Source: Mitsuaria sp. 7 (GTDB lineage: Bacteria; Pseudomonadota; Gammaproteobacteria; Burkholderiales; Burkholderiaceae_C). Taken from it: a stretch of DNA of 64,000 nucleotides. The notes beneath the pieces are model-generated. The model was not told the DNA's origin. It did not search any database and was given only the letters and a program-made list of their open reading frames with translations. The position numbers were made by a program, and so were the translations under genes. Location: NCBI RefSeq assembly GCF_001653795.1, contig NZ_CP011514.1, forward strand, positions 2,333,715 through 2,397,714, written 5' to 3'. Shown in pieces: positions 1-64,000 of this stretch (positions within the stretch are counted from its first letter, which is position 1; every line of letters begins with the position of its first letter).

Positions 1-296
1 CCAGCACGTCGTTCGAGCGTGCTGTCGTGCTGCAGCAGCACGATCACCGGCATCCGCGAGCGCTGTCTCAACCGGGTGAGCGCGCTCCAGCCCGCCTCGC
101 GGGCATCGCTGGGATCGATGAGGGCGAGGTCCACCGGCAGCAGCGGCACGCGATCCAGCAGGGCGGCCTCGGCGCTGTCGGTGACGCGGAAGCCCCAGGC
201 CCTCAACAGGCCGGCGAATCGCAGGCGCGCATGCGGGTCGGGGTCCAGCAGCAGCAGATGGGTGCCGGCGGCAGGATCGGGAAACAGGGCGCTCAT
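1..296 (-). CDS. Response regulator, N-terminal part (truncated by window edge)
   Basis: The ATG at 296 opens a frame that runs off the left edge after 98 codons. It has a receiver-like pattern: strand LLLLDPDPHARLRFAGLLR near residues 10-28 with an acidic patch, then PVDLALIDPSD near residue 58, where a phospho-acceptor Asp is expected, then a PVIVLL strand. This fits the receiver domain of a two-component regulator, probably with an output domain beyond the window. The output type cannot be seen. The gene is transcribed away from rhlE, with a 446-bp gap between them. Confidence 0.6.
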   Translation of the reverse strand, partial: MSALFPDPAAGTHLLLLDPDPHARLRFAGLLRAWGFRVTDSAEAALLDRVPLLPVDLALIDPSDAREAGWSALTRLRQRSRMPVIVLLQHDSTLERRA

Positions 297-742
297 GACG
301 ATGGGACAAGTGGACACATTGGCGCAAGACTATGCCGCTGCAATCGCGTCTGAACCCCGATCAGCACGGGCCTCACCGCCCTTTTTACCCACGGTTTACC
401 GCACTGAAACACGGCTGCGGAGACCGACACGATTGCCTGAGCGAGGCCTGTCACCCAGCTTGCTGGAAGCTGTCCGGAACACCCCTTTGGGCGCCCTCCG
501 ACGCATCCGTTCGCTCAAGGCGATGGCCGGCTTCTCCTCGCCCGTCGTAGGACGCGCCGAACCAATCGCTCACAAGGGTGACAGACCCCGTCAGCTACAA
601 TGACCCCATCGCCGCGGCTCAGTCTTGCCGCGGCTTTATCTTTTGAGCTCACGCTCTCCCACGGCAGCCGAAGACTGGCGCCAGCTCTCACCGGGCCGGC
701 GTGCTGCACACAAAGCCCGTTCGGGCACCAAAAAAGCAGCTT
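297..742. other. Intergenic region between response regulator and rhlE
   Basis: No convincing gene is present; the open frames here have no ribosome site and no recognisable domain. It should hold the divergent promoters of both neighbours. A TACAAT box at 596-601 could be a -10 element for rhlE, but no good -35 is visible 17 bp upstream. If it is used, the rhlE leader would be about 135 nt and would start just before the hairpin at 611-634. Confidence 0.5.
611..644 (+). promoter_or_regulatory. Leader hairpin with U-rich tail before rhlE
   Basis: GCCGCGGC occurs twice (611-618 and 627-634). It is self-complementary, so the copies can form a stem around an 8-nt loop, followed by TTTATCTTTT. 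It lies about 100 nt before the helicase start. It looks like an intrinsic terminator or attenuator in the leader; long structured leaders with autoregulation are known for other DEAD-box genes. Function here is inference. Confidence 0.4.
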
Positions 743-2323
743 ATGAGTTTTGACGCATTGGGGCTCTCCCAGCCCCTGCTCCGCGCGATCGCCGATGCCG
801 GCTACTCGACCCCCACCCCCATCCAGAGCCAGGCGATCCCCGCCGTGCTGACCGGCGGCGACCTGCTGGCCGGCGCTCAGACCGGTACCGGCAAGACCGC
901 CGGTTTCACCCTTCCCCTGCTGGAGCGCCTCTCGGCCGGCAAGCCCGTGCGTGACGCCAAGGGCCGTCCCGCGATCCGCGCGCTGGTGCTGACGCCGACC
1001 CGCGAACTCGCCGCCCAGGTCGAGGAAAGCGTGCGCACCTACGGCAAGTACCTGCCGCTGACCAGCATGGTGATGTTCGGCGGCGTCGGCATGAATCCGC
1101 AGATCAGCCAGCTGCGCAAGGGCGTGGACATCCTGGTGGCGACGCCGGGCCGTCTGCTGGACCACGCGCAGCAAGGCACGCTGGACCTGTCCAAGGTCGA
1201 GATCCTGGTGCTGGACGAAGCCGACCGCATGCTCGACATGGGCTTCATCCACGACATCAAGAAGGTGCTTGCGCTGCTGCCGGCCAAGAAGCAGAGCCTG
1301 CTGTTCTCCGCGACCTTCAGCGACGAGATCAAGGCGCTGGCCGACCGCCTGCTGGACAAGCCGGGCCTGATCGAGGTCGCGCGCCGCAACGCGACGGCCG
1401 ACACGATCGCGCAGCGCATCCACCCGGTCGACCGCGACAAGAAGAAGGAACTGCTGGCCCATCTGATCACGAAGAACGACTGGCACCAGGTGCTGGTGTT
1501 CACGCGGATGAAGCACGGCGCGAACCGCCTGGCCGAGTACCTGGACAAGTCGGGCATCACCGCGATGGCGATCCACGGCAACAAGAGCCAGGGCGCGCGC
1601 ACCAAGGCGCTGGCCGAGTTCAAGAGCGGCGACCTGAAGGTTCTGGTCGCGACCGACATCGCCGCGCGCGGCATCGACATCGACCAGCTGCCGCACGTCA
1701 TCAACTACGAGCTGCCCAACGTCGCTGAAGACTACGTGCACCGCATCGGCCGTACCGGCCGCGCGGGCGCGCAGGGCGAGGCGCTGTCGCTGGTGTGCGT
1801 TGACGAGGAAGGTTTCCTGCGCGAGATCCAGAAGCTGATCAAGCGCGAGATCCCGCGCGAGGTCGTGCCAGGCTTCGAACCGGATCCGAACGCCAAGGCC
1901 GAACCCATCGTGCTGGGCCGGATGGTCCTGAACGGCGGCCTGGGCAAGTCCTCGGGCTCGCCGCGTCCGGCGGGCGGCGGTGGCGGTGGTGGCCGTCGCG
2001 GTGGGGGTGGCGGTGGCGGCGGTGGCGGTGGCCGTTCGCAAGGCCAGGGCGGTCGTCCGCAGGGCGGCGGCCAGGGCCAGGGTCAAGGTCGTCCGGCGCA
2101 GGGTGCGCAAGGCGGCGGCCAGAGAGCCGGCGGTCAACCGCAAGGTCAGCGCCAAGGACAAGGCCAGGGCGGACAAGGTCAAGGCCAGCGTCAGGCGCAA
2201 GGCCAGGGCCAAGGCGGGCAACGCCAGGGTCAAGGCCAAGGTCAGGGCCAAGGCAGCCGTCACGGCAGCCAGGGCAACCGTCCGGCAGGCGCGGCGCTGA
2301 CGCGTCCGAAGTCGAACTCCTGA
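743..2323 (+). CDS. rhlE: DEAD-box ATP-dependent RNA helicase, RhlE type
   Basis: A cytoplasmic RNA helicase that probably remodels RNA and ribosome precursors. The full core is visible in order: Q motif PTPIQ, Walker [19 protein letters not shown] box VLDEAD, SAT in LFSATF, and [10 protein letters not shown] in the second RecA domain. The core ends near residue 375. About 130 residues of Gly/Gln/Arg low complexity follow (runs of G, then GQGQ repeats), a typical but long RhlE-type RNA-binding tail. I chose the ATG at 743 ([11 protein letters not shown]) over the upstream in-frame 701 start because family proteins begin here. A hairpin terminator follows. Confidence 0.93.
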
Positions 2324-2343
2324 TCCCGGACTTCCCGTGATGC

Positions 2344-2367
2344 AACGGCGCCCTCAGTGGCGCCGTT
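2344..2367 (+). terminator. Terminator of rhlE
   Basis: A perfect 9-bp stem (AACGGCGCC / GGCGCCGTT) with a 6-nt loop, 20 bp after the rhlE stop, followed by the T-rich GTCGTTT. Confidence 0.75.
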
Positions 2368-2433
2368 GTCGTTTCCGCGCTTCCCGCCTCTGCGCGGGCC
2401 GCATTCGGCATACTCGCAGCCACGCCCAGCCCC

Positions 2434-4371
2434 ATGAAGACCGCGCCCATCATTCCGGCCCGCGTCGATTTCTCCGGCGCCGTCCCGAGCGCGCCCGATT
2501 TCGGCGACCTCTACCACGCTCCGTTCGGCGCGTTCGCGCAGGCTCGGCAGGTGTTCCTCGACGGCAATGGCCTGCCGGGCCGATGGGCGGGGCGGCGGCG
2601 CTTCGTCCTCCTCGAAACGGGCTTCGGACTGGGCAACAACTTCCTCGCCACCTGGGCCGCCTGGCGCGACGATCCGGCACGTTGCGAGCGGCTGGTCTTC
2701 CTCAGCATCGAGAAGCATCCGCTGACGCGGGCCAACCTGGAGCGCGCGCAGGCGAGCTCGCCGGAGCCGGCGCTGGCCCAGCAACTGGTCGAGGCCTGGC
2801 CGGCGCTCACGCCGAACCTGCACACGCTGGACTTCGACGGCGGGCGCGTCAGACTGATGTTGGCGTTCGGCGACGCGCGCGATTGGATGCCGGAGCTGGT
2901 GGCCTCGGTGGATGCCTTCTTCCTCGATGGCTTTGCGCCGGCGAAGAATCCGGACCTGTGGGACGACACCGTCCTGAAGCAGGTTGGCCGACTGGCCGCA
3001 CCCGGCGCCACGGCGGCCACCTGGAGCGTCGCCCGCAGCGTGCGCGACGGATTGACCGCGGCGGGATTCGAGGTCGAGAAGCGACCCGGCTCCGGCGGCA
3101 AATGGCAGACGACGGTGGCGCGTTTTGCGCCCCGGCACCGGCCGCCGGTGCCGCCGGGCCGCCTGCCCATCGCGCCGGAGGCCAGGGACGTCCTGGTCAT
3201 CGGCGCCGGCTTGGCGGGCGCGGCCTGCGCGCGGGTGCTGACGCGAGAGGGTCTGCGCGTCACGGTGCTCGAAGGCGGCGCGACGACCGCAGCCCAGGCC
3301 TCCGGAAATCCGGGGGGACTCTTCCACGGCACGCTCCACGCGGAAGACGGTCCGCACGCCCGCTTCAGTCGCGCCGCGGCGCTCGCGACCGAGCGCGAGC
3401 TACGCCGCGTCACGCCCGCCCTGCCCTGGCTGCAATGGGGCCTGCTGCGCGTCGAGCGGGATCCCGAGGGTCTTGCATCGATGCGAACGCTGCTGTCACG
3501 CAGCGGGCTGCCCGCCGACTACGTCCAGGCCCTGAGCGCCGAGGAGGCGAGCGCCAAGGCGGGTCTGACCTTGACTCAACCCGCCTGGTTCTTCGCGGGC
3601 GGCGGCGCCGTCTCGCCGCCGGCGCTCATCGCCGCATGGCTCGCCGGAGCGGCGCAAGCCGAGGGCTTCCAACTGCGTCTGAACGCGCCCGTCGCGGCCC
3701 TGAAACGCGATGCGACGAGCGGCCGGTGGTCTGCCATGAACCCGGCTGGCGAAGTCCTCGCCACGGCCGACGCAGTGGTGCTGTGCGGCGGCATCGACAG
3801 CGGCGCCCTGGCTTCCGGATGGACAGCCGGGCCTGCGTGGCCCTGGGGTTCGCAGCGCGGGCAACTGAGCGGCATGCCGCAAGACCTGACACCGCCGAGG
3901 CTGGCGATGCCTGTGGCAGGGCTGGGTTATGCGCTCAGCCTCCCCGACGGCGCGCTGTGCTTTGGCGCGAGCACCGATGCCGGCGACATGGACCCCGCCT
4001 TGCGGGCGTCGGACCATGCCCAGAACGTCGACCGGCTGCGATCGCTGCTGCCGTCGGAGACGATCCCGGAGGACATGCCGCTGGCTGGTCGCGTCGGCTG
4101 GCGCAGCCTGGTGCCGGACCGTCTCCCGATCGTGGGCGCACTGCCGGCCGAGAGGCCCGAGCGTCGCGCCGAGCAGGCCCGCTTCTGGCCTCGTCAGCCG
4201 GGGCTGATGGTGGTGGGCGCCCTCGCCTCGCGCGGGATCACCTGGGCGACACTGTGCGCCGAGCTCGTCGCCGCGCAGCTCACCGGCGCGCCCTGGCCGG
4301 TGGAGACGAGCCTCGCGGAAGCCCTCGACCCAGCCCGCTTCGCCGCCAAGGCGCACCGGGCCACGACGTAG
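2434..4371 (+). CDS. mnmC: Bifunctional tRNA 5-methylaminomethyl-2-thiouridine enzyme MnmC
   Basis: Catalyses the last two steps of mnm5s2U34 synthesis in tRNA wobble positions. The N-terminal SAM-dependent methyltransferase part (about 1-235) shows LLETGFGLGNNFLATW and FFLDGFAPAKNPDLW. The C-terminal FAD-dependent oxidase part (about 250-645) starts with VLVIGAGLAGAACARVL, a Rossmann GxGxxG, and ends with the flavin-domain GALASRGITWA. Length of 645 residues matches the fused family. It is a single gene between the rhlE terminator and a convergent small gene whose stop lies only 5 bp away. Confidence 0.95.
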   Translation: MKTAPIIPARVDFSGAVPSAPDFGDLYHAPFGAFAQARQVFLDGNGLPGRWAGRRRFVLLETGFGLGNNFLATWAAWRDDPARCERLVFLSIEKHPLTRANLERAQASSPEPALAQQLVEAWPALTPNLHTLDFDGGRVRLMLAFGDARDWMPELVASVDAFFLDGFAPAKNPDLWDDTVLKQVGRLAAPGATAATWSVARSVRDGLTAAGFEVEKRPGSGGKWQTTVARFAPRHRPPVPPGRLPIAPEARDVLVIGAGLAGAACARVLTREGLRVTVLEGGATTAAQASGNPGGLFHGTLHAEDGPHARFSRAAALATERELRRVTPALPWLQWGLLRVERDPEGLASMRTLLSRSGLPADYVQALSAEEASAKAGLTLTQPAWFFAGGGAVSPPALIAAWLAGAAQAEGFQLRLNAPVAALKRDATSGRWSAMNPAGEVLATADAVVLCGGIDSGALASGWTAGPAWPWGSQRGQLSGMPQDLTPPRLAMPVAGLGYALSLPDGALCFGASTDAGDMDPALRASDHAQNVDRLRSLLPSETIPEDMPLAGRVGWRSLVPDRLPIVGALPAERPERRAEQARFWPRQPGLMVVGALASRGITWATLCAELVAAQLTGAPWPVETSLAEALDPARFAAKAHRATT

Positions 4372-4376
4372 CGCGC

Positions 4377-4781
4377 CTAGTCGCGCTGCGCGTCTTGCGC
4401 CTTGTCGGTCACGATCGCCAATGCCAGGGCATCCCGACCACGCGCGGAGAGTTGGAACATCGGCGCCATGGCCGTCACGACGGCCGCCACCGCGACGATC
4501 GACGTCAGCGCGATACCGACACCCCACTTCAGCGTGTTGGTGAACGCCTGATGCATTTCGGAACGGAGGCTGCCGATCTCCGCGCGCACCGTACCGATCT
4601 CGTGCTTGAGCTCTCCGCGGATGGCACCCACCTCCTGCTGCAACTGCTCCCGCGTCGCCAAGGTCGGCAACACGACATCCAGCCGCGTCTTCAACATCTG
4701 CACCTGCAGCGCCAGGTCGGCGTTTGCGCCCATCGCGCTGGCGCGCTGCCCGTCTTCATTGAACTGCATGAACTTCTCCAT
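4377..4781 (-). CDS. Small coiled-coil protein with C-terminal membrane anchor
   Basis: Function not recognised. The product of about 134 residues has a long amphipathic helical stretch (LATREQLQQEVGAIRGELKH and onward, about 45-90) typical of a coiled coil, then one hydrophobic segment near WGVGIALTSIVAVAAVVTAM and a short charged tail. It probably sits in the inner membrane with the coiled coil outside the bilayer. The ATG at 4781 is preferred; an in-frame TTG at 4808 and an ATG at 4769 are alternatives. It is convergent with mnmC. Confidence 0.6.
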   Translation of the reverse strand: MEKFMQFNEDGQRASAMGANADLALQVQMLKTRLDVVLPTLATREQLQQEVGAIRGELKHEIGTVRAEIGSLRSEMHQAFTNTLKWGVGIALTSIVAVAAVVTAMAPMFQLSARGRDALALAIVTDKAQDAQRD

Positions 4782-4919
4782 CGCAACGACGGGCCCTCGC
4801 CCATCCAAGGCATTGACTCTGCCACTGCGAGAGAGATCAGGAATTCAACTTTCGGGGGATCCGATGGGGGATTCGACCTCCCCTTGCGCGGCGTCAACAC
4901 TCCCCCATTTTCCTGAGGG

Positions 4920-5336
4920 TCAGGTCTTGACGGCGTCCACCGGCTTTCCGTCGGCGCTGGTGCGCACGACGTAGCTCGTCACCTCGCGAGACACGAGCAT
5001 CGGGATGATGGTGCCGAAGCCCAGGCGCTGGAAGTGCTCGGAGGCGCGGTGCTCGTCCAGGCCGCTCGCGTCGGTGTACTGCTCGAGGATCACGTAACGG
5101 TCCGCATCCTGCGGCGAGCGGTAGAACGCGTACGCCAGGTTCTTGGCCTCGCGCCGCGTGGCCTCGGTCAACTCGACCAGCAACGCCCCGACCTGGTCGC
5201 CCAGCCCCGGTTTGACGTGGTACTGCGCGATCACCTGCAGGAAGCTGCCGCCGGCGGACGTCGGGGCGGTCTGGGAGCTCGTGTCGGACATGGCGGACGC
5301 CGGCGGATGGCCGGCAGGTCGTGACGGATGGCGCAT
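4920..5336 (-). CDS. Antibiotic-biosynthesis-monooxygenase (ABM) fold protein
   Basis: A small dimeric ferredoxin-like fold protein. The stretch [18 protein letters not shown], the [20 protein letters not shown] helix and strand, [20 protein letters not shown], and a final strand are the usual ABM/YgiN layout. Such proteins act on quinones or reactive oxygen species, or are simple monooxygenases; the substrate cannot be told. I chose the ATG at 5336 because GGAGGT lies 9 nt upstream; the internal ATG at 5291 lacks a ribosome site. It is divergent from the chemotaxis receptor. Confidence 0.72.
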
Positions 5337-5361
5337 TGTCCGGCCACCTCCGACGAACCAT

Positions 5362-5389
5362 TTAAGTTTGATCACGTACGCGTCGATAA
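5362..5389 (+). promoter_or_regulatory. Candidate sigma-28 (FliA) promoter of the chemotaxis receptor gene
   Basis: TTAAGTTT, 12 nt, then GTCGATAA. The enterobacterial FliA consensus is TAAAGTTT, about 11 nt, GCCGATAA, so 14 of 16 positions agree. The element points at the receptor gene and would give a leader of roughly 100 nt. Sigma-28 control is usual for chemotaxis receptors in flagellated bacteria. Confidence 0.6.
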
Positions 5390-5498
5390 GGTGCGAAGAC
5401 GCCGTCAAGGCCGCCGCGCGCCCGCGAGGGTGCAGGTCAACGATTCCAAACGAACTCAAACGGATCCAGACGGATCCAACATTCCGGGAGACACATTC

Positions 5499-7049
5499 AT
5501 GATTCATCTCGTGGCGGGCCGATCGATCGGCCAACGGCTCGGCGTGGTGCTGGGCCTGGTGCTGCTGATCGCCTTCGTGGGCTCGGGCCTGAGCTACCTG
5601 GCCCTGGGCCGCGTGGCCGCAGAGACCGACGTGATGCTCAACCAGGACCTGGCGGCCGAGCGCGTCGCTTCCGACTGGTACCGCAACATCACCAACGGCG
5701 TGAACCGCACCAGCGCGATCGCGGTCAGCGCGGATCCCAGCCTGGCGCAATTCTTCGCCACGACCTCGGCCGAATCGACCAAGCAATCGGGCGAACTGCA
5801 GAAGCAGCTCGACGGTTTCATGGTCACGCCCGAAGAGCGCAAGATGTTCGAGACCCTCAGCGAAGCCCGCAAGGGTTACCTGAGCACGCGCGACGCGGTG
5901 GCCGCGGCCAAGAAGGCTGGCGACGCGGACAAGTCGCGCGAGGTCTTCGACCGCGAATTCCAGCCCGCCGCCGCCAAGTTCCAGGAAGCGATCCAGGCCA
6001 TCGTGCAGCACAAGCGCACGCTGCTGGACGACGCCGCCAAGCAGCTGGACACGACCAACGGCCGGGCGCGTTCAGCGCTGCTGGTGTTCTCGCTGGTCGC
6101 GCTGGGACTGGGCGTGTGGTTCGCCGTGTCGCTGACGCGCTCGATCACCGGCCCGCTGCGCGGCGCCGCCGAAGTCGCCGACGCCATCGCGCACTTCGAC
6201 CTGACGCAACGCGTGCCGCAGGGCGGCCGTGACGAGACCGGGCAGTTGCTGGGCTCGCTGGGCGGCATGCAGTCGCAACTGCTGAAGCTGATCGGCGACG
6301 TGCGCGGCTCGGCAGAGAGCATCGGCACCGCCAGCGCGGAGATCGCCACCGGCAACCACGACCTGAGCGCGCGCACCGAGCAGACGGCCTCCAACCTGCA
6401 GGAAGTCGCCGCGTCGATGACGCAGCTGACGGGCACGGTGCGTCAGACGGCGGATTCGGCGATGACGGCCAACCAGTTGTCGAGTTCGGCCGCCGAGACG
6501 GCGCAGCGCGGCGGTTCCGTGATGGGCCAGGTGGTCAGCACGATGGGCCAGATCAGCGACAGCTCACGCCGCATCGCCGACATCATCGGCACCATCGACG
6601 GCATCGCGTTCCAGACCAACATCCTGGCGCTGAACGCCGCCGTCGAAGCGGCGCGCGCCGGCGAACAGGGCCGCGGCTTCGCGGTGGTCGCGAGCGAGGT
6701 GCGTTCGCTGGCACAACGCAGCGCGGAAGCGGCCAAGGAGATCAAGACGCTGATCGGCGCAAGCGTCGAGCGCGTCGAGTCGGGCTCGCGTCTGGTCGAG
6801 GACGCCGGCGGCGCGATGACCGAGATCGTGGCCAGTGTGCAGCGCGTGGCCGACATCATCGGCGAGATCAGCGCCGCCTCGCGCGAGCAGAGCGACGGCA
6901 TCAACCAGGTCAACGCCGCCATCGGCCAGCTGGACCAGATGACGCAGCAGAACGCGGCGCTGGTCGAGGAATCGGCCGCCGCGGCCGAGAGCCTCAAGGA
7001 GCAGTCGCAACGGCTGGCGACCGCGATCTCGGTGTTCCGGCTGCGCTGA
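5499..7049 (+). CDS. Methyl-accepting chemotaxis protein with periplasmic four-helix-bundle sensor
   Basis: Inner-membrane chemoreceptor feeding CheA/CheW. Order: TM1 (about 11-34), periplasmic helical sensor domain (35-188) in the 4HB style of Tar/Tsr, TM2 (about 192-212), HAMP, then the methylation helices and the signalling hairpin containing [20 protein letters not shown]. It ends in FRLR, so no CheR-binding pentapeptide is seen. Length is 516 residues. I chose the ATG at 5499 for its CGGGAG ribosome site and because the first membrane helix begins directly after it. A hairpin terminator follows. The ligand is unknown. Confidence 0.93.
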
Positions 7050-7071
7050 ACGCTCGCGGAGCAGACAGTGA

Positions 7072-7095
7072 ATCGGGGCCCTGAGGGGCCCCGAT
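7072..7095 (+). terminator. Terminator after the chemotaxis receptor, possibly bidirectional
   Basis: Stem ATCGGGGCC / GGCCCCGAT (9 bp) with a short loop, lying between the receptor stop and the convergent HEPN gene stop at 7097. Confidence 0.65.
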
Positions 7096-7096
7096 G

Positions 7097-7576
7097 TCAT
7101 TGATCGCCTACGTCTGGCATGCATTCGCCGCTACCAGTCAGCGCGCGAGCGACGGGCAGGTATTTCTCCAGGATCGCCACCATCGTTGATGCTTCGGCCT
7201 TCGACAGTGGAGGCAGGGGCGATCGGTAGGACGTGTCGTTGCGGCGCTCGTGCGCTCGAAGAACAGCACTCATCTCCGGGCTGGAAAGCTGGAGGTCAGC
7301 GCTGACGCGCCCGATCGCCATCGCCCGGCCCGCCTCCTTGGTCCTTACTTCGTAGTGTTCGAGCACCGCCTGCACCACCTGGTGGTAGCCCTCGTAGGCG
7401 TTCGTGAAGATCTGCATGGGATGCGTTTTCACCGGTGCGCCCGCCAACAGCGCCTTCGCCAGCACCAGAAACGCTTCTGCATTCCTCAGAAAGCCGTCTA
7501 CTGCGCCGGGCGTCGGACTCACCTGCTCAAGAGCCCGCCTTTGAATCAGATTCTCGTACTCCGCTGGTCGTTGCAT
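7097..7576 (-). CDS. HEPN-like partner of the upstream nucleotidyltransferase
   Basis: A helical 159-residue protein encoded directly after and overlapping (50 bp) a nucleotidyltransferase gene, the classic layout of HEPN/MNT toxin-antitoxin pairs. HEPN toxins are RNases with an R-x4-6-H motif. Here the corresponding spot reads RRNDTSY (R112 to Y117), an R-x4-Y form in which the His is replaced. It could be a variant RNase or a non-toxic accessory subunit. Assignment rests on context, length and helical content more than on the motif. GC content seems lower than in neighbouring genes. Confidence 0.6.
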   Translation of the reverse strand: MQRPAEYENLIQRRALEQVSPTPGAVDGFLRNAEAFLVLAKALLAGAPVKTHPMQIFTNAYEGYHQVVQAVLEHYEVRTKEAGRAMAIGRVSADLQLSSPEMSAVLRAHERRNDTSYRSPLPPLSKAEASTMVAILEKYLPVARALTGSGECMPDVGDQ

Positions 7577-8135
7577 AAGTCACCACCTGCAGCCTCGGGC
7601 CGCTGACGATCTGGCGAATGACGGGGTCGCTCTCGACCAGATCTCGCCATTCGACCGGGTCGTAGAGGACAAACTGCAATGGACGTTGGAGGCGCGACTG
7701 CAACTTGTCTGCTGCCTCGATCAGTTCCAGATGCGTGACGTCGCCGATCACCATCACGTCGATGTCGCTCTTGCCCGTGTCGAGTTCCTTCGCCACCGAA
7801 CCGAAGACGAACGCCTCATCGATCCGGTCCGCGAATGGCGCCAGGGCCTCCTCGATGGGCCGGGCCAGACCGAAGGTCTTGAGTGCGATGCTGCTGAGCT
7901 CGGGAAACAGGAAGAACTCGGTATTGGCGCGGATGCTTCGCTGCCGGCCCTGTCGAGGTCCTTCGACCAGTACGCCTGCCACGAGCAAGCGTTCGATCTG
8001 CAGTTGCGTACTGCCTCGCCCGCTACCAGCCTCCCGCAGCAATTCAGCGAGCGTGAAGACCCGATCAGGGGCGGTCAGCGTGATCGCCAACACGCGTTGC
8101 ATGGTCGGGGTGAAAAGGAAATCAGCGGCGCTCAT
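7527..8135 (-). CDS. Winged-helix nucleotidyltransferase (MNT type, antitoxin-like)
   Basis: Two-part protein of 202 residues. The N-terminus (about 8-75) reads as a winged helix (FTLAELLREAGSGRGSTQLQ, then IERLLVAGVLVEG). The C-terminus is a minimal nucleotidyltransferase with the signature G112-S113-x10-D124-x-D126 in FGSVAKELDTGKSDIDVMVI. MNT proteins of this kind AMPylate and silence their HEPN partner. The fused DNA-binding part suggests self-regulation. I chose the ATG at 8135 for its GGGAAGG ribosome site. A perfect inverted repeat lies 42 bp upstream. Confidence 0.8.
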   Translation of the reverse strand: MSAADFLFTPTMQRVLAITLTAPDRVFTLAELLREAGSGRGSTQLQIERLLVAGVLVEGPRQGRQRSIRANTEFFLFPELSSIALKTFGLARPIEEALAPFADRIDEAFVFGSVAKELDTGKSDIDVMVIGDVTHLELIEAADKLQSRLQRPLQFVLYDPVEWRDLVESDPVIRQIVSGPRLQVVTYATTSGVRESDSKAGS

Positions 8136-8176
8136 GGCCTTCCCGCGAGGCGGTGAAAAGCCGGATGCTATCAAAA

Positions 8177-8212
8177 TCCACAAATTATGGATTCATATCC
8201 ATAATTTGTGGA
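8177..8212 (-). promoter_or_regulatory. Perfect 15-bp inverted repeat, likely operator of the MNT/HEPN pair
   Basis: TCCACAAATTATGGA (8177-8191), loop TTCATA, then the exact reverse complement at 8198-8212. AT-rich in a GC-rich surrounding and placed 42-77 nt before the MNT start, where a promoter should lie. The winged-helix part of the MNT protein is the obvious candidate binder. A hairpin role in RNA is also possible. Confidence 0.65.
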
Positions 8213-8247
8213 CTTACCCAACGCTCCCGCGTCAGGGTGGATCTTGT

Positions 8248-8907
8248 TCAGAATGTCATCGTCTTCACGCCCTGCGCCGTGCCAAGCAGGCACACGCCGG
8301 CCTTGTTGCGGGCGAAGACGCCGACCGTGACCACGCCGGGCCACTGGGTGACCTCGGCCTCGAACGCGGTCGGATCGGTGATCTTCAGACCCTTGACGTC
8401 CAGGATCTGGCAGCTGTTGTCCGTCACGCAGTCCTTGCGCAGCACCGGCTCCGCGCCCATCGCCCGGAAGCGGCGCGCGATCTGCGCGGCGGCCATCGGG
8501 ATGACCTCGACAGGCAGCGGGAACCCGCCCAGGACATCGACCAGCTTGCTCTCGTCGGCGATGCAGACGAAGGTCCCGGCCAGGTCGGCGACGATCTTCT
8601 CGCGCGTCAGCGCGGCGCCGCCGCCCTTGATCATGTGCCCCTGGCGATCGATCTCGTCGGCGCCGTCGATGTAGACCTGCAGCGACTCGACCTCCGACGC
8701 GTCCAGCACTGGGATGCCCAGCGCCATCATCCGCTCCGTGCTGCGCACCGAGCTCGACACCGCGCCTGAAATGCGGATGGCGCTCGCGGCCAGCGCGTCG
8801 ATGAACTTGTCCACCGTCGACCCCGTGCCCACGCCCACCACCGTGTCCGGCGTCACGTACTGCAATGCGGCCTGGCCGACCAGGGTCTTCAATTCGTCTT
8901 GGGTCAT
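8248..8907 (-). CDS. rpiA: Ribose-5-phosphate isomerase A
   Basis: Interconverts ribose-5-phosphate and ribulose-5-phosphate in the non-oxidative pentose phosphate pathway. Family motifs are all present: [25 protein letters not shown], and [14 protein letters not shown] with the catalytic Glu. The 219-residue length is typical. It is the last gene of a same-strand run (exporter, aroG, membrane protein, rpiA), although the 94-bp gap upstream could hold its own promoter. Confidence 0.96.
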
Positions 8908-9001
8908 GGCGGGGGAGCGAGCCAGCGCTCGTCGTTGATGGCGGGAGAGGAAAGGCGGGATTATCTCCGCTGCCCTGCACGCTCACGTTGGCGGTCCACG
9001 G

Positions 9002-9430
9002 TCAGACGACCCCGATCCAGCGTCCGCAGATGATGACAACGACCCAGACCACCAATGACAGCAGGCACTGCCAGCGTCCGAGCCGGTCCTGCGCCCGGAC
9101 CCCGCCGCGCCAGTGGAACCACGCCGCGTTCAGGCCCGCCAGTGCGATCAACGCGATCTTGATGCGCATCGCCGGATTGACCCAGAGCTCCTGCGGCTGG
9201 ATCGCGAACATGGCCACGCCCGACACCGCGCACAACGCGAAGCCCGCCAGCGCCGTGGGAATCGCCAGTCGCGCCAGCGAGGTCGGATCGATGTCGCGCC
9301 GCGCGCCCAGCGTTCTGAGTTCGAAGACCAGCAGCCCGCCGAACAGCGCGCCGAGTCCGATCAGGTGCACGACAGAAAACACTGGATAAGCCCACGGATG
9401 GGCCACCAGCGTCGTCATCGTGCGCCACAT
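9002..9430 (-). CDS. Small four-helix inner-membrane protein (DUF6644-like)
   Basis: 142 residues with about four hydrophobic helices (near 14-35, 55-80, 88-105, 120-140). The WAYPVFSVVHLIGLGALFGG start and a FELRTLG loop resemble DUF6644-like membrane proteins of unknown role. The start is either the ATG at 9430, 6 bp after the aroG stop, or the ATG at 9418; neither has a clear ribosome site, so translation may be coupled to aroG. Confidence 0.68.
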   Translation of the reverse strand: MWRTMTTLVAHPWAYPVFSVVHLIGLGALFGGLLVFELRTLGARRDIDPTSLARLAIPTALAGFALCAVSGVAMFAIQPQELWVNPAMRIKIALIALAGLNAAWFHWRGGVRAQDRLGRWQCLLSLVVWVVVIICGRWIGVV

Positions 9431-9436
9431 GCAATA

Positions 9437-10570
9437 TCAGGCCGCGCGACGCTCGCGCCGTTGACGCACCGCCGCGGCGAGCGAGCGCATCAGCGGTTCG
9501 GTCTGGCTCCAGCCCAGGCAGGCATCGGTGATCGACACGCCCGGCAGCAGATCGGCCTTGGTCTGGCCGGCCAGCAGGTCCTGGCGACCGGGCTGCAGAT
9601 GGGACTCGACCATCACGCCGGTGATGCGCTCGTCGCCGCCGGCGATCTGCGCGCCGACGTCGTGGCCGACGTCGATCTGGCGTTCGAATTTCTTCGACGA
9701 ATTCGCATGCGAGAAGTCGATCATCAGCTGCTCGCGCAGCCCTGCCGCCTTCAGCACCTCGGCCGCGGACTGCACCGACGCCGCGTCGTAGTTCGGCGCC
9801 TTGCCGCCGCGCAGGATCAGGTGGCAATCATCGTTGCCGCGGGTCTCGAAGATCGCGGCCAGGCCCATCTTCGTCATGCCCATGAAGGCGTGGCTCGCGC
9901 GCGCCGCCAGCACCGCGTCGGCGGCGATCTTCACCGAGCCGTCGGTGCCGTTCTTGAAGCCCACCGGGCAGGACAGGCCCGACGCCAGCTGGCGGTGGCT
10001 CTGGCTCTCGGTGGTGCGTGCGCCGATGGCGCCCCAGGCGATCAGGTCGGAGATGTACTGCGGCGACAGCAGGTCCAGGAACTCGGTGCCCGCGGGCAGG
10101 CCCAGCGCCGTCACGTCCAGCAGCAGCTGGCGCGCCAGCCGCAGGCCTTCGTTCATGTGGAAGCTGCCGTCCAGGTGCGGGTCGTTGATGTAGCCCTTCC
10201 AGCCCACCGTCGTGCGCGGCTTCTCGAAGTAGACGCGCATCACGATCAGCAGGTCCTGCTCGAGCTCGCCGCGCAGGTCCTTCAGCAGCCGGGCGTAGTC
10301 CATCGCCTGGCCGTGGTCGTGGATGGAGCACGGCCCGACGATGCACAGCAGCCGGTCGTCGCGGCCGTGCAGCACGTCGCTGATCTCGCGGCGCGCGGTC
10401 TCGACCACGTTCAGCGAGGCCTCCGGCAGCGGCAGTTCGTCGAGCAGCAGCGCCGGCGAGATCAACGGGCGGACCGCGTCGATGCGGGTGTCGTCGGTGC
10501 GGGTGTCGTCGCGGGTGGCGTCGGCGGAGCCGATCTCGCGATCGTGCTGCGGGTGGTCGAGATTCTTCAT
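9437..10570 (-). CDS. aroG: 3-deoxy-7-phosphoheptulonate synthase, class I (AroG/F/H type)
   Basis: First enzyme of the shikimate pathway, condensing PEP and erythrose-4-phosphate. Conserved stretches include VGPCSIHDHGQAMDYA, MRVYFEKPRTTVGWKG, GARTTESQSHRQLASGLS, GFKNGTDGS and the metal-site IDFSHANSSK. Length 377 is slightly longer than the E. coli enzymes because of a polar, Asp/Thr-rich N-terminal extension (about residues 5-32). Which aromatic amino acid inhibits it cannot be read safely. It lies 52 bp downstream of an EamA exporter gene. Confidence 0.95.
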   Translation of the reverse strand: MKNLDHPQHDREIGSADATRDDTRTDDTRIDAVRPLISPALLLDELPLPEASLNVVETARREISDVLHGRDDRLLCIVGPCSIHDHGQAMDYARLLKDLRGELEQDLLIVMRVYFEKPRTTVGWKGYINDPHLDGSFHMNEGLRLARQLLLDVTALGLPAGTEFLDLLSPQYISDLIAWGAIGARTTESQSHRQLASGLSCPVGFKNGTDGSVKIAADAVLAARASHAFMGMTKMGLAAIFETRGNDDCHLILRGGKAPNYDAASVQSAAEVLKAAGLREQLMIDFSHANSSKKFERQIDVGHDVGAQIAGGDERITGVMVESHLQPGRQDLLAGQTKADLLPGVSITDACLGWSQTEPLMRSLAAAVRQRRERRAA

Positions 10571-10622
10571 GGCGGCGGCGGTACGCCCTCTCGGGCGCAG
10601 AAACGCGAAATTGAACCGCCGA

Positions 10623-11549
10623 TTATCCGCCCGACCGAGACATCGAGGCGAGTCCCACCGAGGTCGCCGACACGACGAAGCCCGCCAGGGCCAGCGCGCC
10701 GAAGTGCTCGCCGAGCAGACCCATGCCCATCAGCGCCGACACGCCGGGGATCAGGTAGAAGAGCTTGGCCACCGCGCCGGCCTGGCCGCGCCGGATCATC
10801 ACGAACATCAGGCTGAAGGCGCCGATCGAGTTCACGAGCCCGAGCCACAGCGTCGATCCGATGAGTTCCAGGCTCCAGTCCGGCATGCCGGGCTCGCGCC
10901 AGAGCGCCAGCGCCAGCACGGCAATCGCGGAGACCGTCATCTGGATGCCGCTGCCGGTACGCAGGTCCATGCCGGCGCAGAAGCGCTTCTGGTACAGCGT
11001 GCCGGCGACCAGGCCGGTCAAGCCGAGCAGCCCCGCGCCGTAGGCCATCCACGCGCCGCCGCCCAGCGGCCGGTCGACGATCACCAGCGCCACGCCCGCC
11101 GCGCCGCCGAGCATGCCCAGCCAATGCGCGGTGCTCATGCGTTCGGCCAGCCACAGGTGGGCGCCCATCGCGGTGGCCAGCGGCATCATTCCGATCAGCA
11201 GCGCGGCCACGCCGGTGGGCAGTCCCCACGCGATCGCGCAGTAGACGCCGGAGAAATGCAGCACCTGCATCAGCAGACCGACGACGCCGAGGTGGATCCA
11301 GGCCCGCGCGGTCTTCGGCCACGGCGCGCGCGTCGCCACCGACACGGCCAGCAATACCACCGCCGCGAGCCCGAAGCGCAGCGCCAGCAGCGTGAACGGC
11401 CCCGCGTGCGGCAGCGCCAGCTTGCCGGCGACGTAGCCTGTGCTCCACAGCAGGATGAAGAGCGCAGGAAGGCTCAGCGCGACGAAGGCGCCGAGCCGGT
11501 CCGGCCGCGCGGCGCCGGGGGTGGCAGTGAGCAGGATCGAGGTCGTCAT
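10623..11549 (-). CDS. EamA-family (DMT) drug/metabolite exporter
   Basis: About ten hydrophobic helices in two EamA repeats over 308 residues, starting at LSLPALFILLWSTGYVAGKL. Such proteins export amino acids or small metabolites from the cytoplasm. The ATG at 11549 has GGGAG 8 nt upstream and beats the TTG seven codons earlier. A divergent LysR regulator 115 bp away probably controls it. Its position before aroG makes export of an aromatic compound conceivable, but the substrate is unknown. Confidence 0.85.
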   Translation of the reverse strand: MTTSILLTATPGAARPDRLGAFVALSLPALFILLWSTGYVAGKLALPHAGPFTLLALRFGLAAVVLLAVSVATRAPWPKTARAWIHLGVVGLLMQVLHFSGVYCAIAWGLPTGVAALLIGMMPLATAMGAHLWLAERMSTAHWLGMLGGAAGVALVIVDRPLGGGAWMAYGAGLLGLTGLVAGTLYQKRFCAGMDLRTGSGIQMTVSAIAVLALALWREPGMPDWSLELIGSTLWLGLVNSIGAFSLMFVMIRRGQAGAVAKLFYLIPGVSALMGMGLLGEHFGALALAGFVVSATSVGLASMSRSGG

Positions 11550-11580
11550 GACGGACTCCCAGGTGGACAACGATGGGATG

Positions 11581-11635
11581 AACTCTAGAAATGGAAGCCC
11601 TTGGACACAATCCGCTTCCGATTCGTTTTAGAGTT
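11581..11635. promoter_or_regulatory. Divergent promoter region with inverted AACTCTA/TAGAGTT
   Basis: AACTCTA at 11581-11587 and TAGAGTT at 11629-11635, arms of an interrupted dyad in the 115-bp gap between the exporter and the LysR gene. Longer partial symmetry (AACTCTAGAAA against TTTTAGAGTT) suggests two half-sites for the LysR protein. Confidence 0.4.
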
Positions 11636-11664
11636 TCCAGATCGAGAACAATCAAAGGACCGCC

Positions 11665-12615
11665 ATGGGACGCCTGGAAGACCTGCAAGCCTTCGCCCGC
11701 GTCGTGGACGCGCGCAGCTTCTCGGGCGCGGCCAAGCTGCTGGGGGCGACCAAGTCCGCCGTCAGCAAGCAGGTGTCGCGGCTGGAACAGCAGCTCGGCA
11801 CGCGGCTGCTGCACCGCACCACCCGCAGCATCAGCCCCACGGCGGAGGGCCGCAGCGTCTACGAGCGCGCCCAGCGCCTGATCGAGGAAGCGCAGGCGCT
11901 CGACGCGGAACTGGCCGGCCAGCGCGAGCAGCCGCGTGGCGTGCTGCGGCTGAGCACCTCGACCGCCTTCGGCAATCTGCAGTTCACCGCGCTCATGGCG
12001 GAGTTCTGCGCGAGGCATCCGCAGTTGCAGGTCGTGCTCGGTTTGAACGACCGCTACGTCGACCTGGCCGAGGAAGGCTTCGACGTCGTGATGCGGCTGA
12101 CGGGACGCCCGAGTCCCGGCCTCGTCGCGCGCAAGCTGGCGGACATCCGCTTCGTGCTGTGCGCCTCGCCCGACTACCTCGGGCGGCACGGCACGCCGAC
12201 GGCCGTCGCGGATCTGGCCGGCCACCGCTGCCTGCGCTTCGGCTACCTGCATGCGCCGGAGCGCTGGCGCTTCCAGCATTCCGTCGAAGGCGAGGCGGAG
12301 GTCGAGATCTCCGGCGCCCTGCGCTTCGAGAGCGGCCTCACGGCCAACAGCAGCGAGTCGCTGCGCGTCGCGGCGCTGGCGGGCATGGGCCTGGCGGTGC
12401 TGCCGACCTACGCGATCGGACGCGACCTGCGCGAGGGCCGCCTCACCGCCCTGCTCCCGGGCTGGACGCCGCTGGGCGGACCGGCCGAGGCCGACGTGCT
12501 CTACGCGGTCTACCTGCCCAGCCGCTTCCCGAGTCCGAAGGTCCGGGCGCTGATCGATTTCTGTGTCGAACGGTTCGGCGACATCCCGCCCTGGGACCGT
12601 CCCGAACCCGCTTGA
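11665..12615 (+). CDS. LysR-family transcriptional regulator
   Basis: Helix-turn-helix at residues 1-60 ([20 protein letters not shown], then [20 protein letters not shown]), followed by a periplasmic-binding-protein-like effector domain (about 90-300). Length of 316 is usual. The AAAGGA ribosome site sits 6 nt before the ATG. It is divergent from the EamA exporter, the standard arrangement for a LysR regulator and its target. The [14 protein letters not shown] wording places it in the large CrgA/AaeR-like subgroup. The effector is unknown. Confidence 0.9.
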
Positions 12616-12793
12616 CATCGGACTGAGCCCCGCATCGAACGGGTCCCGGAGAGGTCCCAGAGGGATGCCGGCAGAACGCCTCTTCCGGGCCCTGGCTCGT
12701 TCGGGCCACGGAGAGTCCCCCATCATCGTTCGCACGACAGGAGTAGGCGCGACGCGGGCCGCTCCAGGCGCGATGAGACAATCCGCCCCCATC

Positions 12794-13834
12794 ATGGCTC
12801 TCATCCCCTACGGCTTCGCCCGTCCCTTCCTGTTCGGGCTGGATCCCGAACATGCGCACGAACTGACCCTGGGCAGCATCGCCCGTCTGCAGAACACGCC
12901 CGCCCAATGCGCCTGGGCACAGACGCGGGTGTCCGATCCGGTGACCGTCGCCGGACTGCGCTTCCCCAACCGCATCGGCCTGGCCGCCGGCCTCGACAAG
13001 AACGGCCGTTGCATCGACGGCCTCGGCGCGATGGGCTTCGGCTTCATCGAGGTCGGCACCGTCACGCCCAAGGCGCAGCCCGGCAACGACAAGCCGCGCA
13101 TGTTCCGGCTGCCCGCGAAACAGGCGCTGATCAACCGCCTGGGCTTCAACAACGAAGGCCTGGACGCGTTCATCACCAACGTGAAGCGCTCGCACAGCTT
13201 CCGCCACCGCGGCGGGCTGCTCGGCCTGAACATCGGCAAGAACGCCGCGACGCCGATCGAGCGCGCCGTCGACGACTACCTGATCGGTCTGGAAGGCGTG
13301 TTCCCGCACGCCGACTACATCACCGTCAACATCTCCAGCCCCAACACCAAGAACCTGCGCCAGCTGCAGAGCGACGAGGCGCTCGATGCGCTGCTCGGGC
13401 CGCTGCAGGCGCGCCGCCTGGCGCTGCAGGACGCGAGCGGACGGCAGGTCCCGCTGTTCGTGAAGATCGCGCCCGACCTCGACGAGGAACAGGTCGCCGT
13501 CATCGCCGCGAGCCTGAAGCGCCACGGCATCGACGGCGTCATCGCGACGAACACGACGATCTCCCGCGAGGCCGTGCAAGGCCTGCCGCACGCGAATGAG
13601 ACCGGCGGCCTGTCCGGCGCGCCGGTCTTCGAGGCCAGCAACCGCGTGATCCGCCTGCTGCGCTCGGCGCTGGGGAACGGCTATCCGATCATCGGCGTGG
13701 GCGGCGTGCTCGGCGGCGAGGACGCCCGCGCCAAGCTGCAGGCCGGCGCGGACCTGGTCCAGCTTTACACCGGGCTGATCTACAAGGGTCCGGCGCTGGT
13801 GCCCGAGTGCGCGAAGGCGATGGCACGGCTCTGA
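12794..13834 (+). CDS. pyrD: Dihydroorotate dehydrogenase (quinone), class 2
   Basis: Membrane-associated flavoenzyme of pyrimidine synthesis that passes electrons to quinone. The N-terminal amphipathic segment [19 protein letters not shown] is the class-2 membrane-binding part. Further signatures are [31 protein letters not shown] with the catalytic Ser, and [16 protein letters not shown]. 346 residues. The ATG at 12794 is chosen over longer in-frame starts because class-2 enzymes start here and GAGACAAT just upstream could be a -10 box. Confidence 0.95.
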
Positions 13835-13896
13835 GCCTGCAGTGAGGCAGCCTCCGCTGCCGCGTTGGCACCACCCTGCCCGTTTTTCGACCGAAC

Positions 13897-13922
13897 AAAG
13901 CGCTCCTCAGTGAGCGCTTTTT
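13897..13922 (+). terminator. Terminator of pyrD
   Basis: Stem AAAGCGCTC / GAGCGCTTT with a 6-nt loop CTCAGT, followed by TT, 60 bp after the pyrD stop. Confidence 0.8.
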
Positions 13923-13991
13923 CGTTGGCGTCTCCAGCAAAGACCTGCTGGTGCGCTTTAGAACTTCGTTCGGTTGAGTCAGTGACAAGAC

Positions 13992-14010
13992 GATAATGCC
14001 TCGCATTCCC
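13992..14010 (+). promoter_or_regulatory. Possible Fur box before the iron-linked operon
   Basis: GATAATGCCTCGCATTCCC matches the 19-bp Fur consensus in the first seven positions and in the central CATT, about 12 of 19 overall. It sits 24 bp before the first gene of an operon whose families are usually iron-regulated. The match is moderate. Confidence 0.4.
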
Positions 14011-14033
14011 ATTTGTCGGACGCCAGCCCGCCC

Positions 14034-14360
14034 ATGATCGATACCGCGACCCACCCCAACCGGGGCAAGAGCCCAGCGCTGCCCTTCCCGCTGCTGTCGC
14101 GCATCGGCGCGGCGATCCTCGGTGGCTATGCGTTCTGCTGGGGCTTCATCGCATTCGCGCACAGCGGGCTGTACGCGCTGGGCATGTCCTTCCACGACGC
14201 CGAGCATCTGAGCGCGATCCTCGGCCTGCTGCTCTTCCTGACGGTGTTCCTCTGGACCTTCGCGGCGCGCCGCGTGGGCGTGTGCTGGGCGGTGCTGCTG
14301 GCCAGCGGCGGCGTCATGACCGGAGCGGCCGCGCTGATCCAGCGCGCGCTGCTCGCCTGA
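14034..14360 (+). CDS. DUF3649-type small membrane protein of an iron-uptake operon
   Basis: 108 residues with three hydrophobic helices (about 25-45, 55-75, 82-102). The segment AILGGYAFCWGFIAFAHSG, the HDAEHLSAILGLLLFL helix and the TFAARRVGVCWAVLL helix match the small proteins found before PepSY membrane proteins in siderophore uptake operons. I chose the ATG at 14034; a TTG 21 bp upstream is in frame but has no ribosome site. The PepSY gene follows after 17 bp. The molecular role is not established. Confidence 0.72.
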   Translation: MIDTATHPNRGKSPALPFPLLSRIGAAILGGYAFCWGFIAFAHSGLYALGMSFHDAEHLSAILGLLLFLTVFLWTFAARRVGVCWAVLLASGGVMTGAAALIQRALLA

Positions 14361-14377
14361 CGCGAAGGGGTTGGACC

Positions 14378-16063
14378 ATGTTCCAGAATTTCCGGCTCTC
14401 GATGGCCTGGCTGCACACCTGGTTCGGCCTGGTGCTGGGCTTCGTGCTGATGGTGGTGTTCTTCTTCGGCGCGCTATCGGTCTTCGACCGCGAGATCGAC
14501 CGCTGGGCGATCCCGTCCTCGCGCTTCGAGCCGCAGCCGATGCCGTCCTTCGACCAGATCCTGAAGCCGGCCTTCGAGAAGATGCAACCGCCCAAGGAGT
14601 CCGTCGCGCTGCTGGAAGGCCGCGTCAACGGGCCGCTGCCGGAACGCTTCGACGTCGTGAGCAGCTGGGGCGCGTACACGACGCACCGCGATCCGGTGGT
14701 GTCGGTGTTCGCCGGCTTCAAGGTCCCCAACGCGAAGGACCCGGACGAGACCGTCTTCGCCGTCCACGCGCTCGATCCGCGCAACGGCGCGGTGCTGCCG
14801 CAGGGGCAGTTGCGCATCGGCAGCGAGTTCTTCTATCCGCTGCACTACAGCCTGCACCTCACGTGGAAGGACCTGGGCTACTGGATCGTCGGCTTCTCGG
14901 CGCTGATGATGCTCGCCGCGCTGGTCAGCGGCGTGGTGATGCACCGCAAGATCTTCCGCGAGTTCTTCACCTTCCGCCGCAGCAAGAGCGTGCAGCGCAG
15001 CGCGCTGGACCTGCACAACCTGACCGGCGTGGTGGCCCTGCCCTTCCACTTCTTCTTCGCGTTCACGGGGCTGGTGATCTTCGCGGGCATCTACTTCCCG
15101 GTCGCGCACACGCAGCTGCATGACCTGCACGACCTGTCCGAACGCGTCGAGGCACAGCAGACGGGCCTGCCCCATGAGCGCGCGGGTGTCGCCGCGCCGC
15201 TCGCCTCCGTGGACGCGATGGTGGCCGAGGCGCGGCGTCGCTGGGCGGCCAAGGGCATGGCGGGCGACGTGGGCTTCGTCAACCTGCAGCACGTCGGCGA
15301 TGCCAACGCCTATGTGAGCGTGTATCGCGCCGGCACCGACCGCGTCGCGCTGACCGGCGAGGGCATCCACTTCAAGGCGAGCACCGGCGAGCTGCTGCGC
15401 GAGGATCCCCCGCGCACCGCCGTCGACAGCGTCACCGAGTTCCTCACCGGGCTGCACCTGCAGCATTTCCGGCACTGGCTGCTGCGCTGGCTCTACGTGC
15501 TGGGCGGGCTGCTGGGCTGCGTGTGCATCGCGACGGGCTTCCTGTTCTTCGTCGAGAAGCGCAAGCAGCAGCACGCGAAGGCCGGCGGCCAAGGCAGCCG
15601 CATCGTCGACGCGCTGGCGGTGACGACCGTCACCGGCATGCTGGTCGCGACGATGGCGATGCTGATCGCCAACCGGCTGCTGCCGGAGTCGCTCGCCGAC
15701 AAGGGCGAGTGGGAACGCAACGTCTTCTGGAGCGCCTGGGCGCTGGCGATGGTGCATGCCTTCGTGCGCGGTGGCGCGGTGGCGCAGGCGCGCATGAATC
15801 CGGCCTGGCGCGAGCAATGCTGGGCGATCGCCGGGGGCGCGATCGCAGCCGTGGTCGCCAACGCGGTGACGACGGGAGATCACCTCGGAAGGACGCTCTC
15901 GACCGGCTACTGGCCGGTGGCGGGCGTGGACCTCAGCCTGATCGCGACGGCGGCGATCGCGCTCTTCGCAGCGACCAGGCTCGCGCATCGGGCCAAGCGT
16001 TCAAGTTCCGCGGAGAACACCTCGCCGTCCGCGCTCAAGACCGTGGGAGCCCGTCATGGCTGA
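14378..16063 (+). CDS. PepSY-associated transmembrane protein (FoxB/PiuB-like)
   Basis: 561-residue inner-membrane protein. Helices lie near 10-35, 165-190, 215-240, 365-390, 415-435, 450-470 and beyond. The start LSMAWLHTWFGLVLGFVLMV and the periplasmic part between TM1 and TM2 are typical of PepSY_TM proteins, several of which reduce ferric siderophores in the periplasm through haem-linked His residues; HTW, HYSLHL and LHLQHFRHWLLRWLY here supply candidate His ligands. AAGGGG precedes the ATG. The last 8 bp overlap the next gene. No TonB receptor gene is adjacent. Confidence 0.85.
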   Translation: MFQNFRLSMAWLHTWFGLVLGFVLMVVFFFGALSVFDREIDRWAIPSSRFEPQPMPSFDQILKPAFEKMQPPKESVALLEGRVNGPLPERFDVVSSWGAYTTHRDPVVSVFAGFKVPNAKDPDETVFAVHALDPRNGAVLPQGQLRIGSEFFYPLHYSLHLTWKDLGYWIVGFSALMMLAALVSGVVMHRKIFREFFTFRRSKSVQRSALDLHNLTGVVALPFHFFFAFTGLVIFAGIYFPVAHTQLHDLHDLSERVEAQQTGLPHERAGVAAPLASVDAMVAEARRRWAAKGMAGDVGFVNLQHVGDANAYVSVYRAGTDRVALTGEGIHFKASTGELLREDPPRTAVDSVTEFLTGLHLQHFRHWLLRWLYVLGGLLGCVCIATGFLFFVEKRKQQHAKAGGQGSRIVDALAVTTVTGMLVATMAMLIANRLLPESLADKGEWERNVFWSAWALAMVHAFVRGGAVAQARMNPAWREQCWAIAGGAIAAVVANAVTTGDHLGRTLSTGYWPVAGVDLSLIATAAIALFAATRLAHRAKRSSSAENTSPSALKTVGARHG

Positions 16064-16367
16064 GCCCGTTGTTCTGCTGGGCGCCGCCGCCGTGAACGCC
16101 GTGCTGGGCTTCGGCTGGCTGGCGTTGGCCATGGATACCCACTGGGAGCAGGTCCATGGCGAAGAGGCGCCGAAGGCGGCCACCGCGCGGAACCTGCGCG
16201 CTGCCGGCGCGCTGGCGCTGGTGCTCTCGCTCGGCCTGTGCCTGAAGGCGGACCACCCGTCGATGGCTGTGCTGGTATGGCTGATGTTGCTGGCAGGCGC
16301 GGCAGCGGCCATCGCGGCCACGCTGTCGTGGCGCCCGCGATGGCTGAAGGGGCTGTGGCCGCGTTAA
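16056..16367 (+). CDS. DUF3325 membrane protein
   Basis: 103 residues with three hydrophobic helices (about 4-23, 45-63, 68-88). The beginning, an Ala/Leu helix followed by LAMDTHWEQVHG, is the DUF3325 pattern. Its ATG lies inside the end of the PepSY gene (8-bp overlap), so the two are translationally coupled. Known only as a conserved partner in iron-uptake operons. Confidence 0.78.
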   Translation: MAEPVVLLGAAAVNAVLGFGWLALAMDTHWEQVHGEEAPKAATARNLRAAGALALVLSLGLCLKADHPSMAVLVWLMLLAGAAAAIAATLSWRPRWLKGLWPR

Positions 16368-16420
16368 GCGCCTGAAACTCAGCGCCTGAAACTCAGCGCC
16401 TGAATTCAGCGCCTGAAAGC
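16367..16420. repeat. Four tandem copies of a 13-14 bp unit
   Basis: AGCGCCTGAAACTC at 16367-16380 and again at 16381-16394, then AGCGCCTGAATTC (16395-16407) and AGCGCCTGAAAGC (16408-16420). The first unit begins on the last base of the DUF3325 stop codon. A short non-coding array that probably arose by slippage. Confidence 0.85.
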
Positions 16421-16423
16421 GAA

Positions 16424-16443
16424 ACGGCCGCGTGAGCGGCCGT
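16424..16443 (-). terminator. Terminator of the PEP-CTERM gene (minus), maybe bidirectional
   Basis: Stem ACGGCCG / CGGCCGT with loop CGTGAG. On the minus strand it is followed by the T-rich TTCGCTTT, so it fits the gene ending at 16480 best. Confidence 0.55.
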
Positions 16444-16479
16444 GCAGGCTGAGGCCGCATCGCGCGGCCGGGTCGCCAA

Positions 16480-16977
16480 TCAGTCTTGGCGGCGACGACG
16501 CGCCACGAAACCGACGGCAGCGATGCCGGCCAGCATCAGCGCGTAGGTCGCGGGTTCGGGGACGGCAGCCGCCGCGGCGACGTTGACCGTCGTCGAGAAG
16601 ACCGCGCCGCCGAAGCCGGCACCGCTGAGCGTGCCGCTGGCGAGCAGCTGATACGTGCCGGCGGCCAGGTTGGCGAAATGGAAGCCCGTGGCGCTCGCGT
16701 CCAGGTCCGTCACGCCGTTCAGGCCCGCGAAGCTGAAGTTCACCGACTGCAGCGGCACGGTGAAGCCGTTGCCGAAGCTGATGGTGGTCGCCGCCAGCAC
16801 CGAGCCGGTGACGTCCGAGGCCTGCGTCAGGGTGAAGGATCCGAGGACCACGTCCGAGAAGCTGCTGCCGCTCGGGGTCACGGTCGGCGAGACGAACACC
16901 GGATCCAGGGTCGCGGCGCCAGCGGCGCCCGCGATCAGCGCGGCGCCCAGCGCCAGCACGAGAGACTTAAATTTCAT
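16480..16977 (-). CDS. PEP-CTERM sorting-domain protein
   Basis: 165-residue exported protein. Residues 1-23 are a signal peptide (MKFKSLVLALGAALIAGAAG). The middle is Ser/Thr/Gly-rich beta-type sequence. The C-terminus has the sorting signal VPEPATYALMLAGIAAVGFV followed by ARRRRQD, recognised by an exosortase for transfer to the outer surface or exopolysaccharide matrix. The FSDVVLGSFTL segment resembles the FxDxA-PEP-CTERM subgroup. I chose the ATG at 16977 because it starts the signal peptide. No exosortase gene is in the window. Confidence 0.88.
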   Translation of the reverse strand: MKFKSLVLALGAALIAGAAGAATLDPVFVSPTVTPSGSSFSDVVLGSFTLTQASDVTGSVLAATTISFGNGFTVPLQSVNFSFAGLNGVTDLDASATGFHFANLAAGTYQLLASGTLSGAGFGGAVFSTTVNVAAAAAVPEPATYALMLAGIAAVGFVARRRRQD

Positions 16978-17248
16978 GGCTGCCCATCCCGTCAGTCGAG
17001 TTGATTTCGTGACGGAGTTTGCACTGCAGCATGAGTTCGTGTCCTGGACAAACCGGCGACTTTTGTTGCAGTGCGTCACAGGGACGTCACCATCGCAAGG
17101 GACAGGGGTCGGGTTTTGTCCCCTGCCCTGTCCCACCCATGCCCGCATCGGGCACGCCAGCCGCACGCCGCGCAGATCGACGTTTCCAGCGGAACGACCG
17201 ACGTCGCGACGGTCACACAGGGCCTCCCGTTTTCACCCGGCTTCCTGA
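16978..17248. other. Divergent intergenic region, PEP-CTERM gene / P450 gene
   Basis: 271 bp with no gene. It holds an interrupted inverted repeat GCACTGCA (17021-17028) / TGCAGTGC (17067-17074) in the probable promoter zone of the PEP-CTERM gene, and a separate hairpin at 17099-17134. No standard promoter stands out. Confidence 0.45.
17099..17134. other. Perfect 9-bp hairpin in the divergent region
   Basis: GGGACAGGG (17099-17107) pairs with CCCTGTCCC (17126-17134) across an 18-nt loop. It is about 115 bp before the P450 start. It could be a leader structure or an operator; there is no U-tract on either side. Confidence 0.4.
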
Positions 17249-18724
17249 ATGTTCTCGTCCCTTGGTTCGCTCGCCAATTCGCTTTCCGGTCCGTTCTCCA
17301 ACATGGGCAGGCTGTTGTCATCCCATCCTTCCCGACAGGTCCGCGAACTGCCCGACGGCACCGACACCGTGCGGGTCGACTTGCCCGGCAACACGCAACT
17401 GCTGTTCGTCCGCGATGCCGCCGTCATGGCCACCCTGGCCGAGCGGCGGGGCCTTGACCGAGGCAACGGCGTCAATCTCCTCCGCTCGGTCTTCGGTACG
17501 GGAACGCTGTTCCTGATGCCCCATGACACCGCTCATCATCGTCGTGCCGGCGAGTTCAACCGGCTGTTCAGCCAACGGCAGACCGACGCTTCGACGCCCG
17601 ACATCGCGGCTCGCGCCTGCCGGGCGGTGGAGACGGTCGGGGCGGCCGTCGCAGCGGCCCCGGAGACCCCCGTGGACATGCAGGACGTGATCCTGCGTTA
17701 TCTTTTCGATGTCGGTGCCTGGGCCATCACGGGAGTCGATGTCGATCTCGGCGCCGAGGTGGCCGTGTTCAGGCGCGGCGTGGATGCGCTGCATCGGGAG
17801 GCGACGGCCATGCTCAAGACCGCGCTCGCCGCCAACGCGCCGTGGACGGCCGACTACATGGCCCGGGAGGCGCGCGACGCCGCCCGCGAATTCCAGGAGG
17901 CCGGCCGGCGGATGCTGATCGCCGGCGCCGAACGGCATGGGCTGGCGGACACCCTGGCCTTGCGCGCGCTCAAGCGATACGGGATCGACCCGGCCAGCGT
18001 GGACGCATCGACCCGCTTCCCGCCCGGAATCCTGGTCGAGGTGTCGATGAACCTCGCCGCCTCGCTCTTCACCACGGGCAATCTGATCGAACGCACGCTC
18101 GACCATTTCGAGCGGCACCCCGACGAGTTGCGCGCTTTGCGCCTGAGCATCCGGGAGGATTTTCCGGCGGGCGTCAGGGACCTTCCGCAACTGCGCAACT
18201 GCCCGACGTTGCGGGCGCTGCTCCCGGTCATGCTGGCCCAGAGCCCGGTGGGCATCGTCTCCCGCGACGTCGTCGAGCCGACGGAGTTCGTCGACGGTGA
18301 CGGCATCCATCACCAGTTGCGTCAGGGGGACGCGGTGATCTTCGACGTCGAAGGGATGCAGGCGCGCCAGGCGCTCAAACTGGACCAGGCCTTGTCCGAG
18401 GAGGGGCGTCCCACGCTCGATGTCCTCAACCAGCGCCACGACGATGTCATGCAAGTCTTCTTCCACGGTCCGAACCAGTGCCCGGGACGTTTCCTCGCCG
18501 TGGCCGACTCCGCCCTGTTCCTGATCGAGATGCTGTCGTCGTTCGACCTCCATTCCCTCGACCGGCAGCGGCCGCTGGAACGCGGCATCGTCAACCGGCT
18601 GGGCGGCAGTCCGCTGATGCGGCTGAGCCCGGTCCGACCCGCGCGGGCGGAGGCCTCGCCGGTGCCAGCGACACCGACGAGGACTTTGCCGCCTTCCGTC
18701 GGGCGCGCGATCAGCCCGCCGTGA
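17249..18724 (+). CDS. Divergent cytochrome P450-like protein
   Basis: 491 residues. The haem-binding loop is clear: [13 protein letters not shown] at 405-417, with C411 as the expected thiolate ligand and the normal helix after it. The I-helix position reads AASLFTTGN (270-278): the TT pair is kept but the Asp/Glu before it is Phe. The K-helix ExxR reads PTLR (319-322): Arg kept, Glu replaced by Pro. LLPV and VSRDVVEP after it match the usual P450 layout. Soluble, no membrane anchor. The substrate is unknown, and normal O2 activation is doubtful. The 3' end overlaps the convergent parC by 14 bp. Confidence 0.75.
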
Positions 18725-21089
18725 CGCGCATCGGCTTGGTCATCACGTCGCAGGCCTTGCCCTTCTTCGCGCGCTTGCCGGCGTAGGCCGCGAGCGCCGC
18801 GTTGCGCAGCGGCTCCTCCTTGGCCTTGCCGCCGCGGACCGTGCCGCTGACCATCAGCACACTCGTGAACGCGGCGATGCTGACCAGCGCGTCCTTCGCG
18901 TCCAGGTCGATCAGCGTCAGGCCGCGACCGCCCTTGGGCTGGTGCTTGAGCTCCTCGATTGCGAAGGTCAGCAGTCGGCCGGTCATCGTCAGGCAGGCGA
19001 CCTGCACGGCGGCCGCGTCTCCCTTGGCAGCGGCGGCCGGCACGACCGACGGCGGCAGCGGACGTTCCTCGCCTTCCAGGCTCAGGAAGCTCTTGCCCGC
19101 CTTCTGGCGGCCCACCAGGTCGCCGACCTCGGCCACGAGACCGAAGCCGCCGGTGCCGGCCAGCAGCAGCTTCTGCGTCGCCGCGGCGGCGTAGTAGTGC
19201 GCGATCTGGGTGCCCGACTCCAGCTCGATCAGCGTGGTGATCGGCTGCCCGTCGCCGCGCCCGCCCGGCAGCGCCGAGACCGGCACCGAGTACGCCCGGC
19301 CGTTGGTGCCCAGCACCACCAGCGGATCGACGCTGCGGCACGGGAACACGCCGTACAGCGAGTCGCCCGACTTGAACGCCAGCGCCGCCGGATCCACCTC
19401 GTGGCCCTTGAGCGCGCGCACCCAGCCCTTCAGGCTGACGACCACCGTCACCGGCTCGTCGACGATGCGCACCTCGGCGACCGCGCGCTTGTCTTCCTTG
19501 ATCTCGGTGCGACGGTCGTCGCCGTACTGCTTGGCGTCGGCTTCGATCTCCTTGACCACCGTGCGGCGCAGCACCGACGGGTTGGACAGGATCTCCTCGA
19601 GCTTGCCGGCTTCCTCGCGCAAGGTCTTCAGTTCCTGCTCGATCTTGATGAACTCCAGCCGCGCCAGCTGACGCAGCCGGATCTCGAGGATGTCCTCGGC
19701 CTGGCGCTCGCTGAGCTTGAAGCGCTCGATCAGCGCGGGCTTCGGTTCATCCGAATGGCGGATGAGCGCGATGACCTCGTCGATGTGCAGCAGGATCTCG
19801 TGGCGGCCTTCCAGGATGTGGATGCGGTCGCTGACCTTGTCCAGGCGATGCTGCGTCCGCCGCGTCACCGTGTTCAGGCGGAAGCCCACCCACTCAGTCA
19901 GGATCTTGCGCAGCGTCTTCTGCGTCGGGCGGCCGTCGTCGCCGACCATGGTCATGTTCAGCGGCGCCGTCGTCTCCAGGCTCGTCTGCGCCAGCAGCGT
20001 GTTGATGAAGTCCTGCTGGTCGACGGTGCGGCTCTTGGGCTCGAAGACCAGGCGCACCGGCGCGTCCTTGTTGGACTCGTCGCGGGCCTTGTCCAGCACC
20101 GCCAGCATCGCGCCCTTGAGCTGCAGCTGCTCCGGCGTCACCGTCTTCTTGCCGGTCTTGACCTTGGGGTTGGTGAGTTCCTCGATCTCCTCGAGCACCT
20201 TGGCCGTGCTGACGCCCTGCGGCAGTTCGGTCACGACCAGTTGCCACTGGCCGCGGGCGAGGTCCTCGATCTTCCAGCGCGCGCGCACCTTCAGGCTGCC
20301 GCGACCGGTGCTGTAGGCCGCGCGGATCTCGTCCGCGGAGCTGATCAACTGGCCGCCGCCCGGATAGTCGGGACCCTTGATCGCGCTGAAGAGTTCGTCG
20401 TCGCTCGCGTCGGGGCGCTTGAGCAGCAGCACCGCCGCCTCGGCGACCTCGCGCAGGTTGTGGCTGGGGATCTCGGTCGCCATGCCGACCGCGATGCCGG
20501 AGGCGCCGTTCAGCAGCACGAAGGGCAGCCGCGCCGGCAGCTCGCGCGGCTCGCTCTCGGAGCCGTCGTAGTTGGGCTGGAAGTCGACCGTGCCCTGGTC
20601 CAGTTCGTCCAGCAGCAGGCGCGAGTAGGCCGACAGCCGCGCTTCCGTGTAGCGCATCGCGGCGGCGTTGTCGCCGTCGCGGCTACCGAAGTTGCCCTGG
20701 CCGTCGACCAGCGGGTAACGCTGGCTGAAGTCCTGCGCCATGCGCACCATCGCGTCGTACGCGGCCTGGTCGCCGTGCGGGTGGTATTTGCCGAGCACCT
20801 CGCCGACCACGCGCGCGCTCTTGACCGCCTTGGCGCCGGTCGTGCCGGTGAAGCCCAGGCCGAGCCGCTCCATCGTGAACAGGATGCGGCGCTGCACCGG
20901 CTTCTGGCCGTCGCTGTAGGACGGCAGCGCGCGGCCCTTCACCACCGACAGCGCGTACTCCAGGTAGGCCTGCTGCGCGTACTGCGCCAGCGTCAGCGCG
21001 TCGCCGGACGGGGACTGTCCGCCCGGACCGCCGGCGCCGGCGCCATTCGGGTTCTCGAAATCAAAGGTCTCTTGGGTCATCTCTCTCAT
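18711..21089 (-). CDS. parC: DNA topoisomerase IV subunit A
   Basis: Cuts and rejoins DNA during decatenation, in complex with ParE. Active-site Tyr147 lies in [14 protein letters not shown]. The breakage-reunion domain is followed by a shortened beta-propeller-like C-terminal part (from about residue 540), as expected for ParC rather than GyrA. In the quinolone-binding helix [19 protein letters not shown], the positions equivalent to E. coli Ser80 and Glu84 are Gln108 and Asp112. Length 792. Starts at 21089 or, three codons later, 21080. Last gene of a parE-GNAT-transglycosylase-parC run. Confidence 0.95.
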
Positions 21090-21155
21090 GCCGGCCTGCG
21101 CCGGTCGTTCGAATCTTCTTGCGAATGTCTTGAGGACTGTCCTGGCCGCGATCGC

Positions 21156-21884
21156 TCATTCGAGCGGCGCCGCGACCATCGTCAACTGCCTGGCCCGACT
21201 GCCGAGGCTGCGCTGCAGCAGCGCCCAGTAGAGCTCCATCACCAGATGCACATGAGCCTGCGTCTCGTCGATGTCGGGCATGTGTCCGCCGGCTCGCCGC
21301 ACCGCGCCCTCGCCGGCGTTCCAGGCCGCCAGCGCCGCGTCCAGACGCCCGAAGCGCCGGGTCAGGTCCGCCAGCATCCGCGCGCCGATCAGCACGTTGG
21401 TGCGCGGGTCCTGCAGGTAGCCGGGCCGCCGCTGCTCCTCCGGCGTCGCGTAGCGCTGCGCCGTCGCCGCGGTGATCTGCATCAGGCCGGCCGCGCCGCG
21501 CGGCGAGATCGCGTCCGGCTTGAAGCCGGACTCGACCGCGATGATCGCCTTCAGCAGTTCCGCGTCGATGCCGGTCGCCGCCGCCGCCTCGCGCAGATAG
21601 GGCTGCACGGCCTTGACCTCGGGAGCGATGTCCAGCCAGGTCAGCATGCGCTGGCCGTGGTCGGTCTTGCCCGGCACGCGCCGGATGCCGCTCAGCGGCG
21701 ACATCACCGGCTGGAAGCGGCTGTCCACCTGCGACGGCGCGAAATGCGCGATGCCGTCGGCGTCCACATAGCCCCAGAGCTCCGCATGCGCCGGCGACAG
21801 CTTGGCCGCGAAGGCCACGGCGATGCTCAGCGCCAGCCGCTTGCGCAGCCGGCGTCCGCCGGAGCTGGGGCGGCCGTGGCTCAT
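21156..21884 (-). CDS. Exported lytic transglycosylase (SLT family 1)
   Basis: Cleaves peptidoglycan glycan strands in the periplasm. A basic, hydrophobic signal peptide (about 1-34, ending SPAHA) is followed by a short domain with LWGYVDADGIAHFAPSQVD, then the SLT domain with catalytic Glu in AIIAVESGFKPDAIS, the RGAAGLMQI motif and AAWNAGEGAV. 242 residues. The start at 21884 overlaps the GNAT stop (ATGA). It is translationally coupled between parE and parC, an order found in several Burkholderiales. Confidence 0.88.
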   Translation of the reverse strand: MSHGRPSSGGRRLRKRLALSIAVAFAAKLSPAHAELWGYVDADGIAHFAPSQVDSRFQPVMSPLSGIRRVPGKTDHGQRMLTWLDIAPEVKAVQPYLREAAAATGIDAELLKAIIAVESGFKPDAISPRGAAGLMQITAATAQRYATPEEQRRPGYLQDPRTNVLIGARMLADLTRRFGRLDAALAAWNAGEGAVRRAGGHMPDIDETQAHVHLVMELYWALLQRSLGSRARQLTMVAAPLE

Positions 21885-22453
21885 GCCACCTCCAGGCCTT
21901 GCGCGGCGCGCGCTTCGTACTCGCGCTTGAGCAGCGACATCACGATCAGGTCGTCGAAGCCCGCGCTCTCGCCGAGGTCCATGTCCTTGCCGTCCTGACC
22001 GCCGTCGGCCGCGGCCAGCACCTCGGCCCGCACGCATTCGCGCAGCCGGCCTTCCTCGACGTAGCCCTCGCTGCGGTACAGCGCCTGCGCCCGCGTGTTG
22101 CGGCCCTTCACGTCCAGCCAGAAGCGGTGAGCCCCCAACTGCGTGAACGCCATCTTCTTGAGCAGCCGCACGCACACCCGACCGACGCCCTGCCCCTTCG
22201 GGCCGAGCACGATGCGTTTGAGCTCCACCGACCGGTTGGGATTGCGGCAGCCCTGCAGGATCACGAAACCGGCGCGCTCGGCGTCCAGCTCCACGATGAA
22301 ATGCCGTGCGTCCGGGAACCGGACGGCGCCTTCATGCTGCGTGCGCTCCCACGGCGTGATGAAGGGCCGGTTGCCCGCGTCCTGCTCCACGCCCACGACG
22401 AAGTCCAGGTCGGACAGCATCGTGGGTCGGAGCGTGACGCGGTGGTCGAGCAT
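21881..22453 (-). CDS. GNAT-family N-acetyltransferase (RimJ/RimL-like)
   Basis: 190 residues. The acetyl-CoA loop is in LKRIVLGPKGQGVGRVCVRL, followed by the helix LLKKMAFTQLGAHRFWLDVK and NTRAQALYRSEGYVEEG, the standard GNAT end. A polar C-terminal extension of about 30 residues (Asp/Gly-rich, then DDLIVMSLLKREYEARA) is present. The substrate is unknown. Lies 24 bp after parE and overlaps the transglycosylase start. Confidence 0.85.
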   Translation of the reverse strand: MLDHRVTLRPTMLSDLDFVVGVEQDAGNRPFITPWERTQHEGAVRFPDARHFIVELDAERAGFVILQGCRNPNRSVELKRIVLGPKGQGVGRVCVRLLKKMAFTQLGAHRFWLDVKGRNTRAQALYRSEGYVEEGRLRECVRAEVLAAADGGQDGKDMDLGESAGFDDLIVMSLLKREYEARAAQGLEVA

Positions 22454-22477
22454 GGCGTGGTCCGGGGCTCAGGCGGC

Positions 22478-24478
<2,001 letters not shown>

Positions 24479-24692
24479 GGGGCGGGATTCTATGCAGCGT
24501 CGGCGACGCTTCCGGACGCTGGCCGGCACGGGTCGTTCCCATGGGGGTTTCCACCCCCTGGAGGCGGTCCTCGCGCGCATGCCGCACGGCGCACGCGCCG
24601 CGGCACGTCCGGTTACCGATCGAGCCCCAAAGGCATGGGAGCGCTGTCGTAGCATCCGCCGCTTGTCCGCACGCTCCCGAACGACCGGCCCG

Positions 24693-26135
24693 ATGTCGCT
24701 CCTGCCCCGCTCCCCCCGCCCGCTGCTGGCGCCCCTCGTCCTGGCCCTCGCTTCCCTCCTGGGAGGGGCACCGGCGCAGGCCGACGCCTACAAGGCCAGC
24801 CCGGAGATGGCGATGGAGTTGCGCCACGCCCGCTGGTTCGACGGCGAGAAGCTCCAGAGCGGCACGCTCTACGTCGAGGACGGACGCTTCGTCGAGAAGC
24901 GCCCCCGCAAGGTCAACCGGCTGCTGGAACTGCGCGGCCAGACGCTGGTGGCGCCGCTCGCGGACGCCCACAACCACAACCTGCAGAGCGCCTGGGGCCT
25001 GGACAAGTTCGGTCAGGATTACCTGCGCGACGGCGTGTTCTACGCGGCGATGCTGTGCGCCGATCCGGCCGCGATCGAGCCGATCCGCGCGCGCATCTCG
25101 CAGCCGGAGGCGCCGGACGTGCTGTTCGCCACCGCCTGCATCACCTCGTCCGACGGCCAGCCGCTGGCGATGCTGCAGTCGGGCACGCCGCCGATGGCCC
25201 TGGACCAGATCGTCGACAAGGCGGTGCTGGTCATGGACACGCCCGAGCAGGTCGGCCAGAAATGGCCGCTGATCGCGGCCCGCCACACCGACCTGGTGAA
25301 GGTCATCATGAGCTACCACGACCGCCCGGAGCTGCGCCACGTGCCCGAGCAGCGCGGCCGGCTGGGCGTGACGCCCGAGGTCGTGGCGGAAGTGGTCCGC
25401 CGCGCGCATGCCGAGGACCGCCGCGTCGTGGTCCACATCGAGAGTGCGGCCGACTTCGCCGCCGCCGTGCGCGCCGGGGCCGACTTCATCGCCGAGCTGC
25501 CGGGCTACTTCCCGCAGCACGGCGAGGCGCCCGAGACCCACCTGATCCCGACCGACGTCGCCGCGCTGGCCGCCGAGAAGAAGATCGGCATCGTCACCGC
25601 CACGGTGGCGACGCGACTGTTCCAGCCCGAGCCGGAACTGCTCGCGCGCATCGAGGCCGTGCAGAAGCAGAACCTGGAACGGCTCAAGGCCGCCGGCGCA
25701 CGGCTGCTGGTCGGCTCCGACCTCTTCACCGGCAACGCGCTGAACGAGTTGCACCACCTCGACCAGTTGGGCGTCCTCGACAAGTCCGCCCTGCTGCGCC
25801 TGGCCACGGTGGAGACGCCGAAAGCCCTGTTCCCGCAACGCAAGCTCGGCTGCTTCCAGCCCGGTTGCGAGGCCAGCTTCCTGGTGCTGATCGGCAATCC
25901 GCTCGAGGACCTGGACACTCTGGACAAGCCGATCCTGCGCATCAAGCAGGGCCGCGTGCTGACGCAGCTGGAGGACGTCGCCGCAACCGCGGGAGAAGAG
26001 AACAACGCCTTGAACTCCGCCGCCGGCGCCGAGAAGAAGGCCTCCGGCAAGAAGTCCAACGCCAAGTCCACCAGCAAGTCCACCGCCAAGAAGAAGTCAT
26101 CGGGGAAACCCGCATCCAAGAGCGGCGCTCGCTGA
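24693..26135 (+). CDS. Exported amidohydrolase with Lys/Ser-rich tail
   Basis: 480 residues. A signal peptide (about 1-31, ending GAPAQA) points to a periplasmic enzyme. The metal-dependent amidohydrolase fold is shown by the HxH strand VAPLADAHNHNLQSAWG, a candidate bridging Lys in LVKVIMSYHD, VVVHIESAADF, and the Asp of LLVGSDLFTGNAL. The last 40 residues are almost only Lys, Ser, Ala and Gly (KKASGKKSNAKSTSK and onward), a disordered basic tail. The substrate is unknown. Lies 29 bp before an MFS transporter gene, possibly its uptake partner. Confidence 0.8.
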   Translation: MSLLPRSPRPLLAPLVLALASLLGGAPAQADAYKASPEMAMELRHARWFDGEKLQSGTLYVEDGRFVEKRPRKVNRLLELRGQTLVAPLADAHNHNLQSAWGLDKFGQDYLRDGVFYAAMLCADPAAIEPIRARISQPEAPDVLFATACITSSDGQPLAMLQSGTPPMALDQIVDKAVLVMDTPEQVGQKWPLIAARHTDLVKVIMSYHDRPELRHVPEQRGRLGVTPEVVAEVVRRAHAEDRRVVVHIESAADFAAAVRAGADFIAELPGYFPQHGEAPETHLIPTDVAALAAEKKIGIVTATVATRLFQPEPELLARIEAVQKQNLERLKAAGARLLVGSDLFTGNALNELHHLDQLGVLDKSALLRLATVETPKALFPQRKLGCFQPGCEASFLVLIGNPLEDLDTLDKPILRIKQGRVLTQLEDVAATAGEENNALNSAAGAEKKASGKKSNAKSTSKSTAKKKSSGKPASKSGAR

Positions 26136-26164
26136 GAGGCCCGGCCAGCCGGTACATTGATCGG

Positions 26165-27400
26165 ATGAGCGCGCTCCCGATCCCCCCGTCCTCTCCCCGC
26201 ACGCTGTCCATGCGACAGGTGCTGATCTGCGGTGCCGCGATCGTCACGCTGTCGATGGGCATCCGCCATGGCTTCGGCCTGTGGCTGACGCCGGTCACGA
26301 TGGACCGGGGCTGGACCCGCGAAGCCTTCTCGCTCGCGCTGGCCGTGCAGAACATCGCCTGGGGCGCGGCCGGCCCGTTCGCCGGCATGCTGGCGGATCG
26401 CTTCGGCGCGCTGCGCGTGCTGATCGCCGGCGCGCTCCTCTACGCCGCGGGGCTGGCGCTGATGGCCGTGTCGACCTCGACGGCCGGTTTCCTCGGCAGC
26501 GCCGGGGTGCTGATCGGGCTGGCCCAGTCGGGCACCACCTACGCCGTCATCTACGGCGTGATCAGCCGCAACGTGTCCGCGGAGAAACGCTCCTGGGCGA
26601 TGGGGGTGGCCGCGGCGGCGGGCTCGTTCGGGCAGTTCCTCATGGTGCCGGTCGAGAACTGGCTGATCGGCTACAACGGCTGGCAGAACGCGCTGTTCGT
26701 GCTGGCCATCGCCGCCTGCCTGATCATCCCGCTGGCCTTCGGCCTGCGCGAGCCGGCACGCGACGCCGCCCACGGCGCCCACCACCAGAGCATCGGCCAG
26801 GCGCTGCGCGAGGCCTTCGGCTACCGCAGCTTCCAGCTGCTGATGCTGGGCTACTTCGTCTGCGGCTTCCAGGTCGTGTTCATCGGCGTCCACATGCCGA
26901 GCTACCTGAAGGATCACGGCCTGACCCCGCAGGTCGCCACCAACGCGCTGGCGCTGATCGGCCTGTTCAACGTCTTCGGCACCTACGCCGCGGGCACGCT
27001 GGGCCAGAAGCTGCCCAAGCGCTATCTGCTGTCGGGCATCTACCTGCTGCGCTCGATCGCGATCATGATCTTCCTGAACGTGCCGCTGACGCCCGCCAGC
27101 GTCTACGTCTTCGCCGCGGTGATGGGCGTGCTCTGGCTGTCCACCGTGCCGCCGACCAACGCGATCGTGGCGCAGATCTTCGGCGTGCAGCACATGTCGA
27201 TGCTGGGCGGCTTCGTGTTCTTCAGCCACCAGATCGGCAGCTTCCTGGGCGTGTGGCTGGGGGGCAAGCTCTATGACGCGACGGGGTCCTACGACGTGGT
27301 CTGGTACCTGGCCGTCGCGCTGGGCATCGTGGCCATGCTGGCCAACCTGCCGGTGCGGGAGACGGCGATCGCGCGTCGCGCGGTGCCGGCCGCGGCATGA
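26165..27400 (+). CDS. Major facilitator superfamily transporter (OFA/monocarboxylate-like)
   Basis: 411 residues with twelve predicted membrane helices. The N-terminal VTLSMGIRHGFGLWLTPVTM, the MTMDRGW-type loop and the gene size resemble the oxalate/formate and monocarboxylate branch often annotated YbfB/OFA-like. Substrate not determinable. Follows the amidohydrolase closely and overlaps a small membrane-protein gene at ATGA, so the three may form one transcript. Confidence 0.85.
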   Translation: MSALPIPPSSPRTLSMRQVLICGAAIVTLSMGIRHGFGLWLTPVTMDRGWTREAFSLALAVQNIAWGAAGPFAGMLADRFGALRVLIAGALLYAAGLALMAVSTSTAGFLGSAGVLIGLAQSGTTYAVIYGVISRNVSAEKRSWAMGVAAAAGSFGQFLMVPVENWLIGYNGWQNALFVLAIAACLIIPLAFGLREPARDAAHGAHHQSIGQALREAFGYRSFQLLMLGYFVCGFQVVFIGVHMPSYLKDHGLTPQVATNALALIGLFNVFGTYAAGTLGQKLPKRYLLSGIYLLRSIAIMIFLNVPLTPASVYVFAAVMGVLWLSTVPPTNAIVAQIFGVQHMSMLGGFVFFSHQIGSFLGVWLGGKLYDATGSYDVVWYLAVALGIVAMLANLPVRETAIARRAVPAAA

Positions 27401-27528
27401 GACCGCGCGGGCTCAGGCGGATCGTGGCGTGGCTCGTCGCCGCCGGCGTGCTGGCGGCGGTCTTCATGGCCTACATGCAGCCCTCGCTGATGCAGCAGCT
27501 GGGCGACGCGATCTGGGCATGCTTCTGA
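27397..27528 (+). CDS. 43-residue single-span membrane protein
   Basis: ATG at 27397 overlaps the transporter stop (ATGA) and gives MRPRGLRRIVAWLVAAGVLA followed by VFMAYMQPSLMQQ and a short tail ending WACF. A basic N-terminus, one hydrophobic helix (9-26) and a short periplasmic-type tail are a sensible small membrane protein. Start-stop overlap and codon usage support translation. Small proteins of this shape follow MFS genes in related bacteria from memory; role unknown. Confidence 0.65.
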   Translation: MRPRGLRRIVAWLVAAGVLAAVFMAYMQPSLMQQLGDAIWACF

Positions 27529-27597
27529 TCTGGTTCTGGGTTCCGATCTGACGACGAGTACAACGAGCGCCACGAGCGCACTGACAACGGAGACAAC

Positions 27598-28401
27598 ATG
27601 GTCGTGATCATCACCGGCGCCTCCGACGGCATCGGCGCCGAACTGGCGCGTCAATGGGCGCGGCGCGAAGGCGCCAAGCTCTCGCTCGTGCTGGCGGCGC
27701 GCAGCGTCGACAAGCTCGAGAAGGTGGCCGCGGAATGCGAGTCGCTCGGCGCCCACACCCGCGTGCAGCGCTGCGACGTCGAGTCGCAGGAGGACTGCCA
27801 GGAACTCGTGCGCACGACGCTGGGCGCGTTCGGCGCGATCGACGTGCTGGTCAACAACGCCGGCATGTCCGCGCACGCGCTCTTCGACCAGGTCAAGGAC
27901 CTGGCCTGGTACCAGCGCCTGATGCTGATCAACCTGTGGGGCTCGGCCTGGTGCACCCAGGCCGCGCTGCCGGCGCTCAAGGCCAGCAAGGGGCGCATCG
28001 TCGCGGTCTCCAGCCTGGCCGGCCTGCTCGGCATCCCGGGCCGGACCGCCTACAGCGCCAGCAAGTTCGCGATGACCGGTTTCTTCGAGGCGCTGCGCAC
28101 CGAGGTCGCCGCCAGCGGCGTCAGCGTGACCATCGCGTATCCCGGCGTCGTCGACACGCAGATCCGCTACCGAGGCTTCAACGCGCAGGGGAATGCGTCG
28201 GGGCTGAGCAGCCTGGACGAACGCGGCGCGATGCCGGTGCATGAGTGCGCCAGACTGATCCTGGACGGCACCCTGGCGCGCGAGCGCGACATCGTCATGA
28301 CCGCCAAGGGCAAGCTGGGCCGCTGGCTCAAGCTCCTGGCGCCGGCCATGGTCGACCGCATGGCGATGAAGGCCCTCAAGAAGGAACAACGGCCCGCATG
28401 A
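27598..28401 (+). CDS. Short-chain dehydrogenase/reductase
   Basis: 267-residue NAD(P)-dependent oxidoreductase of the classical SDR type. Cofactor motif ITGASDGIG at the very N-terminus, VLVNNAG near residue 80, catalytic Ser in VAVSSLAG and the YSASK pair. The C-terminal basic stretch (LGRWLKLLAP onward) resembles members that work near membranes on lipids. CGGAG ribosome site. The stop overlaps the next gene start (ATGA). The substrate is unknown. Confidence 0.88.
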   Translation: MVVIITGASDGIGAELARQWARREGAKLSLVLAARSVDKLEKVAAECESLGAHTRVQRCDVESQEDCQELVRTTLGAFGAIDVLVNNAGMSAHALFDQVKDLAWYQRLMLINLWGSAWCTQAALPALKASKGRIVAVSSLAGLLGIPGRTAYSASKFAMTGFFEALRTEVAASGVSVTIAYPGVVDTQIRYRGFNAQGNASGLSSLDERGAMPVHECARLILDGTLARERDIVMTAKGKLGRWLKLLAPAMVDRMAMKALKKEQRPA

Positions 28402-29045
28402 GCATGTCCACTTTCCCCGGCAGCGCTGCCCCCGGCACCTCCTCCCACGGCGCCCTGTTCCCCAGCGACTGGGTGCTGCGCTGGGCGCAGGCCTGGCGTG
28501 ATCGCGACGGCATCACGGCGCTGGACCTGGCCTGCGGCTCGGGCCGCCATCTGAAGCTGCTGGCGGGCGAAGGCGTGGCCGTCACCGGCGTCGACCGGGA
28601 CGCGGCGGCACTGGCGACGCTCGCCGGGCTCTCCGACCGGGTCGAGCTGATCGAGGCCGACATCGAGCAGGGCCCGTGGCCGCTGGCGGATCGCGCCTTC
28701 GACGTCGTGCTCGTCACCCACTACCTGTGGCGACCGCTGCTGCCGCGCGTCGTCGAGGCCGTCGCGCCCGGCGGCTGGCTGATTTACGAGACCTTTACCG
28801 ATGGACAATAGACGATCGGCCGGCCGGCCAATCCGGACTTCCTGCTGAAGCCTGGCGAGCTGCTGGCCGCCGTCGACGGCCTGCGCGTGATCGCGTACGA
28901 GGACGGCTTCATCGAGGCGGAGCCCCCCATCGCCGGGGGCGGCGTGGTCAACGGCCGGTACGTCCAGCGCGTTGCTGCGGTTCGCGAGAACCGGCCCGCC
29001 GAGGCCGCGCCGCCTGGGGTCTACCCCAGATACCGGCTGCGCTGA
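28398..29045 (+). pseudogene. Class I SAM methyltransferase interrupted by one in-frame TAG
   Basis: The frame begins MSMSTFPGSAAPGTSSHGAL and shows a normal SAM-binding motif, [18 protein letters not shown], then [11 protein letters not shown] and [16 protein letters not shown]. Codon 138 (28809-28811) is TAG. The same frame then continues for 77 codons with convincing family sequence ([20 protein letters not shown], then [14 protein letters not shown]) and stops at 29045. Family members have a charged residue, often Glu, where the TAG stands, so a single G-to-T change is the simplest cause. A 137-residue truncated protein would lack the last third. A sequencing error is possible. Confidence 0.8.
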
Positions 29046-29107
29046 GCGCACAGGCCCGGAAGCGCCCCGGCGCTTCAGTAGAATCCGCCGATCCAGAGGA
29101 ATCCTCA

Positions 29108-29989
29108 ATGAACGCAATTGTTGGCAGCATCGTCGCGCTGGTCACGCCGATGCATGAAGACGGCCGCATCGACTTCGATGGGCTGCGCAGCCTGATCGAC
29201 TGGCACATCGACCAGGGCACGGACGTCATCGGCGTCGTCGGCACGACCGGCGAGTCCCCGACGGTCACGATGGAAGAGAACCGCGAGGTCATCCGCGTCA
29301 CGGTCGAGCACGTCAAGGGCCGCAAGCCGGTCCTGGCCGGCACCGGCGCCAACGCCACCGCCGAGGCCATCGAACTGAGCCGCTTCGCCAAGCAGGTCGG
29401 CGCCGATGCCACGCTGTCGGTCGTCCCCTACTACAACCGTCCGTCGCAGGAAGGCATCTACCAGCACTTCAAGGCGATCGCGGAAGCGGTCGACATTCCG
29501 ATGATGCTGTACAACGTCCCCGGCCGCACGGTCGCGGACATGTCGGTGGAAACGACGCTGCGCTGCGCCTCGCTGCCCGGCGTGTTCGGCATCAAGGACG
29601 CGACCGGCAACATCGAGCGCGCGGCCTGGCTGATCAAGCATGCGCCCCAGGGCTTCAGCATCTATTCCGGCGACGACGCCACCGCCATCGCCATGATGTT
29701 CATGGGCGGCCGCGGCTCCGTCAGCGTCACCGCCAACGTCGCCCCCAAGGCCATGCACGAGATGTGCGTGGCCGCGATCGAAGGCCGCGTGCGCGAAGCC
29801 ACCGCGCTGCACTTCCAGCTGCTGCCGCTGCACAAGCAGCTGTTCTGCGAGCCCAGCCCGGCCCCGGCCAAGTGGGCCCTGAACAGGCTGGGCCGCTGCC
29901 CCAACAACCTGCGCCTGCCGCTGACGCCGCTGACGCCTGCCGGCCAGGACCTGGTCCAGGGCGCCCTGCGTGACGCCGGCCTGCTCTAA
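29108..29989 (+). CDS. dapA: 4-hydroxy-tetrahydrodipicolinate synthase
   Basis: Condenses pyruvate and aspartate semialdehyde in lysine and diaminopimelate synthesis. Motifs [17 protein letters not shown], the YNVPGRT loop with the catalytic Tyr, and [12 protein letters not shown] with the Schiff-base Lys are present. 293 residues. AGAGGA ribosome site. A TAGAAT box at 29079-29084 may be its -10. Followed by bamC, the conserved dapA-bamC order of proteobacteria. Confidence 0.97.
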
Positions 29990-29996
29990 TCACCCC

Positions 29997-30016
29997 CGGC
30001 CGGCGCGCGCCGGCCG
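29997..30016 (+). other. 20-bp perfect palindrome between dapA and bamC
   Basis: A GC-only perfect palindrome starting CGGCCGGCGC, 8 bp after the dapA stop and followed by CACCCTTTTCC. It can form a very stable stem in RNA and may cause partial termination or protect the dapA message end, since bamC starts 57 bp later. Confidence 0.5.
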
Positions 30017-30072
30017 CACCCTTTTCCTTCAGCGGCCGCGGGCCGCAGCGACCTACCTCGGAGATCTCCAGC

Positions 30073-31233
30073 GTGACTCGTTCCCTTTCTGAATCCGGCG
30101 CGCCCACTCCGGTGCGCGTGGCCTGCCTGATGGCGCTGGCCTCGCTGACGGCGTGCAGCACGTTCGAGAGCATCACCAGCAGCGACAAGGTCGACTACCG
30201 CACCCAGGCCAAGCAGACCACCGGCCTGGACGTGCCGCCGGACCTGACGCAGCTGCCCAAGGAGAACCGCCCCACCGGCCCGATCAGCGCCGCGCAGATG
30301 GCCGCTCAGCCGAACGCCCAGCGCCAGGCCGTCGCCACCGCGGGCGCACCGGTCGCGCTGGACAAGGCCGGCACCGTCGAATTCCATCGCCTGGGCAACG
30401 CCCGCTGGCTGCACAGCACGCTCCCGCCGGAGCAGCTCTGGCCGCAGATCAAGGGCTTCTGGCAGGACCGCGGCTTCACGATCGAGTCCGAGGACCAGAA
30501 CGTCGGCCTGATGGAAACCAACTGGGCCGAGAACAAGGCCAAGCTGCCGCAGGACTTCATCCGCAAGACGCTGGGCTCGCTGCTGGACTCGCTGTACTCC
30601 ACCGGTGAGCGCGACCGCTATCGCACCCGCCTGGAGCGCAACGACCAGGGCGGCACCGACATCTACGTCACGCACCGCGGCCTGATCGAGGTCTACACGA
30701 ACTCGCAGCGTGACGAGACCGGCTGGCAGCCCCGCCCGTCCGATCCGGAGCTGGAAGCCGAGATGACCTCGCGCCTGATGCTCAAGCTCGGCGGCAAGGA
30801 CGAAGACGCCAAGACGATGGTCGCCAACGCGCAGCAGCCGGCGCCGTCGTTCGCCGAAGCGCCGCGTGGCAACGCGCCGCGCTCGCTGGCGGACGTGCCG
30901 GACCAGTTGAAGATCAACGAGGACTTCGACCGCGCCTGGCGCCGTGTCGGCCAGTCGCTGGACCGTCATGGCTTCACGATCGAGGACCGGGACCGCAAGC
31001 AGGGCCTGTTCTTCCTGCGCTACGCCGATCCCAACCAGGCCGGCAAGGAAGAGCCCAACTTCTTCCAACGCCTGTTCGGCGCGACCAGCGCGTCGACCGC
31101 CGTGCGCTATCGCGTGTCGGTCAAGACCGAGGGCACGACCTCGACGGTCGCCATCCTGGACGACAAGGGTCAGCAGCAGACCAACGAAATGGCCAAGCGC
31201 ATCCTGCAATTGCTGATGGAAGACGTGCGCTGA
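30073..31233 (+). CDS. bamC: Outer-membrane assembly lipoprotein BamC
   Basis: Lipoprotein subunit of the BAM machine that inserts beta-barrel proteins. GTG start with CGGAGA upstream. Lipobox LTAC around residue 31 within LASLTACSTFES, then the conserved unstructured N-terminal segment that binds BamD (DKVDYRTQAKQTTGLDVPPD), then two helix-grip domains (about 90-230 and 275-385). 386 residues. Co-located with dapA as in E. coli (formerly nlpB). Confidence 0.92.
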   Translation: MTRSLSESGAPTPVRVACLMALASLTACSTFESITSSDKVDYRTQAKQTTGLDVPPDLTQLPKENRPTGPISAAQMAAQPNAQRQAVATAGAPVALDKAGTVEFHRLGNARWLHSTLPPEQLWPQIKGFWQDRGFTIESEDQNVGLMETNWAENKAKLPQDFIRKTLGSLLDSLYSTGERDRYRTRLERNDQGGTDIYVTHRGLIEVYTNSQRDETGWQPRPSDPELEAEMTSRLMLKLGGKDEDAKTMVANAQQPAPSFAEAPRGNAPRSLADVPDQLKINEDFDRAWRRVGQSLDRHGFTIEDRDRKQGLFFLRYADPNQAGKEEPNFFQRLFGATSASTAVRYRVSVKTEGTTSTVAILDDKGQQQTNEMAKRILQLLMEDVR

Positions 31234-31280
31234 TCTCTCTCGATGGCGGACCACCGTACGCCATCAGTTTGCGCAAAACA

Positions 31281-31306
31281 AAACGCCACCTCCGGGTGGC
31301 GTTTTT
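31281..31306 (+). terminator. Terminator of the dapA-bamC unit
   Basis: 10-bp perfect stem AAACGCCACC / GGTGGCGTTT with the stable tetraloop TCCG and a T-run, 47 bp after bamC. Confidence 0.85.
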
Positions 31307-31419
31307 CATGGGTGTGTACAGGGGTCGCACAGCGGGCCGCATTCGTCGCGAGCGTCGGTTCACATTCGCTCGGGAGGCGCTCGGCAAACTCCACTCTAAT
31401 ACCAGCGCGGACAAAAGAA

Positions 31420-31449
31420 AAAGCCGCAAGGGCGAACCCTTGCGGCTTT
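31420..31449 (-). terminator. Terminator of the small lipoprotein gene
   Basis: A 13-bp perfect stem (AAAGCCGCAAGGG and its complement) with loop CGAA, 19 bp after the minus-strand stop at 31469 and followed there by a T-rich stretch. Confidence 0.85.
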
Positions 31450-31468
31450 CTCTGGACGAGTGATCGTC

Positions 31469-31669
31469 TTAGTTGCTGGCGGCCGAAGCGGGCGCAGCAG
31501 CGTCGGAAGCGGCAGCCGAAGCTTCCACGGCCGGGGCCGAGGCTTCAACGGCGGGAGCCGAAGCTTCCGGAGCCGGCGTCGCCACGGGAGCGACAACTTC
31601 TTCCTTCTTGCCGCAAGCGGTCAGGGCAACAACGGCCAGCAGGGAGGCCAACAGGATCGACTTTTTCAT
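31469..31669 (-). CDS. Small Ala/Pro/Glu-rich lipoprotein
   Basis: 66 residues. Signal peptide MKKSILLASLLAVVALTAC ends in an LTAC lipobox, giving a lipidated Cys followed by GKKEE. The mature part is low complexity with repeats of the type APAVEAS. No domain is recognised; similar tiny lipoproteins are common and high-expressed in Burkholderiales. Strong GAGGA ribosome site, its own terminator, and an AT-rich promoter with a 14-bp palindrome argue for a real, regulated gene. Confidence 0.8.
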   Translation of the reverse strand: MKKSILLASLLAVVALTACGKKEEVVAPVATPAPEASAPAVEASAPAVEASAAASDAAAPASAASN

Positions 31670-31702
31670 ACTTGTCCTCAAGTAACTTTTAGACGAACAA
31701 TC

Positions 31703-31716
31703 AATTACCGGTAATT
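31703..31716 (-). promoter_or_regulatory. 14-bp palindrome in the lipoprotein promoter
   Basis: AATTACCGGTAATT is a perfect palindrome 34-47 nt before the lipoprotein start. On the minus strand TTGTCA and TTAATT/TAATTA boxes about 16-17 nt apart run into it, so it would overlap the -10 region, a repressor-like position. Confidence 0.5.
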
Positions 31717-31825
31717 AATGAAGTCGTACCAGATGACAAGTACAACTTCAGCAGACCAAGACGTGAGAAACCTCGAGCGCTTCCCTCGCCTAGCCAATGA
31801 TTATAGACGCCAGTTTGTAATCTCC

Positions 31826-32350
31826 TTACAAGCCTAGGGTGCTGCTGGCGAACGAGTCGACAGACCGTTGCTCAATTGCGTCAAACCACTCCCCAGCCAT
31901 GGCCTCTTCGCGGGCGTCATGCAGCGACAGTGAGGCCCTGGCCGGCGTCCACAGCTTCAATGTCAGCAATCCGGGTGCCAGCAGGAGGCCCCTGGGAGCG
32001 GGGGTGCTGCGCTCGGCGAGGTCGGCCGGGTCAAAGCTGCGCGCCTGGACCACATGGTCGTGGGTCTGGCGCCACTGGACGAAACGCGGATGGACGCGGC
32101 GCAGTGTCTCGTAGTGGTGGGTCGCCAGCAGACGCAGCTTGCGGTGCGGGAGCGCCCATCGATGCAGCGCATCCAGCAGGCCGGACTCAGACAACGGCCA
32201 GTTGGCGAAGTCCGGATCCAGCCAGCACAGCTCGCGTCCCCCCTGCTCCGCCGCCCGCTGCAGCGCTTGCCGCAGCATTTGCCGGACCTCCGCCGCAGAC
32301 TCGACAAGGCCAGGTTGGAGATCAACTGGGGGCATGGGTTCCGGCGTCAT
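31826..32350 (-). CDS. Conserved hypothetical protein (possibly DUF7931)
   Basis: 174 residues, no signal peptide or membrane helix. The body has LCWLDPDFANWPLSESGLLD, LRLLATHHYETLRRVHPRFV and a final basic/acidic helical end. It resembles a small Burkholderiales family found next to roxA; the DUF number is from memory. A PLD- or DNA-processing-like role has no support here. Start chosen at ATG 32350, 38 bp after the roxA stop, so likely co-transcribed. Confidence 0.65.
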   Translation of the reverse strand: MTPEPMPPVDLQPGLVESAAEVRQMLRQALQRAAEQGGRELCWLDPDFANWPLSESGLLDALHRWALPHRKLRLLATHHYETLRRVHPRFVQWRQTHDHVVQARSFDPADLAERSTPAPRGLLLAPGLLTLKLWTPARASLSLHDAREEAMAGEWFDAIEQRSVDSFASSTLGL

Positions 32351-32388
32351 GTCGAGGCTCCTGGTGACGATGGCGGGGGTTCGCCTGG

Positions 32389-33612
32389 TCAGGCGGGCAG
32401 CACCCAGCCGTCTTCCGTCCACTGATCCAGCAAATCGCGTGCGCCGTCGCTCAGCTTTGCGACCTCGCCGGCGGACAGCGCGCGGCGATCCGCCATCCGG
32501 CGCATCAGCGTCGCGTCGCGTCCGCCGGCGCGGAAGGATTGTCCATTGATGAAGACATGCGCCGCGTCATACATCATGCGGCTGCGGGCGCTCAAGCGCG
32601 CGCCCTGCCCCGGCGGCAGCGCGGCGCCGGGCTCGAAGAAGACCCGGGGCTTCGGTTCCGTCAGCGCCTCGCCCAGCGCGCGTTCCAGCGCCAGCGGTTG
32701 CGACGCGGCTCTCAACACCGCTTCGCGGGCGAAGGTCGTGAGCGCCTCGGGAATGCGACCCGGCTCGCCGGTGGCGGTCTGACGCGGATCGACATACATC
32801 CGGTCGCCGCGCGGCGCCTCCTCGTCGTCGGTCAGGCGCACCAGCAGCTCATTGGCCAGTTCGCTGCGCCACGGCGAGCGGAAGCCCACGGAGGCCGTCA
32901 TGCAGTCGCCGCCGACCGCCACTCCGTCGTGCGCCCAGCCCGGCGGCAGGTACAGCATGTCGCCGGGTTCGAGCACGAACTCCTGCTCCGGCTCGAAGTC
33001 CGCCAGCACCTTCAGCGGCACGTCCTCGCGCAGCGCGCCGGTGGTCGAGACGCCCAGTCGGCCGATGCGCCAATGGCGCCGGCCGCTGACCTGGATCAGG
33101 AAGACGTCGTAGGAATCGAAATGCGGGCCGACGCCGCCGCCCTCGCTGGCATACGACAGCATCAGGTCGTCCAGACGCGCCTCCGGCACGAAGCGGAAGC
33201 GGCTGAGCAGTGCCTGCGCGGGCTCGACGTGCAGGTCCAGCCCTTGCACCAGCAGCGTCCATTGCGGCTTGCTCCAGGCGGGCAGCTTGGCGATCGGGCC
33301 CTGGCGCATCGTCCAGCGGCCGCCGTCCTGCTGCGACACGAGGCGCGATTCCACCTCGTCGCTGGCCGCCAGACGGGCCAGCCCGGCGCGATCGACAGGC
33401 GGCACCACGCCGGGCAGCGCCTGGCGCACCAGCAGGGGCTGCTTCTGCCAATGCCGCTTCATGAACTGGGCGGGGCTGAGGCCGCCGAGCAGCGGCAGCT
33501 TCGCGGCGATGTCGATGCCGGACGCGCTCTTCGCGGCCGGGGCGCGCCTCGACAGGGTGGTCGGCGTCGACGGGGCCGGGGATGTCGGGGGGGACTTGGA
33601 CGTGGAGGTCAT
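32389..33612 (-). CDS. roxA: JmjC-type ribosomal oxygenase (RoxA/YcfD-like)
   Basis: 2-oxoglutarate/Fe(II) oxygenase. The E. coli homologue hydroxylates an Arg of ribosomal protein L16. Iron ligands are readable: H164 and D166 in GPHFDSYDVFLIQVSGRRHW and H228 in YLPPGWAHDGVA. After the cupin core come the helical dimer region and a C-terminal winged-helix part ending LLDQWTEDGWVLPA. 407 residues including a Ser/Pro/Thr-rich leader of about 30. Divergent from a slyD-type gene across only 29 bp. Confidence 0.85.
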   Translation of the reverse strand: MTSTSKSPPTSPAPSTPTTLSRRAPAAKSASGIDIAAKLPLLGGLSPAQFMKRHWQKQPLLVRQALPGVVPPVDRAGLARLAASDEVESRLVSQQDGGRWTMRQGPIAKLPAWSKPQWTLLVQGLDLHVEPAQALLSRFRFVPEARLDDLMLSYASEGGGVGPHFDSYDVFLIQVSGRRHWRIGRLGVSTTGALREDVPLKVLADFEPEQEFVLEPGDMLYLPPGWAHDGVAVGGDCMTASVGFRSPWRSELANELLVRLTDDEEAPRGDRMYVDPRQTATGEPGRIPEALTTFAREAVLRAASQPLALERALGEALTEPKPRVFFEPGAALPPGQGARLSARSRMMYDAAHVFINGQSFRAGGRDATLMRRMADRRALSAGEVAKLSDGARDLLDQWTEDGWVLPA

Positions 33613-33641
33613 GGGCGCGCATTGTCTGAGAGAATTGCACG

Positions 33642-34175
33642 ATGCAAATCACTGCCCCCTGCGTCGTCTCCCTGACCTGGAGACTCGAGGACGCCCAAGG
33701 CCAAGCCGTCGAGGTGCTGGACCCGCCGATGGAGTTCTTTTACGGCGGCCAGGACCTGTTCACCAAGGTTGAAGAAGCGCTGGCCGACAAGGTCGCCGGC
33801 GACGAGGTCAGCGTGGCGCTCGAGCCCGAGGACGCGTTCGGCGACTACGACAGCGCCCTGGTCTGTTTCGAGCCGCGTGAGGTCTTCCCCGAGAACGTCG
33901 ATGCCGGCATGCAGTTCGAAGGACTGCCCGAAGGCGCGTCCACGCCCGACATGCCGGCGGACCGCATCTACACGGTGACCGAGGTCTATCCGGAGCACAT
34001 CGTCCTGGACGGCAATCATCCCTTGGCCGGTGTCGGCTTGCGCATCCACGTGACGGTGCACGACGTGCGCGAAGCCACTGAGGAAGAGCTCGAAGCCGGT
34101 TCGCTGGGCGATTCGGGCTTCAGCGTCGCCACCGGCCTCACCACCGGCCCGGGGCCGGACGAGCCGATCCACTGA
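33642..34175 (+). CDS. FKBP-type peptidyl-prolyl isomerase, SlyD-like
   Basis: 177 residues. SlyD layout: FKBP strand at the start (VVSLTWRLEDAQG), then GGQDLFTKVEEALADKVAGD, then the insert-in-flap chaperone domain with PEDAFGDYD and EPREVF, and a return to the FKBP fold (HPLAGVGLRIHVTVHDVREA). The His-rich metal tail of E. coli SlyD is missing; the tail is acidic and Gly-rich. Cytoplasmic folding helper. A hairpin terminator follows. Confidence 0.88.
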   Translation: MQITAPCVVSLTWRLEDAQGQAVEVLDPPMEFFYGGQDLFTKVEEALADKVAGDEVSVALEPEDAFGDYDSALVCFEPREVFPENVDAGMQFEGLPEGASTPDMPADRIYTVTEVYPEHIVLDGNHPLAGVGLRIHVTVHDVREATEEELEAGSLGDSGFSVATGLTTGPGPDEPIH

Positions 34176-34199
34176 CCCGCCCCGGCGGTCGATCCCGAC

Positions 34200-34227
34200 G
34201 AAGCCCCGCGACGCGGGGCTTCTTCGT
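34200..34227 (+). terminator. Terminator after the SlyD-like gene
   Basis: Dyad GAAGCCCC / GGGGCTTC extending over 34200-34222, followed by TTCGTTT. Confidence 0.75.
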
Positions 34228-34261
34228 TTCCGCCCTGGTCTTCGTCTTCGTTTCTGGCGCG

Positions 34262-35362
34262 TCAGCCCTTGCCTGAGGGGTCGGTCGGCGACCAGGGCGC
34301 TGGCGCGGCGGGCTCTCGTGAGCACAGGCGCCGGTAGAGATCGAAGACCTTCGCCTCCAACTCCGCCGGCGTGCAGCAGACGCGCGCCCCGATCAATCGC
34401 GCCCGATAGTTGTGGATCTGCTCCCGGACCGCGTGGGACCAACTCTGGGTGCTCGGCGTCAGGTCGAAGGTGCTGCTTCGCAGCACGTGCAACCAGCCGA
34501 TCAACACCGGCTCCGGCAGGCCCGCCAGGGTCTCGGTGAGGGTCGCCGGCGGTCGTGCCCGGCCGGCATGCAGGCGATGGAGCATCAGCAGCCGGATCAC
34601 CAGCGCGGGGTCCGAGGCCGCGGTCATGGCCAGCGCCTCATGCGGCGCACCGTGGCGCAGCAGGCGGAACAGGCGTCCCAGCACGTCCAGATCGCAGCTC
34701 GGCAGCGACCGCGGCGACTCTTCCTGGGGCGGCATCAACAAGTCGCCCTGGAAGTAGCGGACGCCCAGCGCCTTGAGGCGCAGGTAGTCCCCGGACTCGG
34801 TCATCCGGTCGGCGATCAGCGTCGCCCCGGCCTGGCGCGCCAGTTCCTGGACCGAGGCCCAGGCGCTCACCGGCGCGAGCGACACGTCCAGCTTCACGAA
34901 CGAGACCATCGGCAGCCAGACGGCACGCGGATCATCCGGCGACACCACGCCCGCCAGCGCAAAGCGGTAGCCGCGCGCATGCAATTGCGCGATGCGGCGG
35001 GTCAGCGATTCCTGGACGGGGACGCCCAGCGGCAGCTGGATGGCGCCGATCGCGCCGCACAGGACATCGGCGATCGGACTGAGCAGGGTCGCCGCGTCCA
35101 TGCCGATGAACAGGCAGCCCGGGCGGCGATGCGCCACGCCACCGTCCAGCAAGGCCTGACTCAGCAGGAGGCTGGTCGCATAGGCGCTGGGCGGCGGTGC
35201 ACGGCGCACGCCGGCGTTCCAGCGGAAGCACAACTCCTGTCCCATCGGCTCGACGGAGCCGTCGATGATGGATTGACGTGCAAAACGCGAGCAGGCGGGT
35301 TCAGGGGGAATCAGCAGCCGGGTCACCGTAACGCCGCTGCGGGAGGGTCGGGAAGATTGCAT
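34262..35362 (-). CDS. Degenerate EAL plus HDOD domain protein (YuxH type)
   Basis: 366 residues. The first part (about 25-235) follows the EAL fold of c-di-GMP phosphodiesterases but the signature Glu-Ala-Leu is GQELCFR and the metal-site residues are not seen, so catalysis is unlikely. The second part (about 245-340) is HDOD-like (LFRLLRHGAPHEALAMTAAS and onward). Such proteins act as signalling or adaptor proteins. It follows the sensor kinase by 78 bp on the same strand, so it may be an output of that system. Confidence 0.75.
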   Translation of the reverse strand: MQSSRPSRSGVTVTRLLIPPEPACSRFARQSIIDGSVEPMGQELCFRWNAGVRRAPPPSAYATSLLLSQALLDGGVAHRRPGCLFIGMDAATLLSPIADVLCGAIGAIQLPLGVPVQESLTRRIAQLHARGYRFALAGVVSPDDPRAVWLPMVSFVKLDVSLAPVSAWASVQELARQAGATLIADRMTESGDYLRLKALGVRYFQGDLLMPPQEESPRSLPSCDLDVLGRLFRLLRHGAPHEALAMTAASDPALVIRLLMLHRLHAGRARPPATLTETLAGLPEPVLIGWLHVLRSSTFDLTPSTQSWSHAVREQIHNYRARLIGARVCCTPAELEAKVFDLYRRLCSREPAAPAPWSPTDPSGKG

Positions 35363-35440
35363 GCGAATGGAAATCGTCGACAGACCCGGATGCCCGGGCG
35401 GGACATCAGTATTTCCAGGAACGGCTCAACGCACGATGGC

Positions 35441-37540
35441 TCAGCTCAGTGGTAATGCAGCGGTTTCCGACTGGGAACAGTCGTCGACCGACTCGTTTAC
35501 TGGATCCCGGGCCACCAAAGCCGTCAACGGCAGGGTCAATGAGGTGCGCGCGCCCTGCGGCGTGCGTTCGAAATGGAAGGCCGCGCCTATGCGTTCGGCG
35601 CGACGTCGCAGGCCCTGCAGGCCGGTTCCTCCGGTCAGCGGCGACTCGTCAAAGGCCGTGTCGGCGCGCGCGTCGCGCTGCGCCGCCCCGGACTGGCCGT
35701 TGTCCTCGATCAGGACCTCCAGCTGTTCGCCCTGCGGCACCGTCATGCGGATGGAGAGCCGGCTCGCCTGGGCGTACTTGATGGTGTTGGCGACCGACTC
35801 CTCGACGATGCGCATCACCTGCTTGGAGAGATCGGCCAGCAGCACGATTTCAGGGCCTTCGGAAATGTCGTACTCGATCTGGAAATCGGCCCGGGTGAGC
35901 GATTCGTCGAGGTTGCTGCAGTAGGTGAAAAGGATGTCGTGGATCGTCCGCTGCTCGTGCACCTCCGTCACCGAGATGATCTCGCGCAGGTCCTTCAACG
36001 CGTCCATCAACCCGCGCTCGAGGCGGTCATGGTCGATGTCGCGGTCGCGCACGCTGAACAGCGTCGTGACCAGCTTGGAGCCGATGCCATCGTGCAGGTC
36101 CCGGTAGATCCGGTCCCGCTCGGCCTGGGCGGCGGACTCGGTTTCCATCTCGCGCTGGCGGTTGTAGCTGATCAGCAGCTCCCGTTCGCGCTGCTGCAGC
36201 GTGTCCGTGAGGATGCGGTTGTTGTCGCGCACGCGCTTCACGTTCGCCTGGAACTTCGTCAGCAGGATCTGCGCCACGACGAACAGCAGCAGCGGCACGC
36301 TCAGGTGGCTCAGGAAGATCGGCGTGACCAGCAGGTGCGAGAGCGACCAGCCCGCGTCAGGCATCGGGAAGGACACCAGCTCCCGCACCGCGTTGTGGTC
36401 GCGCAGCGCGAAGACCTGCGCCAGCACGGACTGGAACAGCAGCGACATCGCCGTGCGCGAGCGCGTCCGCGCCACGTGCAACGCCAGGCGCGAACAGGCG
36501 TAGAGATGGAACACCAGCAGCACCGGCAACCAGTAGGCATCGAGCCACTCGCGCCCGCGCGCGTCCAGCAGCGGGTAGGTGACCGCGGCAAACGCCGCCA
36601 CGCTGAACAGGGCCAGGCTGCCGCCCCGCCCCAGGGGCTCGTCGACGAAGGCGAAGATGAACAGCGTGAGCACCACCACGACGCCGCCGATGCAGGCGTA
36701 CTGCGCCCAGAGCCACAGCGGCAGCAGCGCGGCCGGGACGTACGGCAGCAGCACCAGCGAGAACAGCACCGACCACAGCACCGTCGTCGCGCCCGCATGC
36801 AGGAACACGGCCCCCTCGCGGCGGTTCGCCAGCCAGGCGCCCAGCATGAACATCCCCGCCAGCAGGCAGAAGACGTTGGACGCATTGGCCAGCGAGGTCC
36901 CGACGAACAGGGTCAGTTCGCTGATGTAGGAGATGGTGTCGAGATCCCCGATGTAGATCGGCGCGATGTGGACCTGTCGATCCCAGGTCGTGAGCTCGAT
37001 CGTCAGCACATTGCCTTCGGGCCGCACGAGGCTGCGCGCCAAGGGCACCTGCAAGGGGCGGTACCACTTGTAGCGCGCGTCGACGGTCGATTTCGGCAGC
37101 CCGGCGACCCAGACACCGTTCAGGTAGACGTCCATGCCGTCCAGGGCCTGGCTGATCAGCAGGCTGGTGCCGGGGATCCGCGACTCTCCCCGGAAGGGCG
37201 CCCCCATCCGGGGCTCGCAGCACGGCGCCGGGCGGGAGAGGTAGCGGTCCAGATCGATCCGGAATCTCACCCGCTTCAATCCGACCGCCAGACTGACGTC
37301 ATGGAAGTACGGGAGCACGACACGCCCCTCATGGGCAAGGACCGCCCCTTCCAGCCGGGGGAACTCCGGGCCTGCATCGCGCGCCGCGGAGCTCGCTTCG
37401 ACGATCTCCAGGTCCTGGGCCCCTTCGACGCGGTAGACCCGCGTCGCCAGACTGCTGGTCGCCACGACCAGCAGGGCCAGGATGAAGAAGGTCAGCCAGA
37501 AGAACACCGTCTTCAGCGAGCTCCGCCTCGGACTACTCAT
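35441..37540 (-). CDS. Sensor histidine kinase with 7TM-DISM input and HisKA_3 core
   Basis: 699 residues. One N-terminal helix (about 12-32), a periplasmic carbohydrate-binding-like beta domain (40-200, with DVYLNGVWVAGLPK), then about seven membrane helices (210-430), a coiled coil (430-475), and a NarX-type kinase core: phospho-acceptor H483 in IYRDLHDGIGSKL, N-box region VMRIVEESVANTIKYA and G-box GTGLQGLRRRAERIGA. The input domain suggests sensing of a sugar or other periplasmic ligand. Start overlaps the response-regulator stop by 8 bp. Confidence 0.88.
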   Translation of the reverse strand: MSSPRRSSLKTVFFWLTFFILALLVVATSSLATRVYRVEGAQDLEIVEASSAARDAGPEFPRLEGAVLAHEGRVVLPYFHDVSLAVGLKRVRFRIDLDRYLSRPAPCCEPRMGAPFRGESRIPGTSLLISQALDGMDVYLNGVWVAGLPKSTVDARYKWYRPLQVPLARSLVRPEGNVLTIELTTWDRQVHIAPIYIGDLDTISYISELTLFVGTSLANASNVFCLLAGMFMLGAWLANRREGAVFLHAGATTVLWSVLFSLVLLPYVPAALLPLWLWAQYACIGGVVVVLTLFIFAFVDEPLGRGGSLALFSVAAFAAVTYPLLDARGREWLDAYWLPVLLVFHLYACSRLALHVARTRSRTAMSLLFQSVLAQVFALRDHNAVRELVSFPMPDAGWSLSHLLVTPIFLSHLSVPLLLFVVAQILLTKFQANVKRVRDNNRILTDTLQQRERELLISYNRQREMETESAAQAERDRIYRDLHDGIGSKLVTTLFSVRDRDIDHDRLERGLMDALKDLREIISVTEVHEQRTIHDILFTYCSNLDESLTRADFQIEYDISEGPEIVLLADLSKQVMRIVEESVANTIKYAQASRLSIRMTVPQGEQLEVLIEDNGQSGAAQRDARADTAFDESPLTGGTGLQGLRRRAERIGAAFHFERTPQGARTSLTLPLTALVARDPVNESVDDCSQSETAALPLS

Positions 37541-38201
37541 CGATGAGCCCGTGCAGGCGCGCGGCGTTGGCCGCCATGGCCCGCGACTTCACACCCAGCT
37601 TGCGATAGACGCTGCGCAGGTGCTGGTTGACGGTGTGATGCGAGATGCTCAGCCGGCGCCCGATCTCGACGATGGGCAAGCCATCGACGAGATGCCGCAG
37701 GACCTCCCATTCCCGCTCGCCCAGCCCCAGGTCACGCAGCACCTTCTGCCGGTCGACGTGCGGCCGCACGTTGTTCTCGAGCATGGTGATCCGCTCGACG
37801 ACCAGCTGCGCGACCGCCGGGCTCAGCGGTGCCTGCCCGTTGTGCGCGCTGACGAGCTTGTCCACCATCGACGGCTGGATCTCCTCCTTGAGCAGGTAGC
37901 CGCTGGCGCCTGCCCGCAGGCTGCGCATCACATGCTTGCTGTCGCCGAAGGTGCTGACGACGACGCTGCGCGACTCGGGACACTTGTCCTGGATCAGCCG
38001 GATCAGCTCGACCCCGTCGACATCCGGCAGTCCCAGGTCGACGATGTACAGATCCGCGCGGTTGGCGAGGATCGCCGCCACCGCTTCTCCGCGATTCTTG
38101 GCGATACCCACCACCTCGCAAAAGCTACTGTTCGAAATCACGTCCACCAACCTCTTCATGACGGTGGGGTCGTCCTCGATGATCACGACGGCGATACTCA
38201 T
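37533..38201 (-). CDS. NarL/FixJ-type response regulator
   Basis: 222 residues. Receiver domain with acidic pair near residues 10-11, phospho-acceptor D55 in YIVDLGLPDVDG, and Lys in GYLLKEE. LuxR-type helix-turn-helix at the C-terminus (LGEREWEVLRHLVDGLPIVE, then SHHTVNQHLRSVYRKLGVKS). It is the cognate partner of the overlapping downstream kinase. Targets are unknown; the adjacent EAL-HDOD gene and the small upstream membrane gene are candidates. Confidence 0.92.
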   Translation of the reverse strand: MSIAVVIIEDDPTVMKRLVDVISNSSFCEVVGIAKNRGEAVAAILANRADLYIVDLGLPDVDGVELIRLIQDKCPESRSVVVSTFGDSKHVMRSLRAGASGYLLKEEIQPSMVDKLVSAHNGQAPLSPAVAQLVVERITMLENNVRPHVDRQKVLRDLGLGEREWEVLRHLVDGLPIVEIGRRLSISHHTVNQHLRSVYRKLGVKSRAMAANAARLHGLIDE

Positions 38202-38317
38202 TCACTGGCTCCTTCTCACTCGTTATCCCATTGCCCAGAGGCGGGCACAGTTTCGCGAGCGAGCAGAAACGAGCAATCACCGAAGCAAGTAAACCCGAAA
38301 ACGCCAGACTACTGAAT

Positions 38318-38587
38318 TCAGTGGTGGTCCAGGACCCGGGGTGGCGGCTGGTCCCATTTCCCTTCGACGGGCCGCTCGACCCGATGCCATCGGCTTTTGA
38401 TCCAGTCTTCCGCGCTGCCGCCCAGGCAGACGATCAGCAGCATCAGTCCGCCGATCGCCAGCAGATAACCAATGACAGTAAGTTCAAATAAGGGATGCCC
38501 GGGGGTGGTCGACTCGGCCCGATCAGCCAACAGGCACGCCGCGCCGGCGAGCGTGAGGCCGATAGAGATCGCATACATATTTCTCAT
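38318..38587 (-). CDS. Small two-helix membrane protein, hypothetical
   Basis: 89 residues. Two hydrophobic helices (about 5-22 and 32-55) separated by a short polar loop, then a hydrophilic tail of about 30 residues rich in Pro and basic residues. No family recognised. The base composition around it is clearly more AT-rich than the average of the window. Start ATG 38587 preferred over a GTG 39 bp upstream. Could be the first gene of the two-component cluster, 116 bp before the regulator. Confidence 0.5.
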   Translation of the reverse strand: MRNMYAISIGLTLAGAACLLADRAESTTPGHPLFELTVIGYLLAIGGLMLLIVCLGGSAEDWIKSRWHRVERPVEGKWDQPPPRVLDHH

Positions 38588-38882
38588 GACACAAATCCAT
38601 TTGCAAACTATTGGCGGCAGTGTCACCGACTGCGATCAGTTTGCTAATCACTCATGAATGCATTTATCGACTCAAACAGGTCAGTTCCCGGAGATTCGAA
38701 TGGCGAATTAACTGATCGGCCAACGAATTCACATCATTGGCCAAGATAACGAGATGAACAGGAGTTGGCTCTGACCCATTCACGGAGCGCCGTCGCCGGA
38801 TATCGGAGCCATGATCGACAGCCGTCGACTCAGTCGCGGAAAACCGCTGCGCAGCGGTCTGCCCGGCCGGCGTTTTCGTCAG
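38588..38882. other. AT-rich intergenic region
   Basis: About 295 bp without a supported gene. It must contain the promoter of the small membrane protein gene. TTGGCCAA is present at 38732-38739 or nearby together with a related TCGGCCAA, which may be paired binding sites. No transposase remnants, tRNA or repeats are visible. Confidence 0.4.
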
Positions 38883-38914
38883 GAAAAACAGAACGGGCGC
38901 CCGAAGGCGCCCGT
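38883..38914 (-). terminator. Terminator of the binding-protein gene
   Basis: Stem ACGGGCGCC / GGCGCCCGT with loop CGAA, followed on the minus strand by TTCTGTTTTT; 26 bp after the stop at 38940. Confidence 0.85.
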
Positions 38915-38939
38915 CGCGAAGGGGGATCCCGAGTCGGGA

Positions 38940-40088
38940 TCAGCGCAGGAAGCGCCCTCGAGGATCGATGATGGCGATGTCCGCGTAGTTCGTGCCCGTG
39001 TGATCGGTGGGCGAGTAACCCACCTCCATGCCGCCGAGGTCGTAGCGGGTCATGCTGTTCAGGACCTTCTGGATGGCGGCGCGGCTGGGATCCTTGCCGG
39101 CGCGCTTGAGCGCCTCGACCAGGACCTTGGCGGAGGCGAAGCCCTCCATCATGGCCGGCGTGACCTGACCGCTGGATTCGGCGGGATGCGCCTTCACCAG
39201 ATCGCCCAGCTCGCGGACCATCGGCACGTTGGTCGAACGCTCGCTCGGGAAGACCTGCGAGACGATGATGCCGGCGGCGTTCTGGCCCAGCAGCTGGACG
39301 AACCCGTTGGAGGCGTTGTTGGACAGCGTCGCGCCCAGGATGCGCGAACCGGCCGCGCGCAACGCGTTGATCGTGTCGGCCGTGATCTGCTGCGACGCGA
39401 CCATCAGCACGACCTGCGGGTCCGCGGCGATGAGCTGCTTGACCACGCCGGCGATGTCGGGCTTCTCGCGTTCATAGGTGAAGTGCGCCACCGGCTTCAT
39501 CTTCCGGTCGTTGAAGCCCGCCATCGCGCCGGCGATGCCGTCGGCGCCGAAGGTGTCGTTCACCTGGACCAGGGCGATGCGCGTGTTGCCCATCTCCAGC
39601 AGCAGCTGGACGGCGCGCTCGGCCTCGCGCTGGTAGGTCGAGCGCACATTGAAGACGAAGGGATGGACCGGCTTGTGCAGCAGCATCGCGCCGGTGGACG
39701 GCGCGATCAGCGGCACCTGGGCCTTGTCGAGCAACGGCATCACGGCTTGCGTGTGCGGCGTGCCGCGCGTCAGGAACAGCGCCACGGCGCCCTTGTCGAT
39801 CAGGGTCTGCGCGTTGGCGGCGGCACGCTTGGGATCGAAGCCGTCGTCCAGCGACTGCAGGTCGATCTTCTGGCCGTTGACGCCGCCGGTGGCGTTGACC
39901 TTGTCGATGTAGAGCCTGGCGCCCAGCGTCAGTTCCTTGACGCTGGCCGCGACCTGGCCGGTGAAGCCGGCCGTCTGGCCGATCAGGATGTCCGCGCGGG
40001 CGGCGGCGCTGAGGCCGAAAGCCACCAGGGCGGTGGCGATGGAAGCGGCGAACCGGCTCAGGGGCCGGCTGCGTGTTGACTTGCTCAT
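38940..40088 (-). CDS. ABC-transporter substrate-binding protein, branched-chain amino acid type
   Basis: 382 residues. Signal peptide (about 1-32, ending SAAARA), then a type-I periplasmic binding fold (Peripla_BP_6) starting DILIGQTAGFTGQVAAS and including LQSLDDGFDPKRAAANAQTL and ALFLTRGTPHTQAVMPLLDK. No permease or ATPase genes adjoin, so this is an orphan binding protein that may serve a distant transporter or a sensor. The ligand may differ from Leu/Ile/Val. The ATG at 40088 starts the signal peptide. Confidence 0.87.
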   Translation of the reverse strand: MSKSTRSRPLSRFAASIATALVAFGLSAAARADILIGQTAGFTGQVAASVKELTLGARLYIDKVNATGGVNGQKIDLQSLDDGFDPKRAAANAQTLIDKGAVALFLTRGTPHTQAVMPLLDKAQVPLIAPSTGAMLLHKPVHPFVFNVRSTYQREAERAVQLLLEMGNTRIALVQVNDTFGADGIAGAMAGFNDRKMKPVAHFTYEREKPDIAGVVKQLIAADPQVVLMVASQQITADTINALRAAGSRILGATLSNNASNGFVQLLGQNAAGIIVSQVFPSERSTNVPMVRELGDLVKAHPAESSGQVTPAMMEGFASAKVLVEALKRAGKDPSRAAIQKVLNSMTRYDLGGMEVGYSPTDHTGTNYADIAIIDPRGRFLR

Positions 40089-40196
40089 GGTGGTCTGTCC
40101 CGCCGGCTCGCGGTGGCGGCCAGCTGTGTCTCCAGCACGCCGGCGGTCAGATCGCCGCCGGCCCCTCGGCGCCGGCACCCCCATGTTCAGGGGGGA

Positions 40197-41525
40197 TCAG
40201 CGCCCCGCGCGCATCTTAGCCACGATGTCCTCTACTCGCCCAAGCAAGGCTTGCGTGTCGAAGGTCAGAACGTTGCGCTTGGACAGCACCTGACGGCCGC
40301 CCACCCAGACATCCGTGACATGTTCACGCCCGGCGACATAAACGAGCTGCGCGTCGGCGTGATACACGGGCTGGCACTCGATCGAGTCCAGCGCGACGGC
40401 GACCACGTCGGCCAGCTTGCCCACCTCCAGCGTGCCCAGGTCGTTCGCGCGGCCCATGGCCTTGGCGGCGCGCACGGTGGCCATCTCCAGCGCGGTGCGC
40501 GCGGTGACGGTCAGCGGATCGCCGGTCACGCCCTTGGCGAGCAGCGCCGCGGCGCGGATCTCGCTGAACATGTCCTGGCGGTTGTTGGAGGCCGCGCCGT
40601 CGGTGCCGAGGATGGTGTTGACGCCGGCCGCCTCCAGGGCCTTCACCGGCGCGACGCCCGAGGCCAGCTTCAGGTTGGAGCTCGGGTTGTGGACCAGGTG
40701 AACGCCCTGCTTCGCGACGAGGTCGATCTCGTCCGGGGTGAGGTGGACCATGTGGACGGCGATCATCTTCGCGTTCAGCAGGCCCAGCTTGTTCAGGCGC
40801 GCCAGCGGACGCTCGCCGTACTGCTTCACGCTGCCGTCGATCTCGTCCTGCGTCTCGTGGATGTGGCAGTGCATCTGCAGGTCGTACTTCTCGGCCAGCT
40901 CGCGCAGCTGGATGAAGGTCTCGTCCGAGACCGTGTACGGCGCATGCGGCGCGCTGGTCCAGTCCAGCAGCTTCTCGCCCTTGAACTGCTCGTAGGCGGC
41001 CAGGCCCTTGTCGATGTAGTCCTGGGCGTTGGCGGCGTAGCCGGTAGGGAAATCGATGACGTTGATCGACACCCCGGCGCGGATGCCGCTGTCCACCGCC
41101 GCGCGGGCCATCGCGGTCGGGAAGAAGTACATGTCGTTCAGGTAGGTCACGCCGCCGCGCAGCGCCTCGGCCGCGGACAGCAGCGAGCCCTGGTAGGTCC
41201 AGTCCTCGCTCACCCACTGGCGCTCCAGCGGCCAGATGTGGTTGTTGAGCCAGTCCATCAGCGCGAGGTCGTCCGCGACGCCGCGCAGCAGCGACATCGC
41301 CGAGTGCGTGTGCGCGTTGATCAGGCCGGGGATCAGCACGTGGTTCGGGAGCTCGACGCGCTCGGCGTCGGCGTCGGCGTAGCGCTTGAGGGCTTCCTCG
41401 CGCGGCAGGACGGCGGCGATGCGTTCGCCCTCGATGGCCAGCGCGTGCTGCTCGAGCACCGGGCTGTCCGGGGTCATGGTGATCAGCCAGCGGGGCAGCA
41501 GCAGCTTCACGGCTTGGGTCGTCAT
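40197..41525 (-). CDS. mtaD: 5-methylthioadenosine/S-adenosylhomocysteine deaminase (TRZ/ATZ family)
   Basis: 442-residue cytoplasmic amidohydrolase that deaminates MTA/SAH or related purines. Metal site: INAHTHSAMSLLRG, HIHETQDEI, AVHMVHLTPDEI and LGTDGAASNN. A GGGAG ribosome site precedes the ATG at 41525. In many Burkholderiales this enzyme substitutes for MTA or SAH nucleosidase steps. Guanine deaminase or chlorohydrolase activities belong to relatives, but the full motif set fits MtaD best. Own promoter likely in the 96-bp gap upstream. Confidence 0.88.
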   Translation of the reverse strand: MTTQAVKLLLPRWLITMTPDSPVLEQHALAIEGERIAAVLPREEALKRYADADAERVELPNHVLIPGLINAHTHSAMSLLRGVADDLALMDWLNNHIWPLERQWVSEDWTYQGSLLSAAEALRGGVTYLNDMYFFPTAMARAAVDSGIRAGVSINVIDFPTGYAANAQDYIDKGLAAYEQFKGEKLLDWTSAPHAPYTVSDETFIQLRELAEKYDLQMHCHIHETQDEIDGSVKQYGERPLARLNKLGLLNAKMIAVHMVHLTPDEIDLVAKQGVHLVHNPSSNLKLASGVAPVKALEAAGVNTILGTDGAASNNRQDMFSEIRAAALLAKGVTGDPLTVTARTALEMATVRAAKAMGRANDLGTLEVGKLADVVAVALDSIECQPVYHADAQLVYVAGREHVTDVWVGGRQVLSKRNVLTFDTQALLGRVEDIVAKMRAGR

Positions 41526-41592
41526 GGGAGGTTCTCCTTGCTCACGCCGTCTGGCGCGACGTGCATTGTCTTGATTCTTGAAAGCGTCACCC

Positions 41593-41616
41593 CATCGTCG
41601 CCTCATGGCGACGATG
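41593..41616 (-). terminator. Hairpin after the nucleoside hydrolase gene
   Basis: Perfect 10-bp stem CATCGTCGCC / GGCGACGATG with loop TCAT, 5 bp after the stop at 41622. Few T residues follow on the minus strand, so termination may be partial. Confidence 0.55.
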
Positions 41617-41621
41617 CGGAT

Positions 41622-42602
41622 TCAGAAGATCTCGTCGAACAGCGCCAGCACGCGCGCCGCGTCGACCTCGACGCAGACCTGCTGCGCCGGGTGGCCGCTC
41701 CACGGCGTGCCGGTGCCGTGCTCGTTGCGCCAGTCCTGGATGGTCTGCCCGGTGGCGATGCCCTCCAGTGCCACGCGCACCGGGCCCGCACGCAGCATGA
41801 AGGCGTCCGGCACCAGCAGGATCGCCGCCGCGCTCGCATCGTGCGCGTAGATGCCGCCGATGCCGTCGCGCGCATCGTAGAACTGCTGGTAATGGCGTGT
41901 CGCCTGCCAGAGCAGGTCACCCGCGCCGGCGCCGCGGCCGCGCAGCTTCGCCAGATCGGCCTCGCGCATGATCGCTTCCTGCGTCACGTCCAGGCCGACG
42001 ATGGTCACCGGCCAGACGGCGGTGAAGACCTGGTCCGCGGCTTCGGGGTCGGCCATGATGTTGGCCTCGGCCACCGGCGACACGTTGCCCCCATGGCCCT
42101 TCAGGCCGAAGGCGCCGCCCATCACGACGACGCGCTTGACCTTGCCGGCGATCGTCGGATCGTGCGCGAGCGCAAGCGCCAGATTCGTGAACGGTCCGAC
42201 TGCGACCAGGGTGATCTCGCCGGGTCGCTCATTCACGAGATCGCAGATCAGTTGATGCGCGGGCCGCGGATCGAGCGGCCGCGTGGGCGCCGGCAGGCGG
42301 TCGGCGACGCCGCCGAGGCCGTCGTCGCCGTGCACGTGCGCGGCGTCCTTGCGTCGGCGCTCATGGCGCAGCGGCCCTTCGGCGCCAGCGGCGACGGGTA
42401 CCTCATTGCGGTAGAGCGCCGTCAACCCCCGCGCGTTGCGCGTGGTCGTGGCCACCGGTCCGTTGCCGAAGGCCGTCGTGACGGCCACCAGCTCGAAACG
42501 CGGATGGCAGGCCAGCAGCGCGAGCGCGAGCGCGTCGTCGATGCCGGGGTCGGTGTCGAAGAGGACCGGGATGCGGTCCGGAGCAGGAATCTTGCTGTCC
42601 AT
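41622..42602 (-). CDS. Inosine-uridine-preferring nucleoside hydrolase
   Basis: 326 residues. Hydrolyses ribonucleosides to base and ribose. Calcium-site motif FDTDPGIDDALALALL at the N-terminus, VAVGPFTNLALAL, VMGGAFGLKGHGG and the active-site His-Asp in GIYAHDASAA. Encoded 20 bp after ribokinase, which would phosphorylate the released ribose. Third gene of the rbsR-rbsK-hydrolase operon. Confidence 0.92.
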   Translation of the reverse strand: MDSKIPAPDRIPVLFDTDPGIDDALALALLACHPRFELVAVTTAFGNGPVATTTRNARGLTALYRNEVPVAAGAEGPLRHERRRKDAAHVHGDDGLGGVADRLPAPTRPLDPRPAHQLICDLVNERPGEITLVAVGPFTNLALALAHDPTIAGKVKRVVVMGGAFGLKGHGGNVSPVAEANIMADPEAADQVFTAVWPVTIVGLDVTQEAIMREADLAKLRGRGAGAGDLLWQATRHYQQFYDARDGIGGIYAHDASAAAILLVPDAFMLRAGPVRVALEGIATGQTIQDWRNEHGTGTPWSGHPAQQVCVEVDAARVLALFDEIF

Positions 42603-42622
42603 GGGAGTACTGCGCTCCAGGG

Positions 42623-43633
42623 TCAGGAGTTGCCGTCTTGGGAGTGTGCCCCGTTCGCGACGAATGCGGTGAGCGTGGCGAGCTCGGGCAATTCCGGCAG
42701 CTCGGAACGGTGCGGCATCGCCTGCTGCACGCCGGTCCGGCTGACCGCGAGCGCGGCGGCCAGTTGTCCCAGCGCGGCCGCGCGGGCCGGCACCAGGCCT
42801 TCGGCCAGACCGACGGCGAGCCCGCCCACCAGCGTGTCGCCGGCACCGACCGTGTCCACCGCGTCGACGCGGGCGGCGCGCAAATGCAGGCCGTCGGGAT
42901 GCTCGTCGCTGAGCAGCCACGCGCCGGTGCCGCCCAGCGTCACGAGGACGTGACGCGGCCCCAGCGTCCGCAGATGCGCGGCCGTCGCACGCGCTATCGT
43001 GATCCCGTCGGCGTCGCCGGCCAGCGCCACGTCGCGGGCCAGTTGCAGCGCTTCGGTCTCGTTGACGATCAGCCAGTCGCTCAATGCCAGCAGCGCCGCC
43101 GGCAGGTCCTGCGCGGGCGCGGCGTTCAGCACCGTGATCACGCCGGCCTCGCGGGCGATCTCGAAGGCGCGCTGGATCGCCGGCACCGGCACCTCCAGTT
43201 GCGCCACGACGACCTTGGCCTGGCGCAGCAGCGCCCCGCCCTGCTCCACGTCGACCGTGTCGAGATCCGCATTGCTGCCGGGCACGACGACGATGGCGTT
43301 CTCGCCGCCCTCGCTCGCGACCATGATCACCGCCACGCCGGGCCAGGCGGCGTCGTCACGGCGGATCGCCTGGACCTGCACGCGTTCGGCTTCCAGCGCC
43401 TTCAGCAGGTCGTGACCGTGCTGGCGCATGCCGACGCGGCCGATCAGCGCGACCTCGGCGCCCAGCCGCGACGCGGCCACCGCCTGGTTGCCGCCCTTGC
43501 CGCCGGGCGTGCCGGCGAAGGCCTCGCCGATCAGGGTCTCGCCCGGCGCGGGCAGACGCGCGGCGTGGGCCACGAGGTCCATGTTGACGCTGCCCACCAC
43601 CACGACGGTGGCGGCAGCCTTTGCTGAAGTCAT
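42623..43633 (-). CDS. rbsK: Ribokinase
   Basis: 336-residue PfkB-family kinase that makes ribose-5-phosphate. VVVGSVNMDLVAHAARLP, the GGKGGNQAVAASRLGA substrate loop, and the catalytic DTVGAGDTLVGGLAVGLAEG anion hole are all present. A C-terminal extension of about 35 residues rich in Leu, Pro and Ala is longer than in E. coli. The start overlaps the rbsR stop (ATGA). Confidence 0.93.
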   Translation of the reverse strand: MTSAKAAATVVVVGSVNMDLVAHAARLPAPGETLIGEAFAGTPGGKGGNQAVAASRLGAEVALIGRVGMRQHGHDLLKALEAERVQVQAIRRDDAAWPGVAVIMVASEGGENAIVVVPGSNADLDTVDVEQGGALLRQAKVVVAQLEVPVPAIQRAFEIAREAGVITVLNAAPAQDLPAALLALSDWLIVNETEALQLARDVALAGDADGITIARATAAHLRTLGPRHVLVTLGGTGAWLLSDEHPDGLHLRAARVDAVDTVGAGDTLVGGLAVGLAEGLVPARAAALGQLAAALAVSRTGVQQAMPHRSELPELPELATLTAFVANGAHSQDGNS

Positions 43634-44646
43634 GAAAGCTCCGGAGACGACGGCGCCGCGGTGCTCTCGCGCAGCACGACCTGCGGCACGAGTTGCAGGT
43701 CCTTGAAGGGCGCCTGGGGATTCTCGATGCGCTCGATCAGCGCGCGGCCGGCCTCCCGGCCGAGGTCGCGGATCGAGCAGCCCACGCTGGTCAGCGCGGG
43801 ATAGACATAGCTGCCGAGCTCGATGGCATCGAAGCCCACGACCGATAGCTGACGCGGCACGTTGAGTCCGAGTTCGGCCGCGGCGCGCAGCGCGCCCATG
43901 CCCATCAGGTCGTTGCAGGTGAAGACGGCGGTGAGCTCGGGCTGGCGCGTCATCAGCGCCTTCACGGCGTCGTAGCCGCCCGCGGTGCTGAAGTCGCTCT
44001 CCGCCAGCCACTCCGCGCGCGCCTCCAGGCCGCGCTGTTGCAGCGCGTTGCGCCAGCCGGCGACGCGCTCGGTCGTCACTTCGAATTCAGCGGGGCCGCT
44101 CACGCAGCCGATGCGGCGATGGCCCAGCTCCAGCAGATGGCGGACCACCTCGAAGGCGCCGAGCTGGTTGTTCACGCTCACGCGGTCCGCGCGCGCGCCG
44201 GGCACCAGTCGGTCCACGGTCACCACCGGCACGCTCGCATGGCGGAAGGTGCTGGCCAGCGTCTCGGCATCGCCGGCCGAGCTCAGCAGCAGCCCGTCGA
44301 TGCGCTTCTCCAGCAGCGTGCGCAGATACGCCTGCTGATGCTTGGGATCGTTGTCCGAGTTGCAGAGGAACACCGAGTAGCCCGCCTGCCGGCACCACTC
44401 CTCGGCGCCGACGACCAGTTCCGCGAAGAACGGGTTGCGCACGTTGGGCACCAGCACGCCGACGATCTTGGTCTCGCTGCGGCGCAGCGACCGGGCCACC
44501 GCGCTGGGCAGGTAACCGATCTCGTCGACCGCCGCCAGCACGCGCGCCCGCGCCTCGGCGCTCACCGGTCGCGTGTTGTTCAGCACATGCGACACCGTGG
44601 TGAAGGACACCCCCGCCAGCGCGGCCACATCCTTGATGGTGCTCAT
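43630..44646 (-). CDS. rbsR: LacI-family repressor of ribose/nucleoside use
   Basis: 338 residues. N-terminal LacI helix-turn-helix (IKDVAALAGVSFTTVSHVLN), hinge, and a sugar-binding core (VGVLVPNVRNPFFAELVVG onward). Gene context, with overlap to ribokinase and a downstream nucleoside hydrolase, argues for ribose as the inducer. A perfect 14-bp LacI/PurR-type palindrome 49-62 nt upstream suggests autoregulation. Confidence 0.9.
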   Translation of the reverse strand: MSTIKDVAALAGVSFTTVSHVLNNTRPVSAEARARVLAAVDEIGYLPSAVARSLRRSETKIVGVLVPNVRNPFFAELVVGAEEWCRQAGYSVFLCNSDNDPKHQQAYLRTLLEKRIDGLLLSSAGDAETLASTFRHASVPVVTVDRLVPGARADRVSVNNQLGAFEVVRHLLELGHRRIGCVSGPAEFEVTTERVAGWRNALQQRGLEARAEWLAESDFSTAGGYDAVKALMTRQPELTAVFTCNDLMGMGALRAAAELGLNVPRQLSVVGFDAIELGSYVYPALTSVGCSIRDLGREAGRALIERIENPQAPFKDLQLVPQVVLRESTAAPSSPELS

Positions 44647-44694
44647 CGGTCGATCCGGTCCTCTGCTCGTGCCAAACTGGCTGATTCACTCAAT

Positions 44695-44708
44695 TGCAAA
44701 CGTTTGCA
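44695..44708 (-). promoter_or_regulatory. LacI-type operator of the rbsR operon
   Basis: TGCAAACGTTTGCA, a perfect palindrome with the central CG typical of LacI/PurR/RbsR sites. It lies 49-62 nt before the rbsR start and is the only strong dyad there. Confidence 0.8.
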
Positions 44709-44784
44709 GAGCATACCCCAAGGGCGATGCGCTCCTGGTCGGGGCGAACCCCGCGCATCAAATATTCAAATGCCGGTTCAGATG

Positions 44785-44816
44785 CAAAAAAGCCCCTGGC
44801 CGAGGCACAGGGGCTT
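44785..44816 (-). terminator. Terminator of gltA
   Basis: Stem AAGCCCCTG / CAGGGGCTT followed by six T on the minus strand, 40 bp after the gltA stop. Confidence 0.85.
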
Positions 44817-44855
44817 GGTGCGGCGAGCCGGCGTCCCGGCTCCAGCGTCCGCCGA

Positions 44856-46166
44856 TCAGCGTTCCGCGATCGGCGTGACGTTGCGCTGCGTGGCGCCGAC
44901 GAACAGCTGACGCGGACGGCCGATCTTGTACTCGGGGTCGCCGATCATCTCGTTCAGCTGGGCGATCCAGCCGACCGTGCGGGCCAGGGCGAAGATCGCC
45001 GTGAACAGCGGCACCGGGATGCCGATGGCGCGCTGCACGATGCCGGAGTAGAAGTCGACGTTCGGGTACAGCTTGCGGGCGACGAAGTACTCGTCTTCCA
45101 GCGCGATCTTCTCCAGCTCCATCGCCAGCTTGAACAGCGGGTCGTCGTGCAGGCCCAGTTCGTTCAGGACTTCATGGCAGGTCTCGCGCATCAGCTTGGC
45201 GCGCGGGTCGTAGTTCTTGTAGACCCGGTGGCCGAAGCCCATCAGCTTGACGTTGCTGTTCTTGTCCTTGACCTGCTTGATGAACTCGCCGATCTTGGCC
45301 ACGCCACCCATCTGCTGGATGTCGTTGAGCATGTTCAGGCAGGCCTCGTTGGCGCCGCCGTGCGCGGGGCCCCACAGGCAGGCCACGCCCGCTGCGATCG
45401 CCGCGAACGGGTTGGTGCCCGACGAGCCGCACAGACGCACGGTCGAGGTCGACGCGTTCTGCTCGTGGTCCGCATGCAGCGTGAAGATGCGGTCCATCGC
45501 GCGGACCAGCACGTCGTTGGGCTTGTACTCCTCGCACGGCGTGGCGAACATCATGCGCATGAAGTTGCCGGCGTACGAGAGGTCGTTCTTCGGATAGATG
45601 TAGGGCTGGCCGATCGTGTACTTGTAGGCCATCGCCACCAGCGTCGGCATCTTCGCGATCAGGCGGATCGCGGCGATCTCGCGGTGCTCGGGGTTATTGA
45701 TGTCGGTGCTGTCGTGATAGAAGGCCGACAGCGCGCCCACCAGACCCGTCATCACGGCCATCGGATGCGCGTCGCGACGGAAGCCGCGCAGGAAGAACTG
45801 CATCTGCTCGTTGACCATCGTATGGTTGGTCACGCGGTTGACGAACTCTTCCTTCTGCGACGGGCTGGGCAGCTCGCCGTAGAGCAGCAGGTAGCAGGTC
45901 TCGAGGTAGTCGCAGTTGGTCGCCAGCTGTTCGATCGGGTAGCCGCGGTACAGCAGCTCGCCCTTGTCGCCGTCGATGTAGGTGATCGTGGAGTTGCACG
46001 ACGCCGTCGACAGGAAGCCCGGGTCGTAGGTGAACTTGCCGGTCTGGGCGTAAAGCTTGCGGATGTCGATCACATCCGGACCGATGGTGCCCTTGTACAG
46101 GGGCAGATCCATTTGCGGGCTGCCATCGGAGAACGACAGGGTGGCTTTGACGTCAGACGGGGTCAT
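44856..46166 (-). CDS. gltA: Citrate synthase, type II
   Basis: First TCA-cycle enzyme, hexameric NADH-sensitive type. Catalytic His residues lie in [11 protein letters not shown] and [13 protein letters not shown], the Asp in [12 protein letters not shown]. 436 residues. I chose the ATG at 46166 (MTPSDVK) because AAGGA is 6 nt upstream; the ATG two codons earlier would leave no spacing. Last gene of the sdhCDAB-sdhE-gltA run; 30 bp from sdhE. Confidence 0.96.
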
Positions 46167-46196
46167 GGGCATTCCTTATGACTTCGGGGGTTCTGG

Positions 46197-46478
46197 TTAC
46201 TGAGGGGTCCGCAGCATCGCGAGCACGGCATGAACGTCGGGCCGGTCCAGCTCGTCGGCCGGTTCCTTGCGGGCCAGCATCAGATCGAGCAGGTCGTTGT
46301 CCGACAGGTCCATCAGCTGACGCAGGCCTTCCGCGTGGAATTCGGTCAACGCGCCTTCGTGCCGCCGGAAGAACCGCTCGATGAAAAGATCATTCTCCAA
46401 CAGCCCGCGGCGGCAACGCCATTTGAGCTTGGAGAGATCCCTCTCATCGATGAGGGTGTTGATGTCGGCAGCGTTCAT
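46197..46478 (-). CDS. sdhE: Succinate dehydrogenase flavinylation factor SdhE
   Basis: 93 residues. Helps attach FAD covalently to SdhA. The RGxxE region is present as KWRCRRGLLENDLFIERFF, and ending helices LMDLSDNDLLDLMLARKEP are typical. Encoded between sdhB and gltA, 28 bp after sdhB. Confidence 0.93.
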   Translation of the reverse strand: MNAADINTLIDERDLSKLKWRCRRGLLENDLFIERFFRRHEGALTEFHAEGLRQLMDLSDNDLLDLMLARKEPADELDRPDVHAVLAMLRTPQ

Positions 46479-46506
46479 GCGTGTGCGTAGATCGGCGCGA
46501 GCGGGC

Positions 46507-47211
46507 TCAGACGGTGCGACGCACCATCAATTCCTTGATCTTGCCGATCGCCTTCGTCGGGTTGAGACCCTTGGGGCAGACGTCGACACAGTTCATGATG
46601 GTGTGGCAGCGGAACAGGCGGTACGGGTCCTCGAGGTTGTCGAGGCGCTCCGCGGTGGCCTGGTCGCGGCTGTCGGCGATGAAGCGGTAGGCCTGCAGCA
46701 GACCGGCGGGGCCGACGAACTTGTCGGGGTTCCACCAGAAGCTGGGGCAGCTGGTCGAGCAGCTCGCGCACAGGATGCACTCATACAGGCCGTTGAGCTC
46801 GTCGCGCTCTTCCGGGGACTGCAGGCGCTCCTTCTCGGGCGGCGCTTCCTCGTTCACCAGGAACGGACGGATCGAGTTGTACTGCTTGAAGAACTGCGTC
46901 ATGTCCACGATCAGGTCGCGGACGACGGGCAGGCCCGGCAGCGGCTTGAGGATGATGACGTCCGGCAGCGAGCGCAGGTTGGTCAGGCAGGCCAGACCGT
47001 TCTTGCCGTTGATGTTCATCGCGTCGGAGCCGCACACGCCTTCGCGGCACGAGCGGCGGAACGACAGCGACGGATCCACCGCCTTGAGCTTGAGCAGGGC
47101 GTCCAGCAGCATGCGTTCGTTGCCGGCGAGCTCCAGCTCGATGGTCTGCATGTACGGCTTGGCGTCCTTGTCCGGGTCGTAGCGGTAGATCTTGAAGGTG
47201 CGCTTGATCAT
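46507..47211 (-). CDS. sdhB: Succinate dehydrogenase iron-sulfur subunit
   Basis: 234 residues. Three Fe-S clusters are readable: SCREGVCGSDAMNINGKNGL with a following Cys ([2Fe-2S]), CILCASCSTSCPSFWW ([4Fe-4S]), and CHTIMNCVDVCPKGLNP ([3Fe-4S]/[4Fe-4S] partner). Transfers electrons from SdhA to the quinone site. 22 bp after sdhA. Confidence 0.97.
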   Translation of the reverse strand: MIKRTFKIYRYDPDKDAKPYMQTIELELAGNERMLLDALLKLKAVDPSLSFRRSCREGVCGSDAMNINGKNGLACLTNLRSLPDVIILKPLPGLPVVRDLIVDMTQFFKQYNSIRPFLVNEEAPPEKERLQSPEERDELNGLYECILCASCSTSCPSFWWNPDKFVGPAGLLQAYRFIADSRDQATAERLDNLEDPYRLFRCHTIMNCVDVCPKGLNPTKAIGKIKELMVRRTV

Positions 47212-47233
47212 GTTTGAGTGCTCCTGCGGCCGG

Positions 47234-49042
47234 TCAGAAGGTACGGACCTTCGGGGGGACGCTATCGACGGTCAGCGGTTGCAGATTCACCGGCTTGTAG
47301 GTCAGGCTGTTGGACTTGGAGTGCCACAGGGTGTGCTTCATCCACTCCTTGTCGTTGCGGCCCAGCGGGAATTCCGCATCGTCCGCACCGCGCTCGAAGT
47401 CGTTGACCGTGTGGGCGCCGCGGCATTCCTTGCGCGCGGCGGCGGACACGATCGTGGCCTGCGCGGCCTCGATCAGGTTGTCCACCTCCAGGGCCTCGAC
47501 ACGCGCGGTGTTGAAGACCTTGGACTTGTCCTGCAGCGTGATGTTCTTGACCCGCTCGCGGATCGCGGCGATGGCGGTGACGCCTTCGTCGAGCAGCTTG
47601 CTGGTGCGGAACACGCCGGCATGCGACTGCATCGCGGCGCGCATGTCGTCGGCCACGCCTTGCGCGTACTCGCCGCCGGTGTTGGACTCCAGGCGATTCA
47701 GGCGCGACAGCGTCTGGTCGGCGGCGTCCTTGGGCAGCGGCTTGTGCGACTTGCCCCCGTTCTTGACGGCATCGACGATGTGGTTGCCCGCGGCGCGACC
47801 GAAGACCAGCAGGTCCAGCAGCGAGTTGGTACCGAGGCGGTTGGCGCCGTGCACCGACACGCAGGAGCATTCGCCCACCGCGTACAGGCCGTTGACGACG
47901 TCCTTGTAGTTGTCGCCCTTGGGGGCGACGACCTGGCCGTGGACGTTGGTCGGGATGCCGCCCATCTGGTAGTGGATGGTCGGCACGACGGGGATGGGTT
48001 CCTTCGTGATGTCGACGTTGGCGAAGTTGTGGCCGATCTCCAGCACCGACGGCAGTCGCTTGGCGATGGTGTCGCCGCCCAGGTGGGTCATGTCCAGGAC
48101 GACGTAGTCCTTGTTGGGACCGCAGCCGCGACCTTCCTTGATCTCCTGGTCCATGCAGCGCGAGACGAAGTCGCGCGGTGCCAGGTCTTTCAGCGTCGGG
48201 GCGTAGCGCTCCATGAAGCGCTCGCCGTTGGCGTTGCGCAGGATCGCGCCCTCGCCGCGGCAGCCTTCGGTCAGCAGCACGCCCGCGCCGGCCACGCCGG
48301 TCGGGTGGAACTGCCAGAACTCCATGTCCTGCAGCGGGATGTCGGCGCGCGCCGCCATGCCCAGGCCGTCGCCGGTGTTGATGAAGGCGTTGGTCGACGC
48401 GGCGAAGATGCGGCCGGCACCGCCGGTGGCCAGCAGCACGGTCTTCGCTTCGAGGATGTGGACCTCGCCCGTCTCCATCTCCAGCGCGGTCACGCCGACG
48501 CAGTCGCCGTCGGCGTCGCGGATCAGGTCCAGCGCCATCCACTCGACGAAGAAGTTGGTGCGGGCCTTGACGTTCTGCTGGTACAGCGTGTGCAGCAGCG
48601 CGTGGCCGGTGCGGTCGGCCGCGGCGCAGGCGCGCTGGACCGGCTTCTCGCCGTAGTTGGCGGTGTGGCCGCCGAACGGACGCTGATAGATCGTGCCGTC
48701 CGGGTTGCGGTCGAACGGCATGCCGAAGTGTTCGAGCTCGTAGACGACCTTGGGCGCTTCACGGCACATGAACTCGATGGCGTCCTGGTCACCCAGCCAG
48801 TCCGAGCCCTTCACGGTGTCGTAGAAGTGGTAATGCCAGTTGTCCTCGGACATGTTCCCCAGGCTGGCGCCGATGCCGCCTTGAGCGGCCACGGTGTGCG
48901 AGCGGGTGGGGAAAACCTTGGACAGGACGGCCACGTTCAGGCCGGCCAGCGACAGTTGCAGCGACGCGCGCATGCCGGAGCCGCCGGCACCGACGATCAC
49001 CACATCGAATTTGCGCTTGGGCAGCGAGGTTCCGATTTGCAT
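47234..49042 (-). CDS. sdhA: Succinate dehydrogenase flavoprotein subunit
   Basis: 602 residues. FAD-binding motif VIVGAGGSGMRASLQLSLAG, the covalent-FAD His in TRSHTVAAQGGIGASLGN, and the catalytic HPTGV/Arg regions are present. Oxidises succinate to fumarate at the membrane. 3 bp after sdhD. Confidence 0.97.
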   Translation of the reverse strand: MQIGTSLPKRKFDVVIVGAGGSGMRASLQLSLAGLNVAVLSKVFPTRSHTVAAQGGIGASLGNMSEDNWHYHFYDTVKGSDWLGDQDAIEFMCREAPKVVYELEHFGMPFDRNPDGTIYQRPFGGHTANYGEKPVQRACAAADRTGHALLHTLYQQNVKARTNFFVEWMALDLIRDADGDCVGVTALEMETGEVHILEAKTVLLATGGAGRIFAASTNAFINTGDGLGMAARADIPLQDMEFWQFHPTGVAGAGVLLTEGCRGEGAILRNANGERFMERYAPTLKDLAPRDFVSRCMDQEIKEGRGCGPNKDYVVLDMTHLGGDTIAKRLPSVLEIGHNFANVDITKEPIPVVPTIHYQMGGIPTNVHGQVVAPKGDNYKDVVNGLYAVGECSCVSVHGANRLGTNSLLDLLVFGRAAGNHIVDAVKNGGKSHKPLPKDAADQTLSRLNRLESNTGGEYAQGVADDMRAAMQSHAGVFRTSKLLDEGVTAIAAIRERVKNITLQDKSKVFNTARVEALEVDNLIEAAQATIVSAAARKECRGAHTVNDFERGADDAEFPLGRNDKEWMKHTLWHSKSNSLTYKPVNLQPLTVDSVPPKVRTF

Positions 49043-49045
49043 TTC

Positions 49046-49408
49046 TTACAGCCTCCAGAGCACTTGGATCGCCCAACCCGCGCAACCCGTCAACCACACC
49101 AGCGTGAACGTGTGCAGGAACAGCCGCACGCCCACCGGTTTCACGTAATCCATCCAGATGTCGCGCACGCCGACCCAGGCGTGATACGCCAGGGACACGA
49201 TCAGCGCGAAGGTCAGGAACTTCATCCATTGCTTGCTGAAGATGCCGGCCCACAGGTCGTAGCCGATCGCCTGGCTGGTGAACAGCACTTGCGCGAGCAG
49301 CACGATGGTGAACAGCGCCATGAGCAGCGCGGTGGCGCGCTGGATCATCCAGTCGCGCAGACCGTAGTGCGCACCGGTGACGATGCGCTTGGTTCCGTAG
49401 GTTGTCAT
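49046..49408 (-). CDS. sdhD: Succinate dehydrogenase membrane anchor SdhD
   Basis: 120 residues with three membrane helices (about 24-45, 62-82, 92-115). The SYHAWVGVRDIWMDYVKPV type sequence (LAYHAWVGVRDIWMDY) carries the conserved haem/quinone-site His and Asp-Tyr. Anchors SdhAB with SdhC. Confidence 0.93.
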   Translation of the reverse strand: MTTYGTKRIVTGAHYGLRDWMIQRATALLMALFTIVLLAQVLFTSQAIGYDLWAGIFSKQWMKFLTFALIVSLAYHAWVGVRDIWMDYVKPVGVRLFLHTFTLVWLTGCAGWAIQVLWRL

Positions 49409-49483
49409 TGTTGATTTGCCTCTTGGGTCAATCGTCGGAATTCAGTCCGACCGCACGGCCCGCGCCGCCCGGTCGCGGCGTGA

Positions 49484-49924
49484 TCAGTACAGGCCGAACA
49501 GCTTGGCGCCGAGTGCCAGCGTCAGCACGACGCTCAAGGCCAGCGTCACGACGGCGCTGATGTGGCCCTGCGCCTTGCTCACGCTGTGCGTCGCGTCCAT
49601 CCACAGGTGGCGCACGCCGGCGATGAAGTGGTGCAGGTAGCCCCAGATCAGGCCCAGCGTCACGAGCTTGATGAACCAGCCCGGCAGGAAGCCGATGCCG
49701 GACACGAAGGCCGCGGTGAAGGTCTCGTACGAGATCTCCGACGTGAGGCTGGTGTCGAACATCCAGATCACGAACGGGAGCAGGAAGAACATCAGCAGGC
49801 CGCTGATGCGATGCAGGATGGAGACGATGCCGGCCGGGGGCAGGCGGTACGCCACGATCTGCGTGACATGGATGTTGGTGTAGACCGGTCGATTCTTCTT
49901 GGTGGCTTGGGTGGCGTCCGTCAT
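49484..49924 (-). CDS. sdhC: Succinate dehydrogenase cytochrome b556 subunit
   Basis: 146 residues with three membrane helices. Conserved ILHRISGLLMFFLLPFV (SdhC signature) and the haem-ligand His in GYLHHFIAGVRHLWMD. The ATG at 49924 (MTDATQATKK) is preferred over a TTG 18 bp upstream. First structural gene of the sdh operon; 126 bp downstream of gntR, with an inverted-repeat leader between. Confidence 0.93.
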   Translation of the reverse strand: MTDATQATKKNRPVYTNIHVTQIVAYRLPPAGIVSILHRISGLLMFFLLPFVIWMFDTSLTSEISYETFTAAFVSGIGFLPGWFIKLVTLGLIWGYLHHFIAGVRHLWMDATHSVSKAQGHISAVVTLALSVVLTLALGAKLFGLY

Positions 49925-49961
49925 GTCCGACCTTGTAATCAATGTGAAACCCGAAGATTTT

Positions 49962-50021
49962 ATGGCAACGCAACACCCCTCAAGGGTGTCCTGGGCGCAT
50001 CTCGTCTTCTGGCGTTGCCAT
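49962..50021 (-). promoter_or_regulatory. Nested inverted repeats in the gntR-sdhC gap
   Basis: Outer arms ATGGCAACGC (49962-49971) and GCGTTGCCAT (50012-50021), 10 bp and perfect. Inside is a second hairpin ACACCC / GGGTGT (49973-49989). This could be a gntR terminator, an sdhC leader structure, or paired protein sites. Confidence 0.45.
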
Positions 50022-50050
50022 GAAAACGTCAGCGCCGCTACGCGAAAGCA

Positions 50051-50830
50051 TCAGTTCAGGCTGTTGCGATAAAAGTGGTGGGAAGTGTTGTAGAGACCGC
50101 GGCGCAACTCCACCGGCTTGTCGCCGTAGGTGAAGGAGAGCCGCTCCACGCTCAGCAGCGGACTGCCGGGCGCTACCTGCAGCAGCGCGGCGGCGTCTTC
50201 CTCCGCCGCGACCGCACGGATCTTTTCCTGCGCCCGGATCATGGGCACGTTGAATTCGGTTTCGAGCAGGCTGTAGAACGGGCCGCGATGCTCGAGCAGC
50301 CGCTCGGTCGTCAGTCCCTTGAACAGCGCGCCGGGCAGCCAGATGTCGTCCAGCACGACCGGATGGCCGCCGCTGTGCAGCAGGCGGCGGATCTCGATCA
50401 TGGGATCGCCGGCGCGCAGCTGCATCAGCTTGGCGATGAAGGCCGGCGCGCGCTGGCGCTTGCAGTCGAGCAGCTGGCGGCCGAGCGACGAGGCCTCCTC
50501 GGCATCCGGCGTCAGCCGCAGGAAGCGGTATTGCTGCTGCTGTTCCGCATGGGTGGCGACGAAGGTGCCCTTCCCCTGCTTGCGGACCAGCAGGTTGTCG
50601 GCGGCAAGTTCATCGACGGCCTTGCGCACGGTGCCCTGGCTCACTCCGAAGCGGGCCGCCAGGTCCATCTCGCTGGGGATGGTCTCCCCCGCCTTCCACT
50701 CGCCGGCCTGCAGCCCCTTCAGGATCAGTCCCTTGATCTGGCGATACAGCGGGCTGAACGAGGGCGCGGCTTCCGCGCGCGCCAGCTCATTGAGCGGCGT
50801 GACGGGGTGGACCGGGGCGGGGGGCGACAT
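50051..50830 (-). CDS. GntR-family (HutC/UTRA) regulator of the TCA cluster
   Basis: 259 residues. Winged helix GEWKAGETIPSEMDLAARFG, then VSQGTVRKAVDELAADNLLV, then a UTRA ligand domain (about 95-250) ending RGLYNTSHHFYRNSLN. I chose the ATG at 50830; the frame upstream to 50932 has no ribosome site and is Arg/Ser-rich noise. Placed between sdhC and the divergent mdh, it probably controls both sides. The ligand could be a dicarboxylate or other TCA intermediate; this is inference. Confidence 0.85.
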   Translation of the reverse strand: MSPPAPVHPVTPLNELARAEAAPSFSPLYRQIKGLILKGLQAGEWKAGETIPSEMDLAARFGVSQGTVRKAVDELAADNLLVRKQGKGTFVATHAEQQQQYRFLRLTPDAEEASSLGRQLLDCKRQRAPAFIAKLMQLRAGDPMIEIRRLLHSGGHPVVLDDIWLPGALFKGLTTERLLEHRGPFYSLLETEFNVPMIRAQEKIRAVAAEEDAAALLQVAPGSPLLSVERLSFTYGDKPVELRRGLYNTSHHFYRNSLN

Positions 50831-50895
50831 GGGGCGCGATTCGAGCACAAACCCGGAGAGAGCGTCCACCCTGAGGAGGGAGTCCGAGCGGATTA

Positions 50896-50909
50896 GTCTT
50901 ATATAAGAC
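50896..50909. promoter_or_regulatory. GntR operator candidate between gntR and mdh
   Basis: GTCTTATATAAGAC, a perfect 14-bp palindrome, AT-rich, 66-79 nt before the GntR start. It contains TATATAAG, so it would overlap a -10 box on either strand. GntR-family sites are usually palindromes of this size. Confidence 0.65.
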
Positions 50910-51085
50910 AGAAGAGTGTCAGTTCCACGCAATGCTTGTGCGCTACTTTTGGGGGCATCTCCCCACTCCGGTGGGCGAAGAAGACCCTTTCGCGATCCGT
51001 GCCGGGGCCGCGCTGTCCTACACTTGCCGCCGCTGGCGCGGACTGCGCCTCACGCATCATTCACTCGCACTTCTCGGAGACCCTG

Positions 51086-52072
51086 ATGAGCAAGAAACCC
51101 GTTCGCGTCGCCGTCACCGGCGCCGCCGGCCAGATCGGCTATGCCCTGCTGTTCCGCATCGCTTCCGGCGAGATGCTGGGCAAGGACCAGCCCGTCATCC
51201 TGCAGCTGCTGGAGATCCCCGACGAGAAGGCCCAGAACGCGCTCAAGGGCGTGATCATGGAGCTGGAAGACTGCGCCTTCCCGCTGCTGGCCGGCATCGA
51301 GGCCCACAGCGACCCGATGACCGCCTTCAAGGACACCGACTACGCGCTGCTGGTCGGCTCGCGTCCGCGCGGCCCGGGCATGGAACGCGCCGAACTGCTG
51401 TCGATCAACGGCGCCATCTTCACCACGCAGGGCAAGGCCCTGAACGCCGTGGCCTCGCGCAACGTCAAGGTGCTGGTGGTCGGCAACCCGGCCAACACCA
51501 ACGCCTACATCGCGATGAAGTCGGCCCCGGACCTGCCGGCCAAGAACTTCACCGCCATGCTGCGTCTGGACCACAACCGCGCCGCCTCGCAGATCGCCGC
51601 CAAGACCGGCAAGCCGGTCGCCGGCATCGAGAAGCTGGCCGTGTGGGGCAACCACTCGCCGACGATGTACGCGGACTACCGCTTCGCCACCATCGACGGC
51701 CAGTCGGTCAAGGCGCTCATCAACGATGAAGAGTGGAACCGTACGACCTTCCTGCCGACCGTCGGCAAGCGCGGCGCCGCGATCATCGCCGCCCGCGGCC
51801 TGTCGTCGGCCGCCTCGGCCGCCAACGCCGCCATCGACCACATGCGCGACTGGGCCCTGGGCACCAACGGCAAGTGGGTCACGATGGGCATCCCGTCGGA
51901 CGGCTCCTACGGCATCCCGAAGGAAGTCATGTTCGGCTACCCGGTGACGGTCGAGAACGGCGAGTACAAGATCGTCCAAGGCCTGGAGATCGACGAGTTC
52001 TCGCAAGCCGCGATCAAGAAGACGCTGGACGAACTGCTCGAAGAGCAGAACGGCGTCAAGCACTTGCTCTGA
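51086..52072 (+). CDS. mdh: Malate dehydrogenase
   Basis: 328 residues. Interconverts malate and oxaloacetate with NAD. Rossmann motif [16 protein letters not shown], substrate Arg loop [32 protein letters not shown], and catalytic His in [16 protein letters not shown]. This is the long proteobacterial/cytosolic-type MDH. Upstream 255 bp is shared with gntR. Confidence 0.97.
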
Positions 52073-52195
52073 ACCACCCCTACCGCCTTCGGCGGCCCCT
52101 CAAGGGGCGGCTCCGAGGCCTGGCAAAGCCAGATCCTCGTGCCCTGCTTGAACAGGACCAGGCTTCGCCGGTCCGTCGCTGAAGGCAGTATCGTT

Positions 52196-52232
52196 GGGCC
52201 GACCTTCGCAAGAAGGCCGGCCCTTCTTCTTT
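52196..52232 (+). terminator. Terminator between mdh and the citE-like gene
   Basis: Interrupted stem GGGCCG-A-CCTTC / GAAGG-C-CGGCCC with GCAA loop (52196-52223), then TTCTTCTTT. It lies 124 bp after mdh and 27 bp before the next start. Confidence 0.65.
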
Positions 52233-52258
52233 CCAGATCCCTCATCACGCTGCCTCGC

Positions 52259-53269
52259 ATGACCACCCTCCTCACTCCCGCCCAGGCCCTGTTCGAAGAA
52301 GGTCAGGCGCCTGTCGTGCTGCCGGTCGTCGATCACTACTGCGGCGTCGAGGCGCGCATGGTCAAGAGCCTCGAGCTGCAGGTGCGGATGGGGCCAGTCT
52401 TTGACATCACGCTCGATTGCGAGGACGGCGCGCCCGTCGGCGGCGAGGCCGAGCACATGCTGCTGGTGCTGCATCTGCTGAACGGCTCGCTGAACGCACA
52501 TGGCCGCGTGGGCGTGCGGGTGCATCCGTTCAAGCACCCGGCCTTCGAGGCCGACGTCGAGGCGGTGATCGCCGGCGGCGGCGAGAAGCTTGCCTTCCTG
52601 ATGATCCCGAAGCCCGAAGGCATCGAGGACCTGAGCCGCGCGATCGCATTCATCGACGACAGCCTGAAGCGCCACGCGATCAGGAAGCCGCTGCCGCTGC
52701 ACACGCTGATCGAAACCCACGGCGCGCTGCGCGACGTGATGGCGATCGCGGCACATCCGCGCATCGAATCGCTCTCGTTCGGCCTGATGGACTTCGTGTC
52801 AGCGCATCGCGGTGCGATCCCGCGCTCGGCGCTGACGGTCGAGGGCCAGTTCACGCACCCGCTGGTGCAGCGCGCGAAACTGGCGATCTCCGCCGCGGCA
52901 CACAGCTACGCGAAAACCCCGTCGCACTGCGTCGTCACCGAATTCAAGAGCGAGCGCGCGATCCAGCACGCTGCCGAGCGCGCCGCACGCGAGTTCGGCT
53001 ACACGCGGATGTGGAGCATCCACCCGAACCAGATCCAGCCGATCATCGATGCCTTCGCGCCCAGCGTCGCCGAGATCGACGAAGCCATCGACATCCTGCA
53101 GGCCGCACAGGCCGCGCAATGGGCGCCGATCCAACATCGGGACATGCTCCACGACCGCGCGAGTTACCGCCTGTTCTGGCATCTTCTGCAGCGCGCCCAC
53201 GGCACCGGACAGACCCTGCCGACAGAGGTGGAGCAGGCGTGGTTTGCGCCGTATCCATCGCCCCTGTGA
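52259..53269 (+). CDS. HpcH/HpaI aldolase / citrate lyase beta-subunit-like protein
   Basis: 336 residues, CoA-ester lyase (CitE/malyl-CoA lyase) fold. DITLDCEDGAPVGGEAEHM matches the metal-binding EDG region, VGVRVHPFKHPAFEADVEAV, PLHTLIETHGALRDVMAIAA supplies the catalytic Glu, and MWSIHPNQIQPIIDAF closes the barrel. The partner genes of citrate lyase are absent, so a malyl- or citramalyl-CoA lyase-like activity is more likely than citrate cleavage. Typical neighbour of mdh in Burkholderiales. Confidence 0.85.
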   Translation: MTTLLTPAQALFEEGQAPVVLPVVDHYCGVEARMVKSLELQVRMGPVFDITLDCEDGAPVGGEAEHMLLVLHLLNGSLNAHGRVGVRVHPFKHPAFEADVEAVIAGGGEKLAFLMIPKPEGIEDLSRAIAFIDDSLKRHAIRKPLPLHTLIETHGALRDVMAIAAHPRIESLSFGLMDFVSAHRGAIPRSALTVEGQFTHPLVQRAKLAISAAAHSYAKTPSHCVVTEFKSERAIQHAAERAAREFGYTRMWSIHPNQIQPIIDAFAPSVAEIDEAIDILQAAQAAQWAPIQHRDMLHDRASYRLFWHLLQRAHGTGQTLPTEVEQAWFAPYPSPL

Positions 53270-53366
53270 CCGCGCCGCGACCCAGGAAAGCCCCGTGAAG
53301 ACCCTAGCAACGTTCAACCGTTTGACACATTAAATCCCCGCTTCAGGGGACGCAGGCGCGGTCACA
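53265..53366. other. 12-bp inverted repeat spanning the citE-like gene end
   Basis: TGTGACCGCGCC (53265-53276, including the stop codon) and GGCGCGGTCACA (53355-53366), perfect arms 78 nt apart. Between them lies TTGACACATTAAAT, which could be a promoter element for the next gene. The pairing would form a long 3' structure on the lyase message. Confidence 0.4.
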
Positions 53367-53459
53367 ATCCCGCATCGCCGAGCCCCGGCACTTCGTTTTT
53401 CCGGTCGATGCTTCGGCCGGCGATTCAAGTTTCACAGGTCCAACTTCCACGCCCTCCCC

Positions 53460-54035
53460 ATGCGACTGACCGCCCTCCTCCTGTCCGGCGCCGCTGCCGC
53501 CGCGCTGACGCTGACCACCGGCATCGCCGCCGCCCAGCCCGCTGCCAGCAACAGCACCGCCAAGCCTGCCGCTCCGGCCAAGCCCGCCGCCGCCAAGCCC
53601 GCGCCGGCGAAGACCGCCGCCAAGAAGCCGGCCGCCAAGACGCCCGTCCCGCCGCCTCCGCTGCCGGAAGCGAACGAGGAGCAGCTGGCCGCCGCCAAGC
53701 GCGCCTACCTCGGCCTGTACGAGTGCGAGTTCAAGCAGTCGATCACCATCGAGCCGAACGCCAAGGACCTGGGCTACATCAACGTGGCCTTCAAGAAGGA
53801 CACCTTCGTGATGAAGCCTGTGCTGTCGACCACCGGCGCGCTGCGCCTGGAAGACGTCACCGGCCGCACGCTGATGGTCCAGATCGCCAACAAGTCGATG
53901 CTGCTGGACGTGAAGGCCGGCCAGCGCCTGGTCGACGAATGCGTCCACCCGGAACAGCGCGCCGCCATCGAAGCCGCGCGCGCCTCGTCGGCGCCCGCCG
54001 GCGGCGGCCTGGGCATCACGCCGAGCGCCCAGTAA
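53460..54035 (+). CDS. Exported protein with Lys/Ala/Pro linker and MliC-like C-terminal domain
   Basis: 191 residues. Signal peptide (about 1-25, ending AAAQP), a low-complexity Ala/Lys/Pro linker (26-68), then a small beta domain (75-165) with two Cys (YECEFK and DECVHP) that probably form a disulfide. The pattern YxCxF ... STTGALRLEDVTGRTLM ... resembles MliC-type lysozyme inhibitor folds, but the match is weak. Periplasmic, function unknown. Its own terminator follows. Confidence 0.65.
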   Translation: MRLTALLLSGAAAAALTLTTGIAAAQPAASNSTAKPAAPAKPAAAKPAPAKTAAKKPAAKTPVPPPPLPEANEEQLAAAKRAYLGLYECEFKQSITIEPNAKDLGYINVAFKKDTFVMKPVLSTTGALRLEDVTGRTLMVQIANKSMLLDVKAGQRLVDECVHPEQRAAIEAARASSAPAGGGLGITPSAQ

Positions 54036-54054
54036 AGCAACACCCTCGCCGATC

Positions 54055-54079
54055 AAAGCCGCCCTCGAGGCGGCTTTTT
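54055..54079 (+). terminator. Terminator of the MliC-like gene
   Basis: 9-bp stem AAAGCCGCC / GGCGGCTTT with loop CTCGA and further T residues. Confidence 0.85.
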
Positions 54080-54164
54080 CTTGGCCGCCGCCCGCGGACT
54101 TGCCCCGTTGTTATCCCTACCGCGACGGTCGGGCTTCGTGAGGCGGCGCTGGCTTTCGAAACCC

Positions 54165-54193
54165 GAAAGTACGTACAATTCATGCATACTTTC
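54165..54193 (+). promoter_or_regulatory. Likely promoter/operator of vapBC
   Basis: GAAAGTA (54165-54171) and TACTTTC (54187-54193) flank TACAAT (54174-54179), a good -10 box. An inverted repeat around the -10 is the usual binding site of the VapBC or antitoxin complex. The ATG of the antitoxin is about 90 nt downstream. Confidence 0.55.
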
Positions 54194-54281
54194 TGGCTCA
54201 TACCTACGGTGCGCTTGCGTACCGACGGTCATGAAAACGCCGGAGCCGTCGTCTAATCTCCCAGCACTGCCAGGAGCCCGC

Positions 54282-54551
54282 ATGGAAGCCACCGTCGCCG
54301 AACGAGGTCAGATCACGCTGCCCAAGGCCGTCCGCGACGCGCTGGGCCTGACCAAGGGCACGACGCTCAAGGTCGAGCTCGACGGCGCGCGCATCATCCT
54401 GCGCAAGAACGTGGACGACGCCATCTCCCGCGCCCGCGGCCGCTTCAAGCTGCCCGAAGGCACCGCCACCGACGACGTGATGCGCGACCTCCGCGGCCGC
54501 GCCCCGGATGAGGCGACCGGGGAAGCCGCCGACGACGGCAAGGACGCCTGA
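54282..54551 (+). CDS. vapB: AbrB/MazE-fold antitoxin (VapB type)
   Basis: 89 residues. The swapped-hairpin DNA-binding fold is clear in VAERGQITLPKAVRDALG, LTKGTTLKVELDGARIILRK. The C-terminus (about 50-89) is the acidic tail that would wrap the toxin. AGGAG ribosome site. The toxin gene starts 4 bp after its stop. Confidence 0.85.
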   Translation: MEATVAERGQITLPKAVRDALGLTKGTTLKVELDGARIILRKNVDDAISRARGRFKLPEGTATDDVMRDLRGRAPDEATGEAADDGKDA

Positions 54552-54555
54552 TCCG

Positions 54556-54993
54556 ATGATCGCCGTCGACAGCTCCGTCCTCATCGACCTCCTGGGCGAC
54601 GCGCCCGGCGCGGACGCGGCCGAAGCCGCCCTGCGCCTGGCGCTCTCCAGCGGTCCGGTGGTGCTGTGCGACGTCGTGCTGTCCGAGGTGACCGCCGGCC
54701 TGGGCCACGGCTCCGAGGTGATGGACGCGCTGGAGGAGATGGGCCTGAGCTTCCTGGCCATCGACCAGCGCGCGGCGATCCGCGCGGGCGAGATGCAACG
54801 CAAGTTCAAGCAACGGTTCGCGGACAAGGGCGGCGCGGCGAAGACCGACGCCGCCGCCTCGTCGCGCGCCATGCCCGACTTCCTGGTGGGTGCGCACGCG
54901 ATGCTGCAGTGCGACGGCCTGATCACCCGCGACCAGGGATTCTTCCGAGACTATTTCAAGGGCCTCAAGGTCATCGTGCCCAGCGCGCCGTGA
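54556..54993 (+). CDS. vapC: PIN-domain toxin VapC
   Basis: 145-residue PIN ribonuclease. The acidic set is intact: D5 in [13 protein letters not shown]44 in [10 protein letters not shown]108 in [14 protein letters not shown] and D126 in [13 protein letters not shown]. Mg-dependent RNA cleavage, often of tRNA, would stop growth when the antitoxin is lost. It stands directly before acnB (67-bp gap), so vapBC transcripts could reach acnB. Confidence 0.88.
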
Positions 54994-55060
54994 CCGAGGA
55001 CAGACCCGCCTTCCCCGACGTTTTCCGACCCAAGCAAAGACCACAGAGACTGGAGTTCGC

Positions 55061-57649
55061 ATGCTGCAAGCCTACCGCCAACACGAAGCCGAACGCGCCG
55101 CGCTCGGCATCCCGCCGCTGCCACTGGACGCCAAGCAGGTGGCCGAGCTGATCGAACTGATCAAGACCCCGCCCGCCGGTGAAGGCGCCTTCCTGCTGGA
55201 CCTGCTGACCCACCGCGTGCCCCCGGGCGTGGACGACGCCGCCAAGGTCAAGGCCAGCTTCCTGGCCGCCGTCGCGCACGGCGACCTGAAGGTGGAGCTG
55301 ATCTCCAAGGCCAAGGCCACCGAGCTGCTGGGCACCATGGTCGGCGGCTACAACGTGCATCCGCTGATCGAGCTGCTGGACGACGCCGAAGTCGCCGGCG
55401 TCGCCGCCGCGGGTCTGAAGAAGACCCTGCTGATGTTCGACTACTTCAACGACGTCGCGAGCAAGGCCAAGGCGGGCAACGCCAAGGCCCAGGAAGTGAT
55501 GAAGAGCTGGGCCGACGCCGAGTGGTTCACCTCGCGCCCTGAAGTCGAAAAGAAGATCACCGTCACCGTCTTCAAGGTCCCCGGCGAAACCAACACCGAC
55601 GACCTGTCGCCGGCGCCGGACGCCTGGAGCCGCCCGGACATCCCGCTGCACTACCTGGCGATGCTGAAGAACACGCGCCCTGACGCGGCCTTCAAGCCCG
55701 AGGAAGACGGCAAGCGCGGCCCGATGCAGTTCCTCGAGGAACTGAAGAAGAAGGGCCACGTCGTGGCCTACGTCGGCGACGTCGTCGGCACGGGCTCGTC
55801 GCGCAAGTCGGCGACCAACTCCGTCATCTGGGCCACGGGCCAGGACATCCCCTTCGTCCCGAACAAGCGCTTCGGCGGCGTGACGCTGGGCGGCAAGATC
55901 GCGCCCATCTTCTTCAACACGCAGGAAGACTCGGGCTCGCTGCCGATCGAAGTGGAAGTGGGCGGCCTGGAGATGGGCGACGTCATCGACGTGCTGCCCT
56001 ACGACGGCAAGCTGGTGAAGAACGGCCAGACCGTCGCCGAGTTCAAGCTCAAGAGCGACGTGCTGTTCGACGAAGTCCGCGCCGGCGGCCGGATCAACCT
56101 GATCATCGGCCGCTCGCTGACCGCCAAGGCGCGTGAGTTCCTGGGCCTGCCGGCCTCGACGCTGTTCCGCCTGCCGCAGGCGCCGGCTGAAACGAAGGCC
56201 GGCTTCACGCTGGCGCAGAAGATGGTCGGCCGCGCGGTCGGTCTGCCTGAGGGACAGGGCGTGCGCCCGGGCACCTACTGCGAACCCAAGATGACGACCG
56301 TCGGTTCGCAGGACACGACCGGCCCGATGACCCGCGACGAGCTGAAGGACCTGGCCTGCCTGGGCTTCTCGGCCGACCTGGTGATGCAGTCCTTCTGCCA
56401 CACCGCCGCGTATCCGAAGCCGGTGGACGTGAAGACGCACCGCGAGCTGCCCGCCTTCATCTCCAACCGCGGCGGCGTGTCCCTGCGTCCGGGCGACGGC
56501 GTGATCCACAGCTGGCTGAACCGCCTGCTGCTGCCCGACACCGTCGGCACCGGCGGCGACTCGCACACGCGGTTCCCGATCGGCATCTCGTTCCCGGCGG
56601 GTTCGGGCCTGGTCGCCTTCGGCGCGGCCACCGGCGTGATGCCGCTGGACATGCCGGAATCGGTGCTGGTGCGCTTCAAGGGTGAGATGCAGCCGGGCGT
56701 GACGCTGCGCGACCTGGTGCATGCGATCCCGCTGTATGCGCTCAAGGCCGGTCTGCTGACGGTGGCCAAGGCCGGCAAGAAGAACATCTTCTCGGGCCGC
56801 ATCCTGGAGATCGAAGGTCTGCCCGACCTGAAGGTCGAACAGGCGTTCGAGCTGTCCGACGCCTCGGCCGAGCGCTCCGCGGCCGGCTGCACGATCAAGC
56901 TGAATCCGGCGCCGATCAAGGAGTACCTGAGCTCCAACGTCGTCCTGATGAAGAACATGATCGCCGACGGCTACGCCGACGCGAAGACGCTGCAGCGCCG
57001 CATCGAGAAGGTCGAAGCCTGGCTGGCCAAGCCCGACCTGCTGGAAGCGGACAAGGACGCCGAATACGCGGCCGTGATCGAGATCGACCTGGCCGACATC
57101 ACCGAGCCGATCGTCTGCTGCCCGAACGACCCGGACGACGCCAAGGTGCTGTCCGAAGTCGCCGGCACGAAGATCGACGAGGCCTTCATCGGCTCGTGCA
57201 TGACCAACATCGGTCACTTCCGCGCGGCGGCCAAGCTGCTGGGCGGCCAGCGCGACATCCCGGTCAAGCTGTGGGTCGCGCCGCCGACCAAGATGGACCA
57301 GAGCGAGCTGATCAAGGAAGGCCATTACGCCGCCTTCGGAACGGCCGGTGCGCGCACCGAGATGCCGGGCTGCTCGCTGTGCATGGGCAACCAGGCGCAG
57401 GTCCGCGAGGGCGCGACGGTGATCTCCACCTCCACGCGCAACTTCCCCAACCGTCTGGGCAAGAACACCAACGTGTTCCTGGGCTCGGCGGAACTGGCCG
57501 CGATCGCCTCGCGTCTGGGCCGCCTGCCGACCAAGGAGGAGTACCTCAAGGACATGGGCGTCATCGACGCCGACAAGGCCAGCGTCTACCGCTACATGAA
57601 CTTCGACCAGATCGAGGAATACGCGGAAACGGCCAAGACGGTCGCGTGA
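55061..57649 (+). CDS. acnB: Aconitate hydratase B / 2-methylisocitrate dehydratase
   Basis: 862 residues. Converts citrate to isocitrate via a [4Fe-4S] cluster. The AcnB-specific N-terminal HEAT-like domain (1-155), swivel domain, then the core with cluster Cys in [10 protein letters not shown] and [10 protein letters not shown] are present. GGAG ribosome site. It completes the TCA cluster (gltA, sdh, mdh). AcnB is also an RNA-binding protein in other bacteria. Only 67 bp separate it from vapC, so it may have a promoter inside the toxin gene. Confidence 0.96.
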
Positions 57650-57726
57650 TGCGACGAGCGACCTGACGGTCGCTCCATCTCGAGACCGGCGGGGGAGTTT
57701 GAGTCCCCTGCCCCTCGCCAAAGAAC

Positions 57727-57759
57727 AAGGGCCCGGAGGTGCGAACCCCCGGGCCCTTT
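57727..57759 (+). terminator. Terminator of acnB
   Basis: 10-bp stem AAGGGCCCGG / CCGGGCCCTT with a 12-nt loop, then T; 78 bp after the acnB stop and convergent with sodC. Confidence 0.75.
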
Positions 57760-57783
57760 GCATTGCGCTCGTATCGGGAGGCC

Positions 57784-58320
57784 TCAGCCGCCGATGACGC
57801 CGCACGCGACGCGCGCTCCGCCACCGCCCAGCGGCGCGGGATGGTCGGAGTGGTTGTCACCGCCCATGTGGACCATCAGCGCGTGGCCCTTCACTTCGTC
57901 GATCTTCTTCAGACGCGGCGACAGCACCGGGTTCGTCGACTGGCCGTCGTGCGCGACGTACAGCGGCGGCAGATCGCCGAGGTGCCCGTCGCCCCACGGC
58001 TCGCCGTGATGCTTGCTGCCGAGCGGGTCGAAGTGTCCGCCGGCGGCGCCGGCCGGCGTCACCGTGCCGTTGGCCGTGGACGGCGCGCACGACGGGTTCT
58101 CATGCACGTGGAAGCCGTGAACGCCGTGGGGCAGTCCGGTCAACTGCGGATAGAACGCCAGGCCGTAGGGCGTCTCGACGATGCGCACCGTGCCGGCAGA
58201 GGCGCCGGGGCCGTCGGGCTGGGCCATGGACAGATTGACGGTCAGCTCGGCGGCGTGGGCGGCCGACACGGCGGCACCGGACACGAGCAGGCCCAGGCAC
58301 AACGACTTCACGAGGTTCAT
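57784..58320 (-). CDS. sodC: Periplasmic Cu/Zn superoxide dismutase
   Basis: 178 residues. Signal peptide (about 1-24, ending AAHAA). Metal ligands are complete: [32 protein letters not shown], and [16 protein letters not shown], plus the two Cys of the conserved disulfide (NPSC and RVACGVIGG). Removes superoxide in the periplasm. 57 bp after the TPR gene, likely the same transcript and under the ECF promoter at 58923-58954. Confidence 0.95.
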
Positions 58321-58377
58321 TCAAAGCTCCTTGCGGGGGAACGGGAGAGAGGAAAAGAGGAAGCGCGGATCGGAGGC

Positions 58378-58881
58378 TTACCAGCCGCCCTTGGCCACGT
58401 ACTTGTTGCCGTTGGCCTGGTAGCGCGCGATGGCCTCCTTGAGGTCGGTGTGCTGCTCGCAGGACGACTTGCATTCAGTGGCCAGCGACGCCAGACGGGC
58501 CTGCGCCTTCGGCAGGTCGCCCTTCATCAGGTAGAGCTCGCCCGAGTACTCCAGCGCGTTGCGGTGATGCGGGTCGATGCGCAGCGCCTCGTCGTAGTAG
58601 CGCTCCGACGCGGCCAGATCCGGATTGCCGGCCTTGCGCGACACGTAGCCCATCAGGTTGTTCCAGTCCGCGCTGCGGCGGTCGTCGACGCGCTTGAGTT
58701 CGTCGCGAGCGGCTTCCCACTGACGTGCTTCGATCAGTTGACGCGCGGTGGCCAGGCGGTTCACCGCGGGCGCGGGAGCGGCCGATTGCGGCGGCGCCAT
58801 GTCGGCGGCCTGCGCGGATGGGAGGGAACCGGCCAGCGCCCAGACGGCGGCCACCAGGGACAGCAGCTTCATAGTCTTCAT
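58378..58881 (-). CDS. Exported TPR-repeat protein
   Basis: 167 residues. Signal peptide (about 1-26). Two to three tetratricopeptide-like units: ARQLIEARQWEAARDELKRV, NPDLAASERYYDEALRIDPH, and ALEYSGELYLMKGDLPKAQA. A C-terminal ECKSSCEQHTDL carries two Cys. Probably a periplasmic protein-binding factor. The GAGGAG ribosome site and the ECF-type promoter motif upstream link it to the sigma gene; sodC follows. Confidence 0.82.
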   Translation of the reverse strand: MKTMKLLSLVAAVWALAGSLPSAQAADMAPPQSAAPAPAVNRLATARQLIEARQWEAARDELKRVDDRRSADWNNLMGYVSRKAGNPDLAASERYYDEALRIDPHHRNALEYSGELYLMKGDLPKAQARLASLATECKSSCEQHTDLKEAIARYQANGNKYVAKGGW

Positions 58882-58922
58882 GTGTTGCTCCTCGAGCGTG
58901 ATGCAGGACATCCTGCTTCTTG

Positions 58923-58954
58923 ACTTACGGGACTGTGATGACGGCGGACGCACC
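58923..58954 (-). promoter_or_regulatory. ECF-type promoter of the TPR-sodC unit
   Basis: On the minus strand: GGTGCGTCCG, 14 nt, CCGTAAGT. The same two boxes with the same spacing occur before the DUF3455-sigma operon. The -10-like box lies 42 nt before the TPR start, giving a leader of about 35 nt. Confidence 0.75.
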
Positions 58955-59040
58955 CGATATCGAAAAATCGCTGTAACGATTCGTGGAGCGCGCGAGACCT
59001 GACCCCGCCCTCACGCGCTCACCGGAACATCACCGGGGCC

Positions 59041-59802
59041 TCACCACACCTTGACGCAGGCGCCTTCGAGCACGAACGCCGATGGCGTCGCCGGTGCCGG
59101 ACCATCGCTCGCCTCCAGGCTGATCGCCACGCGACCCACGCTGAAGAAGAGCTTCTCGGATTCAGCAGGCAACGCGATCTGCGTCTGGCCCGATGGCGAG
59201 ACCGTGCCGACCACGAACGGCGCACCGTCCTTCGGAACGGCCCACAGCGTGGCGCGACGACCTTCAGGCACGGCGATGGGACGCAACACCTTCACGGTGA
59301 GCAGCTTGCCGTGGCGCTTGGAACTCACGACGACGGACGGCGGCGAGTCCTGCGCGCTCAGCACGCCGACGTAGCTCGCGGGCAGCGCTTCCGACGCGGG
59401 CTCCAGGCCCACGGTGGTCGGCACCGTCTTGACGAGGACCACCGCGAGCAGCAGCCCGGCGAGGACACCGCCGGCCGCGCGACCGGTGAGCCAGCCCAGC
59501 ACGGCGCTGAGGCCGCCGCTCGGCCTGGGCTGTTTGCTGGTCTGCTTGCTGGCCTGTTTCGATTCTTGAGCTCGCGGGAACAGGCGCTGCTCGATGCCCT
59601 GCCACGTCGTGACGGGCGGCTGGATGAGCACCGGCGTGCGTTCCATCACCGCGATGCGTTGCTCCCACTGCGCGACCGCGAGCGCGATCGGCCGGGAGTC
59701 ACGCATCAGCGTGACGAAGCGACGCCGCGCGGGTCCTTGCAGCGTGCCCAGCACGTACTCGCGCGAGAGGTGTTCCAGCAGCTCGGGACGGTTGTAGTTC
59801 AT
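59041..59802 (-). CDS. RskA-type anti-sigma factor
   Basis: 253 residues. N-terminal cytoplasmic part (1-100) begins MNYNRPELLEHLSREYVLGT, the zinc-less RskA sigma-binding pattern; then a single membrane helix (about 108-128, AAGGVLAGLLLAVVLVKTV) and a periplasmic RskA C-terminal domain (SVVVSSKRHGKLLTVKVLRP and onward). It would hold the sigma factor at the membrane until a periplasmic signal. Its start overlaps the sigma stop at ATGA, so production is coupled. Confidence 0.88.
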   Translation of the reverse strand: MNYNRPELLEHLSREYVLGTLQGPARRRFVTLMRDSRPIALAVAQWEQRIAVMERTPVLIQPPVTTWQGIEQRLFPRAQESKQASKQTSKQPRPSGGLSAVLGWLTGRAAGGVLAGLLLAVVLVKTVPTTVGLEPASEALPASYVGVLSAQDSPPSVVVSSKRHGKLLTVKVLRPIAVPEGRRATLWAVPKDGAPFVVGTVSPSGQTQIALPAESEKLFFSVGRVAISLEASDGPAPATPSAFVLEGACVKVW

Positions 59803-60374
59803 GGCGTGGCCACTCCGCCGGCTTCGAGGCAGGCCTTGAGGCGATCGAGCCCCCGCCGCACCCACGCCTTGATCGTGCCGAGCGGCGCATGCAGCGCCTC
59901 GGCGATCTCGGTGTGGACCATGCCGCGGTAGTAGGCCAGCGCCAACGCCTGACGCTGCTGCGCGGACAGCGCCTGCATGCAGGCGCCGATGCGGGCGTCG
60001 GCCAGGTTCTGCTCGAGCAGCTGCAGCGGCTCGCCGGCCGCGTCCGCCGGCACGGCGAGCGCGTCCTCGTCGAGCTCGACCGAGTGCTCGTCCTCGTTCC
60101 GGCGCGAGCGCAGCTGGTCGATGGCCTTGTTGCGGACGACGTTGATCATCCAGGTCATCGGCGTGCCGGCCTCGGGCCGATAGCCCTGCGCGTGGTGCCA
60201 GATGCTCACGTAAGCCTCCTGGAGGTTCTCCTCCGCGCGCTGTTCGTTCCTCAACATACGCAAGGAGACGGAGAACAGATGCGCGCTCGTCAGCCGATAG
60301 AGGAGCTCGAAGGCCGCGCGGTCGCGCAGCGCCACGCGGGCCATCAGGTGGGGGAGGTCTTGATTCGCTGGCAT
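59799..60374 (-). CDS. ECF sigma factor (SigK/RskA-group)
   Basis: 191 residues. Region 2 (about 25-90) has FSVSLRMLRNEQRAEENLQE and PMTWMINVVRNKAIDQLRSR; region 4 (about 130-180) has LALAYYRGMVHTEIAEALHA and PLGTIKAWVRRGLDRLKACL. No extra C-terminal domain. I chose the ATG at 60374 because it starts region 1.2/2 directly. Encoded between DUF3455 and its anti-sigma. Two near-identical promoter motifs in the window point to autoregulation. Confidence 0.9.
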   Translation of the reverse strand: MPANQDLPHLMARVALRDRAAFELLYRLTSAHLFSVSLRMLRNEQRAEENLQEAYVSIWHHAQGYRPEAGTPMTWMINVVRNKAIDQLRSRRNEDEHSVELDEDALAVPADAAGEPLQLLEQNLADARIGACMQALSAQQRQALALAYYRGMVHTEIAEALHAPLGTIKAWVRRGLDRLKACLEAGGVATP

Positions 60375-60423
60375 CACCGGGGGACTCACTGCGAGGACCC
60401 GGGATGATCCGTCAAGACGGCGC

Positions 60424-61035
60424 TCACCGCGACGGGGCGACACCCCAAAAGAGGTAGTCGGCGCTGTAGCCGATGCGGACGGTGCGGCCCGTGGCCGCGG
60501 CGACGCACTCCGAGGCCGGCGGAGCGACACCGCCCACGGTGTTGATGCGCTGCACCGCGTCGACGGGATCGAGACCGCCGACGCCGCTGCGCGACTTCAC
60601 CGACAGCAGCAGCCAGGGAATGGCGCCCGCCGTGGGCGCCGGGGAAGAGGCCTTGACCTGGCCGACGATGCGGGAGCCGTCCTCCAGGCGCCAGAACGGG
60701 CCGGCGCCGTGGTCGCCGACCTTGGCGCCGCTGGCGTTGAACAAGGTCGCCTCGGGCCCGCGGAACTGCCACTCCCAAGCGCTGTTCGCACCCTGCGCGC
60801 ATTCGTAGATCTGGACGCCAGTGGCGTGGACCTGCAGGAGCAGGCGCGAGCCGTCCGCGGGGCGCAACGTCGCAGGGACCTCAGGGATCTTGATGGCGAT
60901 GGCGTTCCCGGCCGCGGTCGGCTCATCCGGCAGACGGGACAGCTCGTCCGCGGACGGTCGGGAAGCCTGCGCGCTCGCGCAGGTCGCGATGGCGACGGCG
61001 AGCAGGGGAAAAACGGTAGCGGCGATTCGCATCAT
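60424..61035 (-). CDS. Exported DUF3455 protein
   Basis: 203 residues. Signal peptide (about 1-24, ending CASAQA). The body has VPATLRPADGSRLLLQVHAT, GVQIYECAQGANSAWEWQF, HGAGPFWRLEDGSRIVGQV and the final RIGYSADYLFWGV, matching DUF3455. Function not known; family members are often stress-induced exported proteins. First gene of the sigma operon and preceded by the ECF promoter motif. Two Met codons in a row open it, so the start may be 61032. Confidence 0.85.
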   Translation of the reverse strand: MMRIAATVFPLLAVAIATCASAQASRPSADELSRLPDEPTAAGNAIAIKIPEVPATLRPADGSRLLLQVHATGVQIYECAQGANSAWEWQFRGPEATLFNASGAKVGDHGAGPFWRLEDGSRIVGQVKASSPAPTAGAIPWLLLSVKSRSGVGGLDPVDAVQRINTVGGVAPPASECVAAATGRTVRIGYSADYLFWGVAPSR

Positions 61036-61089
61036 GGAAATCTCCTTGTCGGATGGCAGAAGGCGCGGCTTGAGTGCCGCACATCATCC

Positions 61090-61121
61090 ACTTACGGCGA
61101 CAGGTCCAGGACGGATGCACC
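61090..61121 (-). promoter_or_regulatory. ECF-type promoter of the DUF3455-sigma-anti-sigma operon
   Basis: On the minus strand: GGTGCATCCG, 14 nt, CCGTAAGT. It matches the element at 58923-58954 in 17 of 18 box positions and in spacing. The -10-like box is 55 nt before the gene start. Confidence 0.75.
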
Positions 61122-61224
61122 TGAATCGCAAGAATCGGAGTTTCCGGATTCCCCCTCCCCGACACAGTCATGCCAAGCATGAATCGAACCGACACGCGTC
61201 ACCGGACAGGGGGATGAAGACATC

Positions 61225-61962
61225 ATGGATACGGACATTGCGGACCTTGCCGGTCCTGCGGGACAGGCACCGGAGCGGACCATCGGCGCCGCATCGGTCC
61301 TCACGCGCGGACTGCTGGAGTCGGGGAGGCTCGACGCCCTCGCCGCGGCGGACGATCCCCAGACGCGTCTCGTCACCGAGCACGAGCGCCTGGCGTCGCT
61401 GCGGGAAACGCTCGCGGTCCGGCCGCACGGCGACGTCTGGATCTTCGGCTACGGCTCGCTGGTGTGGAACCCCGCGATGGCCGCCGTGGAGCGGCGCGTC
61501 GCCCGGGTGGACGGCTGGCATCGCGCCTTCTGCCTGTCGACCACGGCGCTGCGCGCGACGGCGGACCGGCCCGGCGTGATGCTTTCGCTGGACCGCGGCG
61601 GTTCCTGCCACGGCGCGGCCTATCGGCTCGCGGATGACGTCGTCGAACGGGAGCTGCGCCTGCTGTGGCGCCGGGAGATGGTGATCGCCGGCTACGTGCC
61701 GCGATGGGTACAGCCCGTCGACGCCCATGGCGTCCCCATCGGAAACGCCATTGCCTTCACCACCGATGCCTCACATCCCCACTATGCGGGCGGACTCGGC
61801 GAGGACTGCATCGCCCACCGCCTGTCCACCGCGGCCGGTTGCCTGGGAAGCGCCGCCGATTACCTGCATCGCACCTGCGAAGGCCTGCAGGGGGCGGGGA
61901 TCGCGGACCCGGTCTTGAGAAGGCTCAGTGGCCTGGTCCACGGCATCCTGGAAGATGCGTGA
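61225..61962 (+). CDS. Gamma-glutamylcyclotransferase, ChaC-like
   Basis: 245 residues. Typical ChaC features: the phosphate-loop-like WIFGYGSLVWNP near residue 72, HRAFCLSTTALRATADRPG, and the candidate catalytic Glu in LLWRREMVIAGYVPRWV. Degrades glutathione to 5-oxoproline and Cys-Gly in the cytoplasm. An N-terminal extension of about 60 residues is longer than in short ChaC proteins. A GGGGGA ribosome site lies upstream. Divergent from the ECF operon. Confidence 0.87.
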   Translation: MDTDIADLAGPAGQAPERTIGAASVLTRGLLESGRLDALAAADDPQTRLVTEHERLASLRETLAVRPHGDVWIFGYGSLVWNPAMAAVERRVARVDGWHRAFCLSTTALRATADRPGVMLSLDRGGSCHGAAYRLADDVVERELRLLWRREMVIAGYVPRWVQPVDAHGVPIGNAIAFTTDASHPHYAGGLGEDCIAHRLSTAAGCLGSAADYLHRTCEGLQGAGIADPVLRRLSGLVHGILEDA

Positions 61963-62045
61963 GGGCCTCGACGGGTCATTACCTCATCGAGCAGCAGTTC
62001 GAGCGCGATCCGATCGCCGCTCCGTACGCGGCTGATCGCATAGTC

Positions 62046-62930
62046 TCAAAGCCCGCGCACCATCTCCACGTGCGCGATCCCCGCCTCCTCGAACACCGGC
62101 CCGCGCCGCTGGAACCCAGCACGCGTGTAGAACCCTTCAGCGCTGAGCTGCGCGTGCAGCAGCACCTCGCGGTAGCCCTGCTCGCGGCCGGCCTGCATCA
62201 GCGCGTCCAGCACCTGGCGGCCGACGCGGCTGCCGCGCATCGGCGACAGCACCGCCATCCGCCCGATCTTGGCCACGCCCGGGACATGCTCCAGCAGCCG
62301 GCCCGTCGCCAGCGGCCGGCCCAGCCGGTTGTAGGCCACCGCGTGCGTGCAGCTCTCGTCGGCGGCGTCCCACTCCATCTCGGCGGGGATCTTCTGTTCC
62401 TCGACGAACACGGCCTGCCGGATGCGATGCGCGTCCTCGCCCACCGTCGCCCAGTTGCCCACCCGCGCCTCGGTCATCGCCTCGCCGCGCTCGAAGCCCA
62501 GCAGCAGGTCGCGCAGCGCCTGCGGCACCGCCTTGGGCACGCGCACCGCCGGGTCTGCAAAAACGTAGACGAGCTCGCCATGCACCAGGCATTCGTCGCC
62601 GCGGAACACCGCGCAGCTCACCGTCATCGAGGTCGTGCCCACGCGCTCCGTGCGCACGCCGATGTCGAGCAGCTCGTCGTAATGCGCCGAGCCCAGGTAC
62701 TCGATCGTCGACTTGCGGACGAAGAGATCGCCCTCCAGCGCCTGCATCGTGGGCGCGTAGGGCAGCGCCAGCGCGCGCCAGTAGCCGCCGACCGCCGTGT
62801 CGAAGTAGGTCAGGTAGTGCCCGTTGAAGACGATCTGCTGCGCGTCGATCTCGGCCCAGCGCACGCGCAGGCGCTCGAAGAAGCGGAAGCGGTCGCGGCT
62901 CATGCCGGCGTCGGTGGCGGTGGTGCTCAT
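62046..62930 (-). CDS. Fusion of hotdog acyl-CoA thioesterase and GNAT acetyltransferase
   Basis: 294 residues in two domains. Residues 12-145 are a YbgC/FadM-type thioesterase (VRWAEIDAQQIVFNGHYLTY with the Asp-x-x-x-Val pattern, then STIEYLGSAHYDELLDIGV). Residues 150-294 are an ElaA-like GNAT (RIRQAVFVEEQKIPAEMEWD, then acetyl-CoA loop KIGRMAVLSPMRGSRVGRQV). Both halves look intact. Overlaps the esterase gene at ATGA. Suggests coupled acyl-CoA hydrolysis and acyl transfer. Confidence 0.87.
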   Translation of the reverse strand: MSTTATDAGMSRDRFRFFERLRVRWAEIDAQQIVFNGHYLTYFDTAVGGYWRALALPYAPTMQALEGDLFVRKSTIEYLGSAHYDELLDIGVRTERVGTTSMTVSCAVFRGDECLVHGELVYVFADPAVRVPKAVPQALRDLLLGFERGEAMTEARVGNWATVGEDAHRIRQAVFVEEQKIPAEMEWDAADESCTHAVAYNRLGRPLATGRLLEHVPGVAKIGRMAVLSPMRGSRVGRQVLDALMQAGREQGYREVLLHAQLSAEGFYTRAGFQRRGPVFEEAGIAHVEMVRGL

Positions 62931-63979
62931 GCGGAAGCCCCGGTCGGGGTCGAAGAAGTCGTCGTCTCGGGAACGGCAGCGGGAACAGGAACGGGAACGG
63001 GCGCCGGCAGGCCGAAGGCCGTCCTCAGCGCGTCCGCGCAGGCATCCAGCGCCTGATCGGCTTCCGGAATGCTACGACCCATCTTGATGAAGTCGTGTGT
63101 CACGCCGCGGTACAGCTCCAGCCGCACCTCGTTGCCCTGGGCGCGCAGCAGGTCGGCGTAGGCGATGCCCTCGTCGATCAGCGGATCGGCCTCGGCCAGG
63201 ATGAAGGTGGCGGGCGCCAGGTCCTCGTGATCGTCGGCCTGCAGCGGCGCGAAGCGCCAGTCGTCACGCTGCTCCGTCGGGATGTACTGGTTGAAGAACC
63301 ACGCGATCGTGTCCGCGTCCAGCAGATGGCCCTTGGCGAAGCGGCGGTGCGAATCCGTGTCCGCATGCGCGGTCGCGCCCGGCGTGATCAGCAGCTGCAT
63401 CACCAGCGACAGCCCCAGGCGGTCGCGGATATCGCGCGCATGCAATGCCGTCACCGCGGCCAGCGTGCCGCCGGCGCTGTCGCCGCCCACGGCGATGCGC
63501 TCACGGTCCAGGCCGAGGTCCGGAGCCGCGGTCGCCAGCCACGCCAGCGCGGCCCAGCAGTCGTCGACGGCGGCAGGGAACGGATGATCGGGGGCCAGAC
63601 GGTAATCGACCGCGATCACCGCCGCGCCGGTGCGCAGCGCCAGCTGGCGGCACAGGCTGTCGTGGGTCTCGAGGCTGCCGATGACGAAGCCGCCGCCGTG
63701 GAAGTACAGCAGCACCGGCAGGCCGCGCGCGTCCCGCGCGGTCGCCTCCTCGCGGGTGACCGGCGCGTACAGGCGCGCGGCGATGTCGCCGGCGGGGCCG
63801 GGGATGGCCAGGTTCTCGATGCGCGGCAGCGGCGCCCGCGGCAGGTCCAGGATCTCGGCCCCCATGAGGTACGCGATGCGGGCCTGCCGGGGCGTGAGGC
63901 TGTGGAACGAGGGGCGGTTGGCGCGGTGGATGCGCTCCAGCACCGCGGCCATCCGCGGTGTCAACAAGGTGCTACTCAA
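62927..63979 (-). CDS. Alpha/beta hydrolase, hormone-sensitive-lipase family
   Basis: 350 residues. Oxyanion motif LYFHGGGFVIGSLETHD, nucleophile elbow VGGDSAGGTLAA, Asp in LAEADPLIDEG and His in GVTHDFIKMG. Esterase acting on short acyl esters. C-terminal Pro/Val and Thr/Ser-rich tail of about 25 residues. The TTG at 63979 with GGAG upstream is the best start; an ATG at 63952 is possible, and a gene upstream may overlap beyond the window. Ends at the start of the thioesterase-GNAT fusion, so the two are coupled. Confidence 0.85.
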   Translation of the reverse strand: MSSTLLTPRMAAVLERIHRANRPSFHSLTPRQARIAYLMGAEILDLPRAPLPRIENLAIPGPAGDIAARLYAPVTREEATARDARGLPVLLYFHGGGFVIGSLETHDSLCRQLALRTGAAVIAVDYRLAPDHPFPAAVDDCWAALAWLATAAPDLGLDRERIAVGGDSAGGTLAAVTALHARDIRDRLGLSLVMQLLITPGATAHADTDSHRRFAKGHLLDADTIAWFFNQYIPTEQRDDWRFAPLQADDHEDLAPATFILAEADPLIDEGIAYADLLRAQGNEVRLELYRGVTHDFIKMGRSIPEADQALDACADALRTAFGLPAPVPVPVPAAVPETTTSSTPTGASA

Positions 63980-64000
63980 CGGGAACTCCAGGGCGTAGGC

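Follow-up and report, generated by a model that had tools for sequence, protein, structure and literature searches.

The window (the whole 64,000-nt stretch of DNA analysed here) carries two almost identical two-box elements on its minus strand, placed on either side of genes for a DUF3455 protein, an ECF sigma factor and an anti-sigma factor. This arrangement raises the question of whether the elements are promoters recognised by the sigma factor between them, and which genes such a factor would control. We judge it likely, with a probability of about 0.85, that both are promoters of this SigK-like ECF sigma factor and belong to a SigK/RskA-type regulon.

The locus and its two elements

Pfam searches confirmed the genes that a preliminary description of this DNA had named: DUF3455, an ECF sigma factor, an anti-sigma factor with an RskA_C domain, a TPR protein and a Cu/Zn superoxide dismutase (Table 1). 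Along the minus strand, candidate promoter 1 is followed by the DUF3455 gene, a gap of 49 nt, the sigma gene and the anti-sigma gene, whose first 4 nt lie within the end of the sigma gene; then come candidate promoter 2, the TPR gene, sodC after 57 nt and a hairpin. SodC also scores 192.9 bits against NF007628 (cutoff 165). Judged by eye, the N-termini of the DUF3455, TPR and SodC proteins are probable signal peptides, and residues 111–124 of the anti-sigma factor form a hydrophobic stretch. The AlphaFold2 model of the DUF3455 protein (mean pLDDT 86.5) consists largely of beta strands, and the predicted beta-barrel appears to resemble cyclase and dirigent barrels, a likeness too weak for a functional claim.

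Table 1. Positions of the genes and sequence elements discussed in the text
Feature	Position	Strand	Remarks
Candidate ECF-type promoter 1	61090..61121	-	GGTGCATCCG-N14-CCGTAAGT, exact match; 5' of DUF3455-sigma-anti-sigma
DUF3455 secreted protein, 203 aa	60424..61035	-	PF11937, 115.8 bits (cutoff 25)
SigK-like ECF sigma factor, 191 aa, Cys132 + Cys182	59799..60374	-	Sigma70_r2 and r4
RskA-type membrane anti-sigma factor, 253 aa	59041..59802	-	PF10099 RskA_C, 42.6 bits (cutoff 29.4)
Candidate ECF-type promoter 2	58923..58954	-	GGTGCGTCCG-N14-CCGTAAGT, exact match; 5' of TPR-sodC
Secreted TPR protein, 167 aa	58378..58881	-	TPR_19, 25.8 bits (cutoff 25)
sodC, periplasmic Cu/Zn superoxide dismutase, 178 aa	57784..58320	-	Sod_Cu
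Intrinsic-terminator-like hairpin, 14 pairs	57727..57758	-	3' of sodC; consensus match only
Third motif copy, 1 mismatch	C1:1651284-1651315		741 kb from the window; 5' of Tll0287 haem-sensor/kinase operon

Both elements are present on the same strand as described, and the reported agreement in 17 of 18 box positions, with a 14-nt spacer in each, is borne out. They fit the pattern GGTGCRTCCG-N14-CCGTAAGT, and the end of the -10 box lies 54 nt before the ATG of DUF3455 and 41 nt before that of the TPR gene (at 58881). The boxes include CATCC or CGTCC; SigK promoters have a CATCC-type -35 element. A consensus scan found no sigma-70-like promoter in the region. The genome-wide search that had been suggested as a check, with spacers of 13–15 nt, returned two exact copies, both inside the window, and none for the reversed-pattern control, in an assembly (G000) of 6,085,092 bases (6.09 Mb) that is 96% complete. 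With up to three mismatches and a spacer of 14 nt, three sites were found in the whole genome, having 0, 1 and 1 mismatches to GGTGCATCCG-N14-CCGTAAGT, against four for the reversed control; the looser core TGCRTCCN{15,16}CGTANRT gave the identical three sites and two control matches. At most three mismatches were likewise allowed in 100 dinucleotide shuffles of the window, which on average gave 0.13 matches.

The gene that begins 49 nt past the end of the third site encodes a Tll0287-like/HAMP protein with the sequence CLGCH; motifs of this CxxCH type bind haem. Downstream on the same strand are genes for a Ser/Thr kinase, a DEAD_2-type helicase, a zinc peptidase and a transglutaminase-like protein. 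The proposal of a local stress regulon with SodC, TPR and DUF3455 as outputs is supported with regard to its members, but the regulon would not be only local, given the distance of the third site; the unit would widen further in relatives, where the motif also precedes cytochrome b561–YceI genes and, once, another sodC.

Identity of the sigma factor

The window sigma has the composition of an ECF (group 4) factor, with Sigma70_r2 (48 bits) and Sigma70_r4_2 (46.2 bits) in 191 residues. Among solved structures, SigK of Mycobacterium tuberculosis is nearest in sequence (4NQW, E = 1.8e-25), followed by RpoE/SigE (2Q1Z, 3.1e-16). Its sole cysteines, Cys132 and Cys182, align with two cysteines of 4NQW, the redox pair of SigK, and are kept in all 16 aligned sigmas; for this pair, C133/C183 in SigK, the conservation is 94% among ECF18 and 56% among ECF19 factors (PMC7509140). 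Against the NCBIfam SigK model (PRK09646) the window sigma scores 155.3 bits, below the cutoff of 226, and it is therefore called SigK-like here and not filed as SigK. Placement of M. tuberculosis SigK itself differs between sources: ECF18 in PMC7509140, and the AS19-1 group, i.e. ECF19, in PMC7406223.

Closeness to SigK in sequence, equivalent cysteine positions and an adjoining RskA_C anti-sigma factor above cutoff are shared with the SigK/RskA systems (ECF18/ECF19) of M. tuberculosis and its relatives, and would place the window sigma in the SigK/RskA type. It differs from its mycobacterial counterpart in coming from Burkholderiales, in its sub-cutoff NCBIfam score and in its targets, which are predicted to be the TPR, DUF3455, SodC and haem-sensor kinase genes, whereas MPT70/MPT83 are the targets reported for M. 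tuberculosis (PMC7509140). RpoT, an ECF18 factor of Pseudomonas, is likewise a SigK-related ECF sigma of Proteobacteria, and its predicted operon includes an anti-sigma factor (PMC3597554); the difference is that no efflux-pump gene occurs among the motif sites listed here. A literature search found no study of this SigK-like sigma of Burkholderiales.

Conservation of the motif in relatives

A scan of species genomes with the sigma yielded 20 loci, and the 15 from Burkholderiales were used; L019–L023, from Sphingobacterium, Neobacillus and Dietzia records with 21–36% identity, were left out. The TPR gene lies inside the fetched stretch in 14 of the 15 relatives and on another contig in the fifteenth, Roseateles noduli. 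In 13 of these 14 stretches (13/15 relatives) the TPR orthologue comes next, or almost next, after the anti-sigma gene; the exception, L005, has it on the opposite strand, some 3.5 kb upstream of the sigma. The motif is present 5' of the TPR gene in all 16 genomes (window and 15 relatives) with 0–4 mismatches over 17 positions, while the next-best match within each stretch has at least five mismatches in 14 of the 15 scanned and four in L010. Acidovorax sp. CF316 has one more TPR copy, immediately before the sigma (L017:9488-9856), which lacks the motif; its best match has six mismatches.

The distance between the 8-mers at the TPR site is 14 nt in the window, L004, L005, R. noduli, L012 and L015–L017, and 15 nt in L007–L011, L013, L014 and L018; both spacers are found inside single genomes, e.g. 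in Rhizobacter. Recurrence is spacing-specific, with 18 matches at a spacer range of 14–17 against 0–2 for eight other ranges. The DUF3455 genes of L004, L005 and R. noduli (L170) are likewise preceded by the motif of promoter 1, the spacers of these copies being divergent. Phylogenetic footprinting supports the earlier idea of one ECF sigma with two promoters, driving DUF3455–sigma–anti-sigma and TPR–SodC. The companion claim, that the sigma transcribes its own operon, fits the window and three relatives (L004, L012 and L014) and appears to be lineage-specific: a site before the sigma, or before the gene leading into it, is present in 4 of 16 genomes, as against 16 of 16 for the TPR gene. The TPR gene would be the core target of the regulon and the antioxidant genes its variable targets.

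The motif with and without the sigma pair

In R. noduli, the DUF3455 gene is directly followed by TPR–sodC–acnB; sigma and anti-sigma are absent between them, and both motifs are kept. The motif therefore belongs to the targets and is not a mere co-traveller of the sigma genes. Two further sigmas close to that of the window are present in this genome (67% and 61% identity); one of them, with its anti-sigma, stands directly before the Tll0287–kinase operon, where a weaker motif, CGCATCCG-N14-CCGTAGAT, is found. The same operon is remote from the sigma in the window genome and has the third motif copy there.

A separate family draw comprised 150 genomes, with a TPR match (E ≤ 0.001) in 55 and an anti-sigma match, mostly distant, in 81. 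The exact pattern TGCRTCCGN{14,15}CCGTAAGT occurred three times in the window genome and three times elsewhere, with three control matches. From this draw 40 regions were fetched, one being the window genome's own paralogue, and the 16 with a TPR protein of at least 50% identity were scored, the motif being called at no more than three mismatches of 16. TPR orthologues adjoining a sigma/anti-sigma pair (L107 holds the anti-sigma alone, at a contig end) have the motif in six of six cases, with 0–3 mismatches; those in genomes without a close copy of the pair have it in none of ten, with 5–7 mismatches (Fisher p = 1.2e-4, uncorrected for relatedness). Half of the positives (L097, L098 and L101) lie on contigs equal in length to those of L012, L008 and L018 and are therefore counted as genomes of the first set. 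In the ten motif-less genomes the strongest anti-sigma match, that of G005, is 1.5e-28 at 36% identity, no match is above 41% identity, and G133 and G030 have none at all; the motif of G005 is a drifted one, with five mismatches. TPR and sodC are adjacent in one of these genomes, G139 (L095), without sigma and without motif, which shows that the two genes can occur together outside the regulon.

The alternative that survives best, although we consider it unlikely, assigns the boxes to a paralogous SigK-like sigma encoded elsewhere in the genome and 46% identical to the window sigma, or to both sigmas. This paralogue (G000:C1:2005299-2006635, L130) has an RskA-like partner and the same cysteine pair and could share promoters; a second relative of 40–52% identity, in pieces in two genomes, occurs in 14 of the 16 genomes searched, and further ECF relatives occur in all 16. 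This alternative is hard to reconcile with genomes that have only the distant type of anti-sigma (G074, G053, G056, G005, G090 and G011), where the TPR orthologues lack the motif, or with the family draw, in which all three exact motifs outside the window genome sit between a close anti-sigma gene and the TPR gene.

In some more distant genomes the TPR genes are preceded by TGCATCCR-N14-NCGTYTAT, a relative of the motif (L119:4393-4422, L134:5054-5025 and L102:5805-5776). Its drifted form suggests a sister sigma with altered -10 specificity.

Putative targets across species

Searching 16 genomes with TGCRTCCN{15,16}CGTANGT gave 23 matches against 14 for the reversed control, and 16 of the 23 precede recurrent families: TPR (4), DUF3455 (4), cytochrome b561 or YceI (4), Tll0287 (2), sigma (1) and SodC (1). 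A longer spacer gave 13 matches against 6 in 18 genomes, 11 of them before TPR (8, all known earlier), b561, DUF3455 and kinase genes (1 each). Leaving out those previously known, 13 sites are new: from the first scan, DUF3455 and TPR in R. noduli and, elsewhere, one DUF3455, one SodC, three b561, one YceI and two Tll0287 sites; from the longer-spacer scan, one each before b561, DUF3455 and kinase genes. Pfam confirms b561, YceI, SodC, DUF3455 and Tll0287 in one or two examples each, and the other genes are named by sequence likeness. The signal of the motif lies in its placement and recurrence; raw match counts are hardly above, or not above, those of reversed controls.

A b561 gene is present in 16 of the 18 genomes. 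The motif precedes it in five (L173, L174, L175, L178 and L186), lies between b561 and YceI in L179, and is absent at b561 in the other 10 of 16, the window genome among them. Tll0287-like proteins were found at 23 loci in 17 of the 18 genomes; among the 22 loci scored, seven have the motif before the Tll0287-like gene (L189, L190, L196, L200, L201, L206 and L207). In L195 it stands solely before the kinase behind that gene, and in L005 a Tll0287-like gene lies behind the motif-bearing TPR gene. This variation of target sets between lineages (5/16 for b561, 7/22 for Tll0287-like genes) counts against the main reading, as do the motif-less extra TPR copy of the Acidovorax genome and the low NCBIfam SigK score.

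A matrix trained on 17 TPR promoters was run over 57 sources (531,950 bases) at a score of at least 13, as an illustration and not an independent trial, since its hits take in 14 of the 17 sites used for training and count four sites again where loci overlap. It gave 47 hits, 43 at a called gene start and four at none, as against five sites in reversed bases. The box ends 6–109 nt 5' of the called start in 42 of the 43 gene-linked hits; for L186 that start is placed upstream of the site.

These distances bear on a second alternative, in which the repeats are not promoter boxes recognised by a sigma factor but operators to which a DNA-binding regulator attaches. Two conserved boxes do not by themselves prove a promoter. 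These boxes, however, are direct and non-palindromic, have ECF-like spacing, face the gene at the distances just given and track with the sigma gene, and the region has no sigma-70-like promoter; we regard an operator as very improbable. That the two intergenic regions resemble each other by chance or through common ancestry can be dismissed, being contradicted by the footprinting: at least two loose (three-mismatch) matches did arise in 2 of 100 shuffled windows, but the motif recurs over 16 genomes and before several unrelated target families, and the spacers of ten Roseateles-group promoters are unrelated (36% identical, against 84% in the boxes).

In a Methylibium-like genome, a single motif copy (L137:1501-2776) stands 17 nt before the gene of a small secreted-looking protein with no Pfam match, accompanied by an MbnB/TglH-type enzyme gene (a bufferin-like set). 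If real, this single case might link the regulon to copper.

Proposed mechanism and role

That the locus belongs to an ECF regulon of a known kind is well supported by the sequence comparisons; the precise promoter and the target set would be what is new. The motif, its conservation, the target families, the gene order and the cysteine pair can be read directly in the DNA, and from them the following course may be proposed for the SigK-like sigma and its promoters. The RskA-type membrane anti-sigma would hold the sigma inactive, as in its family, until an envelope or redox signal released it. The freed sigma would direct RNA polymerase to TGCRTCC-N16-CGTAAGT and transcribe DUF3455–sigma–anti-sigma, giving positive feedback, as well as TPR–sodC and, in trans, the operon of the Tll0287 haem-sensor/HAMP protein and Ser/Thr kinase. 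The output would be periplasmic and membrane defence against superoxide and radicals.

Since SodC, cytochrome b561 and a haem-type sensor are among the putative targets, a role in envelope superoxide or lipid-radical defence is suggested. E. coli CybB, a relative of cytochrome b561, is a superoxide:ubiquinone oxidoreductase, and in Burkholderia the b561–YceI set is part of a lipid-peroxyl-radical detoxification system (PMC9113575). The gene set equivalent to this LcoA-BcnA-BcnB system (cytochrome b561–YceI–YceI) bears the motif in several relatives; it differs from the window system in being a putative target, not a regulator, and the b561 gene of the window genome is without the motif. The terms 'sigma factor' and 'ECF' are absent from the main text of PMC9113575. 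A bolder reading, to which we give slightly less than even odds, is that a thiol-switched SigK-like sigma runs a dedicated envelope radical-defence regulon in the Roseateles-Rhizobacter-Acidovorax group, comprising SodC, superoxide-oxidase-type b561 with YceI lipocalins, DUF3455 barrels, the secreted TPR protein and a haem-sensor/Ser-Thr-kinase branch. If so, the sigma would be a candidate regulator of LcoA-BcnA-type lipid-radical detoxification in the lineages that have the motif there.

A resemblance between two stretches of DNA thus becomes a testable regulon, with a precise candidate promoter, a putative core target in the TPR gene and variable antioxidant targets. DUF3455, a family of unknown function, would gain a regulatory home and a possible role in envelope stress, and the cytochrome b561–YceI genes of some lineages a proposed regulator.

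The neighbourhood of the DUF3455 promoter varies between genomes. In R. noduli (L170:1633-3623) a Septu-type PtuA/PtuB pair, identified by PADLOC matches, lies just before this promoter; in the Mitsuaria relative L004 (8177-8644) DUF3455 is preceded by sequence that matches PtuA at its C-terminal end, and the window has chaC in that place. The slot beside the regulon is a variable defence slot.
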